In this document: piece after piece, positions 1 through 64,000 of the stretch | Position numbering within the stretch: the stretch's first letter is position 1 | Layout of the letters: every line of letters begins with the position of its first letter | Made by a program: the position numbers and the translations under genes | Notes under the pieces: generated by a model | What the model was told of the DNA's origin: nothing | Seen by the model: only the letters and a program-made list of their open reading frames with translations | The model's database searches: none | DNA from: Bryoerythrophyllum caledonicum | Taxonomy: Eukaryota > Streptophyta > Bryopsida > Pottiales > Pottiaceae | Direction: 5' to 3' | DNA: 64,000 nt | Assembly: GCA_963971425.1 (NCBI GenBank) | Contig: OZ020515.1 | Span: 36,842,371-36,906,370 of the forward strand

Positions 1-694
1 CATCGGGCACCTCCAAAGACTTTTGCTAGGACACTCTATTGAATGTGAGATTTTCAATACAAGTGATATTATTTCCCTTCATCTTCAGTGAAAATTTGCA
101 TATTAACCCAAGTCAAACATATTCACACATGGTCGGGCAAGGTACCAAAAAACTTCTTCTTTTCCATTATAAATTTAGAGATCTTCATATTTTTTACTTT
201 TTATTTTTACCAAAACAATATGTAGTGTAAACCTTCTTGTTGACCATTTGGATTATCAATCTAAAACACATTGAGTTCACAAATTGGCAATTTTTGAACC
301 TCCACTCCTTGCACAATTATTTTGAATATGCTACACCCCATTTCTACCTTTGAAAATTGGTGTTCTAGGAACTAACATCATAATCAACATGATGGTAATG
401 AATTTAGACCTTGTGTCGTGCAAAAATTTGACACCAAGTGAAGTCAAAGTCTATTGATCCACTCACTATAGGGAATAAATAAACGATTTTCTCTACTTCA
501 AACACTATAATCTTTCAATCCATGCGGTCAAAGTTTATGAAAATTTGTGAGGACGTTACTTAATAAGTCTTTATTGTGATCCTACTATTAGATGTAGGAA
601 TAAATTTTTTTGTTTCCATCCTTTCTCATTGTACTAGAACAAGCAGTTTTGAAGTGTTTTTGGTGTGAAAATGCCTTGGGCATTTAGGGTTTAA
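1..694 (+). repeat. Long-type TTAA-family repeat, cut by window start
   Basis: This stretch matches, in segments, the repeats at 14715-15643 and 36466-36930 (same strand) and 10133-10700, 16225-17158 and 58800-59400 (opposite strand). Shared landmarks are a block about genes-free text reading ...AACCTCCACTCCTTGCAC..., a block containing GTGAAGTCAAAGTCTATTGA, and an end reading CCTTGGGCATTTAGGGTTTAA at about 674-694. The right end fits the family terminus (TTAA next to GGG). The left end lies before base 1. No coding potential is visible. Confidence 0.6.
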
Positions 695-992
695 TAATGT
701 CCAAAAACATGCTCCTCACTGTCTAATTTCAATATTGCAAGAACTCTCAACTAAACCTATGTCCGGTGGACATGGATTTTGTGGTGGAACAAACAGAGAA
801 TTTATTCCCTCCAGCTCCCTCCATGACCAAAGTTCTTCTTCTTCTTGCAAGAACTCATAAATTGTTTGGAAATTTAGGTTTTTTTCTACACCATTCCTTC
901 TCCATGTCAATAGTGCCTCCACTATGATTTTGCTTGATAATTGTACTAAACAGTAAGATTTTCAAGACAACCAGTAGGAATCCTATATTTTC
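695..992. other. AT-rich intergenic, nothing recognised
   Basis: The short open frames here lack similarity to any family I know, and I see no repeat ends. Confidence 0.4.
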
Positions 993-1506
993 TAAGTTTT
1001 CACACTATGCCCAAGTTGAGTGAACGTCTGTCAAAATCAGTGGCCAAACTATGGCGAGAGGCCAAACTTTTTTGCCAAAAAAATACATCAAATAATATAG
1101 ATTGAAGGTTTGGCCGGTCGTGGTGTGAAGCCCCAAAAGGCCAAGTCCAAAGTCCAAACCCCATATCATTACGCAAAAAAAAAATCAGCCAGTAAAAATC
1201 AGCCAAAAAATTTGGCCTCTTTCATCTAACGGTCCAGATCTTGTCAGTTTTTTAATTATTTGTTGAAAAATTTGACGGACTCTCAATTGTAGTTTGGATC
1301 TGCTATAATAGGCGACCCAAGGTTTGCTCGGGAGGCTGTCACTTTGGCGCCAAAACAACCCAAAAGTGTTGCCATGTAAGACGACGACCTTTGGAGTTTG
1401 GGCACAAGTGTGAAGGCCCAAAGTCCGGACTTTGGCCATTCTAGCAATCTCATTGGTGGAAATCGACAACCACTCAACTTGGCCACCAAGTGTGAAGCGG
1501 CCCTAA
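993..1506. mobile_element. PIF/Harbinger-like MITE, copy 1
   Basis: The element is a diverged copy of 37770-38315. Both copies carry CACTATGCCCAAGTTGAG near the left end and CCAAGTGTGAAGCGGCCC at the right end, and the full copy has inverted termini GGGCCGCTTCACACT. TAA sits on both sides here (993-995 and 1504-1506), as expected for a 3-bp TWA target duplication of PIF/Harbinger elements. The left terminus has lost a few bases. It is non-coding; the superfamily is inferred from target site and GGG-rich ends. Confidence 0.55.
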
Positions 1507-1587
1507 CTGGCTACACACATCAATTCATGTCATATATACACAATATAATCTACATAGGACGTAGATATTACAAACATCATTGGAATT

Positions 1588-1885
1588 TCAACCCTTTAGC
1601 GTCAAGTTGGTCGTTTTAGGGTTGAAATAGGTGTATTTCTGGTTATAACTCCTTACGTGTAAGTTAAATGCATTTTTTTTGGTTGCAATATATTAGGCAC
1701 TAATGAATACCCTTCAAATGGAACCAATTCCGGACATATTGGTGCAAGCATTGGCGAGCTACAATGACTCTTTGAAGTAGGGTCAACAATATTATGCACC
1801 ATATGTGTAGATGTTGTTGTGCATGATCTATTACACTTGTGGATTCTCCCAAGCCTTGTGGAGCTCATCGGTGCTAAAGACTTAA
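1588..1885. repeat. Short-type TTAA-family repeat
   Basis: This ~298-bp unit is related to 27224-27520, 61790-62090 and 19903-20139. It begins TCAACCCTTTAGCG and ends CTAAAGACTTAA, so the termini are inverted and one TTAA has become TCAA. Shared internal text includes the run about a Chinese-box pattern of GAATCCAC/GATTCTCC near the right end and a region around CAATGACTCTTTGAAGTAGG. No coding. Confidence 0.5.
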
Positions 1886-1918
1886 CATGATTTTAAGTGG
1901 CCAAATATCAATTTGAAA

Positions 1919-2120
1919 CTACACCAAACATTGCATAGAGTGTGGACCAGAGTAGTTCGAGTTTCTACAATAATTGGAAATTTACATCCAATTGGCAACT
2001 GGCACACACTTGCTTGAAAACAAAGAGCCAATTAGATTTTGACATGCATGTGCTTGATGCAAATTAGTGTGGGTGATCCACATCAATTATGAATCCATAC
2101 TATATTTAGTGTTGGTGTAG
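1919..2120. mobile_element. MITE, CTACACCAA family, copy A
   Basis: The left end reads CTACACCAAACATTGCATAG and the reverse complement of the right end reads CTACACCAACACTAAATATAG, giving an imperfect terminal inverted repeat of about 28 bases. The interior (GACATGCATGTGCTTGATGC, then GATCCACATCAATTATGAAT) occurs inverted at 59840-60030. Related elements lie at 4053-4356 and 57129-57465. Non-coding, about 200 bp. Confidence 0.6.
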
Positions 2121-2684
2121 CATGCCAATGCTCGGCTTTAATTTGTTGGTTGAAAATATACTGGCAGTGATGAGTTCTTGTAAAAAGGGTTACATCTACG
2201 TGGACCCCTTGTATTAGAGCATGGTTTAATGCAATGTGCGACCCGTCATCTCTGACGGAGTCTGGTCACTTTCATGAAGCCAGCTTTTCACCCTACCTGA
2301 AAAAACAAGGTCGGGTGTAGCTGATTATCTCGGGGATGGTGGAGCCGCTTTTAAAGCCCGTCAACCTCCCCTTCTTCCCAACTTACTAATCAGAGCCTCA
2401 TGGATTGTGCCAGAGTCACTTTATACATAAAGGTCACTCCAAATTCACCCCCCCTACTTCATTTTAGGTTGAAGTGTCAGGTCGGATGTGATGCATGGAA
2501 GTGGCCCTACATTTTGCAAGTAGGGATGCTAAAGTGATAATTTGGGTCCGGCATACATGGGGGTTTGCCCTTAATATCAATTCAGAAAGACTGAAAACGG
2601 GCATGCTGATTGTGCACAGGAACATTGAAAAAATTGGAAATATGTTCCAATAAAGTTATTTCAATAGTGCAACGAAGAATATTG
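2121..2684. other. Intergenic, nothing recognised
   Basis: There is a moderately GC-rich patch around 2215-2480, with no sustained open frame and no repeat ends that I can define. Confidence 0.35.
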
Positions 2685-2686
2685 TA

Positions 2687-3517
2687 CAGTCTAACATTGA
2701 TAATACCACACCCTCCATTTCACCCAAAAATGTGATATTATCAAGGTGTGACAATTTTGATAATATCACGTTTGGCAATTTTAGGCAAAATGTGATATTA
2801 TCCAAAAAAAAAGGCCAAAAAAATTTCAAAAAAATTCAAAAAATTAAATTAAATTACAAACTGTCATACACTTGATTTTCCAACCTGAATCAATCACCAT
2901 CACATGTTATAAATCACCAAAATCAAATAATTGAATTAGTGAAATCTCATATTGAAACTTAACAAATTAGTAAATCCATTGAAACCTAATATATGATTTA
3001 TCTCACCTCATGTCAAATGGTCGTTGAGAAATAACATGTGACAAGGTGTAACCGGTTCACATTACACATGTAGTATCATCAATTAATCGCCATTCCAGCA
3101 ATGAACTTACAGCCTAGCGACCTGTACTGTACTAAATTTGTAAAGAAACCAACCGCAAGCAAACCCTTGTCCTCTCTCAAGTCTCAATGCTTTTGGAGAT
3201 CAGAACCCTCGCTCTTCCTAGAACCATCATCTTCACCAAAATCTATGATTTGCACACATTTTTCATGCAGGAATCACCCCCAATCGTAGATACAGCAAAA
3301 CATTCCGACGAGATATGCTATCATCCACACTTATTCATCCATCCATTTTTTATATTGTCACACTTACACTACAAAATTCGAAAAAAAAAAGTGATATTAT
3401 CAAGGGTGATAGTGATATTAACAAGTTATTTTTACACTAAGAAAATTTGTTTCAAGGTTTTGGGTGACAATATCATGGTGTTATATTAACAAGTGTGATA
3501 TTATCAAGGTTAGACTG
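2687..3517. mobile_element. Non-autonomous pogo-like (Tc1/mariner) element
   Basis: TA flanks both ends (2685-2686 and 3518-3519). The left end begins CAGTCTAACATTGATAATA and the reverse complement of the right end begins CAGTCTAACCTTGATAATAT. The motif GTGATATTATCAAGG and close variants recur near both ends (for example about 2731, 2749, 2791 and 3390, 3495). A TA target duplication and CAGT-type ends are typical of pogo-group Tc1/mariner elements. The first seven bases equal the ends of the coding pogo element at 6065-9354, but the subterminal repeats differ. Interior ORFs are short and unrecognised. Confidence 0.7.
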
Positions 3518-3519
3518 TA

Positions 3520-4050
3520 GTAAGAAGAAGAAGAAGCATCTTCAGAGGGCTATGTTTGTCCGTAGTTTTGGAGCGTTGCTGTCTCCTATGAACCTGACTA
3601 GAAAGTCATGCGCAAGGTGCCCAATGATGAACTGATGAATGCTACTATGCCATGAGAATAAAGAGAACTGTTCATCTTGGGCACTGCTCCCATGCTTCCA
3701 GTGTTGATGATGCCTCTGTCTTGGTTTTATACGAGCAGCAAAGGACGACCATTTCAACTCATCCCTCTGTTTGCTTTGGACTTTTGCTTCGAAGCCTTTC
3801 TCATCGCACACAGGAAGAAACCTGTTTTAACCCTCCAAGGCCCAACATCCATTTTTGGGTCAATTAGGCATGTATTTCCTTGTACGAAGTGCAACTAGCC
3901 ACCTCTATCAAAAATTTGAATTGTAACCACATAAATGGAAAATTTGAATTTATTGGCTTTACAAACATTCTTTTTTGCAAAGGTGGCCATTGAGTTATTT
4001 CTTGGATTCAATTTCTACTCAAAAGTCATATTTAGCTAAATTGAACACAA
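3520..4050. other. Intergenic, nothing recognised
   Basis: Overlapping open frames of 70-90 codons occur at 3542-3898 on both strands. None resembles a known protein, and the codon pattern is not convincing. Confidence 0.3.
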
Positions 4051-4052
4051 GA

Positions 4053-4356
4053 AGTACATCATTCATTGAATATAGTTTGGATGCATAGGTAATGTGGGTG
4101 AAAAATGATGTGGACCACATTAGTTTTTTTAGAACAAAATTCATGTGGACACATTTCAACATGTGTCATGCCACTCACTACTACCTCACCATCAATCCAC
4201 ATTAATTTTGTGTCAAAATATCCCACACTATTTAACGAGGTACATAATTTGATGTAGATTGAAAATTGAGGTGGACCATCGTAATTTGCGTATACTGGAA
4301 TTAGTGGATGTATTTCTAATTGTATGGTCCACAATATATTCAGTGAGTTGTGTACT
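4053..4356. mobile_element. MITE, CTACACCAA family, copy B
   Basis: The unit aligns by eye along most of its length with 57129-57465 (shared GGTAATGTGGGTGAAAA, ACATGTGTCATGCCA, ATCCACATTAATTTTGT, AATTGAGGTGGACCAT). The termini are imperfect inverted repeats, with AGTACATCATTCATTGAATA at the left and the reverse complement AGTACACAACTCACTGAATA at the right. Non-coding. Confidence 0.55.
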
Positions 4357-5368
4357 GAATTGATGTATTTGGTAGTTTATTTTGTTGGGTTGGGCCTTTC
4401 CTGAACCTCGATACAACTAGTAATTAATGGTATAGGGTATTTTCCACCAAATGTTGGGAGTAAACTACCATTTATTCGTTCAAATGTTGATTGTCTCAAA
4501 CCTTCTTTTTACTAGAAAAACCAATGCTTTAGTTCATTGATAATAGTGCGTGTGACAAACTATTTCCTAATGCACGCTCTATTTCACAAAACCTCAAAAT
4601 TTCTGAGGGCTGAAATTTTACATTGTAGAGGTAAAATCGAGTATGGCATCACATTGAGTAATCACCCTCCCTCACTATAAATCCAACCAATAATCAGTAC
4701 ACAAATTCACCTACTGAAGCTAATAGTGGGAAATAAATTCACACAACTGGCCCATGAGTTTGCACCCACCCAAAGCTGAGTTAGTGGGGGCAAGGGTGGC
4801 CTGCCCTTTCATCAAGTTGGCACTCATGCCATAACTTTTTCCCTTGAACTTGAACTCCACTTGAAGAGGCTCCACTTGAAGAGGTAATTACCTTGTAAAG
4901 GTTCTCTTTGCTTGTGTCAAAAAAGAAAAAGAAAAAAAGAAAAAGAATAAAAGAGGTAATTAGCTTGGTTCAAAATTCCACCCAGTATATGCTCTAAACA
5001 GTAATGGGCCATAATGGTCAGCCATGCAGGAATTGAAAATGAGGATCTCTGTAACAATAAACAACAGGAGTTGGTCAAATATAATAATTTAAAATTGGAG
5101 GGGTGCATTCTCCACCGTCTAAGTGCCCCCATTACTTCTCTACCGCTTAAGGAGGCGGCTCACTTGGAATTCGGGACACATTCGATGGATGAATGAAGAG
5201 AGGATGATATCTGAGATAGATGGATGATATATTCTAAACTCTTATATTATTATGATAGGACATTTGAGCAATAGATACTTTGGTAAAGGAGCTCTGACAC
5301 AAATGTCTTGGAGCTGCTGCAATGTTGTCAATCATTTGTGGCAAAACGCTACACTACATTTTATGTTA
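4357..5368. other. AT-rich intergenic
   Basis: No gene is seen. A purine-rich A/G tract lies at about 4917-4955. Confidence 0.4.
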
Positions 5369-5371
5369 TAA

Positions 5372-5734
5372 GAGCACCCGCAGCCTCACACGGTGAACTA
5401 GCATGGCGGAGGCAATTTCATCGTGTGAGATGTGGCTAAAATAAGTTGCTGGTCAAGATCCGCACCGTCCTCACGGCACCGGTGTGCACAAATCTTCCCT
5501 CGGCTAAAAGTTGCCTAGCACCTTAGCCTCCGTTGATCTTTGGAGGAAACCAACATACTAGAATATACCTAGACAGTGCACGGTAGGATTTTCATTTTGG
5601 TTGTGACATGAGTGTTTTCTGCCGGGCCCAGTGCCATCCACTCAGTGCGTCGAGTGCTGTTGCGGAGCTTCATTGCATACTCACCCTGTCAGTTGTCCAG
5701 ATGCTCGTTGGGCAAGCCTCCGCTGCGGATGCTC
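5372..5734. mobile_element. PIF/Harbinger-like MITE (GAGCAYCC ends)
   Basis: TAA flanks both ends (5369-5371 and 5735-5737). The left end is GAGCACCCGCAGC and the reverse complement of the right end is GAGCATCCGCAGC. A TAA target plus GAGCATC-type ends is the common plant PIF/Harbinger (Tourist-like) pattern. The same terminus, GAGCATCCGCACC, begins the decayed coding PIF element at 38320. Non-coding, 363 bp. Confidence 0.65.
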
Positions 5735-6451
5735 TAAGGGCATCCTCACAGCAACGCTAGTCAGCTCTCGGGATATCCTTTCAACATGAAGTTTTCCGAT
5801 TACAGGCATCACCTGCCCATTTATGGATCCCCACCAACGTCCTCATGCTGCTAATTTTTTCAGTGGCACCCTTCAAATATTCCAGTACATGCCAAAAAGG
5901 GGCTCCTATCTACTGCAAGCAAACATGCCGTGGTTTATCTCGGAATAGCAGGTGAGTGTCAGTATGTACAGAAAAGCGTGTGTACATGCGCAAAAAAACG
6001 TATGTTTTTGGCAGCATGTGCGCAGGTCGCAAAAATGTTTTGTCTTGATGTACCAAAACTCATACGGTCTACCCTCTTTAAATGATACTCCACGGGAGCG
6101 GTCAAAAGCATAACACTTATCGAGGTATAACACATATAAAAAATAACACTTATAAATTTTGGAAAAAACAATTATAACACATATCGAGAATAACACTTAT
6201 AAGCCATGAGAAATAAATTTATAACATTTATCGAGGTATCAAACTTATAATACTTAAAAAATGAATGTGTAACAAATATTAAAAATCACAAGTTCTCTAA
6301 GACTTCAAATATAGTTTTAAAACTTTTATAATACTTAGAAAATAATTGCATATAAATATCAAAGATTCAATTTGTAAGATGTCAAACATAGATTCAAAAC
6401 CTTTATAAAACTAAATAGCGAAAGTACAAAAAAATATGAATAATAAATCAA

Positions 6452-8104
6452 CTACGTTGATTCAACATAAGAATCTATTGTGGTTTGTCGAGATTCTTTC
6501 ATGCGCCAATTGCAAATTTTCTTCTGTAGATCTTGTAAATTCTTCACATCCGAATGAACATTCTCCGATCGTTGTTGCAAGAAATTCTTCAAAGTCTCAA
6601 GGCAACGCTCTGCATCATTAAACCCTATCACATCTTCAACATCTATCGTATCCTCATCTAAATCACAATCTTGATCTTCAATGGGTAGATAGTCTAAAAT
6701 ATCCTCATCAGTGGGTTGATAAGGATTATTCAAATCAAATTCGAGCTCAAAATTGATGAACTCCTGAGCCTCCATAATATCATCTTCTTCCATATCAGAT
6801 GATAACAATGTTAATCGCTCAAGCAAGGCCGCCACTTCATCAACCTCTCTCAGACGGCTAACTTCTTCTCCCTGATTCACTACAACATTGGAAAAAATAC
6901 CCGTATGGCTCCAACAATTCTTAATTGTTTGAGCTGTAATCCTAAAACGCCATGCTCTTTCAACCATAATCACTACTTGATACACATCAATTTTGAATTT
7001 TTTTTCTGCCATAACACATTCTAATTGATGTTCTATCACTGATTTCCTGTAATGAGCCTTAAAAGAGGCTATAATGCCTGCATCCACAGGTTGAAAACGA
7101 CTTGTTGTATTTGGAGGCAGAAATAAAAGTTTTGTCACCCTCAACCGTGAAGCTACAGTTGGCAATTGATGACCAGAGAAATTATCAACAAGGAGAATTA
7201 CCTTCTCTCTTCCTGCCAAAACCATCTTCCTTTCAAAATCCATAATGAATTGTTCAAAGATCGTTGTTGTCATCCATGCCTTCTTATTCGCTAACCACGT
7301 AATGCCCAAGTTTTCTGGATTTAAAATATGCCTTGAAGTAAATGCTCGTGGTTTCAAATACTGATTTATAACTAATGGAGGAAGACAAATGCTTCCATCC
7401 CCATTTGCAGTCAAAGCCACCGTAATGCGCTCTTTTAGTTTCTTCTTCCCAGACACTCGTTTTGTAGCTAGAGTTCGATTAGGTTCTAATCTGTAAAAAA
7501 GACCAGTCTCATCCATATTAAAAACATCTTTAATGTCATATGTAGATACTATAGCCTTGATATGCTCCATCTGCTGCAAAACTGCTGGCGAAGTATCCGC
7601 TGAAGCATCTTCTCCATGCCGAACAAAACCTTTGATCTGAAATCTCCTCTTGAATTTCTGTACCCACCCATTCGAAAACTGAAGTTCCTTCTCACTTTCA
7701 TCTCTCGGTAATAATGCATAGAATCTCTTTGCCGAAGCTATCACAAGATCATCCGATAATGCAACACCATTCTCTTGCATTCTCACAAACCAATTGAAAA
7801 TCACCGTCTCTACTTCCGGACATTGTGCCTTCCTCATACGCTTGGAAGTACCCATATCTCCCAAACCAATAGAAGTCACCGATGTCTTCGGTTTCAACAA
7901 TCTACCAATCGTGACTTGAGAAGCAATATTGTTGAACTTGATATTCGCCCACTCACATAATGCTTTGTTGGTAATTTTGTGACCCCAAGACAATATCTCT
8001 TCACGATAAGAAATGATCTCTTGTTGCTCATGTAATGTAAATTCACGGCCCTTGATCGTGGCAACTCTTGGCGGACGCCCAATGCTAGACACCGGTAAAC
8101 TCAT
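6452..8104 (-). CDS. Pogo/Tigger-like transposase (CENP-B HTH + DDE)
   Basis: This 550-residue protein should bind the ends of its host element and cut and paste it. In order it shows an N-terminal helix-turn-helix region (about residues 20-70), a CENP-B-type DNA-binding region (about 87-160, ending in a WVQKFKRRF-type helix) and a DDE superfamily nuclease domain (about 190-400). The catalytic triad appears intact: Asp198 in FNMDETGLFYR, Asp307 in ILLVDNFSGH and Asp341 in NTTSRFQPVDAG, with 33 residues between the last two. The C-terminal ~100 residues are strongly acidic. The start is the first ATG (8104-8102), with A at -3. The open frame continues upstream to 8197 without an ATG and runs into telomere-like repeats, so I excluded it. 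No stop or frameshift is visible, which suggests recent activity. Confidence 0.88.
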   Translation of the reverse strand: MSLPVSSIGRPPRVATIKGREFTLHEQQEIISYREEILSWGHKITNKALCEWANIKFNNIASQVTIGRLLKPKTSVTSIGLGDMGTSKRMRKAQCPEVETVIFNWFVRMQENGVALSDDLVIASAKRFYALLPRDESEKELQFSNGWVQKFKRRFQIKGFVRHGEDASADTSPAVLQQMEHIKAIVSTYDIKDVFNMDETGLFYRLEPNRTLATKRVSGKKKLKERITVALTANGDGSICLPPLVINQYLKPRAFTSRHILNPENLGITWLANKKAWMTTTIFEQFIMDFERKMVLAGREKVILLVDNFSGHQLPTVASRLRVTKLLFLPPNTTSRFQPVDAGIIASFKAHYRKSVIEHQLECVMAEKKFKIDVYQVVIMVERAWRFRITAQTIKNCWSHTGIFSNVVVNQGEEVSRLREVDEVAALLERLTLLSSDMEEDDIMEAQEFINFELEFDLNNPYQPTDEDILDYLPIEDQDCDLDEDTIDVEDVIGFNDAERCLETLKNFLQQRSENVHSDVKNLQDLQKKICNWRMKESRQTTIDSYVEST

Positions 8105-8178
8105 CTTTGATTGAGGCCCTCCTCTCCCTATCCCTCTCCAAACTCCCCTCCTATCACTCTCCCTCTCCCAACTCCCCA

Positions 8179-8195
8179 CCCTAAACCCTAAACCC
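8179..8195 (-). promoter_or_regulatory. Telobox-like motif upstream of transposase
   Basis: Two and a half CCCTAAA units lie 75-91 bases upstream of the transposase ATG, inside the element. In plant host genes such telo-boxes near transcription starts are linked to expression in dividing cells; a role here is inference. Confidence 0.3.
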
Positions 8196-8205
8196 ACTAC
8201 TCTCC

Positions 8206-8424
8206 CTACTGTATCCTTCTCCCGACTTCCCTCCCAGACTCTCCCGACTCACAATTCAAACTTTGGTATATTTTTGTGCCAAAAAAACAAATGTGCTCCT
8301 TCACGGCCAATATGTGCTCCTTCACGGCCAATATGTGCTCCTTCACTCGCAAGATAGAATCCTTAAATTGCTCAGGAGTAAAATTCGACTTAATTAAACT
8401 TTGACCGTGTTCTTCAATGGACAT
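8206..8424 (-). other. Small open frame inside pogo element with repeated codons
   Basis: An ATG-started frame of about 72 codons begins MSIEEHGQSL and contains three near-tandem copies of the VKEHILA heptapeptide, encoded by a 21-base tandem repeat at about 8290-8347. It sits upstream of the transposase on the same strand. It could be a 5' exon, a separate peptide or non-coding; I do not recognise it. Confidence 0.25.
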
Positions 8425-9585
8425 TTCCACTGATCCACTCAAAAGTTTAACCCTTCAAAAGCACAAAGGAGAAAATTTAGTAGGACGTGACAAGACACAA
8501 AATCAATCATTTACCCTAAAACTACCTGCTGGACAATGAGTAATAAGACTGTAGATGTAAAAAAATACAACGTATCTACGAAATAGAGTTAGTGCAGATA
8601 CCCTATGTTTTGAAGACGAGACGCCAGGCTATCGAATTGATCCACGTGAACCCAATGCAATACATACACCAACTAACATTCACAAAAAAAAAACAAAAAA
8701 AACAACAGACTCTCCTTGACCCCGACTCCCCTCCCCAACCTCATGGACCCCAACTCCCCTCCCCGACCCCATGGACCGTGACTCCCACACTCCCTGGACC
8801 CCAACCGACTCTCTAGACCCCGACTCCCCCACCAGACTGCAGACTCCGTGATCGGACTGACAGACTCCCCGACTCCCTATTTCGACTTGCAGACTCCCTG
8901 CCTTCTAGACTCCTACTCTTAACTCCCTGTCCCGACTCCAATTCCAACTCCCCAAATCCGACTCCCCACTACAACTCCAAATTCTCCCAAAAACCTCTAA
9001 ACTCTCTCCCAAACCCCCTCCAATGTTCAAACACTAAATGACATTCAATCAAAGAGACCCTAAACACCATATTCACTTCATTTTTCAATAGAAAATGCAA
9101 CAAGTTAAGTACAAAAGTTATGGGATTATAGATAAAAGTGTGTAAATAAATATGGCCTCGATGTATTAGATGTACAATGTCGTTTTTCTCAAAAATAACA
9201 CTTATCGAGGTGAAATTAACAAAGAAGGGAGCGGAGAATGTGTTAACACTTAACACATAACACTTAGCAGTGTTAATTTTTTGGGAGCGAGATTTTTCAT
9301 AACATTTATCGAGGAATAACACTTATCGAGGTATCATTTAAAGAGGATAGACTGTATCCTGGTCCTGAAGGTGTCCCAACAAGTTGTTGCGGCACCTTCC
9401 GGATTCTTTGTCCCTCATATTGTTTTTAGGCCCTTAAACGACATTTAAAGGGTTCATTTTGGTGTTACTGTTGGAATAAAGTTCAGTGCCAGGGACTTAT
9501 CCAAGGGATGCATTGAGGATGATCTAACCTCTCTTCACCACACAACGCTAATTATGTTTTTCTAGAAAATTTGTATTAACGTTCA

Positions 9586-9807
9586 TTAACCCCTAAAGGC
9601 CCAAGGCGTTTTAGAGGAATCTCTACTCTGTTGATTATAACTTTCCAAGATTAAAATTTGAGAATGTAACACTAGGATCTTCTTATAAACTTGTATGAGA
9701 TGGTGTAATTCAAATTTTGTGAATTTCGACCGTACGGATTGAAAGATAATTGCAATCAAAGTGAATTTTTTTGTTCGTGTAGGTACACTTGAGCCTTCAA
9801 GGGTTAA
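9586..9807. repeat. Short TTAA-family repeat with perfect TTAA ends
   Basis: The element starts TTAACCCCTAAAGGCCCAAG and ends CCTTCAAGGGTTAA. TTAA is present at both ends (9586-9589 and 9804-9807), followed by CCC-rich inverted termini. The flanks are themselves palindromic (GTTCAT outside the left end, ATGAAC outside the right), implying insertion into a palindromic TTAA site. About 222 bp, non-coding. Confidence 0.55.
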
Positions 9808-10132
9808 TGAACGGCCCGATGTATATGCACATGCACTCACGTTGACAAGGAGTTGGACTAGGTTATCTGCCACCGTTTTTCTTCCACTATGTTTGCACGA
9901 TCTCCACGTAATGGCAAAGTGGCATTATTTCTTTATTAATAACACTAAATGTAAAGGTAATAGAAACTGAAAGTTATAATTCTTTGCATTTGGTGTTCAT
10001 GTTGACATTAGTGTTCTAATATTATCGTTGTTGATGACATATAGCATTAGAGTTTTCAATTAGTGTTTTGAACACTAAATACCAAAATCATTCTAGTATC
10101 ACTGAAGTTAAGTTGTGTCATTTTAATATCAA
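9808..10132. other. AT-rich intergenic
   Basis: Nothing recognised. Confidence 0.3.
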
Positions 10133-10700
10133 CTCAACACTAATCTCTAAATTGCTTTGACAATTTTACATCGGAAACACTTCAAAATTGTTGATTTTAG
10201 TGCAATGAGTAAAGAAGGAAACAAAAACTTTTATTACTAGTTTGAAGTGTGGGGTTTCAATTAAGGCTTATTGAGTAACATACTCACAAAATTTCATACA
10301 ATCAGACAGCATCCATTGAAATATTATAGTGTTTGAAGTTGAGAAGACAATTCATTTTCTTCCCAACGTGAGTGGATCAACAGACTTCGACTTCACTTGG
10401 TGTCAAATTTTTGAACTACACAAGGTCTAAATTCATTGCCATCATGTTCAACAAGGTATTACTTCCTTGTACACCAATTTTTAGAGGTAGAAAAGGGATG
10501 TTCTATATTAAAAACAATTGTGTAGAGAGTCAAGGTTCAAAGATTGCCAATTGATGTCTTACTTTTTGTGAAATTACTATGTTTTAGAATGATAATTTGA
10601 ATGGTCAATAAGAGGGCTTACACCACATATTGTTGTGGAAACAATAACGATAAAAAATATGAAGATCTCTAAGTTTTACGTGAAAATACAAGGAAGACCA
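10133..10700 (-). repeat. Long-type TTAA-family repeat, eroded
   Basis: Same family and orientation as 16225-17158 and 58800-59400. Shared blocks are GACTTCACTTGGTGTCAAAT, CTAAATTCATTGCCATCATG and TAGAGGTAGAAAAGGGATG. The left terminus (around CTCTAAATTGCTTTGACAAT) matches the eroded end of 16225. The right end is not defined. Confidence 0.5.
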
Positions 10701-10976
10701 CAAAGCATTGAAATGGCAATCTTAGTGCTCTACAAACTTAATATGAACATTGCGCTAAAGAACAAAACTCAATCGCGGTCCTTTACAACCTAAAGGATAG
10801 GCTTGGGGCAATGTGTATTCCAAGGAGTCTCCAAGACCATCCAATTATCTTCAAAGCATGATTATTGTAATGGTGGAATTCTACCGTGCACAACCCGCTC
10901 TGTTTCCCTAACCCTTAAATGTCGGTCGGGAACCGTATATACAAGTGCATATTTTACTGTGAAGAATACAAAAATG

Positions 10977-11242
10977 CCTAGGGCGAATTGACCCCCTCGT
11001 TGGTACTTACCCGAGGTGGGCCCCGTCTTCATTGCATGGGATCATTTTTCTGGCCCTCTTATTTTGGGGGGTCTAGAGGCTTTTTTTGGATTTTGGTGGA
11101 GCCTACGGCCATTGTTTACCCTTCAGGACCCTCTCTTGCTAAAAATAGGGCCCATCCAAAAACAAAATAGGGGCCAAGTTTGGCCCCACCACCTCGTGGT
11201 CCCCTCGGGTAAGTACCAATGAGGGGGTCAATTCGCCCTGGG
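10977..11242. mobile_element. Foldback MITE with ~36-base near-perfect inverted ends
   Basis: Positions 10981-11016 are repeated in inverted form at 11203-11238 with one mismatch; the arms begin GGGCGAATTGACCCCCTC and continue to TACTTACCCGAGG. The inner part carries GGCCCTCTTATTTTGGGGGG and TTGGATTTTGGTGGAGCC, and related internal sequence recurs at about 16085-16215 and 61150-61260. No clear target duplication could be fixed. Confidence 0.65.
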
Positions 11243-11419
11243 CCATTAGCATCTCCAAGGTATTCTTCTTGAACTAGCATTGGAGTAACCTTTTCATTCA
11301 AGAATGTTTGAGAAATCTTTGAGCTAGTGACTTCTAGTTCCTGCTCGTGATGAAACCCCCACTAGAGATACGTGCAATGAAATTTCCACCCATCCCACTG
11401 CTTACTTATGGGTTTCAAT

Positions 11420-11776
11420 AAGGTAAGCCTCCCCATAACCAACAAAAACCCATAGCCAACGCCTATAAAATTGGGGTATATCCAACCCTCTTCCATCCCA
11501 TTACCACCAACTCAGCTCCAAATGGAGGTTTGCTATTAGTCAAGACCCTTACTTTTGGTCATTGGTTATGGGGGGTACCTATTGCTGGCCACCCACTAAA
11601 CATGGCTGCACAATTTGAAAATCCATATTTAATTCAGTTTTCATCGAAAAAATATGAAATCACTTGGGTTGGAATTGCAATTCTATTGGCTATCACTGAA
11701 AAATAATAGTATAATTGTCTCCTCTCTCCATATATGCACATTCCTTAACTTGTCGGTTTTAGGGGGGCTTACCTTA
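11420..11776. mobile_element. MITE with AGGTAAGCC ends
   Basis: The left end reads AGGTAAGCCTCCCCATA and the complement of the right end reads AGGTAAGCCCCCCTA. TA flanks both sides, which could be a 2-bp duplication. Internal GGTTATGGGGG repeats the end motif at about 11563. Non-coding. Confidence 0.45.
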
Positions 11777-13070
11777 CTTCTTCTGCCAGGCTACAGACCG
11801 AGTCCAGTCTCTTTGTCATGTGAGTAGGGTGGTCAACATTAAAAAATGCCCGAAGTTGGTGTGCATAGCTATCAGTTTCTTGGAAATATCCAAGCCACAT
11901 GAGATCATTGCTTTGAGCAAGCAATATGCAATAGCAGTGAGAGCTCCTCTGGGAGAAAACTGTGCCACATGCCTATCAACACATAATGCGTGACAATTGC
12001 GCCTTAGAATTAGTGTATTTGGAAATCAAGTACTGGCCAGGTGTTTTGAACTTTGCAGCTCTGTACTTCATGGGCCACAACATGTGTGAAACTACTCATG
12101 TCTCTGGCTCGGAAAACTGACAAAGTAGCGTGTAGGTCTCTTTGGAAACATTGACAACCAAAGACCAAGCGAATGTGGGCCCTACCTTCCCAGCGCTTTG
12201 ATAGGGGAATGGCCATCTCAACACCAGCTGGAATTCTTGTCACATTCAGAGCGCCCCGCACTGACATGCTGCCTCGTGTTTTTGCAATGCCTTGATGTTT
12301 ACATGGCAAATTCTGAAATGGTCTTGGCATTATGGGAGCATGAACTTGTGAATCATCCATTCTTGTGCGGGCAAGAATTGATCAATATGGAGTGCAACAA
12401 AATGTGGTGGAAGTATTAGTTGATAACTGTTTTCATGACATTATTAACAACTATGTTGCTCCTCACTTACTATTTTGAGCTTTTTAGAAGCCGGTGAGTC
12501 AATCTCGTCACGAAAGATAAGAAAAGGCAATTTTTTTCCACATTCTACGTTTAGGGCAACACTTTCTACATGAGGAACGACAAGGTTGCTTGTAGTGTAA
12601 TTTGGATAGAGCCATCACTAAAGTTCACGTGCTTGTTTGCTTCATGTTGTGTTCCCCTCGTTGTTAGGATGCTCCATTTTCAAACATTGCTCGGTAGGTT
12701 TTGTTGTGGGGACGAAGACTTGTTGCTTGACTGTAGGATTATTATTCGCACATTGGCGACAAAGACTCAAAGCTGTTATTATTGCAAGGGTGACCACTCC
12801 CACTCCCACTGGGGATTTTTTTGGATTTTTTCGTTTTTAGGGTTTGATGTCAGGATTAACTTTTTGAAGTTTGATGCAAAGATGAGATGTAGAAAGATAC
12901 CCTAATAAATGTTAGAATTAACTTTTTGAAGATAACTTATTATGCAATAATATTTTAGGATTTAGAAGTAGGGTGTAGGGAGCCAACGAAGGGGTCATTC
13001 ACAACCCCGACCATGGCTATGAGCATCATGTGGTATTATCCTACGTGCTAGTCAATTTTGTACATAATAA
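11777..13070. other. Intergenic, nothing recognised
   Basis: Open frames of about 110 codons at 12010-12360 (minus) and 12570-12905 (plus) show no motif and no splice context that I would trust. Confidence 0.35.
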
Positions 13071-13074
13071 ACTC

Positions 13075-13260
13075 TTAAAGGTCTAAGAAGCAACATTTGG
13101 CAAACTCAAGAGATTTGACTAGATGACATCCATATAATACCAAGGTGATACCTATGTAATGCCTAGGTGATACCCATGTAATACCTAAATGATACCCATT
13201 TTGTTCAAACCAATATAACTTGGCAAATAAATATTCGGCAAGGAGGTGCCGAAACAAATC
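13075..13260. repeat. Degenerate GGTGATACCYATGTAAT repeats
   Basis: Four to five imperfect copies of a ~19-base unit (GGTGATACC, ATGTAATGCC/ATACC) occur. A related block is at 25205-25310, with the same lead-in (CAAGAGATTTG). Confidence 0.5.
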
Positions 13261-13311
13261 AATAATGTGTACGGTATTCCAAAAAGGATGTTTAGTGCAT
13301 CCACAACAGCT

Positions 13312-13470
13312 GATTTATATAGGTTACAGCTCTTGATGAATATTTTTACCAACTATATCTACAATGATCCCCTCCTTTGAGTAGTATAGACAATTGTGCT
13401 CTCGGTAAAAATCTCCAGAAAAAGTAAAATTACAGCACTTCCAATCATACAGTGTGAATATACTAAACAT
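13312..13470. repeat. Dispersed repeat, pair with 18093-18265
   Basis: Shared runs include TTGATGAATATTTTTACCAAC and AGTAGTATAGA in the same order and spacing. The family is unknown. Confidence 0.5.
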
Positions 13471-13504
13471 CATTTCTAGCAGAGTGTCCAAACCACCCAA
13501 CCAA

Positions 13505-13795
13505 CCCTTCCGGAAGAAAAAAAAAAAAAAAAAAAAAAGGGAAAAAAAAAAACAGTGGGGAAGGGAAGAAGTGGCAGGCACACTTGGCGCACTTTCTCGG
13601 TGCAGGAGAGTAGCGGATGTTGACGACCTGGGACAGGCTTTTTGGCCGCTTCTGTTGGTACAACGCAACACAAGCTCGGATCGCACACTTGGGTGGTGCA
13701 AGACCAGCGCGGCGCTGACCGCCCACCAACCTCTCGCCCACCGCACTCTCCCACAGTCTTACAATCCACATTGTCAAAGTTGGAAAAATCTTTTC
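13505..13795. other. GC-rich island beside a poly(A) tract
   Basis: Positions 13516-13553 are almost pure A; 13560-13765 is GC-rich. Read on the minus strand, a GC-rich body followed by a homopolymer tail is reminiscent of a retroposed fragment, but I recognise neither a gene nor a polymerase III box pair. Confidence 0.3.
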
Positions 13796-13799
13796 TGAG

Positions 13800-14714
13800 T
13801 GTCTTGTGGTTGTACGTCACACGCTTGAAAATTTTAAAAATAAAAATGTTTGGCATAATATCTCATCGAAAGGAAGCAGTTTTGGGGTGGTTTTAATGAA
13901 ACATAGTCATGATCCGTGAGGGATTTAGAAAATCAAACATTCAGATGGTAAAAACTACTGAAAAGATGGTATGAAATGACCATTAAGTGTTTGATGATCT
14001 ATTCCAAAATTAGTCATATAGTAATACACTTGTTGGTCATTGCATTCCATCATTTGATCAATGAGAAATAACAAAAACGAAATAGCTGTTTCTCTATGAT
14101 AATTCTAGGCTATTTAGAATGATTTGAAAACGGAAAATTTGATGAATTTTTACTGTAAATGTAATTTTATGAAAAAAAAATTTCTATTCATTTGATGAAT
14201 GATGACCTTGCTACAGTACCGATATATTGGGTGGCTGCCAGATATTTTCCAGGAGGAGTCCACACCTCTATTATTAATACTTCAATACTGCCTGGCATCT
14301 CCGGAGTCCAACATGTGAGAAGATGCGCACATGTGGACTTAGTCGGTACGGCCATCACTGTAGCGGCTTCAGCAGAAAGTCACAGGAGCCTCAGGATTTT
14401 TGGTTGTTTCTGTGTCCATTATGCTGACCTCTTTTGAGTTTTTTTAAAGGAGTTCATCATTGCTGCAGTGATTTTTGGTGCACACTGCACAGTGATGGAA
14501 GTGCATGCTTTCGGATGGACGGCCATTGTTGCCTGGGGAGTTGGGTGACATGTTCTGCACCTTGACTTCACCGTTTCCGAGGCCACAGCGGCCACAGTGA
14601 GATTCCGGGGGCGATGAGAGTTGTTCCGGAATGTGGAAATTGGAGGTGCAAGGCCATCCATGAATTCGTGAATGGAACGTTGGAAACCTTTCTCACCGGC
14701 CAGGAACTTGGTGT
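13800..14714. other. Intergenic, nothing recognised
   Basis: The stretch is AT-rich to about 14190 and more balanced to 14714. No gene is seen. Confidence 0.3.
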
Positions 14715-15643
14715 TTAACCCCTAAAGGACCAGAGCCTCCTTCGGGGGGATTTCTGATTTTGGGCAGGTTCCTAAAATTCGAAAAAAAATCCTTTTTCTC
14801 TAAAATTTATATTCTAGATTGCCTGAGATAAGAGCTTCGTAGACATATTTTTATTTTATTTTTTGGATTTGTGGTTTGAAAGTTAGTACCACTTAAAGCC
14901 AAAAGTGGGGACACAGGGCACCTCCAAAAATTTTGACAAAAGTTTCTATTGACATTGAGATTTTTCACACTTATAAGAATATTTCCTTTTCAGGAAATTT
15001 TCAAAAAAAAATCTTTTCTTCAGTGTAAAAAGGCATTTTATTCCAAGTCAAACATTTTCACACATTGTCGGGCAACGGGGGAAAAAAACTTCATCTTTTC
15101 TACATAAAACCTAGAGATCTTCATATTTTTCACTTTTTTTTTTTCAACAACAATATGTGGTGAAAACCTTCTTTTTGACCATTTGGATTATCATTTGAAT
15201 ACATACGTAGTTCACAAAAAAATAAAACGTGAAATGGCAATTTTTGAACCTCCACTCCTTGCACACTTGTTTTGAATATGCTACACCCCTTTTTTACCTC
15301 TAAAAATTGGTGTGTTGGGAAATAACATGGTAAAGACAATGGTAAAAGATTTAGACCTTGTGCAATGCAAAAATTTGATACAAAGTGAAGTCAAAGTCTG
15401 CTGATTTACTCAACGCAGGGAAGAAAATGAACCATTGTTTTTACTTTGAACACTAAAATCTATCAATCTGTGCGGTGGATTGCAATTAAAATTTTTATGG
15501 CATGTTTATATAGAAGTCTATTTTAAGATCTTACTGTTGAAAATCCAAAATTCACTTTAAAATGTGATTTTCATGTCTCTTTTTGGCAGTGGCAGTTTTG
15601 GACTGGTTTTAGAGCGAAAGTGGTCGTGGTCCTTTAGGGTTAA
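14715..15643 (+). repeat. Long-type TTAA-family element, both ends present
   Basis: TTAA occurs at both ends (14715-14718 and 15640-15643). The inverted termini are CCCCTAAAGGACCA at the left and CCCTAAAGGACCA on the complement of the right. The interior shares its central ~400 bases with 1-694 and 36466-36930 (same strand) and with 16225-17158 (opposite strand). Length 929 bp; no coding. Confidence 0.6.
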
Positions 15644-16224
15644 GGAACCCACTAAGGGCATCCGCGCCAACAACGCTTGGCGTGAGGAGTGGGGTAGCAA
15701 CGCCCGCCGACGGGATGCCGGGCGACTTGCGGTCGGCCTCCCGTAGGGGACGCTGCTGGTGTGCAATCGCCCGGGGTTGGCCACTTAGCGACATTTGGTT
15801 TGTTTTTTTTTAAAAGAGATTTATACTTTTATGTTGAAGTCATGCGATTAAAGGGGGCGGGCCTATGGGCGCAAGGGGCGGGTGGCGGATGTTGCCAGAT
15901 GGTAGGCCGTTGGCAAGCCCGCAAGTAAGTGTTGGTGGGGACCTTGTTGTGCATTGCTGAAAGTTTTCCTCTCCCTTGGGCCTCACCGTGACCGGGGCAG
16001 TGCCACACGTGAGGATGTTCTAGATACCTCAACGAGCATTGTACTAGAGTACATGCTTGAGACAATACCTACCCCTATTTTTATGTTGGAGGGGGGGCTA
16101 TTTTCATTGTGGTGGAACCTCTTAAAATAATTTCAGGCAACAGGCCCTAAATTTGTCCAAAAAAAACCCAAAAGAATCCTATGGAACCCCCAAATATGAA
16201 GGCCAGAGAAATGACCCCATGTCA
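15644..16224. other. Intergenic with partial foldback-MITE relative
   Basis: After the TTAA element comes TAAGGGCATCCGCGCC, which looks like a lone PIF-type end. At about 16085-16215 the sequence resembles the interior of the MITE at 10977-11242. No gene is seen. Confidence 0.35.
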
Positions 16225-17158
16225 TCAACCCCTAAATTTCTTTGACAATTTTGTACCCAAAACACTTCAAAACTGCTAGATTTAGTGCAATGAGTAAAGA
16301 AGACACGTAAAACTTTTAATTCTAATTTTAACCATATGATCTTAATAAAGACTTACTAAATAACATACTCACAAAATTTCATAAACATTGGCCGCACGAT
16401 TTGTAAGATCATAGTGTTTGAAGTAGAAAAAATGTTCATTTTCTTCCCTGGGTTTAGTGGATCAGCAAACTTTGACTTCACTTGGTGTCAAATATCTGCA
16501 CTATACAAGGTCTAAATTCATTTCCATCATGTTAAGGATGATACTAGTTCCTTGTACACCAACTTTTAGAGGTAGAGGTGGGGTGTAGCATATTCAAAAA
16601 ATTGTGCAAGTAGTGGAGGTTCAAAATAATGTCAATTCATGTTATATGTTTTTGGTGAACTTTATATGTTTTAGGATGCAAATCTGAACGGTCAATGCAA
16701 AGGTTCACACCACATAATGCTACGGAAAAAATAAAAAGTGAAAAATAAGAAGTTTAATGTGGAAAAGAAGAAGTTTATTGGTACCTTGCCCGACAATGTG
16801 TGAAAATGTTTGACTTGGATTTATATGCTTTTCTTTCACTAAAGACAAGAGATTTTTTTTGACAATATGAAAGGAAGTATTATTATTTGCTGGTACTGAA
16901 AGCCTCACATTCAATAGAGTGTCGGAGCAAAAAAATTTGGAGTTGCCCAACGTACCTGCTCTCCCCATTCCAACTTCAAAACCCTGTAACTTTTTCATGA
17001 ATTGTTGGATTGAGGAAAAAATTGGACTCACACAAAGCTTCTGGTAATGTCCAACTTCACTAAAAATTTCAAAGAAAAATGTTACAAATTGACACCACAT
17101 AAACCTGCCCGAACCTTCTTGAGTCCCCCGAGGGGACTCTTCGAAATTTAGGGGTTAA
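16225..17158 (-). repeat. Long-type TTAA-family element
   Basis: The left end is TCAACCCCTAAATTTC and the complement of the right end is TTAACCCCTAAATTTC, a 12-base exact inverted repeat next to the TTAA-type site (one copy mutated). At 934 bp it is almost the same length as the oppositely oriented copy at 14715-15643. Confidence 0.6.
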
Positions 17159-18090
17159 GATGCGAGACCCACATAAAGTTGTGCCTAAGTGCAACGCTCA
17201 TGTGGGTAAATAGAGGGATCTGGTGTTTCTTGAGAGATAGTCAAGAATTTCAGGGTTGTCTGTTATGAAAAGTTGAATGGTTCATATGCGGCAACAAAAC
17301 GAATAATATCATTCAAAAAAATCTCGAAGTCCGTTAGAATGACGGAACATCAACCCGGAATATAGCGTCTGTCATGTGGGAGAAACCCACGTCATTAAGT
17401 TAATGAAAAATAGCAATAAAAGAAAGCAAAATTATCTTCCCAAAAAAAAATAGTATTAAAAAAAGCGTAAAAAACAAAACCTCTAAATAAAAGAAACTGC
17501 TATGAGAATGTACAAGAATCACCAGATCAAGTTGAAAGACGAGAGGCCGTAATGCGCCCTCAAACTCGCACCCACTGCCAAGCAAGTTGCCCATACTGCT
17601 CACCTCGGCGTCTCCGTCGCGGCAGCCGCGACGCGACTCAACCTCGCAGATTCCAGGGAACAGTTCAAACTGAACAGCAGAGTGCCATCCAATCAGTGTT
17701 CCATGTTCGCCCGGGCTAAATCTAGAGGAATGCCTGCATGTTATTCCGTGACGTGGGCTCCTATATTTACTGTCGCAGGCGTTAAGGTGCGCCATTGTTG
17801 ATGCTTGAATTTTGTGTTTATTTTGGAGGTTTATTCTTGTTGGATGCCAGGTACGTGGCGTGCGTCGGTGTGGTGCGGAGGAATGTCCGCAGGGATTGTT
17901 CGGCTTCAAATGGAGTGATGTCTACAAATATAGAATGTGCAGCGTCTCTCGCGTATGATTAGTCCGAAGTTCTAACTGATTTCTTTAGTTGATTTGAGAT
18001 ATTTGATAGGATGTTTATTCCGAGCAGCGTTTGTTGAGGAATGAAAGGGGAATATATTTGTTTGTTGAGGGGTGAAAGGGGCTCACTCTG
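17159..18090. other. Intergenic, nothing recognised
   Basis: A GC-rich patch lies at 17540-17780. The 169-codon minus-strand frame there (17400-17909) opens only at a non-ATG codon and is unrecognised. Confidence 0.3.
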
Positions 18091-18092
18091 TG

Positions 18093-18265
18093 ATTTATAA
18101 ATGCTATGAGTTTTTACACTTGATGAATATTTTTACCAACTATGTTGATAATGATCACCCACTTTTTAAGTAGTATAGATAATAGTACTCTTAGTGAAAA
18201 CCTTCATCAAAAGTAAAAAGCTGTAGCGCTTTCAAATCATAGAGTACCACGAAAGAAAACATCAA
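18093..18265. repeat. Dispersed repeat, pair with 13312-13470
   Basis: Same order of shared blocks as the partner copy; about 75-80% similar by eye. Confidence 0.5.
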
Positions 18266-18494
18266 ATTCGGTGTGGTTGAAGGAGTTGGTATATTTGAGT
18301 TATCTGCAAAGAACCCCAAATCCTCAGTTCTTGACATGTAAAATGGAAAATGCCAGGGTTGCCGAGTCCACTGGCAGGGTTTTACTCTAGACCTTGAATA
18401 GAACACTCGACATATTAGTTTTTGAGCCCCAGAATTACCAAACTCCAGTTTGAGCCTAGCTTTTATTGAGCGCCGAGTGTTGTCACATGGTACA

Positions 18495-18615
18495 CACTGT
18501 TCAAGTCAGCCATGTCAGCAACATTCTGCATTTGTATGCGCTAGACTTGTTCAATCAGCCATGTCAGCGACGTTGCTGAATGTGCCGACCACACTCGTCC
18601 AATCAGCCAACAATG
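18495..18615. repeat. Three imperfect tandem copies of a CAATCAGCCATGTCAGC unit
   Basis: Units start near 18499, 18549 and 18597 and share TTCAAKTCAGCCA, with TGTCAGCRAC in the first two. Confidence 0.5.
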
Positions 18616-18659
18616 TTCTTGTTTGTTTTTGGGAGATTTGTGCCATTTACGGTAATTGA

Positions 18660-19900
18660 CACCTCCCTAAAACCCTCAAATCCTGAATTTATTTCACAGG
18701 ATTACTTTGCGGCTACACTCAAATACATGTTAGATTTTCATTTCCATGAAAAAAGGAGGTCAAAAGACCGGTTCCTTTACAAATAACTCTATTTTCTTAG
18801 CAGCGTTCGGTCTCTTCATTTCATGAGACAGGCTGAATAACTTGAGGATCTTCCCTTCTGGATATTCTTTGAAGCGATATCAATTTATTTTTGAGCGGTA
18901 CCAAAAGTAAGCACTTACGGGGCGAAATTGGAGCAATTTACAGACTGTTGGTATTAGGATATGATAGGTCATGGGTAGGGTAACCTTAGTTCAAATGGGG
19001 TTGTTTTCTACACTCTTTCGTAAAGGGTTGAAACCTTGCATTGTGTGTAGTGGAAAAGAATTGTGTTATGCATAGTGTAAAAGTGTATTCCTTCCAGATT
19101 TAAGAATTAGCTTCAAAAGCTGTGCAGGTTTCGAGCAAGGTGAATGATCGAGTCAACAGCACACATGGAGCTGTTTGCAACCGTCTAAAGTCGACACTTG
19201 TCGAAGAAAACGTAGAGAAAAGTGTTAAAAACTCATGAATAGTGTGATAATGTCAAATTTAGAGTGCCAAAAACAACCCTCAGTAAATGATTAGAAAGTG
19301 CACTAAGATTTTTACCTGTGAGAAACACAACCATCTTTACTACCCAAATAGGGTGGTTATTGTCAAGTTCAGAGTTGGTAAAAATTTTCAGCAAAAGTTT
19401 TCTTAAAAAAAACACATAATTACTGTAGTGTTTGATGATGGAAATATCAGTCTGCATTGTAATGTCCGCCGCTTTGCAGTACTTGATACGGACCTTCCAG
19501 AGTGAGATGAAGACGTCGTGTCCGATGTTGCGGCGCTTTTCAGCTTCCAGATGTGAAAAGTTGGTACCAATATCTCTGTCACTGGTGTACGTTGGAGCTG
19601 ATTTACTGTGGGTTTATGAGCTCAACATTGATGAACTCTGCAGTCTAGTACTTAGAGTGTGCTTGATGGGCAGAACGTAATCTATGATAAATTGGGACGC
19701 GCTTAGAACTGATTTCTTTGTTGGAGGCTTGATTTTGAAGCTGTTCGGCACTAAATTCTCGAGCGTTCCGAATTGCTGGACGAGGTATGTTATCAGTTCT
19801 TATTGGTAGCTGGAGAACTCATTTTTCTCAGCATTTGAAGTACTCAGATTTTGTTTAGGAGCCAGGTGTAATCCGGCGGAAGGCTAGCGAAAGGGGGCCT
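18660..19900. other. Intergenic; possible coding relic near 19450-19610
   Basis: Most of the stretch is featureless. On the minus strand about 19440-19610 reads as an open frame with a balanced composition (it includes SHLEAEKRRNIGHDVFISLW), but I do not recognise it. Confidence 0.25.
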
Positions 19901-19902
19901 TG

Positions 19903-20139
19903 CTAACCCTTTAAGGTCCTATGAGGGTCAATTTTGGTGTTGTAACTTTTCCCACGATTGATCGTTGTGGTCATGGTACTTCAAGCCTCGTGAGAGCTTT
20001 TCAACGTATCTTTCTCACCTCCAATTGATGTATGCATAGGCAAACTATAGTGCTTCCGTGAAGTGAGGTCGCGATGAAATGTATTTGTTGTGTAGATTTG
20101 CCCATGGCCTCGTGGTCCACTTAGGCGTTAAAGGTCGTA
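19903..20139. repeat. Short-type TTAA-family repeat, eroded
   Basis: It starts CTAACCCTTTAAGG and ends near GTTAAAGGTCGTAA. The interior follows 61790-62090 (GCTTCCGTGAAGTG, then a CATGGCC...TGGTCCAC block near the end). Confidence 0.45.
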
Positions 20140-21391
20140 ACCAGATCTTTGCAGATGATTGAAGGTTGGTTTGATGCAAGAGTTTTCGTCATTTTGGAAC
20201 CTTGGACTTATATCTAGTAATGTTAACTCTTTAGTGACCATGGATTTTTCCCACTATTGCCTTGATTTATTTTTCTCTTAGTTGGTTCTCATGGAAATAG
20301 AGTGTCTAGTTTTAGTATCTAACCTTAAAAATTGAACTTGTCCCATGAACATAACTTTGGGGAAAATTTAGCACAACATCCAACACTTACTGTAGCAGAT
20401 TATATTGTCAGTTTATGTTGGTAGTGAAAATTGTGGATTTTAGAGGGTGTACTACTTTATCAATCAATAGAACCTTACAAAATCAATTCAATAAGAAAAT
20501 AGATGAGGTTCACATGTGCAATATGTTGATGGCTTCATATTGACATACAACACGTGAAGTAAACATTTCTGCATTGTTTGCATTGATTTTCATCCTTTTG
20601 GTTTACTTGGTTGTATACAAAGATGTTCCAAAACTAACATGAATCACAATATAAGTTAATATATGATTAGGTAAATCAACATTCACAATAACATTGGAGA
20701 TTATCTCTTGGAGACTAGTTTCAATCATAATTTTAGACCAAAACCATTTTGCATGTGTATGAAATATGACGCACTATGTGACATTATATTTGTAGGCATT
20801 ACATTTTATTTGAGTGTATTTGGTGCATCTAACAATGCGTTGTGAAGTATTCCAAGAGTTCTATAACTCCAAATCATGAATCAAGTTTTGACAAGTGTGC
20901 GTACAATGTGTGCAAATTTGCACTCCAAAGTTCTTTTAGGGCGTTCATGTGAATTGAGATTTAACACATTCAGAGACCAAACTGTGGCTGAAAATAAATC
21001 AAGTGGCCTTCAATAGGGGAAGAACTAGATGTGTGTCACCAAAGAAGTGAGCGCTCAATGGTATTTCCAAAGCCCAGGAGGCCACCCTAGCATTGGTTCA
21101 AGAATGATATGAACGGTTTACATTGTTGACTAGAGTGACATTGAAACTTAACCAAAATGCAGAGAATGTTTTCAGAAATTGATCTTTAAACAATCAAAAT
21201 TACAATGTTGAGCTGAGGCCGCTACAGAAAAGGAACTCTAGAAGCATTGCCATCCATCATCACCTACTCACAAATTCTGCTCAATTGCAGTATGAACTCA
21301 GTACTTACACACTTCCCGTTGGCACTAATTCTCTGGAGAACAATAAACAATCACCTCTGCCTTTCATGGAATTATCAATCACCGACAAAAT
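20140..21391. other. Intergenic downstream of the GH31 gene
   Basis: AT-rich, no gene recognised. The 3'-UTR of the minus-strand gene ending at 21392 should lie in the upper few hundred bases. Confidence 0.4.
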
Positions 21392-24300
21392 CTAAATTGC
21401 TGCAAGCGCGCCGTGCTTCGTAGTACAATCCCAGCTGACCTCGAAGCTCTTGCCAATGGGCAAGTTGAGGTTGGTGATCGTCAAGGACGAGTCTCCGTTG
21501 TTGAAGCTCACCTTGGCCGCGTTGTGGATTTGCCCATTCACAAGAACAGACGCGGGCGAGGCGGCCGCGCCGAGCACCGACACAGTTTGCAGGACGAATC
21601 CCTGCTTGAGAGCGTACGCGCCCTCCGTCACGTTGGCCGTCAAAATGTAGCGTCCATGGCCCCTGAACGCCTGATACTCGACGTAAGTTGCAGTGCCGTT
21701 CTTGACCTCCATCTGCAGCTGGTCGTCGTCGTCGACGAAAAGCTCGCCAGTCGCGACGTCCACTTGGTCGCAGACAGCGGACGCCGACATGCACGACGTA
21801 GGCTCGGGAGGCAAGGCGACGAGAAGCGTGAATGGCGTCTTGCGCGCCTCCGCGGTGCTCCAGGCGGGCTCCTGCATGGGGAGGATGGCGCCCGCCCTGA
21901 CGTGCACGTTGATCTTGTCCAGCGGCGCCTCCAGGGAGTGGAAGGAGCTGTTGGCGGTGGCGTGGATCACTTCCTTGGGGTCGAACAAGTTGTACCAGAC
22001 GCCCGCGGGGAAGTAGGGGTTCACGGCCACTTGGCCCGCCTGCAGCACGGGCGAGACGAGGATGTCGGTTCCCAGCAGGAACTGGTCGCCGATCCCCCAC
22101 GTCCGCGGATCCTCGGGGACTGCGAAGAAGAGCGGCCGCGCCAGTGGCGCGCCTGTCGTCCGCGCGCCGTACATCAAGGTGTAGAAGAACGGTAGCAGCC
22201 GGTACCTCCATGAGTACACAAACTTGGCCGTTTCGGTCACCGACTCCCAAAGATAAAACTCTTGCGGTCCCACGTGAATGTCGGAGTGATCCCTCGAGAA
22301 TGGATAGAATGCACCAACCTGGAATTATAGGAGAAACGTCATTAGGAGCTGTATCCTAGCATCAGTCCATGTACCTTTGCATATCAAACGAACAAAACCA
22401 TTCTAGCTTTAGTTGTTACCTGAGTCCACCGAACGCAGAGCTCTTCATTAGTTAGGAAGTTGAAGCCACAAATATCAGCTCCCACCATCGGCACTCCGAA
22501 CATGCCCGAGTTGATCAAGCTCACAATGGAGTACTGAAGGTCGCCCCATGTGGCTCCGTTGTCCCCAGTCCAGTGCGCAGCGTATGAACCGGATCCCAAA
22601 AACATGGACCGAGCCAGCACAAACGGCCGCTTCCCATTCAACTGCACGAAAAGATTCGATCAGAAAGAGGCAACTCCATGTATATTGAACTTACAGCTAA
22701 CCAGGTAGGATAGTGAGTTTACGGACGTGTTTTATTACCTCCTTGAGAGCTCTGTAAGTGGCGAGACCTTCACTGAATCCGTACACATTGTGAGTATCAT
22801 ACGCCCGGATGCCGTTGTAGTGCTCACAGTTCATGGCCATGGTGTGCGAGTACAGAGGGCGGTGCACGCCAAGGGAGTTGATGTGATAAGGAGGGTCGTC
22901 CCAGCGGTCCACGTTCGTGTTGTCGCAGATCATGCAGCACTCGTCGATCTGGGGACACACCTTGATCTCCGGAGGATAGTAGCAAGTCGGCCCACCGCAG
23001 AAGTTGGCAGGCTCGTTCATGTCGAGCCAGAGCCCGTCAAACGGGATCACCTTGTAAAACTCCGCTACCTCCGTGGACCAGAACTCCTGCGCCTTCGGGT
23101 GGAGGAAATCCGGAATGTTGGTCGCTCCCGGCCACACCTGCGCAATGTAGCGGTGGCCTGTCGCGTTTCGCATGAAGATGTCAAGCTTGTCGCCGCGCGC
23201 GTACGTCGAGTAGTTCGTGTCAATCTTGATTCCTGCAGCGTTCGTGTTAGTCATCCTTCCTACATCAACCATCGATTGGAGTATGACGTTCGATTGCTAG
23301 GATCCTCTAGCAACATTGAAAACAAGTTGGTACATTCTATGTGGATGATTTTAGGATTCTTACCTGGGTCCAGGATCATGATGAACTTTTGGTGGTTGGC
23401 GTGCAAGTTGTCGACAAACGACCTCAGCTTCTCCGCAGGGTAATTCACAGGGTCTAGGGTGAAATCCTTATAGTGATCCATGTGATCAATGTCCGACCAC
23501 ATGGACTCAACCGGAATCTTCACCTCCTTGTACCGCCTCATCACCGTCTCCAGCTGCTCCACGCTTTTGTACCCGTAACGCGACTGATGAAAGCCTGCAA
23601 ACCACACAACCAGTCAAAGAAAGAAATCTCCAATCCGCAAAATCGACACAAAACAGAGTAATTGTCTACAAAACAGAGGGGATAGAGAGTGTTGCATACC
23701 AAGCACCCAGTAAGGCATCGAGGCCGGTCGGCCAACAAGCTGCGTATACTGATCCACAATATCCAAAGGCTTAGGTCCGGCGAAGAAGTAGAAGTCGAAG
23801 ATCCCACCGATGACCTTGAACGTGATGGAGTCGTCGCCATAGTCCACATCCATGCCGTTGCTGTTCATGAGGGCAACGCTGTGAGCGAGTCCGCCATCGC
23901 GCACGTCCATCACGAACGGATAAGTGCCGTAGAGATCAATGTCGATGTTCCAGCTCCCAATGTCGGTGGCCCAGAGCGTGTACTGGCGGCCGTGCGCCAG
24001 CCGCAGCCCGTCGGGGCGGGTGCTCTCGCCCAACCCATACAGAGCAGACTTGTACGGCAGCTGGGAGGAGATTTCCAGGTACTGGTCCTTGAACACCATG
24101 TTGTTGAACCCGGGCTTGGCCTCGCTCTTGCTCGGTGAGGACGTGTTGAACAGAACCTCCCCGTTGGATTTCCGCACCACGGCGAACCCGAACGGCTCGG
24201 CTATGTACCGAAACTCCAGAGGATGGCTGCTTGCTGCCACTCCCTTCTTCTCGACAGGGCCGAGCTTGCGGGAGGTCCTGGAGCCGCTCTCAACGCCCTC

Positions 24301-24751
24301 CACTCCCTCCCGCGGGAGCAACATCTGCGGAACCTCATAGCGCTCAGAGTCCGCGTCCGTCACGTGCACTTGAAGACGCTCACCGCTCTGATACCTGATA
24401 AAAAGAAAACACCGTCAACAGCTACTAGAATCAAACCCACCCCAACCTAGAAACTCAAACACCACAGCCTGGCCATAAGCAATCAAACCCGAACACACTG
24501 CACAATACTAACCTGGCCACAAGCTTGAGACGCTTGATATCCTTCCCCAGCGTCTGAGGCGTCTCCTTGATCACCTCGAGGTAGGCCAGGACGCCATCGG
24601 CGCCCTTCAAGTCCTCGATCGACACGAGCTTGTACCCGCTCCCCACAGCAGCACCAGACTGGCTCACGAGACCACCAGTAGCGCTCCCATTCACCAAAAC
24701 CAGAGCTGCAAACGCGAGACCAAAGAGCAAAGCGGCGGATGATAACCCCAT
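21392..24751 (-). CDS. XYL1: Alpha-xylosidase-like glycoside hydrolase family 31
   Basis: A predicted 933-residue secreted enzyme that removes alpha-linked xylose (or glucose) from oligosaccharides; the best fit is the plant apoplastic alpha-xylosidase acting on xyloglucan. Exons: 24751-24513, 24394-23700, 23594-23370, 23232-22739, 22641-22420, 22318-21392; all five introns are GT-AG and keep frame. The N-terminus has a hydrophobic signal peptide ([20 protein letters not shown]). The GH31 nucleophile is Asp457 in [13 protein letters not shown] and the acid/base is Asp578 in [11 protein letters not shown]. The cysteine-rich insert just after the nucleophile (CGGPTC...CP...CC..C) followed by WDDPPY is the pattern I associate with XYL1 rather than alpha-glucosidase. 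Length agrees with plant family members (about 900-930). Exons are GC-rich against AT-rich flanks. The choice between xylosidase and glucosidase is not certain. Confidence 0.88.
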
Positions 24752-25130
24752 AGCTCCTGTGGAACGATCAGAACTCTATCTAGACATGAGAGCGCGAGCG
24801 AGACGACGCGCCTCTGCACAGCTCGCGCACACAAGACGATCGCGAGGAGCGGTGAGTTTATGCGAAGCGCGGAGAAGGGCGTGGAATCGATGCCACTTGG
24901 CGGACCGGTGCCCGTGGAGGTGCGCGAGTCCCGGGCAGCCGTTGAAGTTTACCCACGCGCCTGCCCGGGCCCCGGAAAGATGCTCCGCTCGCTGCCCGTC
25001 AACGGAAGCCGTCCGTCGGACCGTGGTATTTTCGGTGCCCGTGCGCCACGTGGCGGATCCCGAGGGAGTGGGGCCCGCGTTTGCAGTTTGCGAACCTTGA
25101 AGTTGCATGTGTGGCTTTTTTAAATGGTGC
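24752..25130 (-). promoter_or_regulatory. GC-rich 5' region of the GH31 gene
   Basis: The ~380 bases upstream of the ATG are far richer in G+C and CpG than the surrounding DNA, typical of a 5'-UTR/promoter island. No core element could be pinned. Frames here are not convincing as genes. Confidence 0.4.
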
Positions 25131-25204
25131 CCCGAATGTTTTCCTTGAAATAATGGGGTTAAATCGGACGGTGTAAATGTGACTAATTCCAAATGGAGAA
25201 TGTC

Positions 25205-25330
25205 CAAAAAAAATTTGGAAAATTCAAGAGATTTGTCTAGGTGATACTCGTGTGATGCCTATGTGATACCTATGTAATGTCAAGGGGATACCCTTTGTGT
25301 CCAAACTATTACGATTTGGAAAAATTAAAA
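25205..25330. repeat. Degenerate GGTGATACC repeat block
   Basis: Related to 13075-13260, with the same lead-in and several ATGTGATACCTATGTAATG-like units. Confidence 0.45.
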
Positions 25331-26539
25331 CTTTGACAAGTAGGGGCCAAAAGTGACCTCTGCGTAAGGTATCCTATTGTTGATTTTGGGCTAGAGATTT
25401 AGAGATTTGGATCATTTGGAGGATTGTACATATAAGTTACATTACTACGGTATATTCATAACATTTTAGAATCAACGTTGAGGGTACCTCTTATGTTTTT
25501 GGAATAGACTCAAGTGAATGGTTCTTTTCTAGTAGGCCACATTCACCCTTTTCACCAAAGCTTATCTATTTCTTCAATGTGATAGCCATTTCCTTCATAT
25601 GCATTAGGTTCTCCAAGTTTGGTCCTAATAGTTGTAAGCTCATTTTAAAATCATCTTCTTTTGTTGATTATGAAACGAATGGTTGCCTCAGCACTAGTTC
25701 TTTAAACTTATATGTATTTAGTTGAATGCCTCTTGATTATGCCTCTCTTGGCATAACCAAGCCGTTTCATTCTTTTTATCAAAGAGATTCAAATAGTTCA
25801 TTCATTTCTAGTGAAATGATCATTGTCTTGTTATGATTGATGGCTTTTCATCCAAATTTTTAAAAGAAAAACTTGTCAAATTTGGGTTCAAATGTAGCCA
25901 TAATGAAAGGGCCTTTACGATCCAATTAGATGGTTTAAATTGTGTTTATTGTAAATAGTATCTATAATATAACAAAAGGAACTTTCATAAAGATTTCATA
26001 AACTTTCAAAAACTTTCGATTACTTCATTACTCATTGCATTAGAACGAGCAGTTTCAAAGTGTTTTTGATGTGAAAATGCCTTGGGCCTTTACGGGTTCA
26101 CACACTTCTAATTATCTTTTCATCTTCTCCGCCATATGAACCCTTGCCTCACACAACCATGCCTTTGGCTGAAATTCTTCAGTGCACTTCTCCACCAGTA
26201 AAGTGGCCCTTACATGAAGTCACATTCTCAATCTGCAAGTAGAATGTTGCAACACCTTGCATGTGACACCCATCACACTGGTACTCTTGTTCATTCCAAC
26301 ACCGGCTGCATTTCTTCACTTGTCTAGAGCCCATCTAATAGTATTGTGGTGTTGCAACAACTGTCACATGGCAAGGATGACCCCAATGTAACTGACATTA
26401 TGGGAATGCAAACGGGTGCAGTTTGGAAATGTAAGCTTATTAGAGTTTTCTTGAAAGTAAAGGATCTTTCGCCACGAATCTTAGGGTCTTATGTTAATAA
26501 TTGGGACTACATGTACATGGTGACTTGGTTTGGGAAAGG
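25331..26539. other. Intergenic with a fragment of the long TTAA family
   Basis: At about 25975-26097 the sequence matches the right end of the long family (ATTAGAACGAGCAGTTTCAA, then CCTTGGGCCTTTACGGGTT). No gene is recognised elsewhere. Confidence 0.4.
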
Positions 26540-26830
26540 TGTGGGGGAACCACCAGTCAATCTTTTGAGAATTTAGGGTACTACATGGGAGCTTTAGCTT
26601 GCATTGGGTAGGACCCAAGAGCATTGATTGTTGTGCATCTCGTTGGTGCAGAAAAATGGAGCATGAGATTTTTGGACGTCCATTCTCGTGCACAAAAAAG
26701 TTTCGTCATATCTGGCACCGTATTCCTACTGGCTTTCCGGTTTGGGGTGCACTTTGAGGAAAACTATATTGTGGACACTAAAATAGGCCTCATTGAAGTA
26801 AGGGTATGTTCGCACTTGGTGTTTGAGTGG
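26540..26830 (+). repeat. Dispersed repeat family (three copies)
   Basis: Shares TTTAGGGTACTACATGGGAG, GCATTGGGTAGGACCCAA, a CACCGTATTCCTACTGGC block and GAGGAAAACT with 37110-37350 in the same orientation; the first part is found inverted at 27935-28110. The class is unknown. Confidence 0.5.
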
Positions 26831-27223
26831 TGGTAGAATAAGGAATTTAGGTGCAGCTTTAGACACCACTCCTAACATAAAGTGCATAATAACCTTGTTA
26901 CTAGCACTAAGATGGTGGCCAAAATTTTGTTCACATCAACGTACTCTCATGATGAGTACATGGGGTGTCCCACTTTGCTCCATGACCTCTTGGCAATTTG
27001 TGGGTGCACCTTGTCATTCCATCTTTCGACAGGACCAAAAGGCAACTTGTGGTATTTCAATATTCTATCTCGTGGGTGTAGTACAGTACCCACAAACACT
27101 GAAGCATGGGCTGCAAAATTCAATGTACAATCCCAGTTGATAGAAGATTTTGCGTCTTGTACCTTCCAAAAAGTAACAACTTCAAATTATCATCAATAGA
27201 TCATATTAAAAAGAGGTGGAACA
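26831..27223. other. Intergenic, nothing recognised
   Basis: Two overlapping 105-codon frames without recognised motifs. Confidence 0.3.
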
Positions 27224-27520
27224 TTAACCCTTTAATGCCAATGTGGACCATGAGAGCTGGGAGAATCTACAAGTGTAATAGATTAGGTGTAATATCATCT
27301 ACACGAGGGTACATTTCAGGACGACCCCACTTCACGAAAGTCACTGTAGTTTGCTAATGCCTGTATGGGTTGGAGATAAATTTGTTCCATCTGACGGATA
27401 TTCACTAGTGTCACACACGTTGCAACAAAAAAAAGTGCATTTAACTGACAAACAATGGGCTATACTCGGAAATACACGTATGTCAGCTCCATTTTGACTA
27501 GCTCAGCTCTAAAGGGTTAA
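27224..27520. repeat. Short-type TTAA-family element, both TTAA intact
   Basis: TTAA at 27224-27227 and 27517-27520. Termini are TTAACCCTTTAATG at the left and TTAACCCTTTAGAG on the complement of the right. 297 bp; related to 1588-1885 and 61790-62090. Confidence 0.6.
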
Positions 27521-27934
27521 GTTACCTGGCCAAAAATTGTGAGTTTTGCATATTTGGAGGAAACACATAATAATAAAATTACTTTTCAACAATAGTACTT
27601 AGTACTTCAATTTGAGCCCAAGTGATTTCATATTTTATGAGTTTTCAAAGTGGTTTGCCATTCCGTTACTAAATACCCCTCATATGCGCCAACCAAAAGT
27701 AAGATATCATGACTAATAGAAAACCTTAATTTGGAGCTATGAAAGCGTGAATGGAATGGAAATGGTAGCATAAATGGGGCAATTTGTAGATTGTTGATTA
27801 TGGGATGCCGTTGGTATTGGGATGGATTATCTTAAAAGAAGTTTTTATGAAAGTCCCATGAGAAGAGGAAAGAGATAGAGAAGGTGAGCTTTAAAATATG
27901 GCAATAATCAAGAGCATGAGAAATTTCATGCTTT

Positions 27935-28110
27935 TTTTTTTTGCACCAACGAAATGCATGAGTAGTAATGACAATCAATGTTCTTTGGTCCTATCCAATG
28001 CAAGCTAAAGTTGTCCCATGGTACCCCAAGTTCTCGAACTATTGACCAAGAGTTCCTCTACACCTTTCCAAAGCCAAGTCACCCTCTCCATATGGTCCTT
28101 GTTACAAACA
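27935..28110 (-). repeat. Dispersed repeat family, inverted partial copy
   Basis: Reverse complement of the first ~150 bases of the repeat at 26540-26830 (CCTATCCAATGCAAGCTAAAG, GTACCCCAAGTTCTCG). Confidence 0.45.
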
Positions 28111-29389
28111 TAAGATCATAAAGTAGGAGGTGACATAGGGCCAAGGAGGAATAACCCCCTTGTCGCCCCCTTTCAGAGAATGGATGGAGATGGATGGAGA
28201 GTCAATCCCTCCCCATCTCCTAGCGACTAGGTTTTAGAATTCAGGGCTCATGGATCAAAATTTAGAGTTTAGGGCGTAGGGTTTGAATGGAGCTATGGGA
28301 ATGGGGTTGTGGAAACGGACAGGAGAACGGAGAGGGGGATGACCCCGTCCATCCCTTTGAAGAGCAACGAGGAGGGCATGCAAAGGTGCAGACCATCAGT
28401 GAAAGAATGGCTTCATGAAGAAAAAAAAGTGAGGAAGGAAGAAAAGTGCAGACCATGTCCACTTGGCGCTTGGCTTTGGGCAATATCCTTGGCAGCCAGA
28501 CCCTGACAATGCACCTTTGGGCTTTTGGCAACTTTGTGAACTGTAGGTATTTAAGTTATATTCACTTCGATCTTTCTGTGGTTAATTTTTCCTGCTATTC
28601 TCAAGTGTAATTCCTGATGCGCCAATGGGTGGTGGTACGTGGAGAAGCCCTGAACCCATCAGCGATGCAGCGCCATCGCGGACCCACCGCACGTGAGGCG
28701 CCTCCGCCACCGTCCGCTGCATCCTGCCTTGCACACTGTTCATGCTCCTCTTGGCCTTGCTTCGTCTGCTGCCATATATATAATTTTTTATTTTTATTTT
28801 TTTTTTGGCACAAAGACAAACAAAGTTTGAATTGCAAAGTGAACACCGAAAGAAAGAACGCGCAAGGATCGGTAGCGCGGAGCCAAGGCCAGATCCTAGT
28901 GGGAATCTCACTGCCTATTCATCTTTGAATTGGCCTTGCTGCCAGATATTTTGCTTGCTCATTCGGAGAGAATTCGAAAGTATGTGCTCAGGTAGGACAA
29001 CCTGAAGCCAACTAGCGACCGATATTGCTTCTTTCAATACTCTTCCAAGGAGGAAATGTAGCATGTCATCCATCATGAATGAATTTATTGTCATGTAATG
29101 AAATGCTACAATTCCTCCTTGAAGTCTAGGAAGGGCATAGAAGCCTATGACCGTGGAATCAATCCCAATTTTCATTCTGCTCTGTACTCTAATTTTTCCT
29201 CAAATATAAGTGGGAATTCTATTATTTTATTTTCAGAGATGAGATGTCATGTTTTGTATATGTCACAAACATCACAACTTTTTATTTGGAAAAAAATTGA
29301 GTTTATTGTGATTTTTTGAAGAACTAGTGAAGAAAATTCATATCATTTACAATGCTAAAACATTGAGAAAATTTCACCAAAGCTGTACA
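28111..29389. other. Intergenic, nothing recognised
   Basis: A GC-rich patch lies at 28615-28740. The ~100-codon frames in it overlap on both strands and are unrecognised. Confidence 0.3.
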
Positions 29390-30085
29390 GTGGGGTGACA
29401 CCCAAATTGGCGCCTTGTGCAATTCCAGGGAAAGTGCCAACTTTGACACCCTTCCAAGGGCTGAAAATTGTTAATTTAACATGAAATTTTGGGGACAACA
29501 TCACCTTTATGTTGACAACATGCTTACCAAATTTCAAGTCTAGGAGATGTATACAAAAAAAGGTTATGCAAGATTTACCAACATGGGGTAGTTGTGAGAA
29601 AAGTTTCACAGCTCCCGACTTTGACACCCTCCCAAGGCTTGAGCAATTCTTTTTTTTTCCCATGATATTTTTGGAGTGAAAACACCTTAATGTTGTTTAC
29701 ATGTGTGGAAAATTTCAAGTCCAAAAGGTCCACACAAAAAACTATATTCCAAATCTACAACATGTATAGTTTTGAGAAACAAAGGGGAAAACCATTTTAC
29801 TACTTCCAACTTTGGCACCCCCACTAGGGCAGAGAATTTGTTATTTCAACATGAAATTTTTGGCACAAGGTCATCTTCATGTTGATAACATGTGTGAAAA
29901 GTTTCAAGGCCAGGAAATGTATTCTAAAGAAGATATTCAAAATCTACCAACATGGGGGTTAGCTATGAGAATAGTTTGAAATTCATGGGCTGAAATTTAT
30001 CACGTATCAACAAAAACTCAATCCTAGGGAGGGTGTTCAAGTTGGAAGTAGTGATAAGCTTTCCCCTTTGTTTCTCACAACTATG
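29390..30085. repeat. Array of ~178-base units, second cluster
   Basis: Four imperfect units, two in each direction, share AACATGAAATTTTTGGCAC, CATGTTGATAACATGTGTG, TTTCAAGGCCAGGAAATGT and AATCTACCAACATG blocks with the cluster at 54468-55690. No clear outer inverted ends are found here. Confidence 0.5.
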
Positions 30086-30310
30086 AAATTTATCACGTAT
30101 CACCAAAAACTCAATTCCACTTGGAAGATCATGGCAATGGCATGTACTAATCTCTGCACTTCTGCGTTACTCTTCAACTCACACACCAGCGTCGAGTCAC
30201 ATCCTCTCCTTCGACGCAACAATTGCCAACTCGAACTCCAACTCCCAATGCATCAGAATTCCGCAATGCCAGCCTAAGATTCAAGGCATGTTTGCCGAAT
30301 TGGGAATCAA

Positions 30311-30413
30311 GGTTTAGGGTTTAGGGTATAGCTATGTTTGCTGAATTTCCTGGTCGCTCCATGAAATTCTGTGTTGCTGTTTCATGCGGACCAGGTTTAG
30401 AGATTAGGGTTTA
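30311..30413 (+). promoter_or_regulatory. Telobox-type motifs upstream of POP4
   Basis: GGTTTAGGGTTTAGGG at 30311-30326 and ATTAGGGTTTA near 30403 lie 350-450 bases upstream of the POP4 ATG. Plant telo-boxes (AAACCCTAA) are common in promoters of ribosome-biogenesis and RNA-processing genes, which fits the downstream gene; function here is inferred. Confidence 0.35.
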
Positions 30414-30756
30414 CATCAGGAAATTAGCGTTAGTACTAAGTTGGTTGAACTTGGAGTTTAGGTTTACTGGGCACAGACATTTTGCTGTTGTGGTTATTGA
30501 TGGATGAGTTGGTTCCGGGTTTTTTTTCACGGTATTTCTGTGCATTTTGGTTGCTGGATGTGGTGTGATTGGAGACTTTGAAGTTAGGGTGGGTTGTGGA
30601 TGGATATGTTATTGAGTTCTAGAGATTTAGGTTTTGATGGTGATCTGGAAAGGTGGGTGGTGAAGGTTAGGGTTAAAGTTGTCATCTGATTGTGCTTCTT
30701 GTAGGGGTTGCAGCAGATATGGCGTTCTGTGATTGAGCTTCGAGAGGAGGTTGGCA

Positions 30757-31747
30757 ATGGCGGAGCGGGACGGCGTGAGGGATTGGTACCTGAGGCAGCA
30801 CGCAGCTCGAGGGCCTGCTAAGGCCGTCAGTGTTGCTGTAAACCCCACTTCTTAAACCCTGCTGTGCTTAAACCCTGAGTTTCAGTTCTGGAATTGACGC
30901 CGCTGCTGGGTTTCGTCAGGATGGGGAGAAGAAGAAGAAGGCCCTTGGTCCGGATGAGCGGAATTACGCGAGGCTCTCTCCAGTTGTGCTCAACGGGCCA
31001 CTTTCCTCAAACTTGCAGGTTTGTTTTTTCATCACAGGATATGCGTTTGGTGAATTATGATTGTGCTTCCTGTTTTCACTTTCTCACCGTTTCTTTTTTT
31101 CTCGTTCACAGCTGCGCAGGGACAGTCCGAACGTAGGAGTGGATACAGTCGTGCAGGAGCTTCTTGCTAGTAACACAAAAACAGCAAGCAACATCGCTAG
31201 CACGATCGAGAACCGCCTCCTGGACAGGCCTTACTTGCTCGACAACCCCGCAACGCACGGCGGCGCAGCAGAGAGGGCCAAGGACCGAGCACTCCGCGCT
31301 CGCAGCAAGAGATCCGCCAAGCACTTGTCCATGCGGCAGCATCGCCAGGCCGGGTCATTGGACCTCCCCGCCGAGTTTGTCAAGTACAGCCTCTTCCTTC
31401 CGATGCAGGAGATGTGGCAGAGCTATGCGAGGAGCTTGGTGTCGGAGTGCAACGATGGCAGTGTGCAGCCGCGGCTCCTGGCAGCGGACCTGCACGGCGC
31501 CATGATGGCGGTGGTGGAGGCGAAGAGCCGGAGCCATGTGGGCGTGCAGGGCATCATGATCCGGGAAACGGAGCAGACGTTTGGGATCCTGACCTTGCAA
31601 GACAAGATGCGCGTGGTGCCCAAGGCGGGCGCCGTGTTCATGCTGCAGGTGGACACGCTGCGAGTGACGCTGATCGGGAACAACCTGTTCTCACGGGAGC
31701 TGCACCCCAGAATGCAACAGCAGACGAAGCCCAGCGTTGCGCTTTGA
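30757..31747 (+). CDS. POP4: Ribonuclease P/MRP protein subunit POP4 (Rpp29)
   Basis: An RNA-binding protein subunit of RNase P and RNase MRP, which process tRNA 5' ends and pre-rRNA in the nucleus. Exons: 30757-30825, 30920-31018 and 31112-31747; the first donor could instead be at 30838 (GTAAAC), adding four residues, since both keep phase 0. The product is about 267-271 residues. The C-terminal half is the conserved p29 domain: FVKYSLFLPMQEMW, then LLAADLHGAMMAVVEAKS and HVGVQGIMIRETEQTFGILT with KMRVVPKAG. The N-terminal part is lysine/arginine-rich (GEKKKKALGPDERNY), as in other family members. The ATG context is good (G at -3 and +4). It converges on MTHFR, leaving about 1 kb between stop codons. 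Confidence 0.85.
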
Positions 31748-31834
31748 TGTGCCATTTCTTTGTGCTCTATTTGCCATCTCCTCACATACACAGCTATGGC
31801 CAGTCACCTGCTACATCACTATACTATCTGGCCT

Positions 31835-32049
31835 GATCTCATCTTGGACAAGGTGACTGAGGAGGACGCCGTTGCCGTTTCTGGGAGGAAGGTGATGGCG
31901 GAGGAAGGAGTGGACCTGGCGGTTGATCTGATGCAGGCGAAGTCTAGACGCTTCCGATGGCAGCAAAGCAGGTTCCTCTGAGGCGGCCACAGCGAGGCTC
32001 ATGGAGCTTGTCGAGAACGGGAGTATTGAGACGTCCGCTACAAGTTCAT
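31835..32049 (+). pseudogene. Coding-like segment with one frameshift, unidentified
   Basis: Just past the POP4 stop, one frame reads VTEEDAVAVSGRKVMAEEG and continues to about 31950, and a second frame reads SSEAATARLMELVENGSIET to a TAG at 32047-32049. A single one-base shift near 31948 would join them. Composition is like an exon, not like the flanks. It may be a relic of a C-terminal exon, or chance in a 3'-UTR. I do not recognise the family. Confidence 0.3.
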
Positions 32050-32793
32050 AGAATTCATATGGTGGAGTTTGTGTGTTTCTGAAATCTTCATGACAGCATG
32101 AGACCGAGCGAAGTTGACGTGCACAGAAATAACAAGTTCAGAGATGAAAGCACCTGAGTTTCGCAGAATAGAAAGTGAGCGAACGTCGTGTACAGTGTAC
32201 ATCAGAGATTAAGGAGGGATTGTCAATTAATTAATGATTTTTTCAGACTGTACATTGAAAATTTGCTATACAATGGAACCAAGCACAGAGATATATCTTG
32301 TCATTCCCATATTATGTCGCTTTATATTTTTAATGTTGTAACAACAGGGTAATATAATTTAGTTTCATGCCATTTTGACAACGAAGTAATGTCGATTTTT
32401 TCATATCACAGTTTCATGTCAACTTGACGTGTTCGCGTTAATCCCATCGACTATTATTTTCGTATTTAACAGCTTGTATAATGTGCTCGTGCAACGGTGC
32501 ACTCAAGCCTGGCGACTGATATGAGGTATCGATTGCGTACTGGAGGTGAAAGAGGGAGAAGGAGAGCACGCAGCATGTGTATAATTTACAATTTAGTGTT
32601 CAGTAACCTTTCCCTCAGCCCCTGTCAATTACCCCAATGCAGGACCTAAAAGTAGTTTCTCGCATCTGACAAAAGCTTTTTACCCAGTCAGACAAATGAA
32701 TAATTGTTCGCTGTCAACTAAGTAATATCAAAGGACTATATGAAATTCAAAATATGCATGTCTGCGTCTATAACGTGGTGGTTGAAATTACAT
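32050..32793. other. Convergent 3' regions of POP4 and MTHFR
   Basis: AT-rich with no further gene; it should contain both polyadenylation regions. No conserved signal was assigned. Confidence 0.45.
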
Positions 32794-35700
32794 TTAGGCA
32801 AAAACAGAGAAAAGGTCGCCGGTAATGTAGTCATTGTCCACCATGCTGACTAGGTAGAATGAGCCCTTGATCTGCAAAACAAACCCCACGTTGATGTCAG
32901 AAACACAGTTGGCAACACATTCCAAACTTGTCTTTAGAAACCACATAATAAGGATTCTAGCTGCGACGCCCCCAAGACTCTTCTATGAACCTAATAGGTA
33001 TTAGAAGTGAGGAAAGAGAAGTAATCGAACTAAACGAGGGGTCTTTTACTCAAACTTAGGGTGGCTTTACAAACAACTCTACTAATCGACAGTTAAAGTC
33101 AAGAAGATATCTGATTAGGTGGACAATTGGCCTACCTCCGAAAGAGTCTTGCGGGAGGCATCGTCTTCAGCGTAAAGGGAAGCCCATTCCTGGTCCCAGG
33201 CCTGGAAAGCCTCGTCCTTCCAGACCATGAAGCTCACTGGATCGACCACTGTGGGCTGGATCACCTCCTTCCCAGGGAACACACCCCACGTGACGGCGTT
33301 CACGTTAGTGGGTCCGACGTTAGACTGGGTCTGTCCCTTGGCATTCACTGCAATGTAGGTCAAAGAGGGGTATGATTTCGCCTTCTCCACCACAGCTTGG
33401 AGATTCTCAGGTGAACAGAAAAACTCCACGTATGCCTTCTGGTAGACAAAGCCGCCGGGACCTCCCCATCCTAAATTGAAAGATAGCAAAGCACAAACGT
33501 TACATTCAGAGAATTAAAGTTACGTCGCAAAGCGACGCAAAAGTACCATGTCCTTTGCACCTCTTTTCTCATTTTATATACTAAGTATCTAGAACCAGTC
33601 AAAAGAGGAAAAAGCGGCTAAGATTCATGGTAAAACATGGTTCACATTCTGTAAAACAGCTAGAACTAGTTATATCTAGAGTTTTAAGACCACCAAGCTG
33701 CTACATATCGCACAGCAGTTAAAAGTGAATAGATTTTAGTATTTTATGAATAATTGGAAAGGTGTCTTTTTCAAACTTTGGAAGACTTTACAAGACTCAC
33801 TGATATACAAACAGAATTCAACCCTGACTACTTGATAAATAGACCGAGAAGTGGACATACCAACACTCGGAGAGTCGGACTTCTCGCCATTGACAGCAGG
33901 CTGACTGTTGATCGTCAAGAACCCTGACTTGTTGAGCGCAACTAACTTCTCGTTGATCTGCACAGTCTCGGGCTGCAGACCTTCCAACTCTGACCACGGG
34001 TGTGTGCTCAAGCCTCCCTCGCAGTACTTGGCAAAAATCGCGTTCACATCCTCAGATGAGTTCAGTGGCACTGCCCACTCCTTCTGCATTTTCTTGCTGC
34101 GTGTCTTCTTCCTCAAAAACTGTAACCCCCCAAAACCAGATTTAAGTGTCAACGAGTGAAAAGAGAGTGGCGTACATGCTCGTTGTTAGTTTAGCAACGA
34201 ATGGGTGCACATAACAAAAATTGGATCAGAGACTCACGACTAATAGGAGGTAAACAAGATATCAAATGCTACAAGGGCCCTAGATAATTATAGCAGATGT
34301 GATGAGCTAAAGATGCGGTATCCGTGAGCTAACCTGATGGTCACTGAGGCTGCCGTATGCAGGGTTTCCGGTATCTCCCCATCTGCCCCGGGGAAATTCA
34401 TCCCAGCTAGTGGTTCGTGAGATGTAACTTCTGGGACGGTTGGCCCTGAAGAAAAGAGAAAGACACACTCAGACAACAACTTGCATACAGTTGAACGTTG
34501 AGCTGAACCCTGAATAAAGAAGCACAGACGCACCAGAAGATGGGACGCACATCCTCCTTTGTACGCTTGCTGTTGGTAGGAGGCCTCCATGGAAGAGAAC
34601 GGGTGACCTTGGTGAAGTCAATCAATCCCAGATTCTGGCAGAAGAAAAAGAACAAAGTCAAGAAGCGATCTCAACAAGGAGGAGATAATTTTTTTGAACA
34701 GATGCAGCAACAAGAAATACCTGTAAGATGCCAAGAACGGACTTCTCCAGATTCAGGGAGTACAAGTGCAACGTCTTAATGTCGTGCGCCAGGATCTTCT
34801 TGCACATTTCTGTGCCCAGGTGGATACCGTAGGCTCTGACTGCTTCGTCGTTGTCCTTGATGGGCTCGAGCGCGGCCATGATTTCAGCCGGCACCTTGGT
34901 CTTGCACAAGCTGGTCATGCGGACGAACCCCTTGTAGTTCTGAATGGGCATGATACCAGGGACGATTGGTACCTTGATGCCGATCTGGCGGCAGTCGTTC
35001 ACGAACTTCAAGTAGATGTCCGTGTCGTAGAACAGCTGAGTGACAATAACCTCAGCACCCGCATCGACCTGAAACACAAGCAACATTGAGTTCAAGAGAC
35101 AGGAACGCTCAACGACCATCCTGACGTGAACTAGATCATCAGACCAAATTTAAGAAACTATGTAATCAGCATGGTTGTAATTTTGTCCAAATCTGCACAA
35201 TGAACCAAAATGCAATACGTGGACCTAAGTACCGACCTTCTCCTTCAGATACGCAAGGTCCTTCTGGTAAGCTTCTGGTGTTGCCACTCCATCTTCGCCA
35301 ATCACCTCAGGATGAGCCTCTGCAACCAGGCACATAAAAATTCAGCCAATAAAAAAAGACAACAAAACACCAACGAAACATGATTGAAGCAGGTGGGCAA
35401 ACACGTTTCATGAAGACCAAACACACTTTTCGGTGATTTCTGCAACTCTCAGCAAGAATAAACTAATGGCACTAAGGTGAAGGAACTTTCGGCATACCGG
35501 GGTACCCAGCGACAGTAATTCCGAAGTAATCGCCGTACTTGGCCTTGATGTGCCTCACCAGATCTAACGCGCAAGAGAACCCTCCGTCAATGGTGACGAA
35601 CTTGTCCTGTCCATGGGGCGGGTCACCGCGGAGCGCAAGAATGTTCTGGATGCCGTTGGACTTGACGTTGTCCAGAGCCCCGTCGAGCGTCTCCACGAGC

Positions 35701-36035
35701 ATGTTGGTGCAGGTCAGATGCATCATAGTCTCGACACAAATCTACAAAACAAATCGTAAGGGAACGAGGAGAACAACCCAGGAACCCAATGTGCTTGTGC
35801 TCGTCCAGTTCGTTACCATGTTCTGCATCTTGTTGGCGATGTCGAGCGTGATGGCGGAGGTGGAGCCGCCGGCGCCCCACGTGATGTCGCAAAAGGCCGG
35901 CTGGTGCATCACCATGCGGTCCATTCGGTCGAACAAATTCTCCACGCCCTCCTCCGTCTTGGGCGGGAAGAACTCGAACGAAAACACCACATTGCCGCCC
36001 GCCAGCCCATTGCTGATCTTGTCGATCACCTTCAT
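32794..36035 (-). CDS. MTHFR: Methylenetetrahydrofolate reductase
   Basis: Reduces 5,10-methylene-THF to 5-methyl-THF, supplying methyl groups for methionine and AdoMet; cytosolic flavoprotein. Nine exons: 36035-35817, 35741-35498, 35319-35237, 35068-34721, 34634-34534, 34445-34334, 34119-33861, 33470-33136, 32871-32794. All introns are GT-AG, and the joined frame gives 592 residues, the usual plant length. The N-terminal barrel domain (about 1-300) has the catalytic Glu21 in SFEFFPPKT, then [20 protein letters not shown] and VAGYPEAHPE. The C-terminal regulatory-type domain (about 340-592) has [44 protein letters not shown] and a final [11 protein letters not shown]. The start ATG begins MKVIDKI, as in plant homologues. 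No defect is visible. Confidence 0.95.
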
Positions 36036-36037
36036 CG

Positions 36038-36252
36038 CTGCAAACCTCCGAAACCCTCACCCCCCCTAGATCTGCAACACAACCACCCCACCTCAAATCT
36101 CACAAAACCCAACAAAACTCGACGAGACAAAGGTGTATGAGAAATGCGTACACGCCGTTCTAGCTCGGATATGCAGGAAACCCACCAAAACCCACATCGC
36201 TGAAGGCTACTGCGAGAAAACAAACACTCCGCACAAAGAGTATGGGGCTTAC
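36038..36252 (-). other. Probable 5'-UTR intron of MTHFR
   Basis: On the minus strand a strong donor CAG|GTAAGC ends at 36253/36252, and an acceptor TTTGCAG ends at 36038, two bases upstream of the ATG. A promoter would then lie upstream of about 36260, before the repeat that starts at 36466. Confidence 0.55.
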
Positions 36253-36465
36253 CTGAGATGGAAATGAGGGATGGAGGAGACGGGAGGAGTGCGGAATGGG
36301 GGTGTTAGGGTGGCTTATGAGGGGCGTGGTGAAGCAGGTCACAGGGTGGATCTCCACCAGCCTTGTCGCACCTGACGAGTTATTACCCCCAGCTGCCAAT
36401 TTCGGTCCATTTTCTGTGAACCCTCATTTTCATTTTCTTTCTCTTTTGGGTTGTCTCTCACTGCG

Positions 36466-36930
36466 CTTCGGATTATCATTCTAAAACATATTTAGTTCAC
36501 AAACAAATATAACGTGAATTGGCAACTTTTGAACCTCCACATCTTGCACATTTGTTTCGAATATGCTGCACCCCTTCTCTACCTGTAAAAAATGGTGTGC
36601 AAGGAAATTACATCACGATTAACATGATGGTAATGTTTTCAGACCTTGTGTAGTGCAAAAATTTGACACAAGGTGAAGTCGAAGTCCGCTGATCCACTCA
36701 ATGCAAGGAAGAAAAAGAACGGTTTTCTCTACTTCAAACACTATAATCTTTCAATCCGTGCGGTCAAGTTTTATGATTCTTTGTGAGGATGTTAGTCAAC
36801 AAGTCTTGATTTAGATCCTACGGTTAGATGTAGAAATAAACCGTTTTGGTAACCTCATTACTCATTACACTAGAACGAGCAGTTTCAAAGTGTTTTTGGT
36901 GTGAAAATGCCTTGGGCCTTTAGGGGTTAA
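36466..36930 (+). repeat. Long-type TTAA-family repeat, left-truncated
   Basis: Begins abruptly at GGATTATCATTCTAAAAC (a mid-element position in 14715-15643) and ends CCTTTAGGGGTTAA at 36930. It lies upstream of MTHFR. Confidence 0.55.
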
Positions 36931-36934
36931 GAGA

Positions 36935-37075
36935 ATCTGACAGGTGTCACCTAGAAGTTCACAATCCATTCGGTGGACTATGGTGGTAGGCACCACGCAG
37001 ACAATAGGACTTGAACTCACAGCCACCTCACCGGTGTGCCATGACCCAAACCACTACACCAAGGTCGTGGTGCCT
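36935..37075 (-). mobile_element. tRNA-derived SINE
   Basis: Read on the minus strand, a polymerase III A box (TGGTGTAGTGGTTTGG, 37061-37046) is followed 25 bases later by a B box (GTGAGTTCAAGTCC, 37020-37007), then a non-tRNA body. The head cannot fold into a full tRNA with a plausible anticodon arm by eye. This is the usual plant SINE layout. Tail and target duplications are not resolved. Confidence 0.6.
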
Positions 37076-37109
37076 TTACAACATGTACATTTAGGTACGC
37101 ATCCCTAGA

Positions 37110-37350
37110 GGTCAACTTTTCGAGAACTTAGGGTACTATGAGGAGCTTTAGCCTGCATGGGGTAGGGCCCAAAAACATTGATTGCCAAACATTTCATTGG
37201 ACCAGAAACAAGGGACTCAAACTTCCTCATGCTCTCTTTCTTTCGGTTTATAAATCTCATAGAGTCTTGCACCATATTCCTCCTGGCTTGCCTCTTTGGT
37301 AAGCACTTTCAGGAAAACTCTATTATCACCGACCTGATACCAAATGCGGA
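37110..37350 (+). repeat. Dispersed repeat family, copy
   Basis: Same family as 26540-26830 (AACTTAGGGTACTATG, GGGTAGGGCCCAAAAACATTG, CACCATATTCCTCCTGGC). Confidence 0.5.
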
Positions 37351-37769
37351 ACTTCAAACATGGACCAGATGGGGAGACATGTGCACAAGGAGAATGAGGC
37401 GTCATGGTGGACCGTTGGATCGTGGGATCCCATGAAGGGCGCAGATCGCGCTTCAGGGACGCAGCCAGCAATAATTCACATGAAATTTTGGTTCCCTTTC
37501 TGCAATCAAACTGTGTTTTGTTTTGTTTTGTGCCAAAAATAATAACAAGAATAATAATAATTCACATGCATTGTATGGAATGAGTTTAATTTAGTGGGAC
37601 GTGGTGTTGCAGGGCCCAGGCTGACGAGGGTGTTCCGTGATCCATCACTCGCTCATCTCCTGGCTATGGCGTCCCAGATAGATGCCTCTCTATCTTTATC
37701 TCCCTTTCCCCTTCCTTGGACTCACCTGGGTGGTACATCCAACACTGCCAATGGTGTTGGTAAGGCTTC

Positions 37770-38315
37770 GGGCCGCTTCACACTATGCCCAAGTTGAGAG
37801 GCCGACCGTCAAAATGAGTGGCCAAACTATGGCGAGAGGCCAAACTTTTTTGCCAAAAAAATACATTAAATAATATAGATTGAAGGTTTGGCCGGTCGTG
37901 GTGTCAAGCCCCACAGGCCAAGTCCAAAGTCCAAACCCCATATCATTACTCCAAAAAAAATCAGCCCAATAATACCAGCCAATAAAAACCAGCCATAAAA
38001 AATCAGCCCAAAACAATCAGCCAAAAAAAATCAGCCCAAAAATTCGGTCTCTTTCATCTAGTGGTCTAGATCTTGTCAGTTTTTGATTATTTTGATAAAA
38101 AAACTCGACGGACTCTTGATTGTAGTTTGGGTCGACTAAAATGGGCGACCCAAGTTTTGCTCAAGAGGCCGTCGCTTTGGTGCCAAAACAACCCAAAAGT
38201 GTTGCCATGTAGGACGATGACCTTTGGAGTTTGGGCACAAGTGTGAAGGTCCAAAGCAATCTCATTGGTGGAAATCGACGGCCTCTCGACTTGGCCACCA
38301 AGTGTGAAGCGGCCC
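37770..38315. mobile_element. PIF/Harbinger-like MITE, copy 2 (full ends)
   Basis: The inverted termini GGGCCGCTTCACACT are present at both ends, and the similarity continues inward (AGTTGAGAGGCCG against AGTCGAGAGGCCG). About 75% similar to 993-1506 along its length. It abuts the PIF element that starts at 38320. The target duplication is imperfect here (TTC/TTA). Within it are several AATCAGCC repeats at about 37960-38040. Confidence 0.6.
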
Positions 38316-38751
38316 TTAAGAGCATCCGCACCAGCTCTCGCCAAGATGGGACCAGAGCCGATCTGATGGGGCGAGAGCCTCCACCGTCCCGCACCAGCAC
38401 TCAGAACCGGGTTTAGGGGGTTCCGGGCTCCTTAAAAACTGTGTCGCGCTCTTCAACTCCAATATTCTCGAAACGGCCCCTGCAATGGATTTTGAGGCAC
38501 ATTTAGGGTTGAGATTTGTTGGAGACTTTTGTTTTTTGTGACGGCAGGGAAGCGGGGACATGGGAGGGGTCGTGAGCTCCTTGCTATAGGAGCAACAGAC
38601 TTCATTGCGCGGGAGGGTGGGCGAGGTCAATGGCCACGGAGGGGAGTTGCTGAAGGCCGCGGCAGGTCAGCATGCAGGCACTGCATAGGGACCGGAGCAG
38701 GCTCAGCAGGCATCGCTGAACCACAACTAATCACAACACAGCCCAACACCA

Positions 38752-40503
38752 CACTATAAGAAAACAAGGGTTTTTGGGAAGTCAAAATGAACGGGAATTT
38801 TATTGATATGGACGTCAAAAGGGGCATTAACTAAAATCCGGGGTGTTTACGTGCCCTGGACATCCAAGAAAATCCGCGTGATGTCCCAAGAAACGTGTAA
38901 AAGTTTTTGGGACATCCAAAACGACGAGGTCTTTTCGAGGGCCTAGACCGTGCCATTTGGCGTCCAGCTTAGCGCCACGTGGAATTTTTGAAAATGGGCA
39001 GGGACACGTCACAATGGATTTCATCCATGACATGTCCGCCGACGTGGACCCCTGGAAAAATGACGCGGCACCGGCTGATGTGGCGCCCATTCTCGGATGC
39101 TGTTGGTTGCTGCTGATGTCCTCCTGGACATCATACAGAACTACTGAATGTCTACGTGTGCTTACAAATAGACGTTTACCTCACGTCTACATTTTTGTCG
39201 TTATTTCATGGGGTGTTTCCCGGGACAATCCTTGTGAACAAGTTTGTTTGTCGGGTTGTAATTATAGACATCCACATGATAAAAACGACGTCCTACTGAA
39301 CATTGTTTGTGTTCGAGGAATGCAACGGTGACGTCTACAAGTTTGTGGCAATCGGTTTGCTTTAGATGTCACTGGAAACGAGAGAACGGATGAGTACTGT
39401 AACATGTACGTGAACGACTTCACAGACGTCCATATCTACAAGCGTGTGGATTACATGGAACTCGTTCATATAAACGTGCATTAGAACGACTGAAGGTATG
39501 AAAACCCTGTCCACTTGAGCACTAATCATTTTCACTACAATGTTTAGCCACCTACAAACTAAGATTACTGCCCTTCGAGTGACATTGCATTGGATGGAAA
39601 CCTAACTCGTCCTGGCCTCACCTCAATGACACGTCCATTTCAACATCTTCACTGCACACGTGAATGACGTCTTCACGAACGTCAAAGCAGGCATCTCCTT
39701 CACTTCTTCCGACTTCCATCACCCTTATGCGCACGAATACGAAGGTCAGAATCGAACTTTGGCATACATTTGCAACCAATTCAACCCCCTCCTAAGCCAA
39801 AACCAAGGCATCCACGCATTAGGAGGGAAAGCAAGCCCCGAGCATGTCGGACTGACCTTTGGGGATTGGCGGTTTAGAATGTCCCACCGCCTTTGCTGGG
39901 GCCGCTTTCTTGGTCGCCGAGGGGGGGGGAAGTAACGACTCCGTAGACGTCCGCACGCACTCAATACACACACTCACACACCGCACACACAACCTCACGC
40001 GCACATATACACATCTAAGTCTCACACACACCTAAAACTACACAAACACCTCACGCACACACACTCTACACTCACACGCACACACAACGCACATACAACT
40101 CACACGCGCACTCACTTCTCACACGCGCACACACAGAAAGAGAAAGAGACACAAACCCTAGCGAGCTGAGAGAGAGAGAGAGAGATGTCACGCCCTTATT
40201 CACTCTTGAAAAAGTGAGGACTGCCCCCCTGCCCGTGAAGACTAGCAGGAACAGTCCCCTACGTTGACGTGGCAGGGGCGCGTTCTCCGAGATGTCCTTT
40301 AAAAAATCCTGATGTCCTTTTTGACGTCTCAAGTGTCAAGACGTTTTTGTGGATGTCTATGCGGATCCGGCTACGTCCTCACCTGTTTAGCTTGATGTCC
40401 CAAAAAAAAGGAATCTAGGCCGGGTCTTCAATCTTTTTTGACGTCATGTGGGACGTCCAAAAATACGCGGGGGCGTCTCAAAAACCCATGTTTTCTTATA
40501 GTG
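38752..40503. mobile_element. CACTA (CMC/EnSpm) element, non-autonomous
   Basis: Perfect 3-base duplications CCA flank it (38749-38751 and 40504-40506). Termini are CACTATAAGAAAACAAGGG at the left and CACTATAAGAAAACATGGG on the complement of the right, continuing with TTTTTG. Both subterminal regions are packed with GACGTC/GGACGTCC/GATGTCC words in both orientations, typical of CACTA transposase-binding repeats. The core has a CA-rich microsatellite (39955-40135) and a short GA run (40168-40184). No transposase is encoded. Confidence 0.85.
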
Positions 40504-40659
40504 CCACATAGGCACCGCAGCTAGGTAGAATGTAAAATGAAGAACCTCCTTGCGACGTATTTGAGGATGATGTAGAACTAGAAAATGGAGGATGAAGAAC
40601 TGGTAGGGGTCACGGACGTGGTGCAGCTTCACCTTCATATCATGGTATAAAGGGGCATA

Positions 40660-41535
40660 ATTATGTGCATGAGGAAGAGCGGCAGTTGACGCAGAGCATG
40701 CTTGCCATTTCCCAAGATCCAATTGTGGGCAATTAATAACGGGCAACTGCATTTTGGGAGCGCATTGGCAGCCATTATGAAGAACATCGGCCTATGGGAA
40801 TGGGTTTTATAGGGGCGCGATCATTGGAAAGAAAATGGGGGCAAATTAAACATGATTTAAGCAAGTTTGTTGATGTTTTTCAACAGGTGCAGAGCCTCAA
40901 TCCAAGTGGAAGGAGTGCAACGAACTTGTTGCAAATGTCGAAAGATCTGTGGCAACAAAATAGCTCCAAGAATACAGACTTCATGTTTGAGCACTGTTGG
41001 CTGCTTGTCAAAGATTTCCCTCGGTGAGCGGATGGTTGGAGTGAAGGCAAGCAGATTACACCACAAAGGCGCCAGGGCAACTTCTCTCAGCAAGAGTCCA
41101 ATAAAGCTGCCGAATCCGGTCCATCATTGAGGAGTCAAATGAGGACAAGGTGCGCCTTGTTTTGAGAGGTCGGCCCCATGGCTGCAAGGCTGCGAAGGAG
41201 CAACACAAACTGCTGAAGCTGAAAGAAGGGGGGGGTTATGCATAGGCTGCAGCTCAAGAAATCATGGCCCAAGCCATGGTGAGGAAAGTGGCACAAATGG
41301 AGGAGCACAACAACATCATGCTCACATGACGTTGCGAAGTCAAATTGATACACCAGAGGCACAAAAATATCTTCGTCTTCGACAAGCGGAGGAACTGAAG
41401 AAGTTGCGTAGGAGATTGGCAGAAGATGAGCGACGTGAGCGTGAGGAGGAGGAGAGTTCGAAGGAGGCCTGGGAAGCCACGAAGGCAGCCAAGGAGGCTA
41501 ACATGCGGCTGAATTTGGAGACCCAAAGATAGTTG
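40660..41535 (+). pseudogene. PIF/Harbinger ORF1 relic (Myb/SANT-like)
   Basis: The region encodes, with frame breaks, the DNA-binding partner protein of PIF transposase. Recognisable pieces are AISQDPIVGN near 40700, ATAFWERIGSHYEEHRP at about 40740, RSLERKWGQIKHDLSKF at 40815-40865 and FMFEHCWLLVKDFPRW at 40980-41028. A charged C-terminal coiled-coil segment follows at 41326-41532 (ELKKLRRRLAEDERRE). Stops such as those at 40732-40737 and shifts near 41030-41320 make it non-functional. Confidence 0.65.
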
Positions 41536-42151
41536 GGCAACGGCCTAGGAGGACCGCAACCTAGTCCCCGTCCCCATGCACAATTAGATGACGAAATGGC
41601 TGAGTACGAGCCGAAAGACGAGGGAGAGCAATTGAGGCATGCAGTTGGAACGGACGACGATGAAGAACCTCCGTTGCAGTACAACGAATAGGGATCGGAG
41701 TTCACCGGCAGCCACAACGGCATGGCATCGAGGCATGCAGGTTTTCAAGGCGCGGATCCCGAGGTCAGAGTTGATGTGCATGAGCAGTTGACTCCCACCG
41801 ACCTAAACGCAGGCACACCCGAGGAGCACTACTCCGCTGCAGCAGACGAGCACGACTTCAGCTCCAGATGGGTCCAACATGACGAGCAAGCCTCCCAAGT
41901 TGTCGGTAGTGCCACAACAGGTTCAGTTGGGTATGCGTGTTCATGGGACAATTTAGTGCACGTAGATCATAGAATGCAGACACGATGGGAGGTACTTGCA
42001 GGTTCGAACACAATAGAGGGACAAGAAGTGGTAGTAGAGGAAAATGTCGACATAGGGCTTGCCCTAAACCGCAACTTTAATATGTAAAAATGAACAACAA
42101 TTAAGCCAAGTTGGCCCCTATTAGTTCCCACAGATGCTCAATGAGGTCATC

Positions 42152-42966
42152 TCAAAGAGAGAAATGTGTGTCTGAATATTCTATGGCTATAGTATTTGAC
42201 ACCAAATTGTCAAATGTCAGTCCCCGCTCTACAGGAATCGCCCCTTCCATCAACTCTGGAATCAAGTCTTCCAACCCTTCCACATCTCTTTCATCATCTA
42301 TAATCATATTATGCAAAATACAACACGTGAACATGATGTCCGCAATGACCTCCATGCTCCAGTGTTGGCAAGGATTTTTTATGATGGCAAAACGCGCTTG
42401 GAGGACGCCAAAGCAGCGCTCCATGTCCTTTCACACCCCTTCTACAGTGCAGCAAAATGCGCTCTCTTCTCGTCCTCTAGCAAGTGTATCGTTTGCACAA
42501 AGCATGACCACTCGGGGTATATGCCATCCCTGAGCAGGTAGAACCGATCATATTGTTTCCCATTTATCTCAAAGTGATAGTCATGGGCCACACTAGTGAA
42601 CATATTGTGAATTAGAGGTGAGCGGTCCAGGACATTTAGGTCATTATTGGATCCCGGCAAACCGAAAAACGCATGCCAAATATGCAAGTCACGATCCGTT
42701 ATAGCCTCAAAAATAATAGATTTCTTTCCACTTCTATCTCCATAATCCCCTTGCCACGCAACTAGACAATTCTTCCATTGATAATGCATACAGCCTACAG
42801 ATGCGAACATACTGCCTACAGATGCGAACATACTAGGAAAGCCACGCTCAAGATTAATTGCAAATTGCCTCTCAAAATCACCTTGACTAGGTTGTCGTAG
42901 ATGATGCGCCCCGTTCCTCACGGATAGCTACGCAAAACCTCTTCAATGACTCCATCGCGGTAGGCA
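42152..42966 (-). pseudogene. PIF/Harbinger DDE transposase relic (HARBI1-like)
   Basis: Two open segments (42921-42442 and 42424-42152) match the HARBI1-like nuclease: HHLRQPSQGDFERQFAINLE, MHYQWKNCLVAWQGDYGDR, FEAITDRDLHIWHAFFG, NNDLNVLDRSPLI, then ERCFGVLQARFAIIKNPC and FTCCILHNMIIDDE. Breaks: a frameshift near 42921 (upstream text continues to about 42966), another between the segments near 42430, and a 21-base tandem duplication (42788-42829) giving SMFASVG twice. Where the family has a catalytic Asp in the SIDCMH motif, this copy has Gly, so it is inactive. Confidence 0.75.
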
Positions 42967-45900
42967 AGGCTCGAGAGAGTGGACAAGCAGAAGGGCAACT
43001 ACGGGGAGATCTTAGATCTAGAAACCGCCCTCATTGAACTTCAAAGAGGCCCATCAGAGCTGTCAACTCAAGCTCACGTGGCTTCACTTACGGATAAGCT
43101 CCAGGTCTTTGAAAAACAGAAGGTTGACAGCCAACGCCTGAGGAGCAGACAAAGTGGATTTAAGTAGGTGATAGGTGTTCAAGGAAATTCTTCGCCTCAT
43201 ATGAGGCTCTATCCTCGACGTCTCATATCACCGAGCTCACTAATGAAGATGGTCGTACTCAAACAACAAGAACCGACCTCGAGCATATCTGTCGATGCTA
43301 TTACAAAAAGTTCTACATCGTACGGCCCCCTTCAGCAGCATCTCGTGGTGCGGAGCAACAAGTATTACGGTACCTGAATGATCACCTCAGCCCTCAAATG
43401 AAAAGTTCTCTTAAAAGACCGCTAACAGAGCTAGAACATAGCCAGAACTAAGGCGGGCTATGCTGGGCATGAAGGTGGGCAAATCACCCGACCTAAACGG
43501 CGTCACACTGGAATTTTACTGAGAATTTTGGGATTTGTCGGCAAGGAATACACCAACATGATTCAATCTAGTATCAGTGTTGGCAAGCTGCCACCAGGGG
43601 TGACATATAGGATGTTAGTTTTGCTTCACAAAGGAGGGCCACGAGTTGCACTCGCAAACTGGAGGCCCATCTCATAGTTGAACATTGCCTACAAAATTTA
43701 TGTGAAGGCGTTGCAACTCCGTCTGCAACTAGTTCTCATGGATATTGTGAGCCGGGTGCAATCCGCCTTCCTTCCCCTACGCTTAATTTTGGATAACCTC
43801 GTGCTCACACATGAAACAATGGCTTGGGCGGAACAATCCAATTAACCCTTTCTGTTTCTTATGCTTGACTTTATTAAAGCTTATGACATGGTAGATTGGA
43901 GATGCATGTTCAAAATCCTGGAGGTGTTTGGATTCCCAGCTGAGTTCAGAGATATGGTCGGCCTTCTATTCATAGATGCGTCCTCGGCTGTCAAGGTGAA
44001 TGGCGTGCCCTCGCCAGCTTTTAAGATAGATCGGGGCATCCGGCAAGGGTGTTGGCTTGCGCCCTACCTCTTCATTATTATAGCGGAAGCACTTAATGTC
44101 ATGATAAAAGAGAAGGCTTGAAAAGGAAGATCATTGGCATCCAACTACCCATAGAAAACTGACAACAAATATTAGCTCAACACGCGGACGACACATTGTT
44201 TACGCTTCATGGTGGTGAAGAAACCGTACGACACCTCATCTACATGTTGGACATCTTTTGTTTGGCAACGGGTTTAGTGATTAATTGGAGCAAGTGGAGT
44301 GGGTACTGGCAAGACTGGAGTGATTCTGGGTGTCCAAGTTGGACGGACCAGCTTGGTATAAGTTGGGCCAACAATGATGAGGTTAGCAAGTTGCTTAGGG
44401 CGCCATTTAGAATGGCCCTTACCAGTGGCGTAGCTGATGATTTTCTCTATGAACGCATCTCTAAGAAACTCGTATACTAGAGCTCTACCAAGATTAATCC
44501 CACAGGGCGAAGCATAATCGCTAACAGCGTTTTACTTTCAGCCTCCATATTTTTCCTCTCTATATGGGGAGGAACCAAGAAAGGAATTAAACGCGTTCGC
44601 AACCTAGACATAAATTATTTAGCGGCCGGCACAATGAAGCGGTCTCGGATCAGGGTGAACTGGCTACAATGTTGCCAAAACTAGGGAGAATGGCGGAATT
44701 AATTTGATCAATATTGAAGACGCCACTACACTTTTTATTGCATTTAGTGTACTAAACACTACATGCGAATATGTCACTAATTGCAAACTATGCAATTAGT
44801 GTAGTGGCAGAATAATATATTAAATGGCAACTACTACACTATTTGGGGATTTTAATAAAGATTGGAATAATTTTTCTTCCACTCATGGTCATTTAGTGTA
44901 TCAAAAGTAGAAGAAAATTATTTGTACATTTGGAGTATCAAAAGTGAAGAAGAGAAAAAATAAAAACTTGTAGAGAAAAAATTGGGAAAAACAACAATTT
45001 GAAGAAAAGAACAACATAGAAAAATCAACAACTTTGAAAAAATCCAATTTAGAAACACCAACATTGAGAGAAAACAACATTTGGAGAGAAAAATTTGGAA
45101 AATGAGAACATAGATATGGAAGGAAAGTGAATTTGCAATCCAAAAAATAAATAAAAACATTTGCAAGAAAGGGATTGGAAAATTAAACCAAGGTTTGAAA
45201 AGAACGATTTTTCTAAATAATAAACATTTGAAAAAACGATCATTTGAAAAATGAAAGATTTGGAAAACGATAACTATAAAAACGGAAAAATTTGAAAAAG
45301 AAAATATTCTAAAAAGTAATCTTTTGAAGAAGGAAATATTTGAACAGAAAACATTTGAAAAAGTAACATTTAGAGAACGTAACCTTTGGAAAATAATTTT
45401 TTTGAAAAGGAACCTTTTTGAAGTAAGCTTTTTAATAAGTAAGTTTCCAAAAAAGATAACATCAGAAAAAGTAACCTTCTGAAAAAGTAACATTTTGAAA
45501 AGTTAACATTTGAAAATGTAACCTTTTGAAAAAGTAAAATTAAAAAAAAAGCAACCCTTTGAAACAATAATCTTTTGGAAAAGTGACCTTTTGAAAATTA
45601 ACCTTTCAAAAAGTAACTTTTCAAAAGTATGCTTTTGGAGCGTAACCTTTTGTAAAAGTAACTTTTCAAAAGTTACCTTTCAAAATATAAACCTTTTGAA
45701 AAAGTAACCTTCTCATGCAGTAACATGTCCAAAATGTATACATTTCAAAAAGTTACCTTTTGAAAAAATGGCATTTTGGAAAAGTAACCATTTGAAAAAA
45801 GAAGTCCTTTGGAAAAATAAACTTTTAAGAAAGTAGCCTTTTCAAAAAAAACATTTCGATAGGAAGCATTTTATTCAATAAAGGTATGGCGGCCGGTAGG

Positions 45901-47940
45901 TGGTTGATTGGGGGTATCTTTTTAGTTTATTTTATTTTGATTGGTACAAGAAAGTTGATTGGGAGTATCATGAATGCCATGGACGGCTAACACTATTTTG
46001 CAATTAGTGTACTAGGGTAAGCATTTTATTTGTGTTAGGACACTAAATGCAATATTTAGTCTACTGCTTTGTTGGCAAAGTGGCTGCTACAGGCTATGGA
46101 ACCGGGTTCCTCAGATCTCCACCTCGTGTTACGATCCGGTTATCCTCATATCAACCGTATGCTAGAGGGCGGTGGAGAAGTAGCTTGGAATATATTTCCA
46201 TATCCAAACATCAGTGTAACAAGGGCTCTAACGTGTGGAACAGGGTATTGACCACTTGGAGAATGCTCTTGCCCGCATTGGAGTATGTCATACCAATAAA
46301 CATGGATGAACTGCTGAACTGCAGTTTCTGGTTCTGTCATGTAATTCGTAGCATCGGCCCGAGCTTCTCCCTTGCAAGAGCTTGAGCGTCCACAGAAAAC
46401 GGCCTCCGCTGCTATCGGGACGCATGGAATTGTGCCACCTTTGTTTTGTTTGAAGTAGCATGGAGACTTTTTGGTCTACATACGGGCAAACATGGTGCTT
46501 GGCTGACACTCGTCCATACAATAGAGTTGAAATGGAGAATATTGTTGTGGCAAAGGACACCGGTGGTCATGAGCGGAGATTGGATGGCAGTCTTTCAGAG
46601 TGAAGACGATACCGTATTGATTTTGGAAGTGCAGATGGGGAAGTGCTACCGACCACACCTCAGTTGGTTCAACTCAAAAATCCCTTCTAGAATGGCCGTC
46701 TACCATGTGCGCACAGTCTCAGCCTGTCTACAACCACTCTCTTGGGAGGACCGATTGAGGGATGGAGAATGGGACTTAAAGGGGGACGATAGGACATTAG
46801 TGCACTATGGTTTGTTCGGAGAATCCGTGTCATCCAAGTGACTAGGGCCCCAAATAAAACGGTCATTCTCCTATATTATGGACGTTGTGACACGCTCTAG
46901 TGGGATCCTGCACGCCGTCAATGGCAAGGTAGTGTACCATTCATGCAGTTCTTGGCGAAGTTAGGGCGTCACATTCTGCATAGACGTCATGAGATCCCTG
47001 CGGTGGTTGAAAGAAAACGGTCACGAATTCTTCCCATTTCATATAAATTACGATGGTTGAATGTCTAGGATGTAGAGGGAGCAAGAAAGGAAGCCCGCAT
47101 GCTATGGACTATTTGGCACAAAGCAATGGTTGTTAATGTGTGGAGGAGGAGAGTACAGGATTTGATTGATCATCAGTGCCCGGTGTGCAACAATGGTAAA
47201 ACTGAGTCTGTATTACACCAATTTTGGGAATGCCCCTCTGTCCAATATGCTTGGAATTGGTGTGCGGAGCTCATGCCACAATTATTGCCTCGCAGCCACG
47301 GGGGTATGCTCGCCCAAACTAGTAGAACGCGCATCCGTCAGCGCCTTCGACCGTCATTGAGTCATGGTGCCTCATCCTGTGAAGAGGATAGTGTTCCTGA
47401 AAGCGCACGTCAAGATCGTGTCATCCTGGTAAGACTACCTCTCACTTGGAAGCACAGAATCTTCAGGCACCGTATCCCGCGTAAGTTTAAACCAAATAGC
47501 AAATTTTGGCTCCTTATTCGCGGTGTCATTATCTGGTGTCTTTGATGTGGGAGAAATGACACGACCTTCAATAATGAGAGATGGTCGAAGTAGTACCTCC
47601 AGCTTGGGCTGATTGATTACAGAAGAGCTGCGTGGGCGAGAACCTTGGTTAAATGCGCTAAAGCTCCGAAGAAGAGCGAGAAGCTCACCAAGATCACCAA
47701 GCTCACCAAAGTTGTGGTGTTGTAATGATATCCTAGCATTGTGGGCGGATGAGCGGCCGCACTGGCACTTGTATATTAAGAACACCAATACTAACACTAA
47801 CCCTAGCCCTTCTCCAAACATCTAATCCGGCCTGGGCTTTGCTTGGCCTCGCCAGCCCTGGCAGGGTTTGCTTTGTAATTGTTTATTTTCCCTACAGTAA
47901 AGGTCACCTTTATTTGAGTAAAAATTAAATTAAAAAAATC
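42967..47940 (+). pseudogene. Decayed LINE (non-LTR retrotransposon), interrupted
   Basis: Segments appear in LINE order but in several frames. They are: a pre-RT region (42979-43430), RT motifs with KIYVKALQLRLQ near 43700, LDFIKAYDMVDW at 43864 and GIRQGCWLAPYL at 44032, and then the active-site box as HADD (44181-44192, usually YADD) after a frameshift. NLDINYLAAG lies near 44605 and LLAKWLLQAMEPGSSDL at 46070. The C-terminal RT zinc-binding domain is at 47099-47300 (CPVCNNGKTESVLHQFWECP). The end is AT-rich with A runs at 47920-47940. A MITE (44728-46062) splits it. The 5' end is truncated or unclear. Confidence 0.8.
44728..46062. mobile_element. MITE with minisatellite core, inserted in the LINE
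   Basis: ACT flanks both ends (44725-44727 and 46063-46065); removing the insert and one ACT rejoins the LINE frame as IEDATALLAKW. Termini are ACACTTTTTATTGCATTTAG at the left and AGACTAAATATTGCATTTAG on the complement of the right. Between about 44930 and 45860 the DNA is a degenerate array of ~16-base units (AGTAACCTTTTGAAAA and variants). Related to the element at 53323-53871. The 191-codon phenylalanine-rich frame at 44918-45493 (minus) is a by-product of the repeats. Confidence 0.75.
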
Positions 47941-48732
47941 TAACTTAATATCTCCATTATTTTTGTATGTGATCCAAAGTGCAAACATGTTTTGAGAAGA
48001 ATTATGAAAAATTGTCAACTTTGTGACGATCTTATACAACATTAATTTCCAATCCATCTATTGTTTGTTTAAATATTGTTTCCAAAGAAATCTTAGATAG
48101 TTCATGAATATCAGCATTATTCATTTCATTCTTCCTTTCAGAACCTCCTTTTAAACCAATACCATGTGCTACAAAAAAAAACTCATTTGGAAATCTTCAC
48201 GTATCAAGCTTCAATAAGAGATCTTTAAAATTAGCTCGTATTCAGAATTAACAAATGGACATATTATATGTTAAAATAAAAAAATTAGATTGGAAGTTTA
48301 TATGACTTTCATTTTTTTCCTTGGTGAGGAAAGAGCCATTGGTAAATGGTTTGATTTTTATGGACACAGTGTAAAGTGTAAAGGAAGAGTGTAATGTTGC
48401 AAGTTTAAAAATCAAGAGGGCAATAGATTCCTTCCACATATCATTGTGATGTGGAAAACGATATAGTGACGGGAGCAAACAAACACTCAATTCACATTGA
48501 CCCCTTTCGGAGACCGGGATTCTTACTACTACTTGCAAGTTTGAAAAGGGTTTTGTATAAATCAACTTGAAAAGGATAATTCTCCACCAAGTCTTTTTGC
48601 ACATAGAGCACGTTTGTAAATACTTGATTTTGATTCCAATGTTTGGAAGTTTTTATATAGAAGTGCCATGATGGTAGTGTTTATATAATGGGTCATAGCA
48701 TGCTATGGTCTATACGTTTTGGACAAACACAA

Positions 48733-49041
48733 GGAATTCGATAAAAAAATCCAAAAATAGAGTTTTAAACTTTTGGTTGATTGGTGGAGGAAGCTAACAA
48801 GATTCTACGAATGGGCCGGATTTCTTATTATTTAATCCCTTTTGCAAGAGATTTCCACAAACTCCAAACTTGAGGGGGGGTACAATGTGACTCTAAAATT
48901 TCTTCTAAACCTATGCTTAGAATTATTCCAAAGACAAATTAAATAATAAATAAATTTGGCCCCCCTGTAGAATCTTGTTTGCTTTCTCCACCAACCAATT
49001 AAAGTGTCAAAAACGTTATTTAACTTTTTTTTATTGAATTC
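48733..49041. repeat. Imperfect inverted repeat (~90-base arms)
   Basis: The arms 48733-48830 and 48953-49041 are complementary in order: GAATTCGATAAAAAAA against GAATTCAATAAAAAAA, TTGATTGGTGGAGGAAGC against TTGGTTGGTGGAGAAAGC, and AACAAGATTCTAC in both. The spacer is about 120 bases. It may be a foldback element or hairpin-forming locus. Confidence 0.55.
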
Positions 49042-49352
49042 TCCATTCTAGTGGATCTTAGTGAATAAAACTATATATCAATTAGAAACAATAAATTGCC
49101 GTTGGACCGTAGGACACATGACTAATGTCAATCATTATGCCAAATTCATGCATGTAATTCTCCTCATTTATGAACACTGAAAATAAATTAGTTCCTCAAA
49201 TGTGACACTGTGACGTAAAAAGTGGTAGACCGCAAAGGAAAATTTAATATGACGTTCTAAAAAACATCATTTTTTAAACATCAGTTGTCTCCTGACCAAG
49301 CTCTCAAGGACAGGACATGCAGACAAACAGAGGATCATGTAGCACAGAGTAG

Positions 49353-49416
49353 CTGGAGAAACCTTCTCCTTTGTGATTGTGGTGAACCGGGGGCATAATT
49401 GAGTTGTTCTCATGAC
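49353..49416. repeat. Direct repeat flanking FIE, left copy
   Basis: About 75% similar by eye to 52092-52155 (TTTGTGAT, GGGGGCAT, GAGTTGTTC in order). Confidence 0.45.
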
Positions 49417-50016
49417 TACAACAGAAAGAAAAACCACAAAATTTGTGAAAATATCACATGATAGATGTTTTCATGTACTTTGAAGGGAATTCGATGAAGT
49501 CAGTATTTGTGATGACAACATCAGATGCTACATGAAAAGATCATGAAAACGTCATAGCAGCATCATCTCATGTTGATCCACACAACAGAATAATCTGCAT
49601 TAGAATTATGCCGATGCGGTGGTGGTTGATGAGATTTGCAATTAATTCCTGTTCTAAACGCAACAGCATTCAAAATTCTTAGCTGAGATTAAAATTCACT
49701 TTGTAAAATCAGCTCGTGTGATGTTGTGCGAGTTAATGCCAAACCAGTATTTGTACAGAGTTTTACTGGTGACTTGTTGAGATTGGAGTTTGGTCATGGC
49801 TTTTTCGGTTTTGAGTGTGAATGGCGAGGACTCGAATGGCATAGAAGTGTGGGGATGCTTTTGCTGAGAGGAGGTTGGTTGATAGAGGGTTTGGAAGAGT
49901 GTGGGCTCCAAAATGAATGGGTTGCTGTGGAAGGGAGAGACGTGGGATTGAGAGATGTGTGCGTCTTCTCCTCTTTTGGAGCTCTAGAATGAGGGTTTTG
50001 AGCTTCACGTTCAGCG

Positions 50017-51147
50017 ATGGCGCTCAAGGCTGCAGATGGGTTTGGCACGGATGCTGTGGTGGGGGAGCTGATCGCGGACAACGGGAGATTGACGGAGTAT
50101 AAGATGAGCAATCGGTTTCAGGAGGGAAGGAGGCCGTTGTACGCGATCTGCTTCAACCTGATCGACTCCCGGTTCTACGACGTGTTTGCGACGGCAGGCG
50201 GGAACAGAGTGACGGTCTACCAGTGTCTTCCCGAGGGTGGGGCAGTGGCGATTCTCCTCGTCTTCGCCGACAAGGACAAGGAGGAGGAGTTTTACACCGT
50301 GAGCTGGGCGATCGGGAGAGACGGGGCCGCGTTGCTGGCGTGCAGCGGCAGTCACGGCGTCATCCGCGTGATCGACTGCGAAACCGAGAAGCTGCAGCGG
50401 AGCTTCGTGGGCCACGGCGGCTCCGTGAACGAGCTGCGCACTCAGGCGCTCAAGCCGTGCCTCATCGCCTCGGCGAGCAAGGACGAGAGCATCAGGCTGT
50501 GGAACGCGGAGACGGGCGTGTGCGTGCTCATCTTCGCGGGCGCGGGAGGCCACCGCAACGAGGTGCTCAGCGTCGACTTCCACAGCGCGGACATCCTGCG
50601 CATGGCCAGCGGCGGGATGGACAACACCATCAAGATCTGGTCCCTGCGCGACTACTGGCGCTTCGTGGAGATGTCGCTCACGTGGACCGACTCGCCGTCC
50701 AAGTTCCCCACGAAGCACGTCCAGTTCCCCATCTTCAACGCCTCGGTGCACAGCAACTACGTCGACTGCACGCGCTGGCTCGGCGACTTGCTCTTGTCCA
50801 AGAGCGTGGACAACGAAATCGTGCTGTGGGAGCCGCTGTACCAAGCGCCGCGCACTGCGTCCAACGAGGGAAAAGTGGACGTGCTGCACAAGTACCCCGT
50901 CCCGGACTGCGACATCTGGTTCATCAAATTCTCGTGTGACTTCCACTTCACCAATCTCTCGGTGGGCAACCGCGAAGGAAAGGCGTATGTGTGGGACGTC
51001 CAGGCGAGCCCTCCTCTGTTGGTGGCCAAGCTGGCTCATCCCCACTGCAAGTCTCCGATCCGGCAGACCGCCACCTCGCACGATGGGACCACCATCATGT
51101 GTTGCTGTGAGGATGGATGCATCTGGCGCTGGGATGCAGTGTCGTAA
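50017..51147 (+). CDS. FIE: FIE/EED-like Polycomb (PRC2) WD40 subunit
   Basis: A 376-residue beta-propeller subunit of Polycomb repressive complex 2, needed for H3K27 trimethylation in the nucleus. Family signatures run the whole length: RPLYAICFN, AGGNRVTVYQCLP, EEEFYTVSWAIGRDG, GVIRVIDCETEKL, LVGH-type blade with SVNELRTQALKP, ASKDESIRLWN, CVLIFAGAGGHRNEVLSVDF, GMDNTIKIWSL, FPTKHVQFPIF, SNYVDCTRWLGD, SKSVDNEIVLWEP, CDIWFIKFSCDFHF, and the closing CCCEDGCIWRWD. Length equals plant FIE (about 370). The coding sequence is one exon of high GC content. Flowering-plant FIE genes have many introns, so this may be an ancestral intronless form or an old retrocopy. No poly(A) tail or target duplication is evident and the frame is intact. 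Confidence 0.93.
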   Translation: MALKAADGFGTDAVVGELIADNGRLTEYKMSNRFQEGRRPLYAICFNLIDSRFYDVFATAGGNRVTVYQCLPEGGAVAILLVFADKDKEEEFYTVSWAIGRDGAALLACSGSHGVIRVIDCETEKLQRSFVGHGGSVNELRTQALKPCLIASASKDESIRLWNAETGVCVLIFAGAGGHRNEVLSVDFHSADILRMASGGMDNTIKIWSLRDYWRFVEMSLTWTDSPSKFPTKHVQFPIFNASVHSNYVDCTRWLGDLLLSKSVDNEIVLWEPLYQAPRTASNEGKVDVLHKYPVPDCDIWFIKFSCDFHFTNLSVGNREGKAYVWDVQASPPLLVAKLAHPHCKSPIRQTATSHDGTTIMCCCEDGCIWRWDAVS

Positions 51148-52779
51148 TGCAGCTCCGTAGTTTTCCAAGCTGTGTAATTCTTCCGTTGTCATTCTTCCTT
51201 TCATTCTGCTTTGAACTGAATCCTTACATTCTGCAGCTCTCTCTGTTTCGAACTTGATCATGTTTCAATTCTAGCTCCGGCCACCTATTCTCCTGTCATT
51301 CTAGCTGATCAAACGACTCTGCAGGTGGGTGCATTTTACGGTCATCACCTAACCTGCAACTTTGTGAAAGAGGATGATGGCGTTCAACTCCCTTTGTTGT
51401 CACATTTGGCAGCTTTCTCAACAACCAGGTGCAAGTCTTTAGATTTCTCTTGCAAGTGCATTGGTTCATGTCAGGATTCAATTTTCTGATTGCGGAAAAG
51501 CATGTCGTCTGTAATATATTGTGTTCCTTGAATCTGTTTAATCCAGATGTTCATGGTCTTTATGTCCATTCACATAGTACGCGATTCGGAATATCCACAT
51601 GCGTGAAGAAAGTAGATTTGTACTTAACATCAGTCAACAAATCTTCACTACTTTATGGATGTGATAATTAAAATGTTCACATTGAATCAATGCTTCTGTA
51701 GAATGAGAAGACTTGACAAGCTCATAGTTGAGAAGTGCGCTTTTGTGATGTAGTGCCGGAAAAGACTGGGATGGGACAGAGAATTGGAGGAGGAGCAAAC
51801 AGATGCCAGTTACACTGATAATTGATATCACACACAACTACGAACAGCGTCGTTTTTCATTCCGCACTGCAAGGAACCCTACCGTTTTTCATTCAAAAGT
51901 GTCGCTCTTCACTCTTCGCTCACTGAAAATCGGAAAAGTGTTTACTTTTTTGTTCTTTGTGATCTAACTAACTCCCCGGCTCAGAAATCTGCAAATTAGC
52001 AAATGAAAAACGATAGGGTTCGTTGTAGTGACATTAGATGTAATTAAGTTCTATAGCTTCAATCCTACTCAAGGTATATAACATTTGTTACTTGGAGAAA
52101 TCTTCACCTTTGTGATGGTGATGAATTTGGGGCATGATGGAGTTGTTCCCACGATTCTATGTCTAGAAGATGTCATAAATTGGGGCATGATGGAGTTGTT
52201 CCCATGATTCCTCAACCATTGGTTGTTTTTTTCAAGAAAATGTAGCTCTCCCATTGACAAGACCCGATAGCTGTTGATTTTACCCTGTGGAGCGGGCAGT
52301 CGCAGCTACAACCGGGCATGGATAAGGTACTGCTCAGCATTGATTGCCACCGGACTCCAACCAGCCAATGCTAGGGCGACTAGGGTTGGAGCCGAGGTGG
52401 CCATGATGCCCTAAATTGAACACAAGAAGGGGTGAATTGATGAAGTTATTCTATTTTTGTTCATCCCCTGCATTGAAGAGCTTGCGTCAATGCGATCACC
52501 ATAACGCAAATTGCACTCTACAATCATCCCTCCATAAGCTATACCTCTCATAAGTTATGCCACTAATTTTATAACCCTAGCAAACTAGAACTTCAACTAA
52601 CTTCTAACTACCGCTCAGTGACATGTCTCAACCATTCTTAGCTTCCAGATGCGCTACCGAGGCATCATATGTGGTTGTTGATGTCAGGAACATGGTTGAT
52701 CAACCAATGTAGTCAGTTGATTCACTAAAGCCCTATGGCAGGTAGCATATGCTCATGTGGACTGACACACTGCTGCTAT
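51148..52779. other. Intergenic downstream of FIE
   Basis: Probable FIE 3'-UTR at first. At 51886-52022 a short inverted repeat (GAACCCTACCGTTTTTCATT at 51886 against its complement at 52003-52022). The direct-repeat copy lies at 52092-52155, with a further partial copy at 52181-52210. No gene is recognised. Confidence 0.4.
52092..52155. repeat. Direct repeat flanking FIE, right copy
   Basis: Partner of 49353-49416. Its second half (TTGGGGCATGATGGAGTTG) is repeated again at 52180. Confidence 0.45.
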
Positions 52780-53182
52780 GAGCATCTCCACCCCTTGCAG
52801 TGAATTATCCACGTCAGGGTGAGAAATGCCCGAGTGAAGCGGACACGCTTGAGAGTTTAGGGTGCTAATTTTGCACCACTAGGAGAAAAAAAAATCTGCA
52901 TTTTGTTTGAGAACATCACTTTCTGGTTGGGAACTCAACAAATGCAAGTTGCGACCGTCGTACACAACAAATCATTGGCACATGGCGGTAGAAGATTGGT
53001 ATGTCGGGACGGGGAATTTTGGAGTACACACGGGGAATGGGTGAAATCTAGCGTTCGTAGGAACACAGAACAACAAAACGGCGGAGCGGGACCATGGGAT
53101 GGCGCATGGGTGGGGTGATCTTTTATCGTTCAGGCAGAATAGTGGCAAATTTGTCGGCCCCCATGCTGCGGTGGAGATGCTC
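52780..53182. mobile_element. PIF/Harbinger-like MITE (GAGCATCTCCACC ends)
   Basis: The left end GAGCATCTCCACC is matched exactly by the complement of the right end. TAT precedes the left end and TAA follows the right, a slightly mutated TWA duplication. 403 bp, non-coding. Confidence 0.6.
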
Positions 53183-53322
53183 TAAGATGGGGTAAAATGG
53201 CGCTTTATGTGCAAGCTATAGTAGGTGATGTGGCGCTCTAGATAGGGCCAGGGGGTAGCGTGGCGCTTTTGGTGCAATAAAATTGGGCTAAAATAATCTA
53301 GCCCTCTACTAAACTCATCACT

Positions 53323-53871
53323 ACACTAAAATTTATGTTTAGTGTAGTATACACTTAATGCGAACACATACACCAATTGCGAACGAGGCATTTAGTGTAG
53401 TGACCAAACCCTACACTAAATGCCAACTACTACACTATTTGTCAATTTTAGTAAAGATACCAACATTTTTTTTCACTTGCGCACATTTAGTGTATCAATA
53501 GTAGAAGTATAAAAAAAGGTCCAGCAGTCGAGGGCTGTCAGAGTACCTTATCAACAGCTTTCAATGGACACAACTCATTCATTATAAACCCGAATTGGAC
53601 ATATGAGGTGTGTTTTGGCATCTACAGAAAATGTAGATGCTGAAAAACACCTCATTTGCCCAATTTGGACAAGTTTTGAATGGGTTAAGACCATTTGAAA
53701 GTTGCAAATGAAGAGAAGCATGGGCTCGAATGATTGGGGGATTGATTGGGGTTTGAGTGAAGGTTACATTAATGACATTGGTAGCTAACACCAATTGTCA
53801 ACTTCTTTACAAATAGTGTACTAGGGTAAGTACACTATTCGTACCACTACACTAAACATAAATTTTAGTGT
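53323..53871. mobile_element. MITE related to 44728-46062, containing a hairpin
   Basis: The left end reads ACACTAAAATTTATGTTTAG and the complement of the right end is identical over these 20 bases; both continue with TGTAGT. It shares the inner subterminal text with the LINE insertion (GCATTTAGTGTAGTG, CTACACTATTTG, TAAAGAT). Flanking trinucleotides are ACT/ACC. The centre is a long hairpin (53552-53708). Confidence 0.7.
53552..53708. repeat. Long hairpin, ~75-base arms, 5-base loop
   Basis: The arms 53552-53626 and 53632-53708 pair nearly throughout. The inner stem is GGCATCTACA against its complement TGTAGATGC around the loop GAAAA, followed outward by ATATGAGGTG/CACCTCATTT and AATTGGAC/CCAATTTG. 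The shape is like a plant miRNA or siRNA precursor. No evidence of expression can be seen. Confidence 0.65.
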
Positions 53872-54408
53872 ACCTTTTAACCTCTACTAAGTTCTTACCA
53901 CCTCCATCCACGAGCGCCAGATTTGACTACAGCTAACTTATGGGACGGATGATTATAGTTCTGGACAGTGGAAATCAGGGTGAGGAATGTTCTGCCATCG
54001 AAGCGTGCAATTCTTATGACTAAATTAATGTAAGTTGCTAGGATAGGAAGGGATATACCTCTACTTCATTCTATCAAAGCAGTGGGATACCATTTACCAG
54101 ATCTCATTTGATAATCGATAGACTAATCGAGACTCTTACTATACTTGACTTAAATGTTTTCTATCATCAGTTATTTGTAATTCCTGTTCTTTGTTTTTAA
54201 AAAGAAAATTGTTCTTTGTATTTTTTTTTAAATTTTGTTCTTTGTTTTTATTTTTGCACTGCAACTGTGCCAGAGTTTGTACGCCGCCGGCTTTGTGTGC
54301 AAATGTGGAAAGGATGCCGTGCTATTTATGAAGCCCAGGTATATGCTTACAACGAGATCACAGCTGCGTAATCTACTGTACGTCCTCGTTTGTTTCCAGG
54401 AGTATATG
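53872..54408. other. Intergenic, nothing recognised
   Basis: AT-rich with T runs at 54205-54250. No gene. Confidence 0.3.
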
Positions 54409-55740
54409 GTACAGTACCCTCACACAAGTATACGTACTTTTTTCATTTGTACGTTTCCACACTACACTGCTGCCAACTTTGGCACCGTCGTGAGGGCTAG
54501 AAATTTGTCAATTTACCATGAAATTTTTGGCACAAGATCACTTATGTGTTGAAAACATGTGTGCCAAATTTCAAGGCCAGGAGATTTATACAATAAAAGA
54601 TATCCAAGATTTACCAACATGGGGTAGCTGTAAGAAAAGTTTTACAGCTGCCAACTTTGACACCCGTCCAAGGATTGAAAGAATTTTTTTTGCCCATGTA
54701 ATTTTTAGATGAGACGAAATCTATGTTGATTATATGTGTGAAAAATTTCAAGTCCAAAAGCTCCACACAATTAAAACTACATCAAAAGCTAGCAACATGT
54801 GTAGTTGTGAGAAACATTTCACTCCTAGCCAACTTTGACACACTCCCAAGGATTGGATTTTTTGGTATTTTCCCATGAAATTTTTGACATGAGACTATCT
54901 CTATGTTGATCACATGCGTGCCAATTTGAAGGCCAAAATATCTACATATCAAAAGATTTTTGAAATCTACCAACATGTATAGTTGTGAGAAACATTTCAC
55001 TACTGCCAACTTTGACCACCCCCTAAGGATTCAATTTTTTATTTTTTCCCAAGATATTCTGGACATAAGACCATATCTATGTTGGTTATACATGTGCTTA
55101 ATTTCTAGTCCAAAATACCCACAAAAGATAAGAAACAAATCTAAATCTACCAACATGTGTAGTTGTGAGAAACAATCAACGAAACCATCTCACTATTGTC
55201 AACTTTGGCACCCTCCCTAGGTCGGAAAAATTGTTAATTGACCATGAAATTTTTGGCACAAGATCACCTTCATGTTGATAACATGTGTGCCAAAACTCAA
55301 GGCCAGAAGATGAATACAAAAAACCATCTTCAAAATCTACCAAAATATGTAGCTACAAGAAACAATTTTGAATATCCTTTTTTCTATTCATCATGTGGCC
55401 TTGGAATTTGGCACACTTATCATAAACATAGAGGTGGTCTCATGCTAAAATTCTATGGGCAAAAAAATTCTTTCAATTCTTGGGAGGGTGTCAAAGTTGG
55501 TTAGCTGTGAATGGCTCACAACTACACATCTTGGTAGATTTTGAATATCTTTTTTTGAATTCATCTTCTGGCCTTGAAATCTGGCACACATATTGTTAAC
55601 ATAAAGGTGATCTTGTGCCAAAAATTTCATGGTAAATTGGCAATTTTTTAGCCCTCAAGAGGGTGCCAAAGTTGGCAGCAATGTAGTGTGGAAACGTACA
55701 AAATCAAAAAAGTATGTATACTTGTGTGAGGGTATTGTAC
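54409..55740. mobile_element. TIR element built of tandem ~178-base units
   Basis: The outer ends are inverted repeats of about 75 bases: 54409-54490 matches the complement of 55665-55740 (shared ACCCTCACACAAGTATAC, TACTTTTTT and TACGTTTCCACACTACA). Inside are five direct units starting near 54468, 54648, 54826, 55004 and 55196, each opening GCCAACTTTG-CACC and closing with CTACCAACATG...GTAGTTGTGAGAAAC, followed by inverted units to 55690. Non-coding. The class is unclear; long ends suggest a Mutator-like or foldback element, but no 9-base duplication is convincing. Confidence 0.65.
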
Positions 55741-55748
55741 AAGAAATG

Positions 55749-55963
55749 GGGCCTCTAAAGGACCAAGTGTCCCCATAAATTTTTTCACTTTGACTGCATA
55801 CCTTTCAATCTATACAGTCAAAGTTCACAAAATTTTCATCACATCATTGTTTATAAGTTTGGAAGAAGATCCCACGGTTACATTCTCAAAAAGTTCAACT
55901 TTGGGAGTTTTTAATCAATGGAGTAGAGATTCCCCCAAAATGCCTTTGTCCTTTAGGGGTTAG
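55749..55963. repeat. Short TTAA-family repeat
   Basis: Starts GGGGCCTCTAAAGGACCAAG and ends TTGTCCTTTAGGGGTTAG, inverted ends with mutated TTAA sites. It lies just outside the TIR element. Confidence 0.45.
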
Positions 55964-56496
55964 AGTTGTTTGTGAAGTAGGCAAAGACACCAAGAGTCTA
56001 AAGTCCAATTTTTTTTTTTAAATTTCATAGTTATAGATAGAGTGGCGACACATATTTTTGGAGACCACACATGTGGCGACAGAAAGTTTCTCCTGAAACC
56101 ATACAAAACCAAATTTTCTCCATAAATATATTTTTTGGAGAATTCATCTCCATAAAAATAGTTTTGTACATCCTTTTTGGCAATAGGATGGAGTCTGTGT
56201 TGTTCACTAATAGCAATATGGCGATATGGAAACCGCCATCAATGTAATTTTGGCGATATAAAAACATAATTTCCCCACTTTTGAGGGAATATTTTTTTTG
56301 GGACAAAAATATTTTCCATTTGGCTCCAAATTGCCAAAACCAAAAAAAGCTCTGGTCTGGATCTCTTTTCTCATTTTTTATCACTAAGGTTGATTGTAAA
56401 TTTTTATGATCATCTCAAAGAGGGAAAATGCAACTAAGAATCATAACCTCTCCTTCTTCATTTATAGAGGCACCTAAAAATAATTTTGACTTGGGT
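55964..56496. other. AT-rich intergenic
   Basis: Repeated words of the GCGACA and CATAAATATA type, but no gene and no element ends. Confidence 0.3.
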
Positions 56497-56740
56497 TATT
56501 ACCGTAGGTGAACCTCTGGTTTGGCACTTCAATGCCGAATAATTAATTAAAGTGAAAAAATGACATTCGGCATTCAAAATTACTATAATGTTATTTTTGG
56601 CAAGAAATCAAATAGTACTATATTTGGCCTATTTTGGCACCCATGGGGATTGAACTCAAGACCTTGGGATTCCAAACTCAAGTAACACGCAATTAAGCAA
56701 TTATGCACTCACCAAATAAAAGTGCACTTGGGTACAACGG
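56497..56740 (-). mobile_element. tRNA-derived SINE, copy 1
   Basis: On the minus strand an A-box-like TGGTGAGTGCATAATTGC is followed by a B box (TTGAGTTCAATCC, about 56665-56651). The body contains GAATGCCGAATGTC and the distal end reads CAGAGGTTCACCTACGG. An inverted second copy is at 60395-60640, covering both the tRNA-like head and the distal end. Confidence 0.55.
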
Positions 56741-56869
56741 CGGCCATTTTGAACAAAAGTGTCAACATTGCAAAAAAAAAGTTTTTCAAAGAAAAAAATT
56801 TGATCTTGTACAAGAATATTATGTACAATCATAGTTTTTAATATTGGAAGCGATATTTTGGCATTTTCA

Positions 56870-57112
56870 ACTAATTTGTGGTGGCCCCTCGTTTATACTA
56901 GATAAATGTGTATTAAATATGGAGATTATGATAATCTCTATATCCGTGTGGTGGATTGCAACTAGAAAAATAAGGCATAGAATTCTATTTTAAGATCTTC
57001 CAATTGATAGTCTAAAATTTCACTTTAAGATGTGATTCTCATGCCTCTTTTTGACAATGACAGTTTTAGACTAGTTTTTGAGCAAATTTGGTTGTGGTCC
57101 TTTAGGGATTAA
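56870..57112 (+). repeat. Right end of a long-type TTAA-family repeat
   Basis: Matches the last ~230 bases of 14715-15643 (CTTTAAGATGTGATTCTCATG, GGTCCTTTAGGGATTAA). Confidence 0.5.
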
Positions 57113-57128
57113 TCCCACATGAATACAA

Positions 57129-57465
57129 TACACCAAACACTGAATATAGTGTGGATTCATTGGTAATGTGGGTGAAAATTGATGTGGACACATTCCAACA
57201 TGTGTCATGCCATTCTTTGCCGCCTCGCTACGAAATAACTTCCACTCCTCGTCGATTGCCACCACCTCACCGCAGCTCGCCGCCACCTCTCCATGATCCA
57301 CATTAATTTTGTATCAACATTTTTGAAGCATCCCACACTATTTTATGAGGAACATGATTTGATGTGGATTGAGAATTGAGGTGGACCATTGTAATTTGTG
57401 AGTACTGGAATTAGTGTAGGTATTTCGATATAGTTCGGCCCACACTATATGCAGCGCTTGGTGTA
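57129..57465. mobile_element. MITE, CTACACCAA family, copy C
   Basis: The left end TACACCAAACACTGAATATAG matches the complement of the right end TACACCAAGCGCTGCATATAG. The interior is like 4053-4356 plus a GC-rich ~65-base insertion at about 57215-57295. Confidence 0.65.
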
Positions 57466-58102
57466 GTTGTCTACAAAAGAGTTGATAAGACGTATGCTTT
57501 ATGGATCGTGGAACCTTCTATGTGGTGGAAGGAAAACGTGGAAGCCAACGGATGTTACCAACAGTGGGAACGCAAAAGCAGCAGGGAACACTATGCAAGC
57601 CCGAACCTTGGGAGCCAATCCTCCGTCTGCAAATGATGTGCATCCTTCTCCTGTTTTTTCCTTGCAATTTAGTTTTTAATTTGCCCCAAAAAATAAAAAT
57701 AAAATGATGTTGCATCCAGGCTCACAAACCTGAACCCTAGCCGCCGCCACAGATCCAAACCCTAGCTGCCGCCACTAGGGATCCAAACCCTAAACTTAAA
57801 AACCCTAGCCACCACGTTCCCATGAGATCCTAAACGATCCCATGGAGTTCCGTGCACTAGGGGTGTGCGCGCGCACACCCCCAACTACTGGTGCTCCTCC
57901 ATCCAACATATCTCAAGGCCAAAAATTGAAAACCAAAACAAGGAGCTTCAAAAGTTCAACGGTGCGCTGACGGAGGTGGAGCAGGCGATGGAGCGCGACG
58001 AGAAGAGACGGAGCAGCGACGCACGACGAGGATTGAGGTTTGAGTGGTTAGAGTTTTTTTTTTAAAGTTCATGTTGATGCCGTCGCAGGCGCAGGCGCGG
58101 CG
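57466..58102. other. Intergenic with telobox-like repeats and a CG palindrome
   Basis: AACCCTA words cluster at 57733-57815 (AACCCTAGCCGCCGCCAC and similar). GGGTGTGCGCGCGCACACCC at 57859-57878 is a perfect palindrome. No gene is recognised. Confidence 0.4.
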
Positions 58103-58302
58103 NNNNNNNNNNNNNNNNNNNNNNNNNNNNNNNNNNNNNNNNNNNNNNNNNNNNNNNNNNNNNNNNNNNNNNNNNNNNNNNNNNNNNNNNNNNNNNNNNN
58201 NNNNNNNNNNNNNNNNNNNNNNNNNNNNNNNNNNNNNNNNNNNNNNNNNNNNNNNNNNNNNNNNNNNNNNNNNNNNNNNNNNNNNNNNNNNNNNNNNNNN
58301 NN
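58103..58302. other. Assembly gap (200 N)
   Basis: Exactly 200 N, so the size is likely a placeholder and not a measurement. Confidence 0.99.
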
Positions 58303-58560
58303 CCTTAAAAAATCTCTCTCTCAAACCCCTCTCTCATACCCCTCTCTTCCAAACCCATCTCTCTCAAACCCCTCTCCCATACCCCTCTCTCCCAAACCCA
58401 TCTCTCCCAAACCCTAGCCGCCCACAAATTCCCTCCCCTTCCTCTCAACTCCCTTCCATTCTCTTCCCTCACAACTCTTCTCTCCTCACCCTCCGCCCTC
58501 ACAAGCCCATCTCTCACAAACTCACAAGCCTCTCACAAGCCTCTCTCTCACTCACAGCCT
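58303..58560. repeat. Pyrimidine-rich CTCTCYCAAACCC repeats
   Basis: Tandem degenerate 14-20-base units, right beside the gap, a likely cause of the assembly break. Long frames through it are repeat artefacts. Confidence 0.6.
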
Positions 58561-58799
58561 CCCTCACAACGACAACCAAGGGTGTGCGCGCGCGCACCCC
58601 TCGTAGGACTACCCAAAGGTGCAACACCTTGATATCCTTCATTGATACCCTCGTTCCCAAAACCCTAATACCAAACCCTAATTTGATACCCTAAGTTGAT
58701 ACACCGCTTGACAACCGGGTATTGGTACCTACGAACTCATACCCTGGTGGTGATACCCTCGCTATTGATACCCAAAGTACCTTGGTCCATGAATGATGT
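58561..58799. other. Intergenic; CG palindrome and TTGATACCCT repeats
   Basis: GGGTGTGCGCGCGCGCACCCC lies at about 58579-58600 and mirrors the palindrome at 57859. TTGATACCCT-like words recur at 58640-58770. Confidence 0.4.
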
Positions 58800-59560
58800 T
58801 GAGAATATCTCAACCAAAAATCGTTAAAAATGCTTGTTTTAGTGCATTTAGCAAGGAAGAAAAAATGAAGTTTTTTTGGTAGTTTTAACCGTAGGATCTC
58901 AAATATGACTTATTAAGTAATATACTTACAAAATTTCATAAAGTTTTACCGCACGGATTGAAAGATTATAATGTTTGAAGTAGTGAAAAGGCTCATTTTC
59001 TTCCCTGCGTTTTCTGGATCAGCAGACTTTGACTTCAATTGGTGTCCAATTTTTGCACTATAAAAATTCTCAATTATTTACCATAATGTTAATCATAATG
59101 TTATTTTGCTATATACCAATTTTGAGAGGTAGAAAAGGAGTGTAGCATATTCAAAAAAATTGTGCAATGAGTGGAGGTTTAAAAATTCTCAATTCACGTT
59201 ATATTTTTGTGAACTTAATATTTTTTGAAATGAGAATCTAAATGGTCAATAAGAAGGTTTACATCACATAATGCCATAGGAAAAATCAAAAGTGATTCAT
59301 ACGAAGATCTCAAAGTTTTATGTGGAATGGTAGAAGATTTTTTGGTACCGTGGTCGAAATTGTGTGACAATGTGTGAAATTAATTGACTTGGATTAATAT
59401 GCTATCTCATCAAAGAACTAACAACATGCTTAACACGATGGTATAGGATTTAGATCTTGTGTAGTGCAAAAGTTTTTAGAGGTAGACAAGGGGTGTAGCA
59501 TATTCAAAAAAATTGTGCAATGAGTGGAGGTTCAAAAATTCTTATTCCATACTAATAGTG
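58800..59560 (-). repeat. Long-type TTAA-family repeat, ends lost
   Basis: The blocks of 16225-17158 occur in the same orientation (CAGACTTTGACTTCAATTGG, TAGAAAAGGAGTGTAGCAT). A second partial copy of the middle follows at about 59405-59545. Confidence 0.5.
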
Positions 59561-59839
59561 ACTATCGTTTTGTAATGATATACAGGTTTTTTGAGTGTAG
59601 CGTTATGGCACCACCAAAAATTGACAGAATTTGGGAGAACCATGGCTGGTGGATCGCAGAAGTGGATGAGTCGAGTGCCCACTTCCGCGACATGTGTTTC
59701 GGATTAGTTAGATTGTAGTGGCATTTGCAACATCGCAAGATGTCTCAAAAGCCATCTATTCCAACAGTCGATAACGCGCTTCCCTCAAAGCGTCCACTTT
59801 GAACAATGAGGATTCATTACTGACAAATAGATTTAGGCA

Positions 59840-60030
59840 CTACACTATTCACTTTGTATAGTGAGGATTCATTATTGATGTGGATCACCCACACTACTTC
59901 ACATCAAGCACATGCATGTCAACTTCTCATTGCATATCCTTTTATAAGCAAGTGTGTGCCAATCAATGGTTGCATGTTGATTTCCATGTAGTGTAGAAAC
60001 TCAAACCACTTTGGTCTACATTATGTTCGA
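59840..60030. mobile_element. MITE, CTACACCAA family, copy D (inverted relative of A)
   Basis: Reverse-complement relative of 1919-2120 (TTGATGTGGATCACCCACAC, CATCAAGCACATGCATGTCA). The left end keeps CTACACTATTCACTTTGTATAG; the right end is eroded. Confidence 0.5.
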
Positions 60031-60394
60031 GGAAACAATGTTAAAATTCTCTAAGAGTCCTTGCGATTACGCAGTTCAATTTGCAATAGATGCATCCAGG
60101 ATCTATTTCTTAGACAAGAAAGGAAATAGTCAATGTGCACATCGCCTTACAAGTCATCTTGAATAAGAATCAAGTTAGTTTTTGTATAGCAAATTCACTT
60201 GTGTAATAACGTATGACAACATTCAAGATGTCTTTTAAACCAAAACAAAGAAAACATGTCACTTATGTGCACATGAAAATGCCAATGTTGAATACAAAAG
60301 ACATGTAAATTCACTTCAAAACGGTTTACAACTTTTATAATTTAAAAAAAATGTTTTGAGCAAAAACACGTTGTTTTTTTACCACCAACCAATG
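60031..60394. other. AT-rich intergenic
   Basis: Nothing recognised. Confidence 0.3.
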
Positions 60395-60640
60395 CACTTG
60401 GCCAAGTGCATAATTGCTTAATTGCGTGTTAAGTGCTTATGCATGATTGCCATGGACGATGACCTTTCCAAGCCTTAATCCCCTATGATGTCTCTACATG
60501 TGCCAAAATCTGTATATATACATTTTTTACAATTTCGGCATTTTCAAAAAAAAAAATTCCACTTAATTCGGCATGGGCTTTTCTAATTAATTGATGCCCG
60601 ACCAGAGGTTCATCTATGGTAGTATATCAAGCTCTTTCAT
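60395..60640 (+). mobile_element. tRNA-derived SINE, copy 2
   Basis: Inverted partner of 56497-56740. AAGTGCATAATTGCTTAATTG lies at the head, the B box region is eroded, and CCAGAGGTTCATCTATGG is at the distal end. Confidence 0.5.
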
Positions 60641-61789
60641 ACTCAAAGATCCACCTTCAAGCTCTTCTCCACGTAATAGCTATTAATTATTTAAAAATTA
60701 GAAATATAATATTATGCATAAAAGGATTGGTATCATCTCAACCCTTGAAGACCAAAAGTCATGAGGTGGGCTTTTGCAATTCTTAGGCCGTTCATATAAT
60801 TGCAATATATATTTTTGATATCTGGCCAAAAACAATGGTTCTCATTTGATTCATTCTCTACCCAATAAGAAAACTTGATAATTTTAGCTATTTGTTTTTG
60901 CAAAATCAAACCCTTGGGTACAATATTCAATTTGAAAATTCTATAAATTTAAGGTTTATAATAAATGAGTATTGACCTTGGACCACAAGATTTTCTTGAA
61001 AAGGGAATCCTACCAAAACCACCCCATGAATGTTGCAGTAAGGCATAGCCTTGGAAGGATGGAAGAGGGGTGTGGACAATAATACCCCTATTTTGGTTTG
61101 TCCCTTCAATAATTAAAACCCCATTGATGTTTAAAGTACCATGGTGGGGCTCTTAGGATAAAGTGGGACCACATGCCCTACATTTGACATGAAATTGCCA
61201 AAAAATGCCTCTAGACCCCCCAAGATAAGAGGGCCAAAAAAATGAGCCCCATTGACCTCTTGCCATTAAGGTGTGGTGTCCATAAACAAACGCTTTATTC
61301 ACGCCGGCCTCTTCAGGGACCGGCGTTCTTATTCTTCTTGTGGGGTCCGATTTAGTTGTGCCTTGGTGCAACTCTTGTGGGGTAAATAATAGAGAGAACA
61401 TGCTCAACAATTCAAACTTTCTAGCTAGTGGAAAAGCATTTTAAGGGTAGTTATTGGTGTGCATGAGGAAGTCCCAGGTGGTCGTCTCACCACCCCTTGA
61501 TACCCGGGCGCCCTTGATGTTCCAATCGAGCCACGTCATACCAAAATTCCATGTAGGTCAATGACTAAAAAGTACCGATGAATAGTAGTGACGTTGAGAG
61601 CAAGAAGGAGGGCTCCTACAAGAGCCTCCCTATGAAGTGGACCTTTATGTTTGGAGCGACTCACGAAAAGTGTAATCCTTAAACATTAGAAGGTGCCACT
61701 CGTGGCCACAATATTCTACATGTCCGGTGTCGTATTTTGACCATGATAAAGTTCGGATATTGACATGTCCTCCACATTAAAGATGTTAG
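60641..61789. other. Intergenic with a partial foldback-MITE relative
   Basis: At about 61150-61260 the sequence resembles the interior of 10977-11242 in inverted orientation (CTAGACCCCCCAAGATAAGAG). No gene is recognised. Confidence 0.35.
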
Positions 61790-62090
61790 TTAACCCTATA
61801 ACGCCTACGAGGCCAAGACATGGTCGTTTTTGGTGCTTTTGCTCTTCTAACTCTTTCCATTATTAGCCATTGTCTCTCACGTCCTCTGAACACATTTTAA
61901 GCTCTTGTTAGCTTTCCAACGGATCTCTCCAATATCCAATCCATGCAAGCATCAACAAGCTACAATGATTTCCGTGAAGTGGAGTCATGCTGAACACATG
62001 TACACAATATGAAGATGATGTTCAACCTAATCTATCACAGTTGTAGATTCTCCTAGGCTCTCATGGTCCACATAGGTGGTAAAGGGTTAA
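61790..62090. repeat. Short-type TTAA-family element, both TTAA intact
   Basis: TTAA at 61790-61793 and 62087-62090, with termini TTAACCCTATAACG and (complement) TTAACCCTTTACC. It shares the interior of 27224-27520 in inverted order (GTAGATTCTCCTAGGCTCTC) and of 19903-20139. 301 bp. Confidence 0.6.
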
Positions 62091-62743
62091 AAAAACTTCA
62101 ACCCAAAGGTGTAAGCCTTGCTAAATTTGATACGTTTTTTCGTATTCTACATAGATAAACACTTGCTCGTATACACGATTCCCAAGTGACGTGTTAGGGT
62201 TAAAGTGTTTGAGGGCGTTGGTGGAGAGCCGTTTTCTTCATCTCCAAGTGCTTTTCCCGGTGAGATGCTCTGAGGCTTTGATTCCCACAGCAAGAACATG
62301 AATCTCTCTCGATCTCTACATGCATCTTTTGTACCGTGACTCAGCAAACATGAAAAAACAGTTATAATCAAAGGATAGAGTTCCACGTACAAGTTGGTGT
62401 ACCAGCCTCACTAATCAACACACAACAAGTACACCAATCCATAAACTCCCTCTTATCATCAAAATCCAAAAACACCAAAACGAACTCCACCAATCCAAAA
62501 CAGAAAAAAAGACGGGACCGAAAAAAAAAAAAAAAAAATAGAGAGAGGGAGGAAAAAAACAGTAGTCCAGCTGCAAATTCTCAGTTTCCCAGGTCAACAA
62601 CGAATTTCCAGTAAAAAAATCCCGGTGACAAATCAGTTCATGGGCAAGTGGGTCGTCGAAATAGCCCTTAAAAAACCAATCTTTGACTGTAATACCACCT
62701 CCTTTTTTTTTCCTTCTGTGGGAGCGTGATCGGTTCTGTGGCG
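62091..62743 (+). promoter_or_regulatory. Upstream region of UDP-apiose/xylose synthase
   Basis: It contains an A-rich run at 62521-62539 and a T run at 62704-62711 just before the start codon. The promoter is presumed here; no specific element is assigned. Confidence 0.3.
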
Positions 62744-64000
62744 ATGGCGGGCGCGAGGCGGAACCTGGACGGGGAGGCGGTCGCGGCGCTCAAGGTGTGC
62801 ATGATCGGCGCGGGCGGGTTCATTGGGTCGCACCTGTGCGAGAAGCTGATGTGGGAGACGGACCACACCGTGCTGGCCATCGACGTGTGCGGGGACAAGA
62901 TCGCGCACCTGCTGCAGCCCGGGAAGGAGTGGAGTCACCGCATCGAGTTCCACCGGATCAACATCAAGAGCGACTCGCGCCTCGAGGGCCTCATCAAAGT
63001 CTCCGACGTGGTACGCACCTGGGTTGTCCCTGCAGGATGTGAGCCTGAATTTCGTCGGTGAGAGGTTTGTGGTGAGGGTGTTGCAGATTTGAGACTAGGT
63101 TTGAGGTGTTGGTGCAGGTGATCAACTTGGCGGCGATTTGTACTCCGGCGGATTACAACACGCGCCCTCTGGACACCATCTACAGCAACTTCGTGGACGC
63201 GCTGCCCGTGGTGCAGTTCTGCCGGGAGCATGGCAAGCGCCTCATCCACTTCTCCACGTGCGAGATCTATGGCAAGACCATCGGCAGCTTCCTCCCCCAG
63301 GACCACCCCTTGAAGGCCGACCCCGCCTTCTACATGCTCAAGGAAGACGACTCCCCCTGCATCTTCGGCTCTGTCGATAAGCAGCGCTGGTCTTACGCCT
63401 GCGCCAAGCAGCTCATCGAGAGGCTCATCTTCGGTAATCCCACACCATAGCCAGCAATGAAATCATGTTTGATTCTCCGTTGATGATTATTTGCTGAACA
63501 ACAATCTACCTCACATATCAGATAATAATGTCATCTAAGTCTAATAAAATCTCCAAAGCCGTCCTATTCCCACTTAAACTCTCAATCTAATAGCTGTGAC
63601 TATCCTAGCTTATAAGAACAGGGAGATTGTATAGCTCGGCGAAGTTAGTGATGATTTTTGTCTTGAGTTTGCACGGGATACTCTAATAGTGCAGTTTTGG
63701 ATCTGATTATTTGATTGGAAGCTGAAGCAAGTTTTTTTTTTGGTTTGTTTTGGCTGTGGTGAGCAGCTGAGGGAGCTGAGAATGGAGTGGAATTCACCAT
63801 TGTCCGGCCATTTAACTGGATCGGCCCACGCATGGACTTCATTCCCGGCGTTGATGGACCCAGTGAGTCAATTCCGCGTGTCTTGGCTTGCTTCAGCAAT
63901 GTAAGTATTTTTTAAAAGAAAATTCAACATTATTTTTAGTGGATTTTTCTGCATTTCGAATAGTTAGATTATGGAGAGATACAGACAAGTAGCTCAGGTT
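62744..64000 (+). CDS. AXS: UDP-D-apiose/UDP-D-xylose synthase, 5' part
   Basis: A cytosolic SDR-type enzyme that converts UDP-glucuronate to UDP-apiose and UDP-xylose for pectin (rhamnogalacturonan II, apiogalacturonan). Exons seen: 62744-63010, 63118-63433, 63767-63900; the fourth intron side starts at 63901 (GTAAGTA) and the gene continues beyond the window. 239 residues are present of a usual ~390. The NAD-binding loop is GAGGFIGSHLCEKL. Residues equivalent to the known catalytic set are present: Cys97 (AICTPADY), Glu138 (FSTCEIYG), Tyr182 and Lys186 (RWSYACAKQL), each three positions before the Arabidopsis AXS1 numbering as I recall it. The ATG at 62744 has G at -3 and +4; the upstream in-frame GTG is ignored. 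Confidence 0.93.

Follow-up and report, generated by a model that had tools for sequence, protein, structure and literature searches.

Organization of the element

The window analysed here, a stretch of 64 kb in total, contains a complete transposable element whose features are listed in Table 1. The initial annotation had described it as a pogo-type element framed by TA duplications, with 24-base ends that differ at two positions and an uninterrupted 550-codon transposase carrying Asp residues 198, 307 and 341. All of this was reproduced. The coordinates are exact, the ends mismatch at 2 of 24 positions, the three residues are present in the minus-strand frame, and the Pfam matches to DDE_1 and HTH_Tnp_Tc5 together with the TA target agree with the pogo group.

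Table 1. Features of the pogo-type element, in window coordinates.
Feature	Position	Strand	Remarks
Whole element	6065..9354	- (strand of the transposase)	3,290 bp; supported by TA flanks, ends and empty site
Left TA target duplication	6063..6064	.	Single TA at related empty site L080
Right TA target duplication	9355..9356	.	Single TA at related empty site L080
Left terminal inverted repeat (TIR)	6065..6088	+	Starts CGGT; CAGT in 37 of 42 recognizable left ends
Right TIR	9331..9354	-	One base seen in 1 of 41 recognizable right ends
Subterminal motif AACACTTATCGAGGTA	6112..6127	+	0 mismatches
Subterminal motif	6176..6191	+	4 mismatches
Subterminal motif	6223..6238	+	1 mismatch
Subterminal motif	9197..9212	+	1 mismatch
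Subterminal motif	9301..9316	+	2 mismatches
Subterminal motif	9318..9333	+	0 mismatches; extends into right TIR
Transposase frame	6452..8104	-	550 codons and stop, ATG to TAG, stop-free
HTH_Tnp_Tc5 DNA-binding domain, aa 96-159	7628..7819	-	Pfam 2.6e-13
DDE_1 endonuclease domain, aa 224-398	6911..7435	-	Pfam 3.1e-38
Asp 198, first presumed catalytic residue	7511..7513	-	Assigned by position
Asp 307, second presumed catalytic residue	7184..7186	-	
Asp 341, third presumed catalytic residue	7082..7084	-	
C-terminal PIP-like motif, aa 540-547, QTTIDSYV	6464..6487	-	Compared with the consensus in PMC5371812

The last two presumed catalytic residues of the transposase have 33 residues between them. 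Its amino acids 15-155 match the structure solved for the Abp1 DNA-binding domain from fission yeast (2.5e-9). The transposase gave no match to CENP-B_N in Pfam at E-values up to 1, HTH_ABP1_N was not among its Pfam matches, and the NCBIfam search returned no match. HTH_ABP1_N was seen in three of the four relatives scanned, below its cut-off (E 0.09-0.13).

A PCNA-binding motif with the consensus Qxx[I/L/M]xxF[F/Y] has been reported in pogo, Tigger and Lemi1, and the review that describes it calls its relevance unclear (PMC5371812). Of 48 aligned rows, 31 have QTTIDSYF, the family version of this PIP-like motif, and 4 are gapped; the element itself has QTTIDSYV, without the last aromatic residue. 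Four sister proteins have QTTIDSFF (in two of them), QSTMDYFF and QSTMDSFF, all with two aromatic residues. The change to QTTIDSYV may impair the element.

The subterminal motif AACACTTATCGAGGTA was chosen from the repeats of the element itself, where it occurs six times, always no farther than about 180 bp from an end. In 200 simulated sequences it occurred 0.35 times on average and at most twice. Across the 48 copies described below, the averages are 2.5 in the left part, 0.06 in the middle and 2.8 in the right part. Between the start of the transposase and the right end, positions 8117-9020 are C-rich, with degenerate CTCCCCGACTCC-like repeats, and this region, which may be a leader or a promoter, differs in length among the copies.

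Near the element, the window contains exons of two host genes, one for a family 31 glycosyl hydrolase (21395-24369, minus strand) and one for the p29 subunit of RNase P/MRP (31061-31744, plus strand). Rfam gave no match anywhere in the 64 kb. A repeat family of about 70-80% identity, with one match at 94%, occupies positions ~0.1-0.7, 10.1-10.7, 14.7-15.6, 16.2-17.1, 36.5-36.9 and 58.8-59.4 kb and also adjoins several copies of the element. Another repeat, of 360 bp (~11418-11777), is 90-94% identical to sequences beside the copies L020, L026 and L043; one of these occurrences is an inverted pair.

Copies, ends and target sites

A DNA search of the 437-Mb assembly (894 contigs) found at least 39 other places where the main pieces are 87-96% identical to the element (best 40 of 862 candidates scored). 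The copy set used below consists of these 39 fetched places, 8 extra copies and the element itself, 48 in total. TA is found on both sides in 39 of the 48 copies. Among the first 40, this is the case in 34, and the remaining six are without a recognizable end or TA pair; both ends could be located in five of the eight later copies, and all five have TA on both sides. In the 39 copies with both ends, the 24-bp ends differ at no position in 11, at one in 17, at two in 7 (the element belongs here), at three in 3 and at six in 1. The 20-base end, with up to two mismatches allowed, occurs 339 times genome-wide and its reversed control pattern only 5 times, which rules out a chance inverted repeat.

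A protein search gave 84 matches (best 79 of 1,569 candidates scored), some of which belong to further families with about 57-62% identity; in these families, six near-full-length matches are stop-free. L076, L077, L078 and L079 are stop-free frames from sister pogo families with 57-62% identity; L077 has Glu at the position of the first presumed catalytic Asp, and the other three keep Asp.

When the flanks of the element are joined with one TA, they align straight through the junction with L080, another locus of this chromosome, which has a single TA and is 80% identical. The loci L081 and L082 match across the junction more weakly and have CA at the site. Related element-free loci with a single TA were also found for the insertions L016, L025 and L036. 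The empty version of the L036 site (L036 is on C7) lies in the window itself at ~26516-26655, near 26,585, where the alignment is less clean.

These searches dispose of the outcomes that, according to the initial annotation, would have spoken against a mobile element. Other copies sharing the ends exist, and empty sites with a single TA exist for the element and for three further insertions. A conserved single-copy host gene is ruled out by the copy number, the TIRs and the target site duplication (TSD). The copy number speaks to the family and not to a recent exaptation of this one copy, which is considered below. The element thus differs from a domesticated host gene, for which a single copy, no TIR or TSD, and purifying selection are expected.

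Age and wear

The initial annotation took the element for a young copy, and this we reject. In whole-element comparisons with 39 other copies, the smallest K2P distance is 4.5%, and the element's terminal branch (0.027) is the 26th shortest of 40. These distances cover the first 40 copies. The coding tree, with 47 copies, also takes in the 8 extra ones; there the element's branch of 0.017 is the 22nd shortest and its nearest copy, L014, is at 0.031. L045 aligned poorly and was omitted from the coding tree, the codon model, the lesion count and the singleton and pairwise omega counts.

Both ends of the element carry a private change. Among ends picked by a match of the neighbouring bases, with badly decayed ends left out, the left start CGGT is found in 1 of 42 recognizable left ends, and base 8 of the right end in 1 of 41 recognizable right ends. 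Hence the suggestion that this copy is possibly active is weakened, both by the private end changes and by the departure from the prevailing PIP-like motif. We conclude that the element is a complete but fairly old, ageing copy with altered ends. Because both ends and the putative PCNA-binding motif carry private changes, its present mobility is probably low or nil.

The open frame

An uninterrupted frame is present in 4 of the 47 copies counted, namely the element, L015, L026 and L027. The last three have branches of 0.005-0.010 in the coding tree, shorter than that of the element. Seven other copies have terminal branches about as long as the element's, and every one of them has between one and six stops or frameshifts, so the frame of the element has stayed open unusually long.

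The substitutions were compared in several ways. Pairwise omega between the element and six copies is 0.41-0.71, the median over 739 pairs being 0.68. The ratio of nonsynonymous to synonymous singletons is 2:5 in the element, 255:74 in the copies without an intact frame and 8:1 in L015, L026 and L027 together. The singleton rule was stricter than the one behind a separate count of private substitutions, and the two counts differ. Under a codon likelihood model fitted to 47 copies, omega was 0.46 on the element branch, 0.85 on broken tips, 0.66 on internal branches and 1.05 on the tips of these three further intact copies. The value of 0.46 is not significantly different from an omega of 1 (2 delta lnL 3.54) or from the rate of the broken tips (2.20). 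Omega does differ from 1 on internal branches (2 delta lnL 6.55) and on broken tips (5.76), and the latter are therefore not a clean neutral yardstick. Purifying selection on the frame of the element is suggested by these figures, short of significance.

Short elements and probable movement in trans

Of 20 unpaired exact ends picked for inspection, 18 turned out to lie in short elements of 441-481 bp, mostly 459 bp; one of the other two belongs to a longer copy and one is partnerless within the fetched stretch. All 18 miniature elements (MITEs) have TA on both sides. Their median pairwise difference is 2.0%, and the closest pair differs by 0.2%. The genome holds at least 40 copies of the ~459-bp MITE (for example, L059:33-492). 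Its left 76 bp are identical to L009 and L023, its right 159 bp reach no more than 94% identity with any copy of the element, and its middle of ~225 bp has no match in the window or in the 40 element loci compared. The MITEs retain the subterminal motif. They share the ends of the element and, judging by their divergence, appear to have moved more recently than it has.

Two of the long copies, L033 and L038 (C7), are 92 kb apart in opposite orientation and differ by a K2P distance of only 0.006. Their flanks are no more similar than a shuffled control, which rules out a segmental duplication. The two copies share three frame lesions, one stop and two frameshifts. Double insertion of a copy that was already broken points to a transposase supplied from elsewhere, and the pair appears to represent recent short-range movement in trans. 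More generally, the low divergence, the different flanks and the shared frame lesions suggest that the transposase acted in trans on broken copies and MITEs until recently.

Relation to known systems

The family is best read as a Lemi-type pogo family with Emigrant-like MITEs, a known arrangement, to which we assign it by domains and structure and not by a tree. As the survey describes it, Lemi has TIRs of up to 40 bp, elements of 1.2-5.2 kb, transposases of 300-977 aa, a DDE_1 domain with DD29-42D spacing, and HTH_Tnp_Tc5 alone or with HTH_ABP1_N (PMC7386202). The TIR of 24 bp, the length of 3,290 bp and the protein of 550 aa fall within these ranges, as do the HTH_Tnp_Tc5 and DDE_1 domains and the spacing of 33 residues between Asp 307 and Asp 341, whose role in catalysis is putative. 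The TA target duplication is seen in 34 of 40 copies and is backed by the single-TA empty sites. Lemi, named after Arabidopsis Lemi1, resembles the element in its TA target, its short TIR and its single transposase with HTH_Tnp_Tc5 and DDE_1 (PMC7386202). A C-terminal PIP motif is reported for Lemi1 (PMC5371812), and most of the family has a PIP-like motif there, which in this particular copy is without the last aromatic residue. The animal elements Tigger and pogoR are like it in their HTH and DDE architecture and TA target, and a PIP motif is reported in pogo and Tigger (PMC5371812). According to the survey, they have CENP-B_N with HTH_Tnp_Tc5 or HTH_Tnp_Tc5 alone (PMC7386202), whereas no CENP-B_N match was obtained here.

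The likeness to Emigrant and its proposed source Lemi1 is that a coding pogo element is accompanied by short non-coding elements that have its ends and its subterminal repeats, and the ~459-bp elements have TA duplications as well. It is a likeness of arrangement; the ~459-bp MITE is a separate family with an unmatched middle. The Lemi1/Emigrant pair serves as the model (Feschotte and Mouches 2000 and Loot et al. 2006, both as listed in PMC5454002), and the paper by Loot et al. is said to claim in its title that Lemi1 proteins bind TIRs and subterminal motifs.

The initial annotation considered an intact coding pogo element unusual in a plant, and this premise is only partly fair. The 2020 survey, in its statements on land plants, treats Lemi as a single small clade that has not amplified significantly there, and as the only such group; the same survey lists Lemi in 23 eudicot species (PMC7386202). 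We found no published account of this family or its MITEs in a search made without the species name, which says little.

Interpretation

We consider it very probable that the element is complete but ageing and belongs to a multi-copy Lemi-type pogo cut-and-paste family in which broken copies and MITEs were moved in trans until recently, and that this copy has acquired private changes in its ends and PIP motif. In such a family, the two-part helix-turn-helix region of the transposase would bind both the terminal 24 bp and the repeats of the subterminal motif, and the Asp triad would cut the DNA. Insertion at a TA would leave TA on both sides, and the PIP motif would link the transposase to PCNA. 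Intact copies would have supplied the transposase with which broken copies and the ~459-bp MITEs were moved until recently.

Several observations count against the ageing of this copy. Its intact frame is more than simple decay predicts, given the seven comparable copies that are all broken. With cut-and-paste movement, a long terminal branch can hide the fact that a copy has jumped recently. An element may also tolerate two mismatches in its 24-bp ends; at least one is present in 28 of the 39 copies in which both ends were located. In favour of a young copy, autonomous and mobile at present, are the open 550-codon frame, the Asp triad and the TA duplications; a purely cut-and-paste lineage could combine the long branch with a recent move, and the coding-branch omega of 0.46 may be added. 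The distance of 4.5% to the nearest of 39 copies, the 26th place among 40 branches and the private changes in both ends and the PIP motif speak against such a copy, which we regard as quite unlikely.

The open frame could also mean that the element has stopped jumping and that the plant has kept its transposase, the ends decaying while the frame is under purifying selection. Such an early domestication is favoured by the altered ends, by the breakage of all seven comparable copies, and by the singleton ratio and omega of the element branch. Yet an omega below 1 is not significant in either comparison and the counts are low, singletons stand at 8:1 in L015, L026 and L027, whose frames are intact as well, and TIRs, TSD and subterminal motifs are all still recognizable; we find this reading highly improbable. 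It is very doubtful, too, that the element is of a pogo type outside Lemi, for example near Tigger or in an unnamed plant clade. The transposase has no CENP-B_N match at E-values up to 1 and matches the Abp1 structure, HTH_ABP1_N appears below threshold in three of four relatives, and the host is a plant. Land plants have only Lemi as far as the survey describes them (PMC7386202), but two plant clades are placed in pogo elsewhere, with Selaginella included (PMC7325037).

The genome as a whole has one family with at least 48 copies, other families with stop-free frames at about 57-62% protein identity, and MITEs with the same ends. It is therefore a good natural system for questions about Lemi elements and their MITEs. 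Such a system could be used to ask how a Lemi transposase recognizes MITEs and how much end sequence is sufficient, the MITEs here having kept 76 and 159 bp. It could also be asked whether the conserved PCNA-binding motif is relevant to the gain in copy number.
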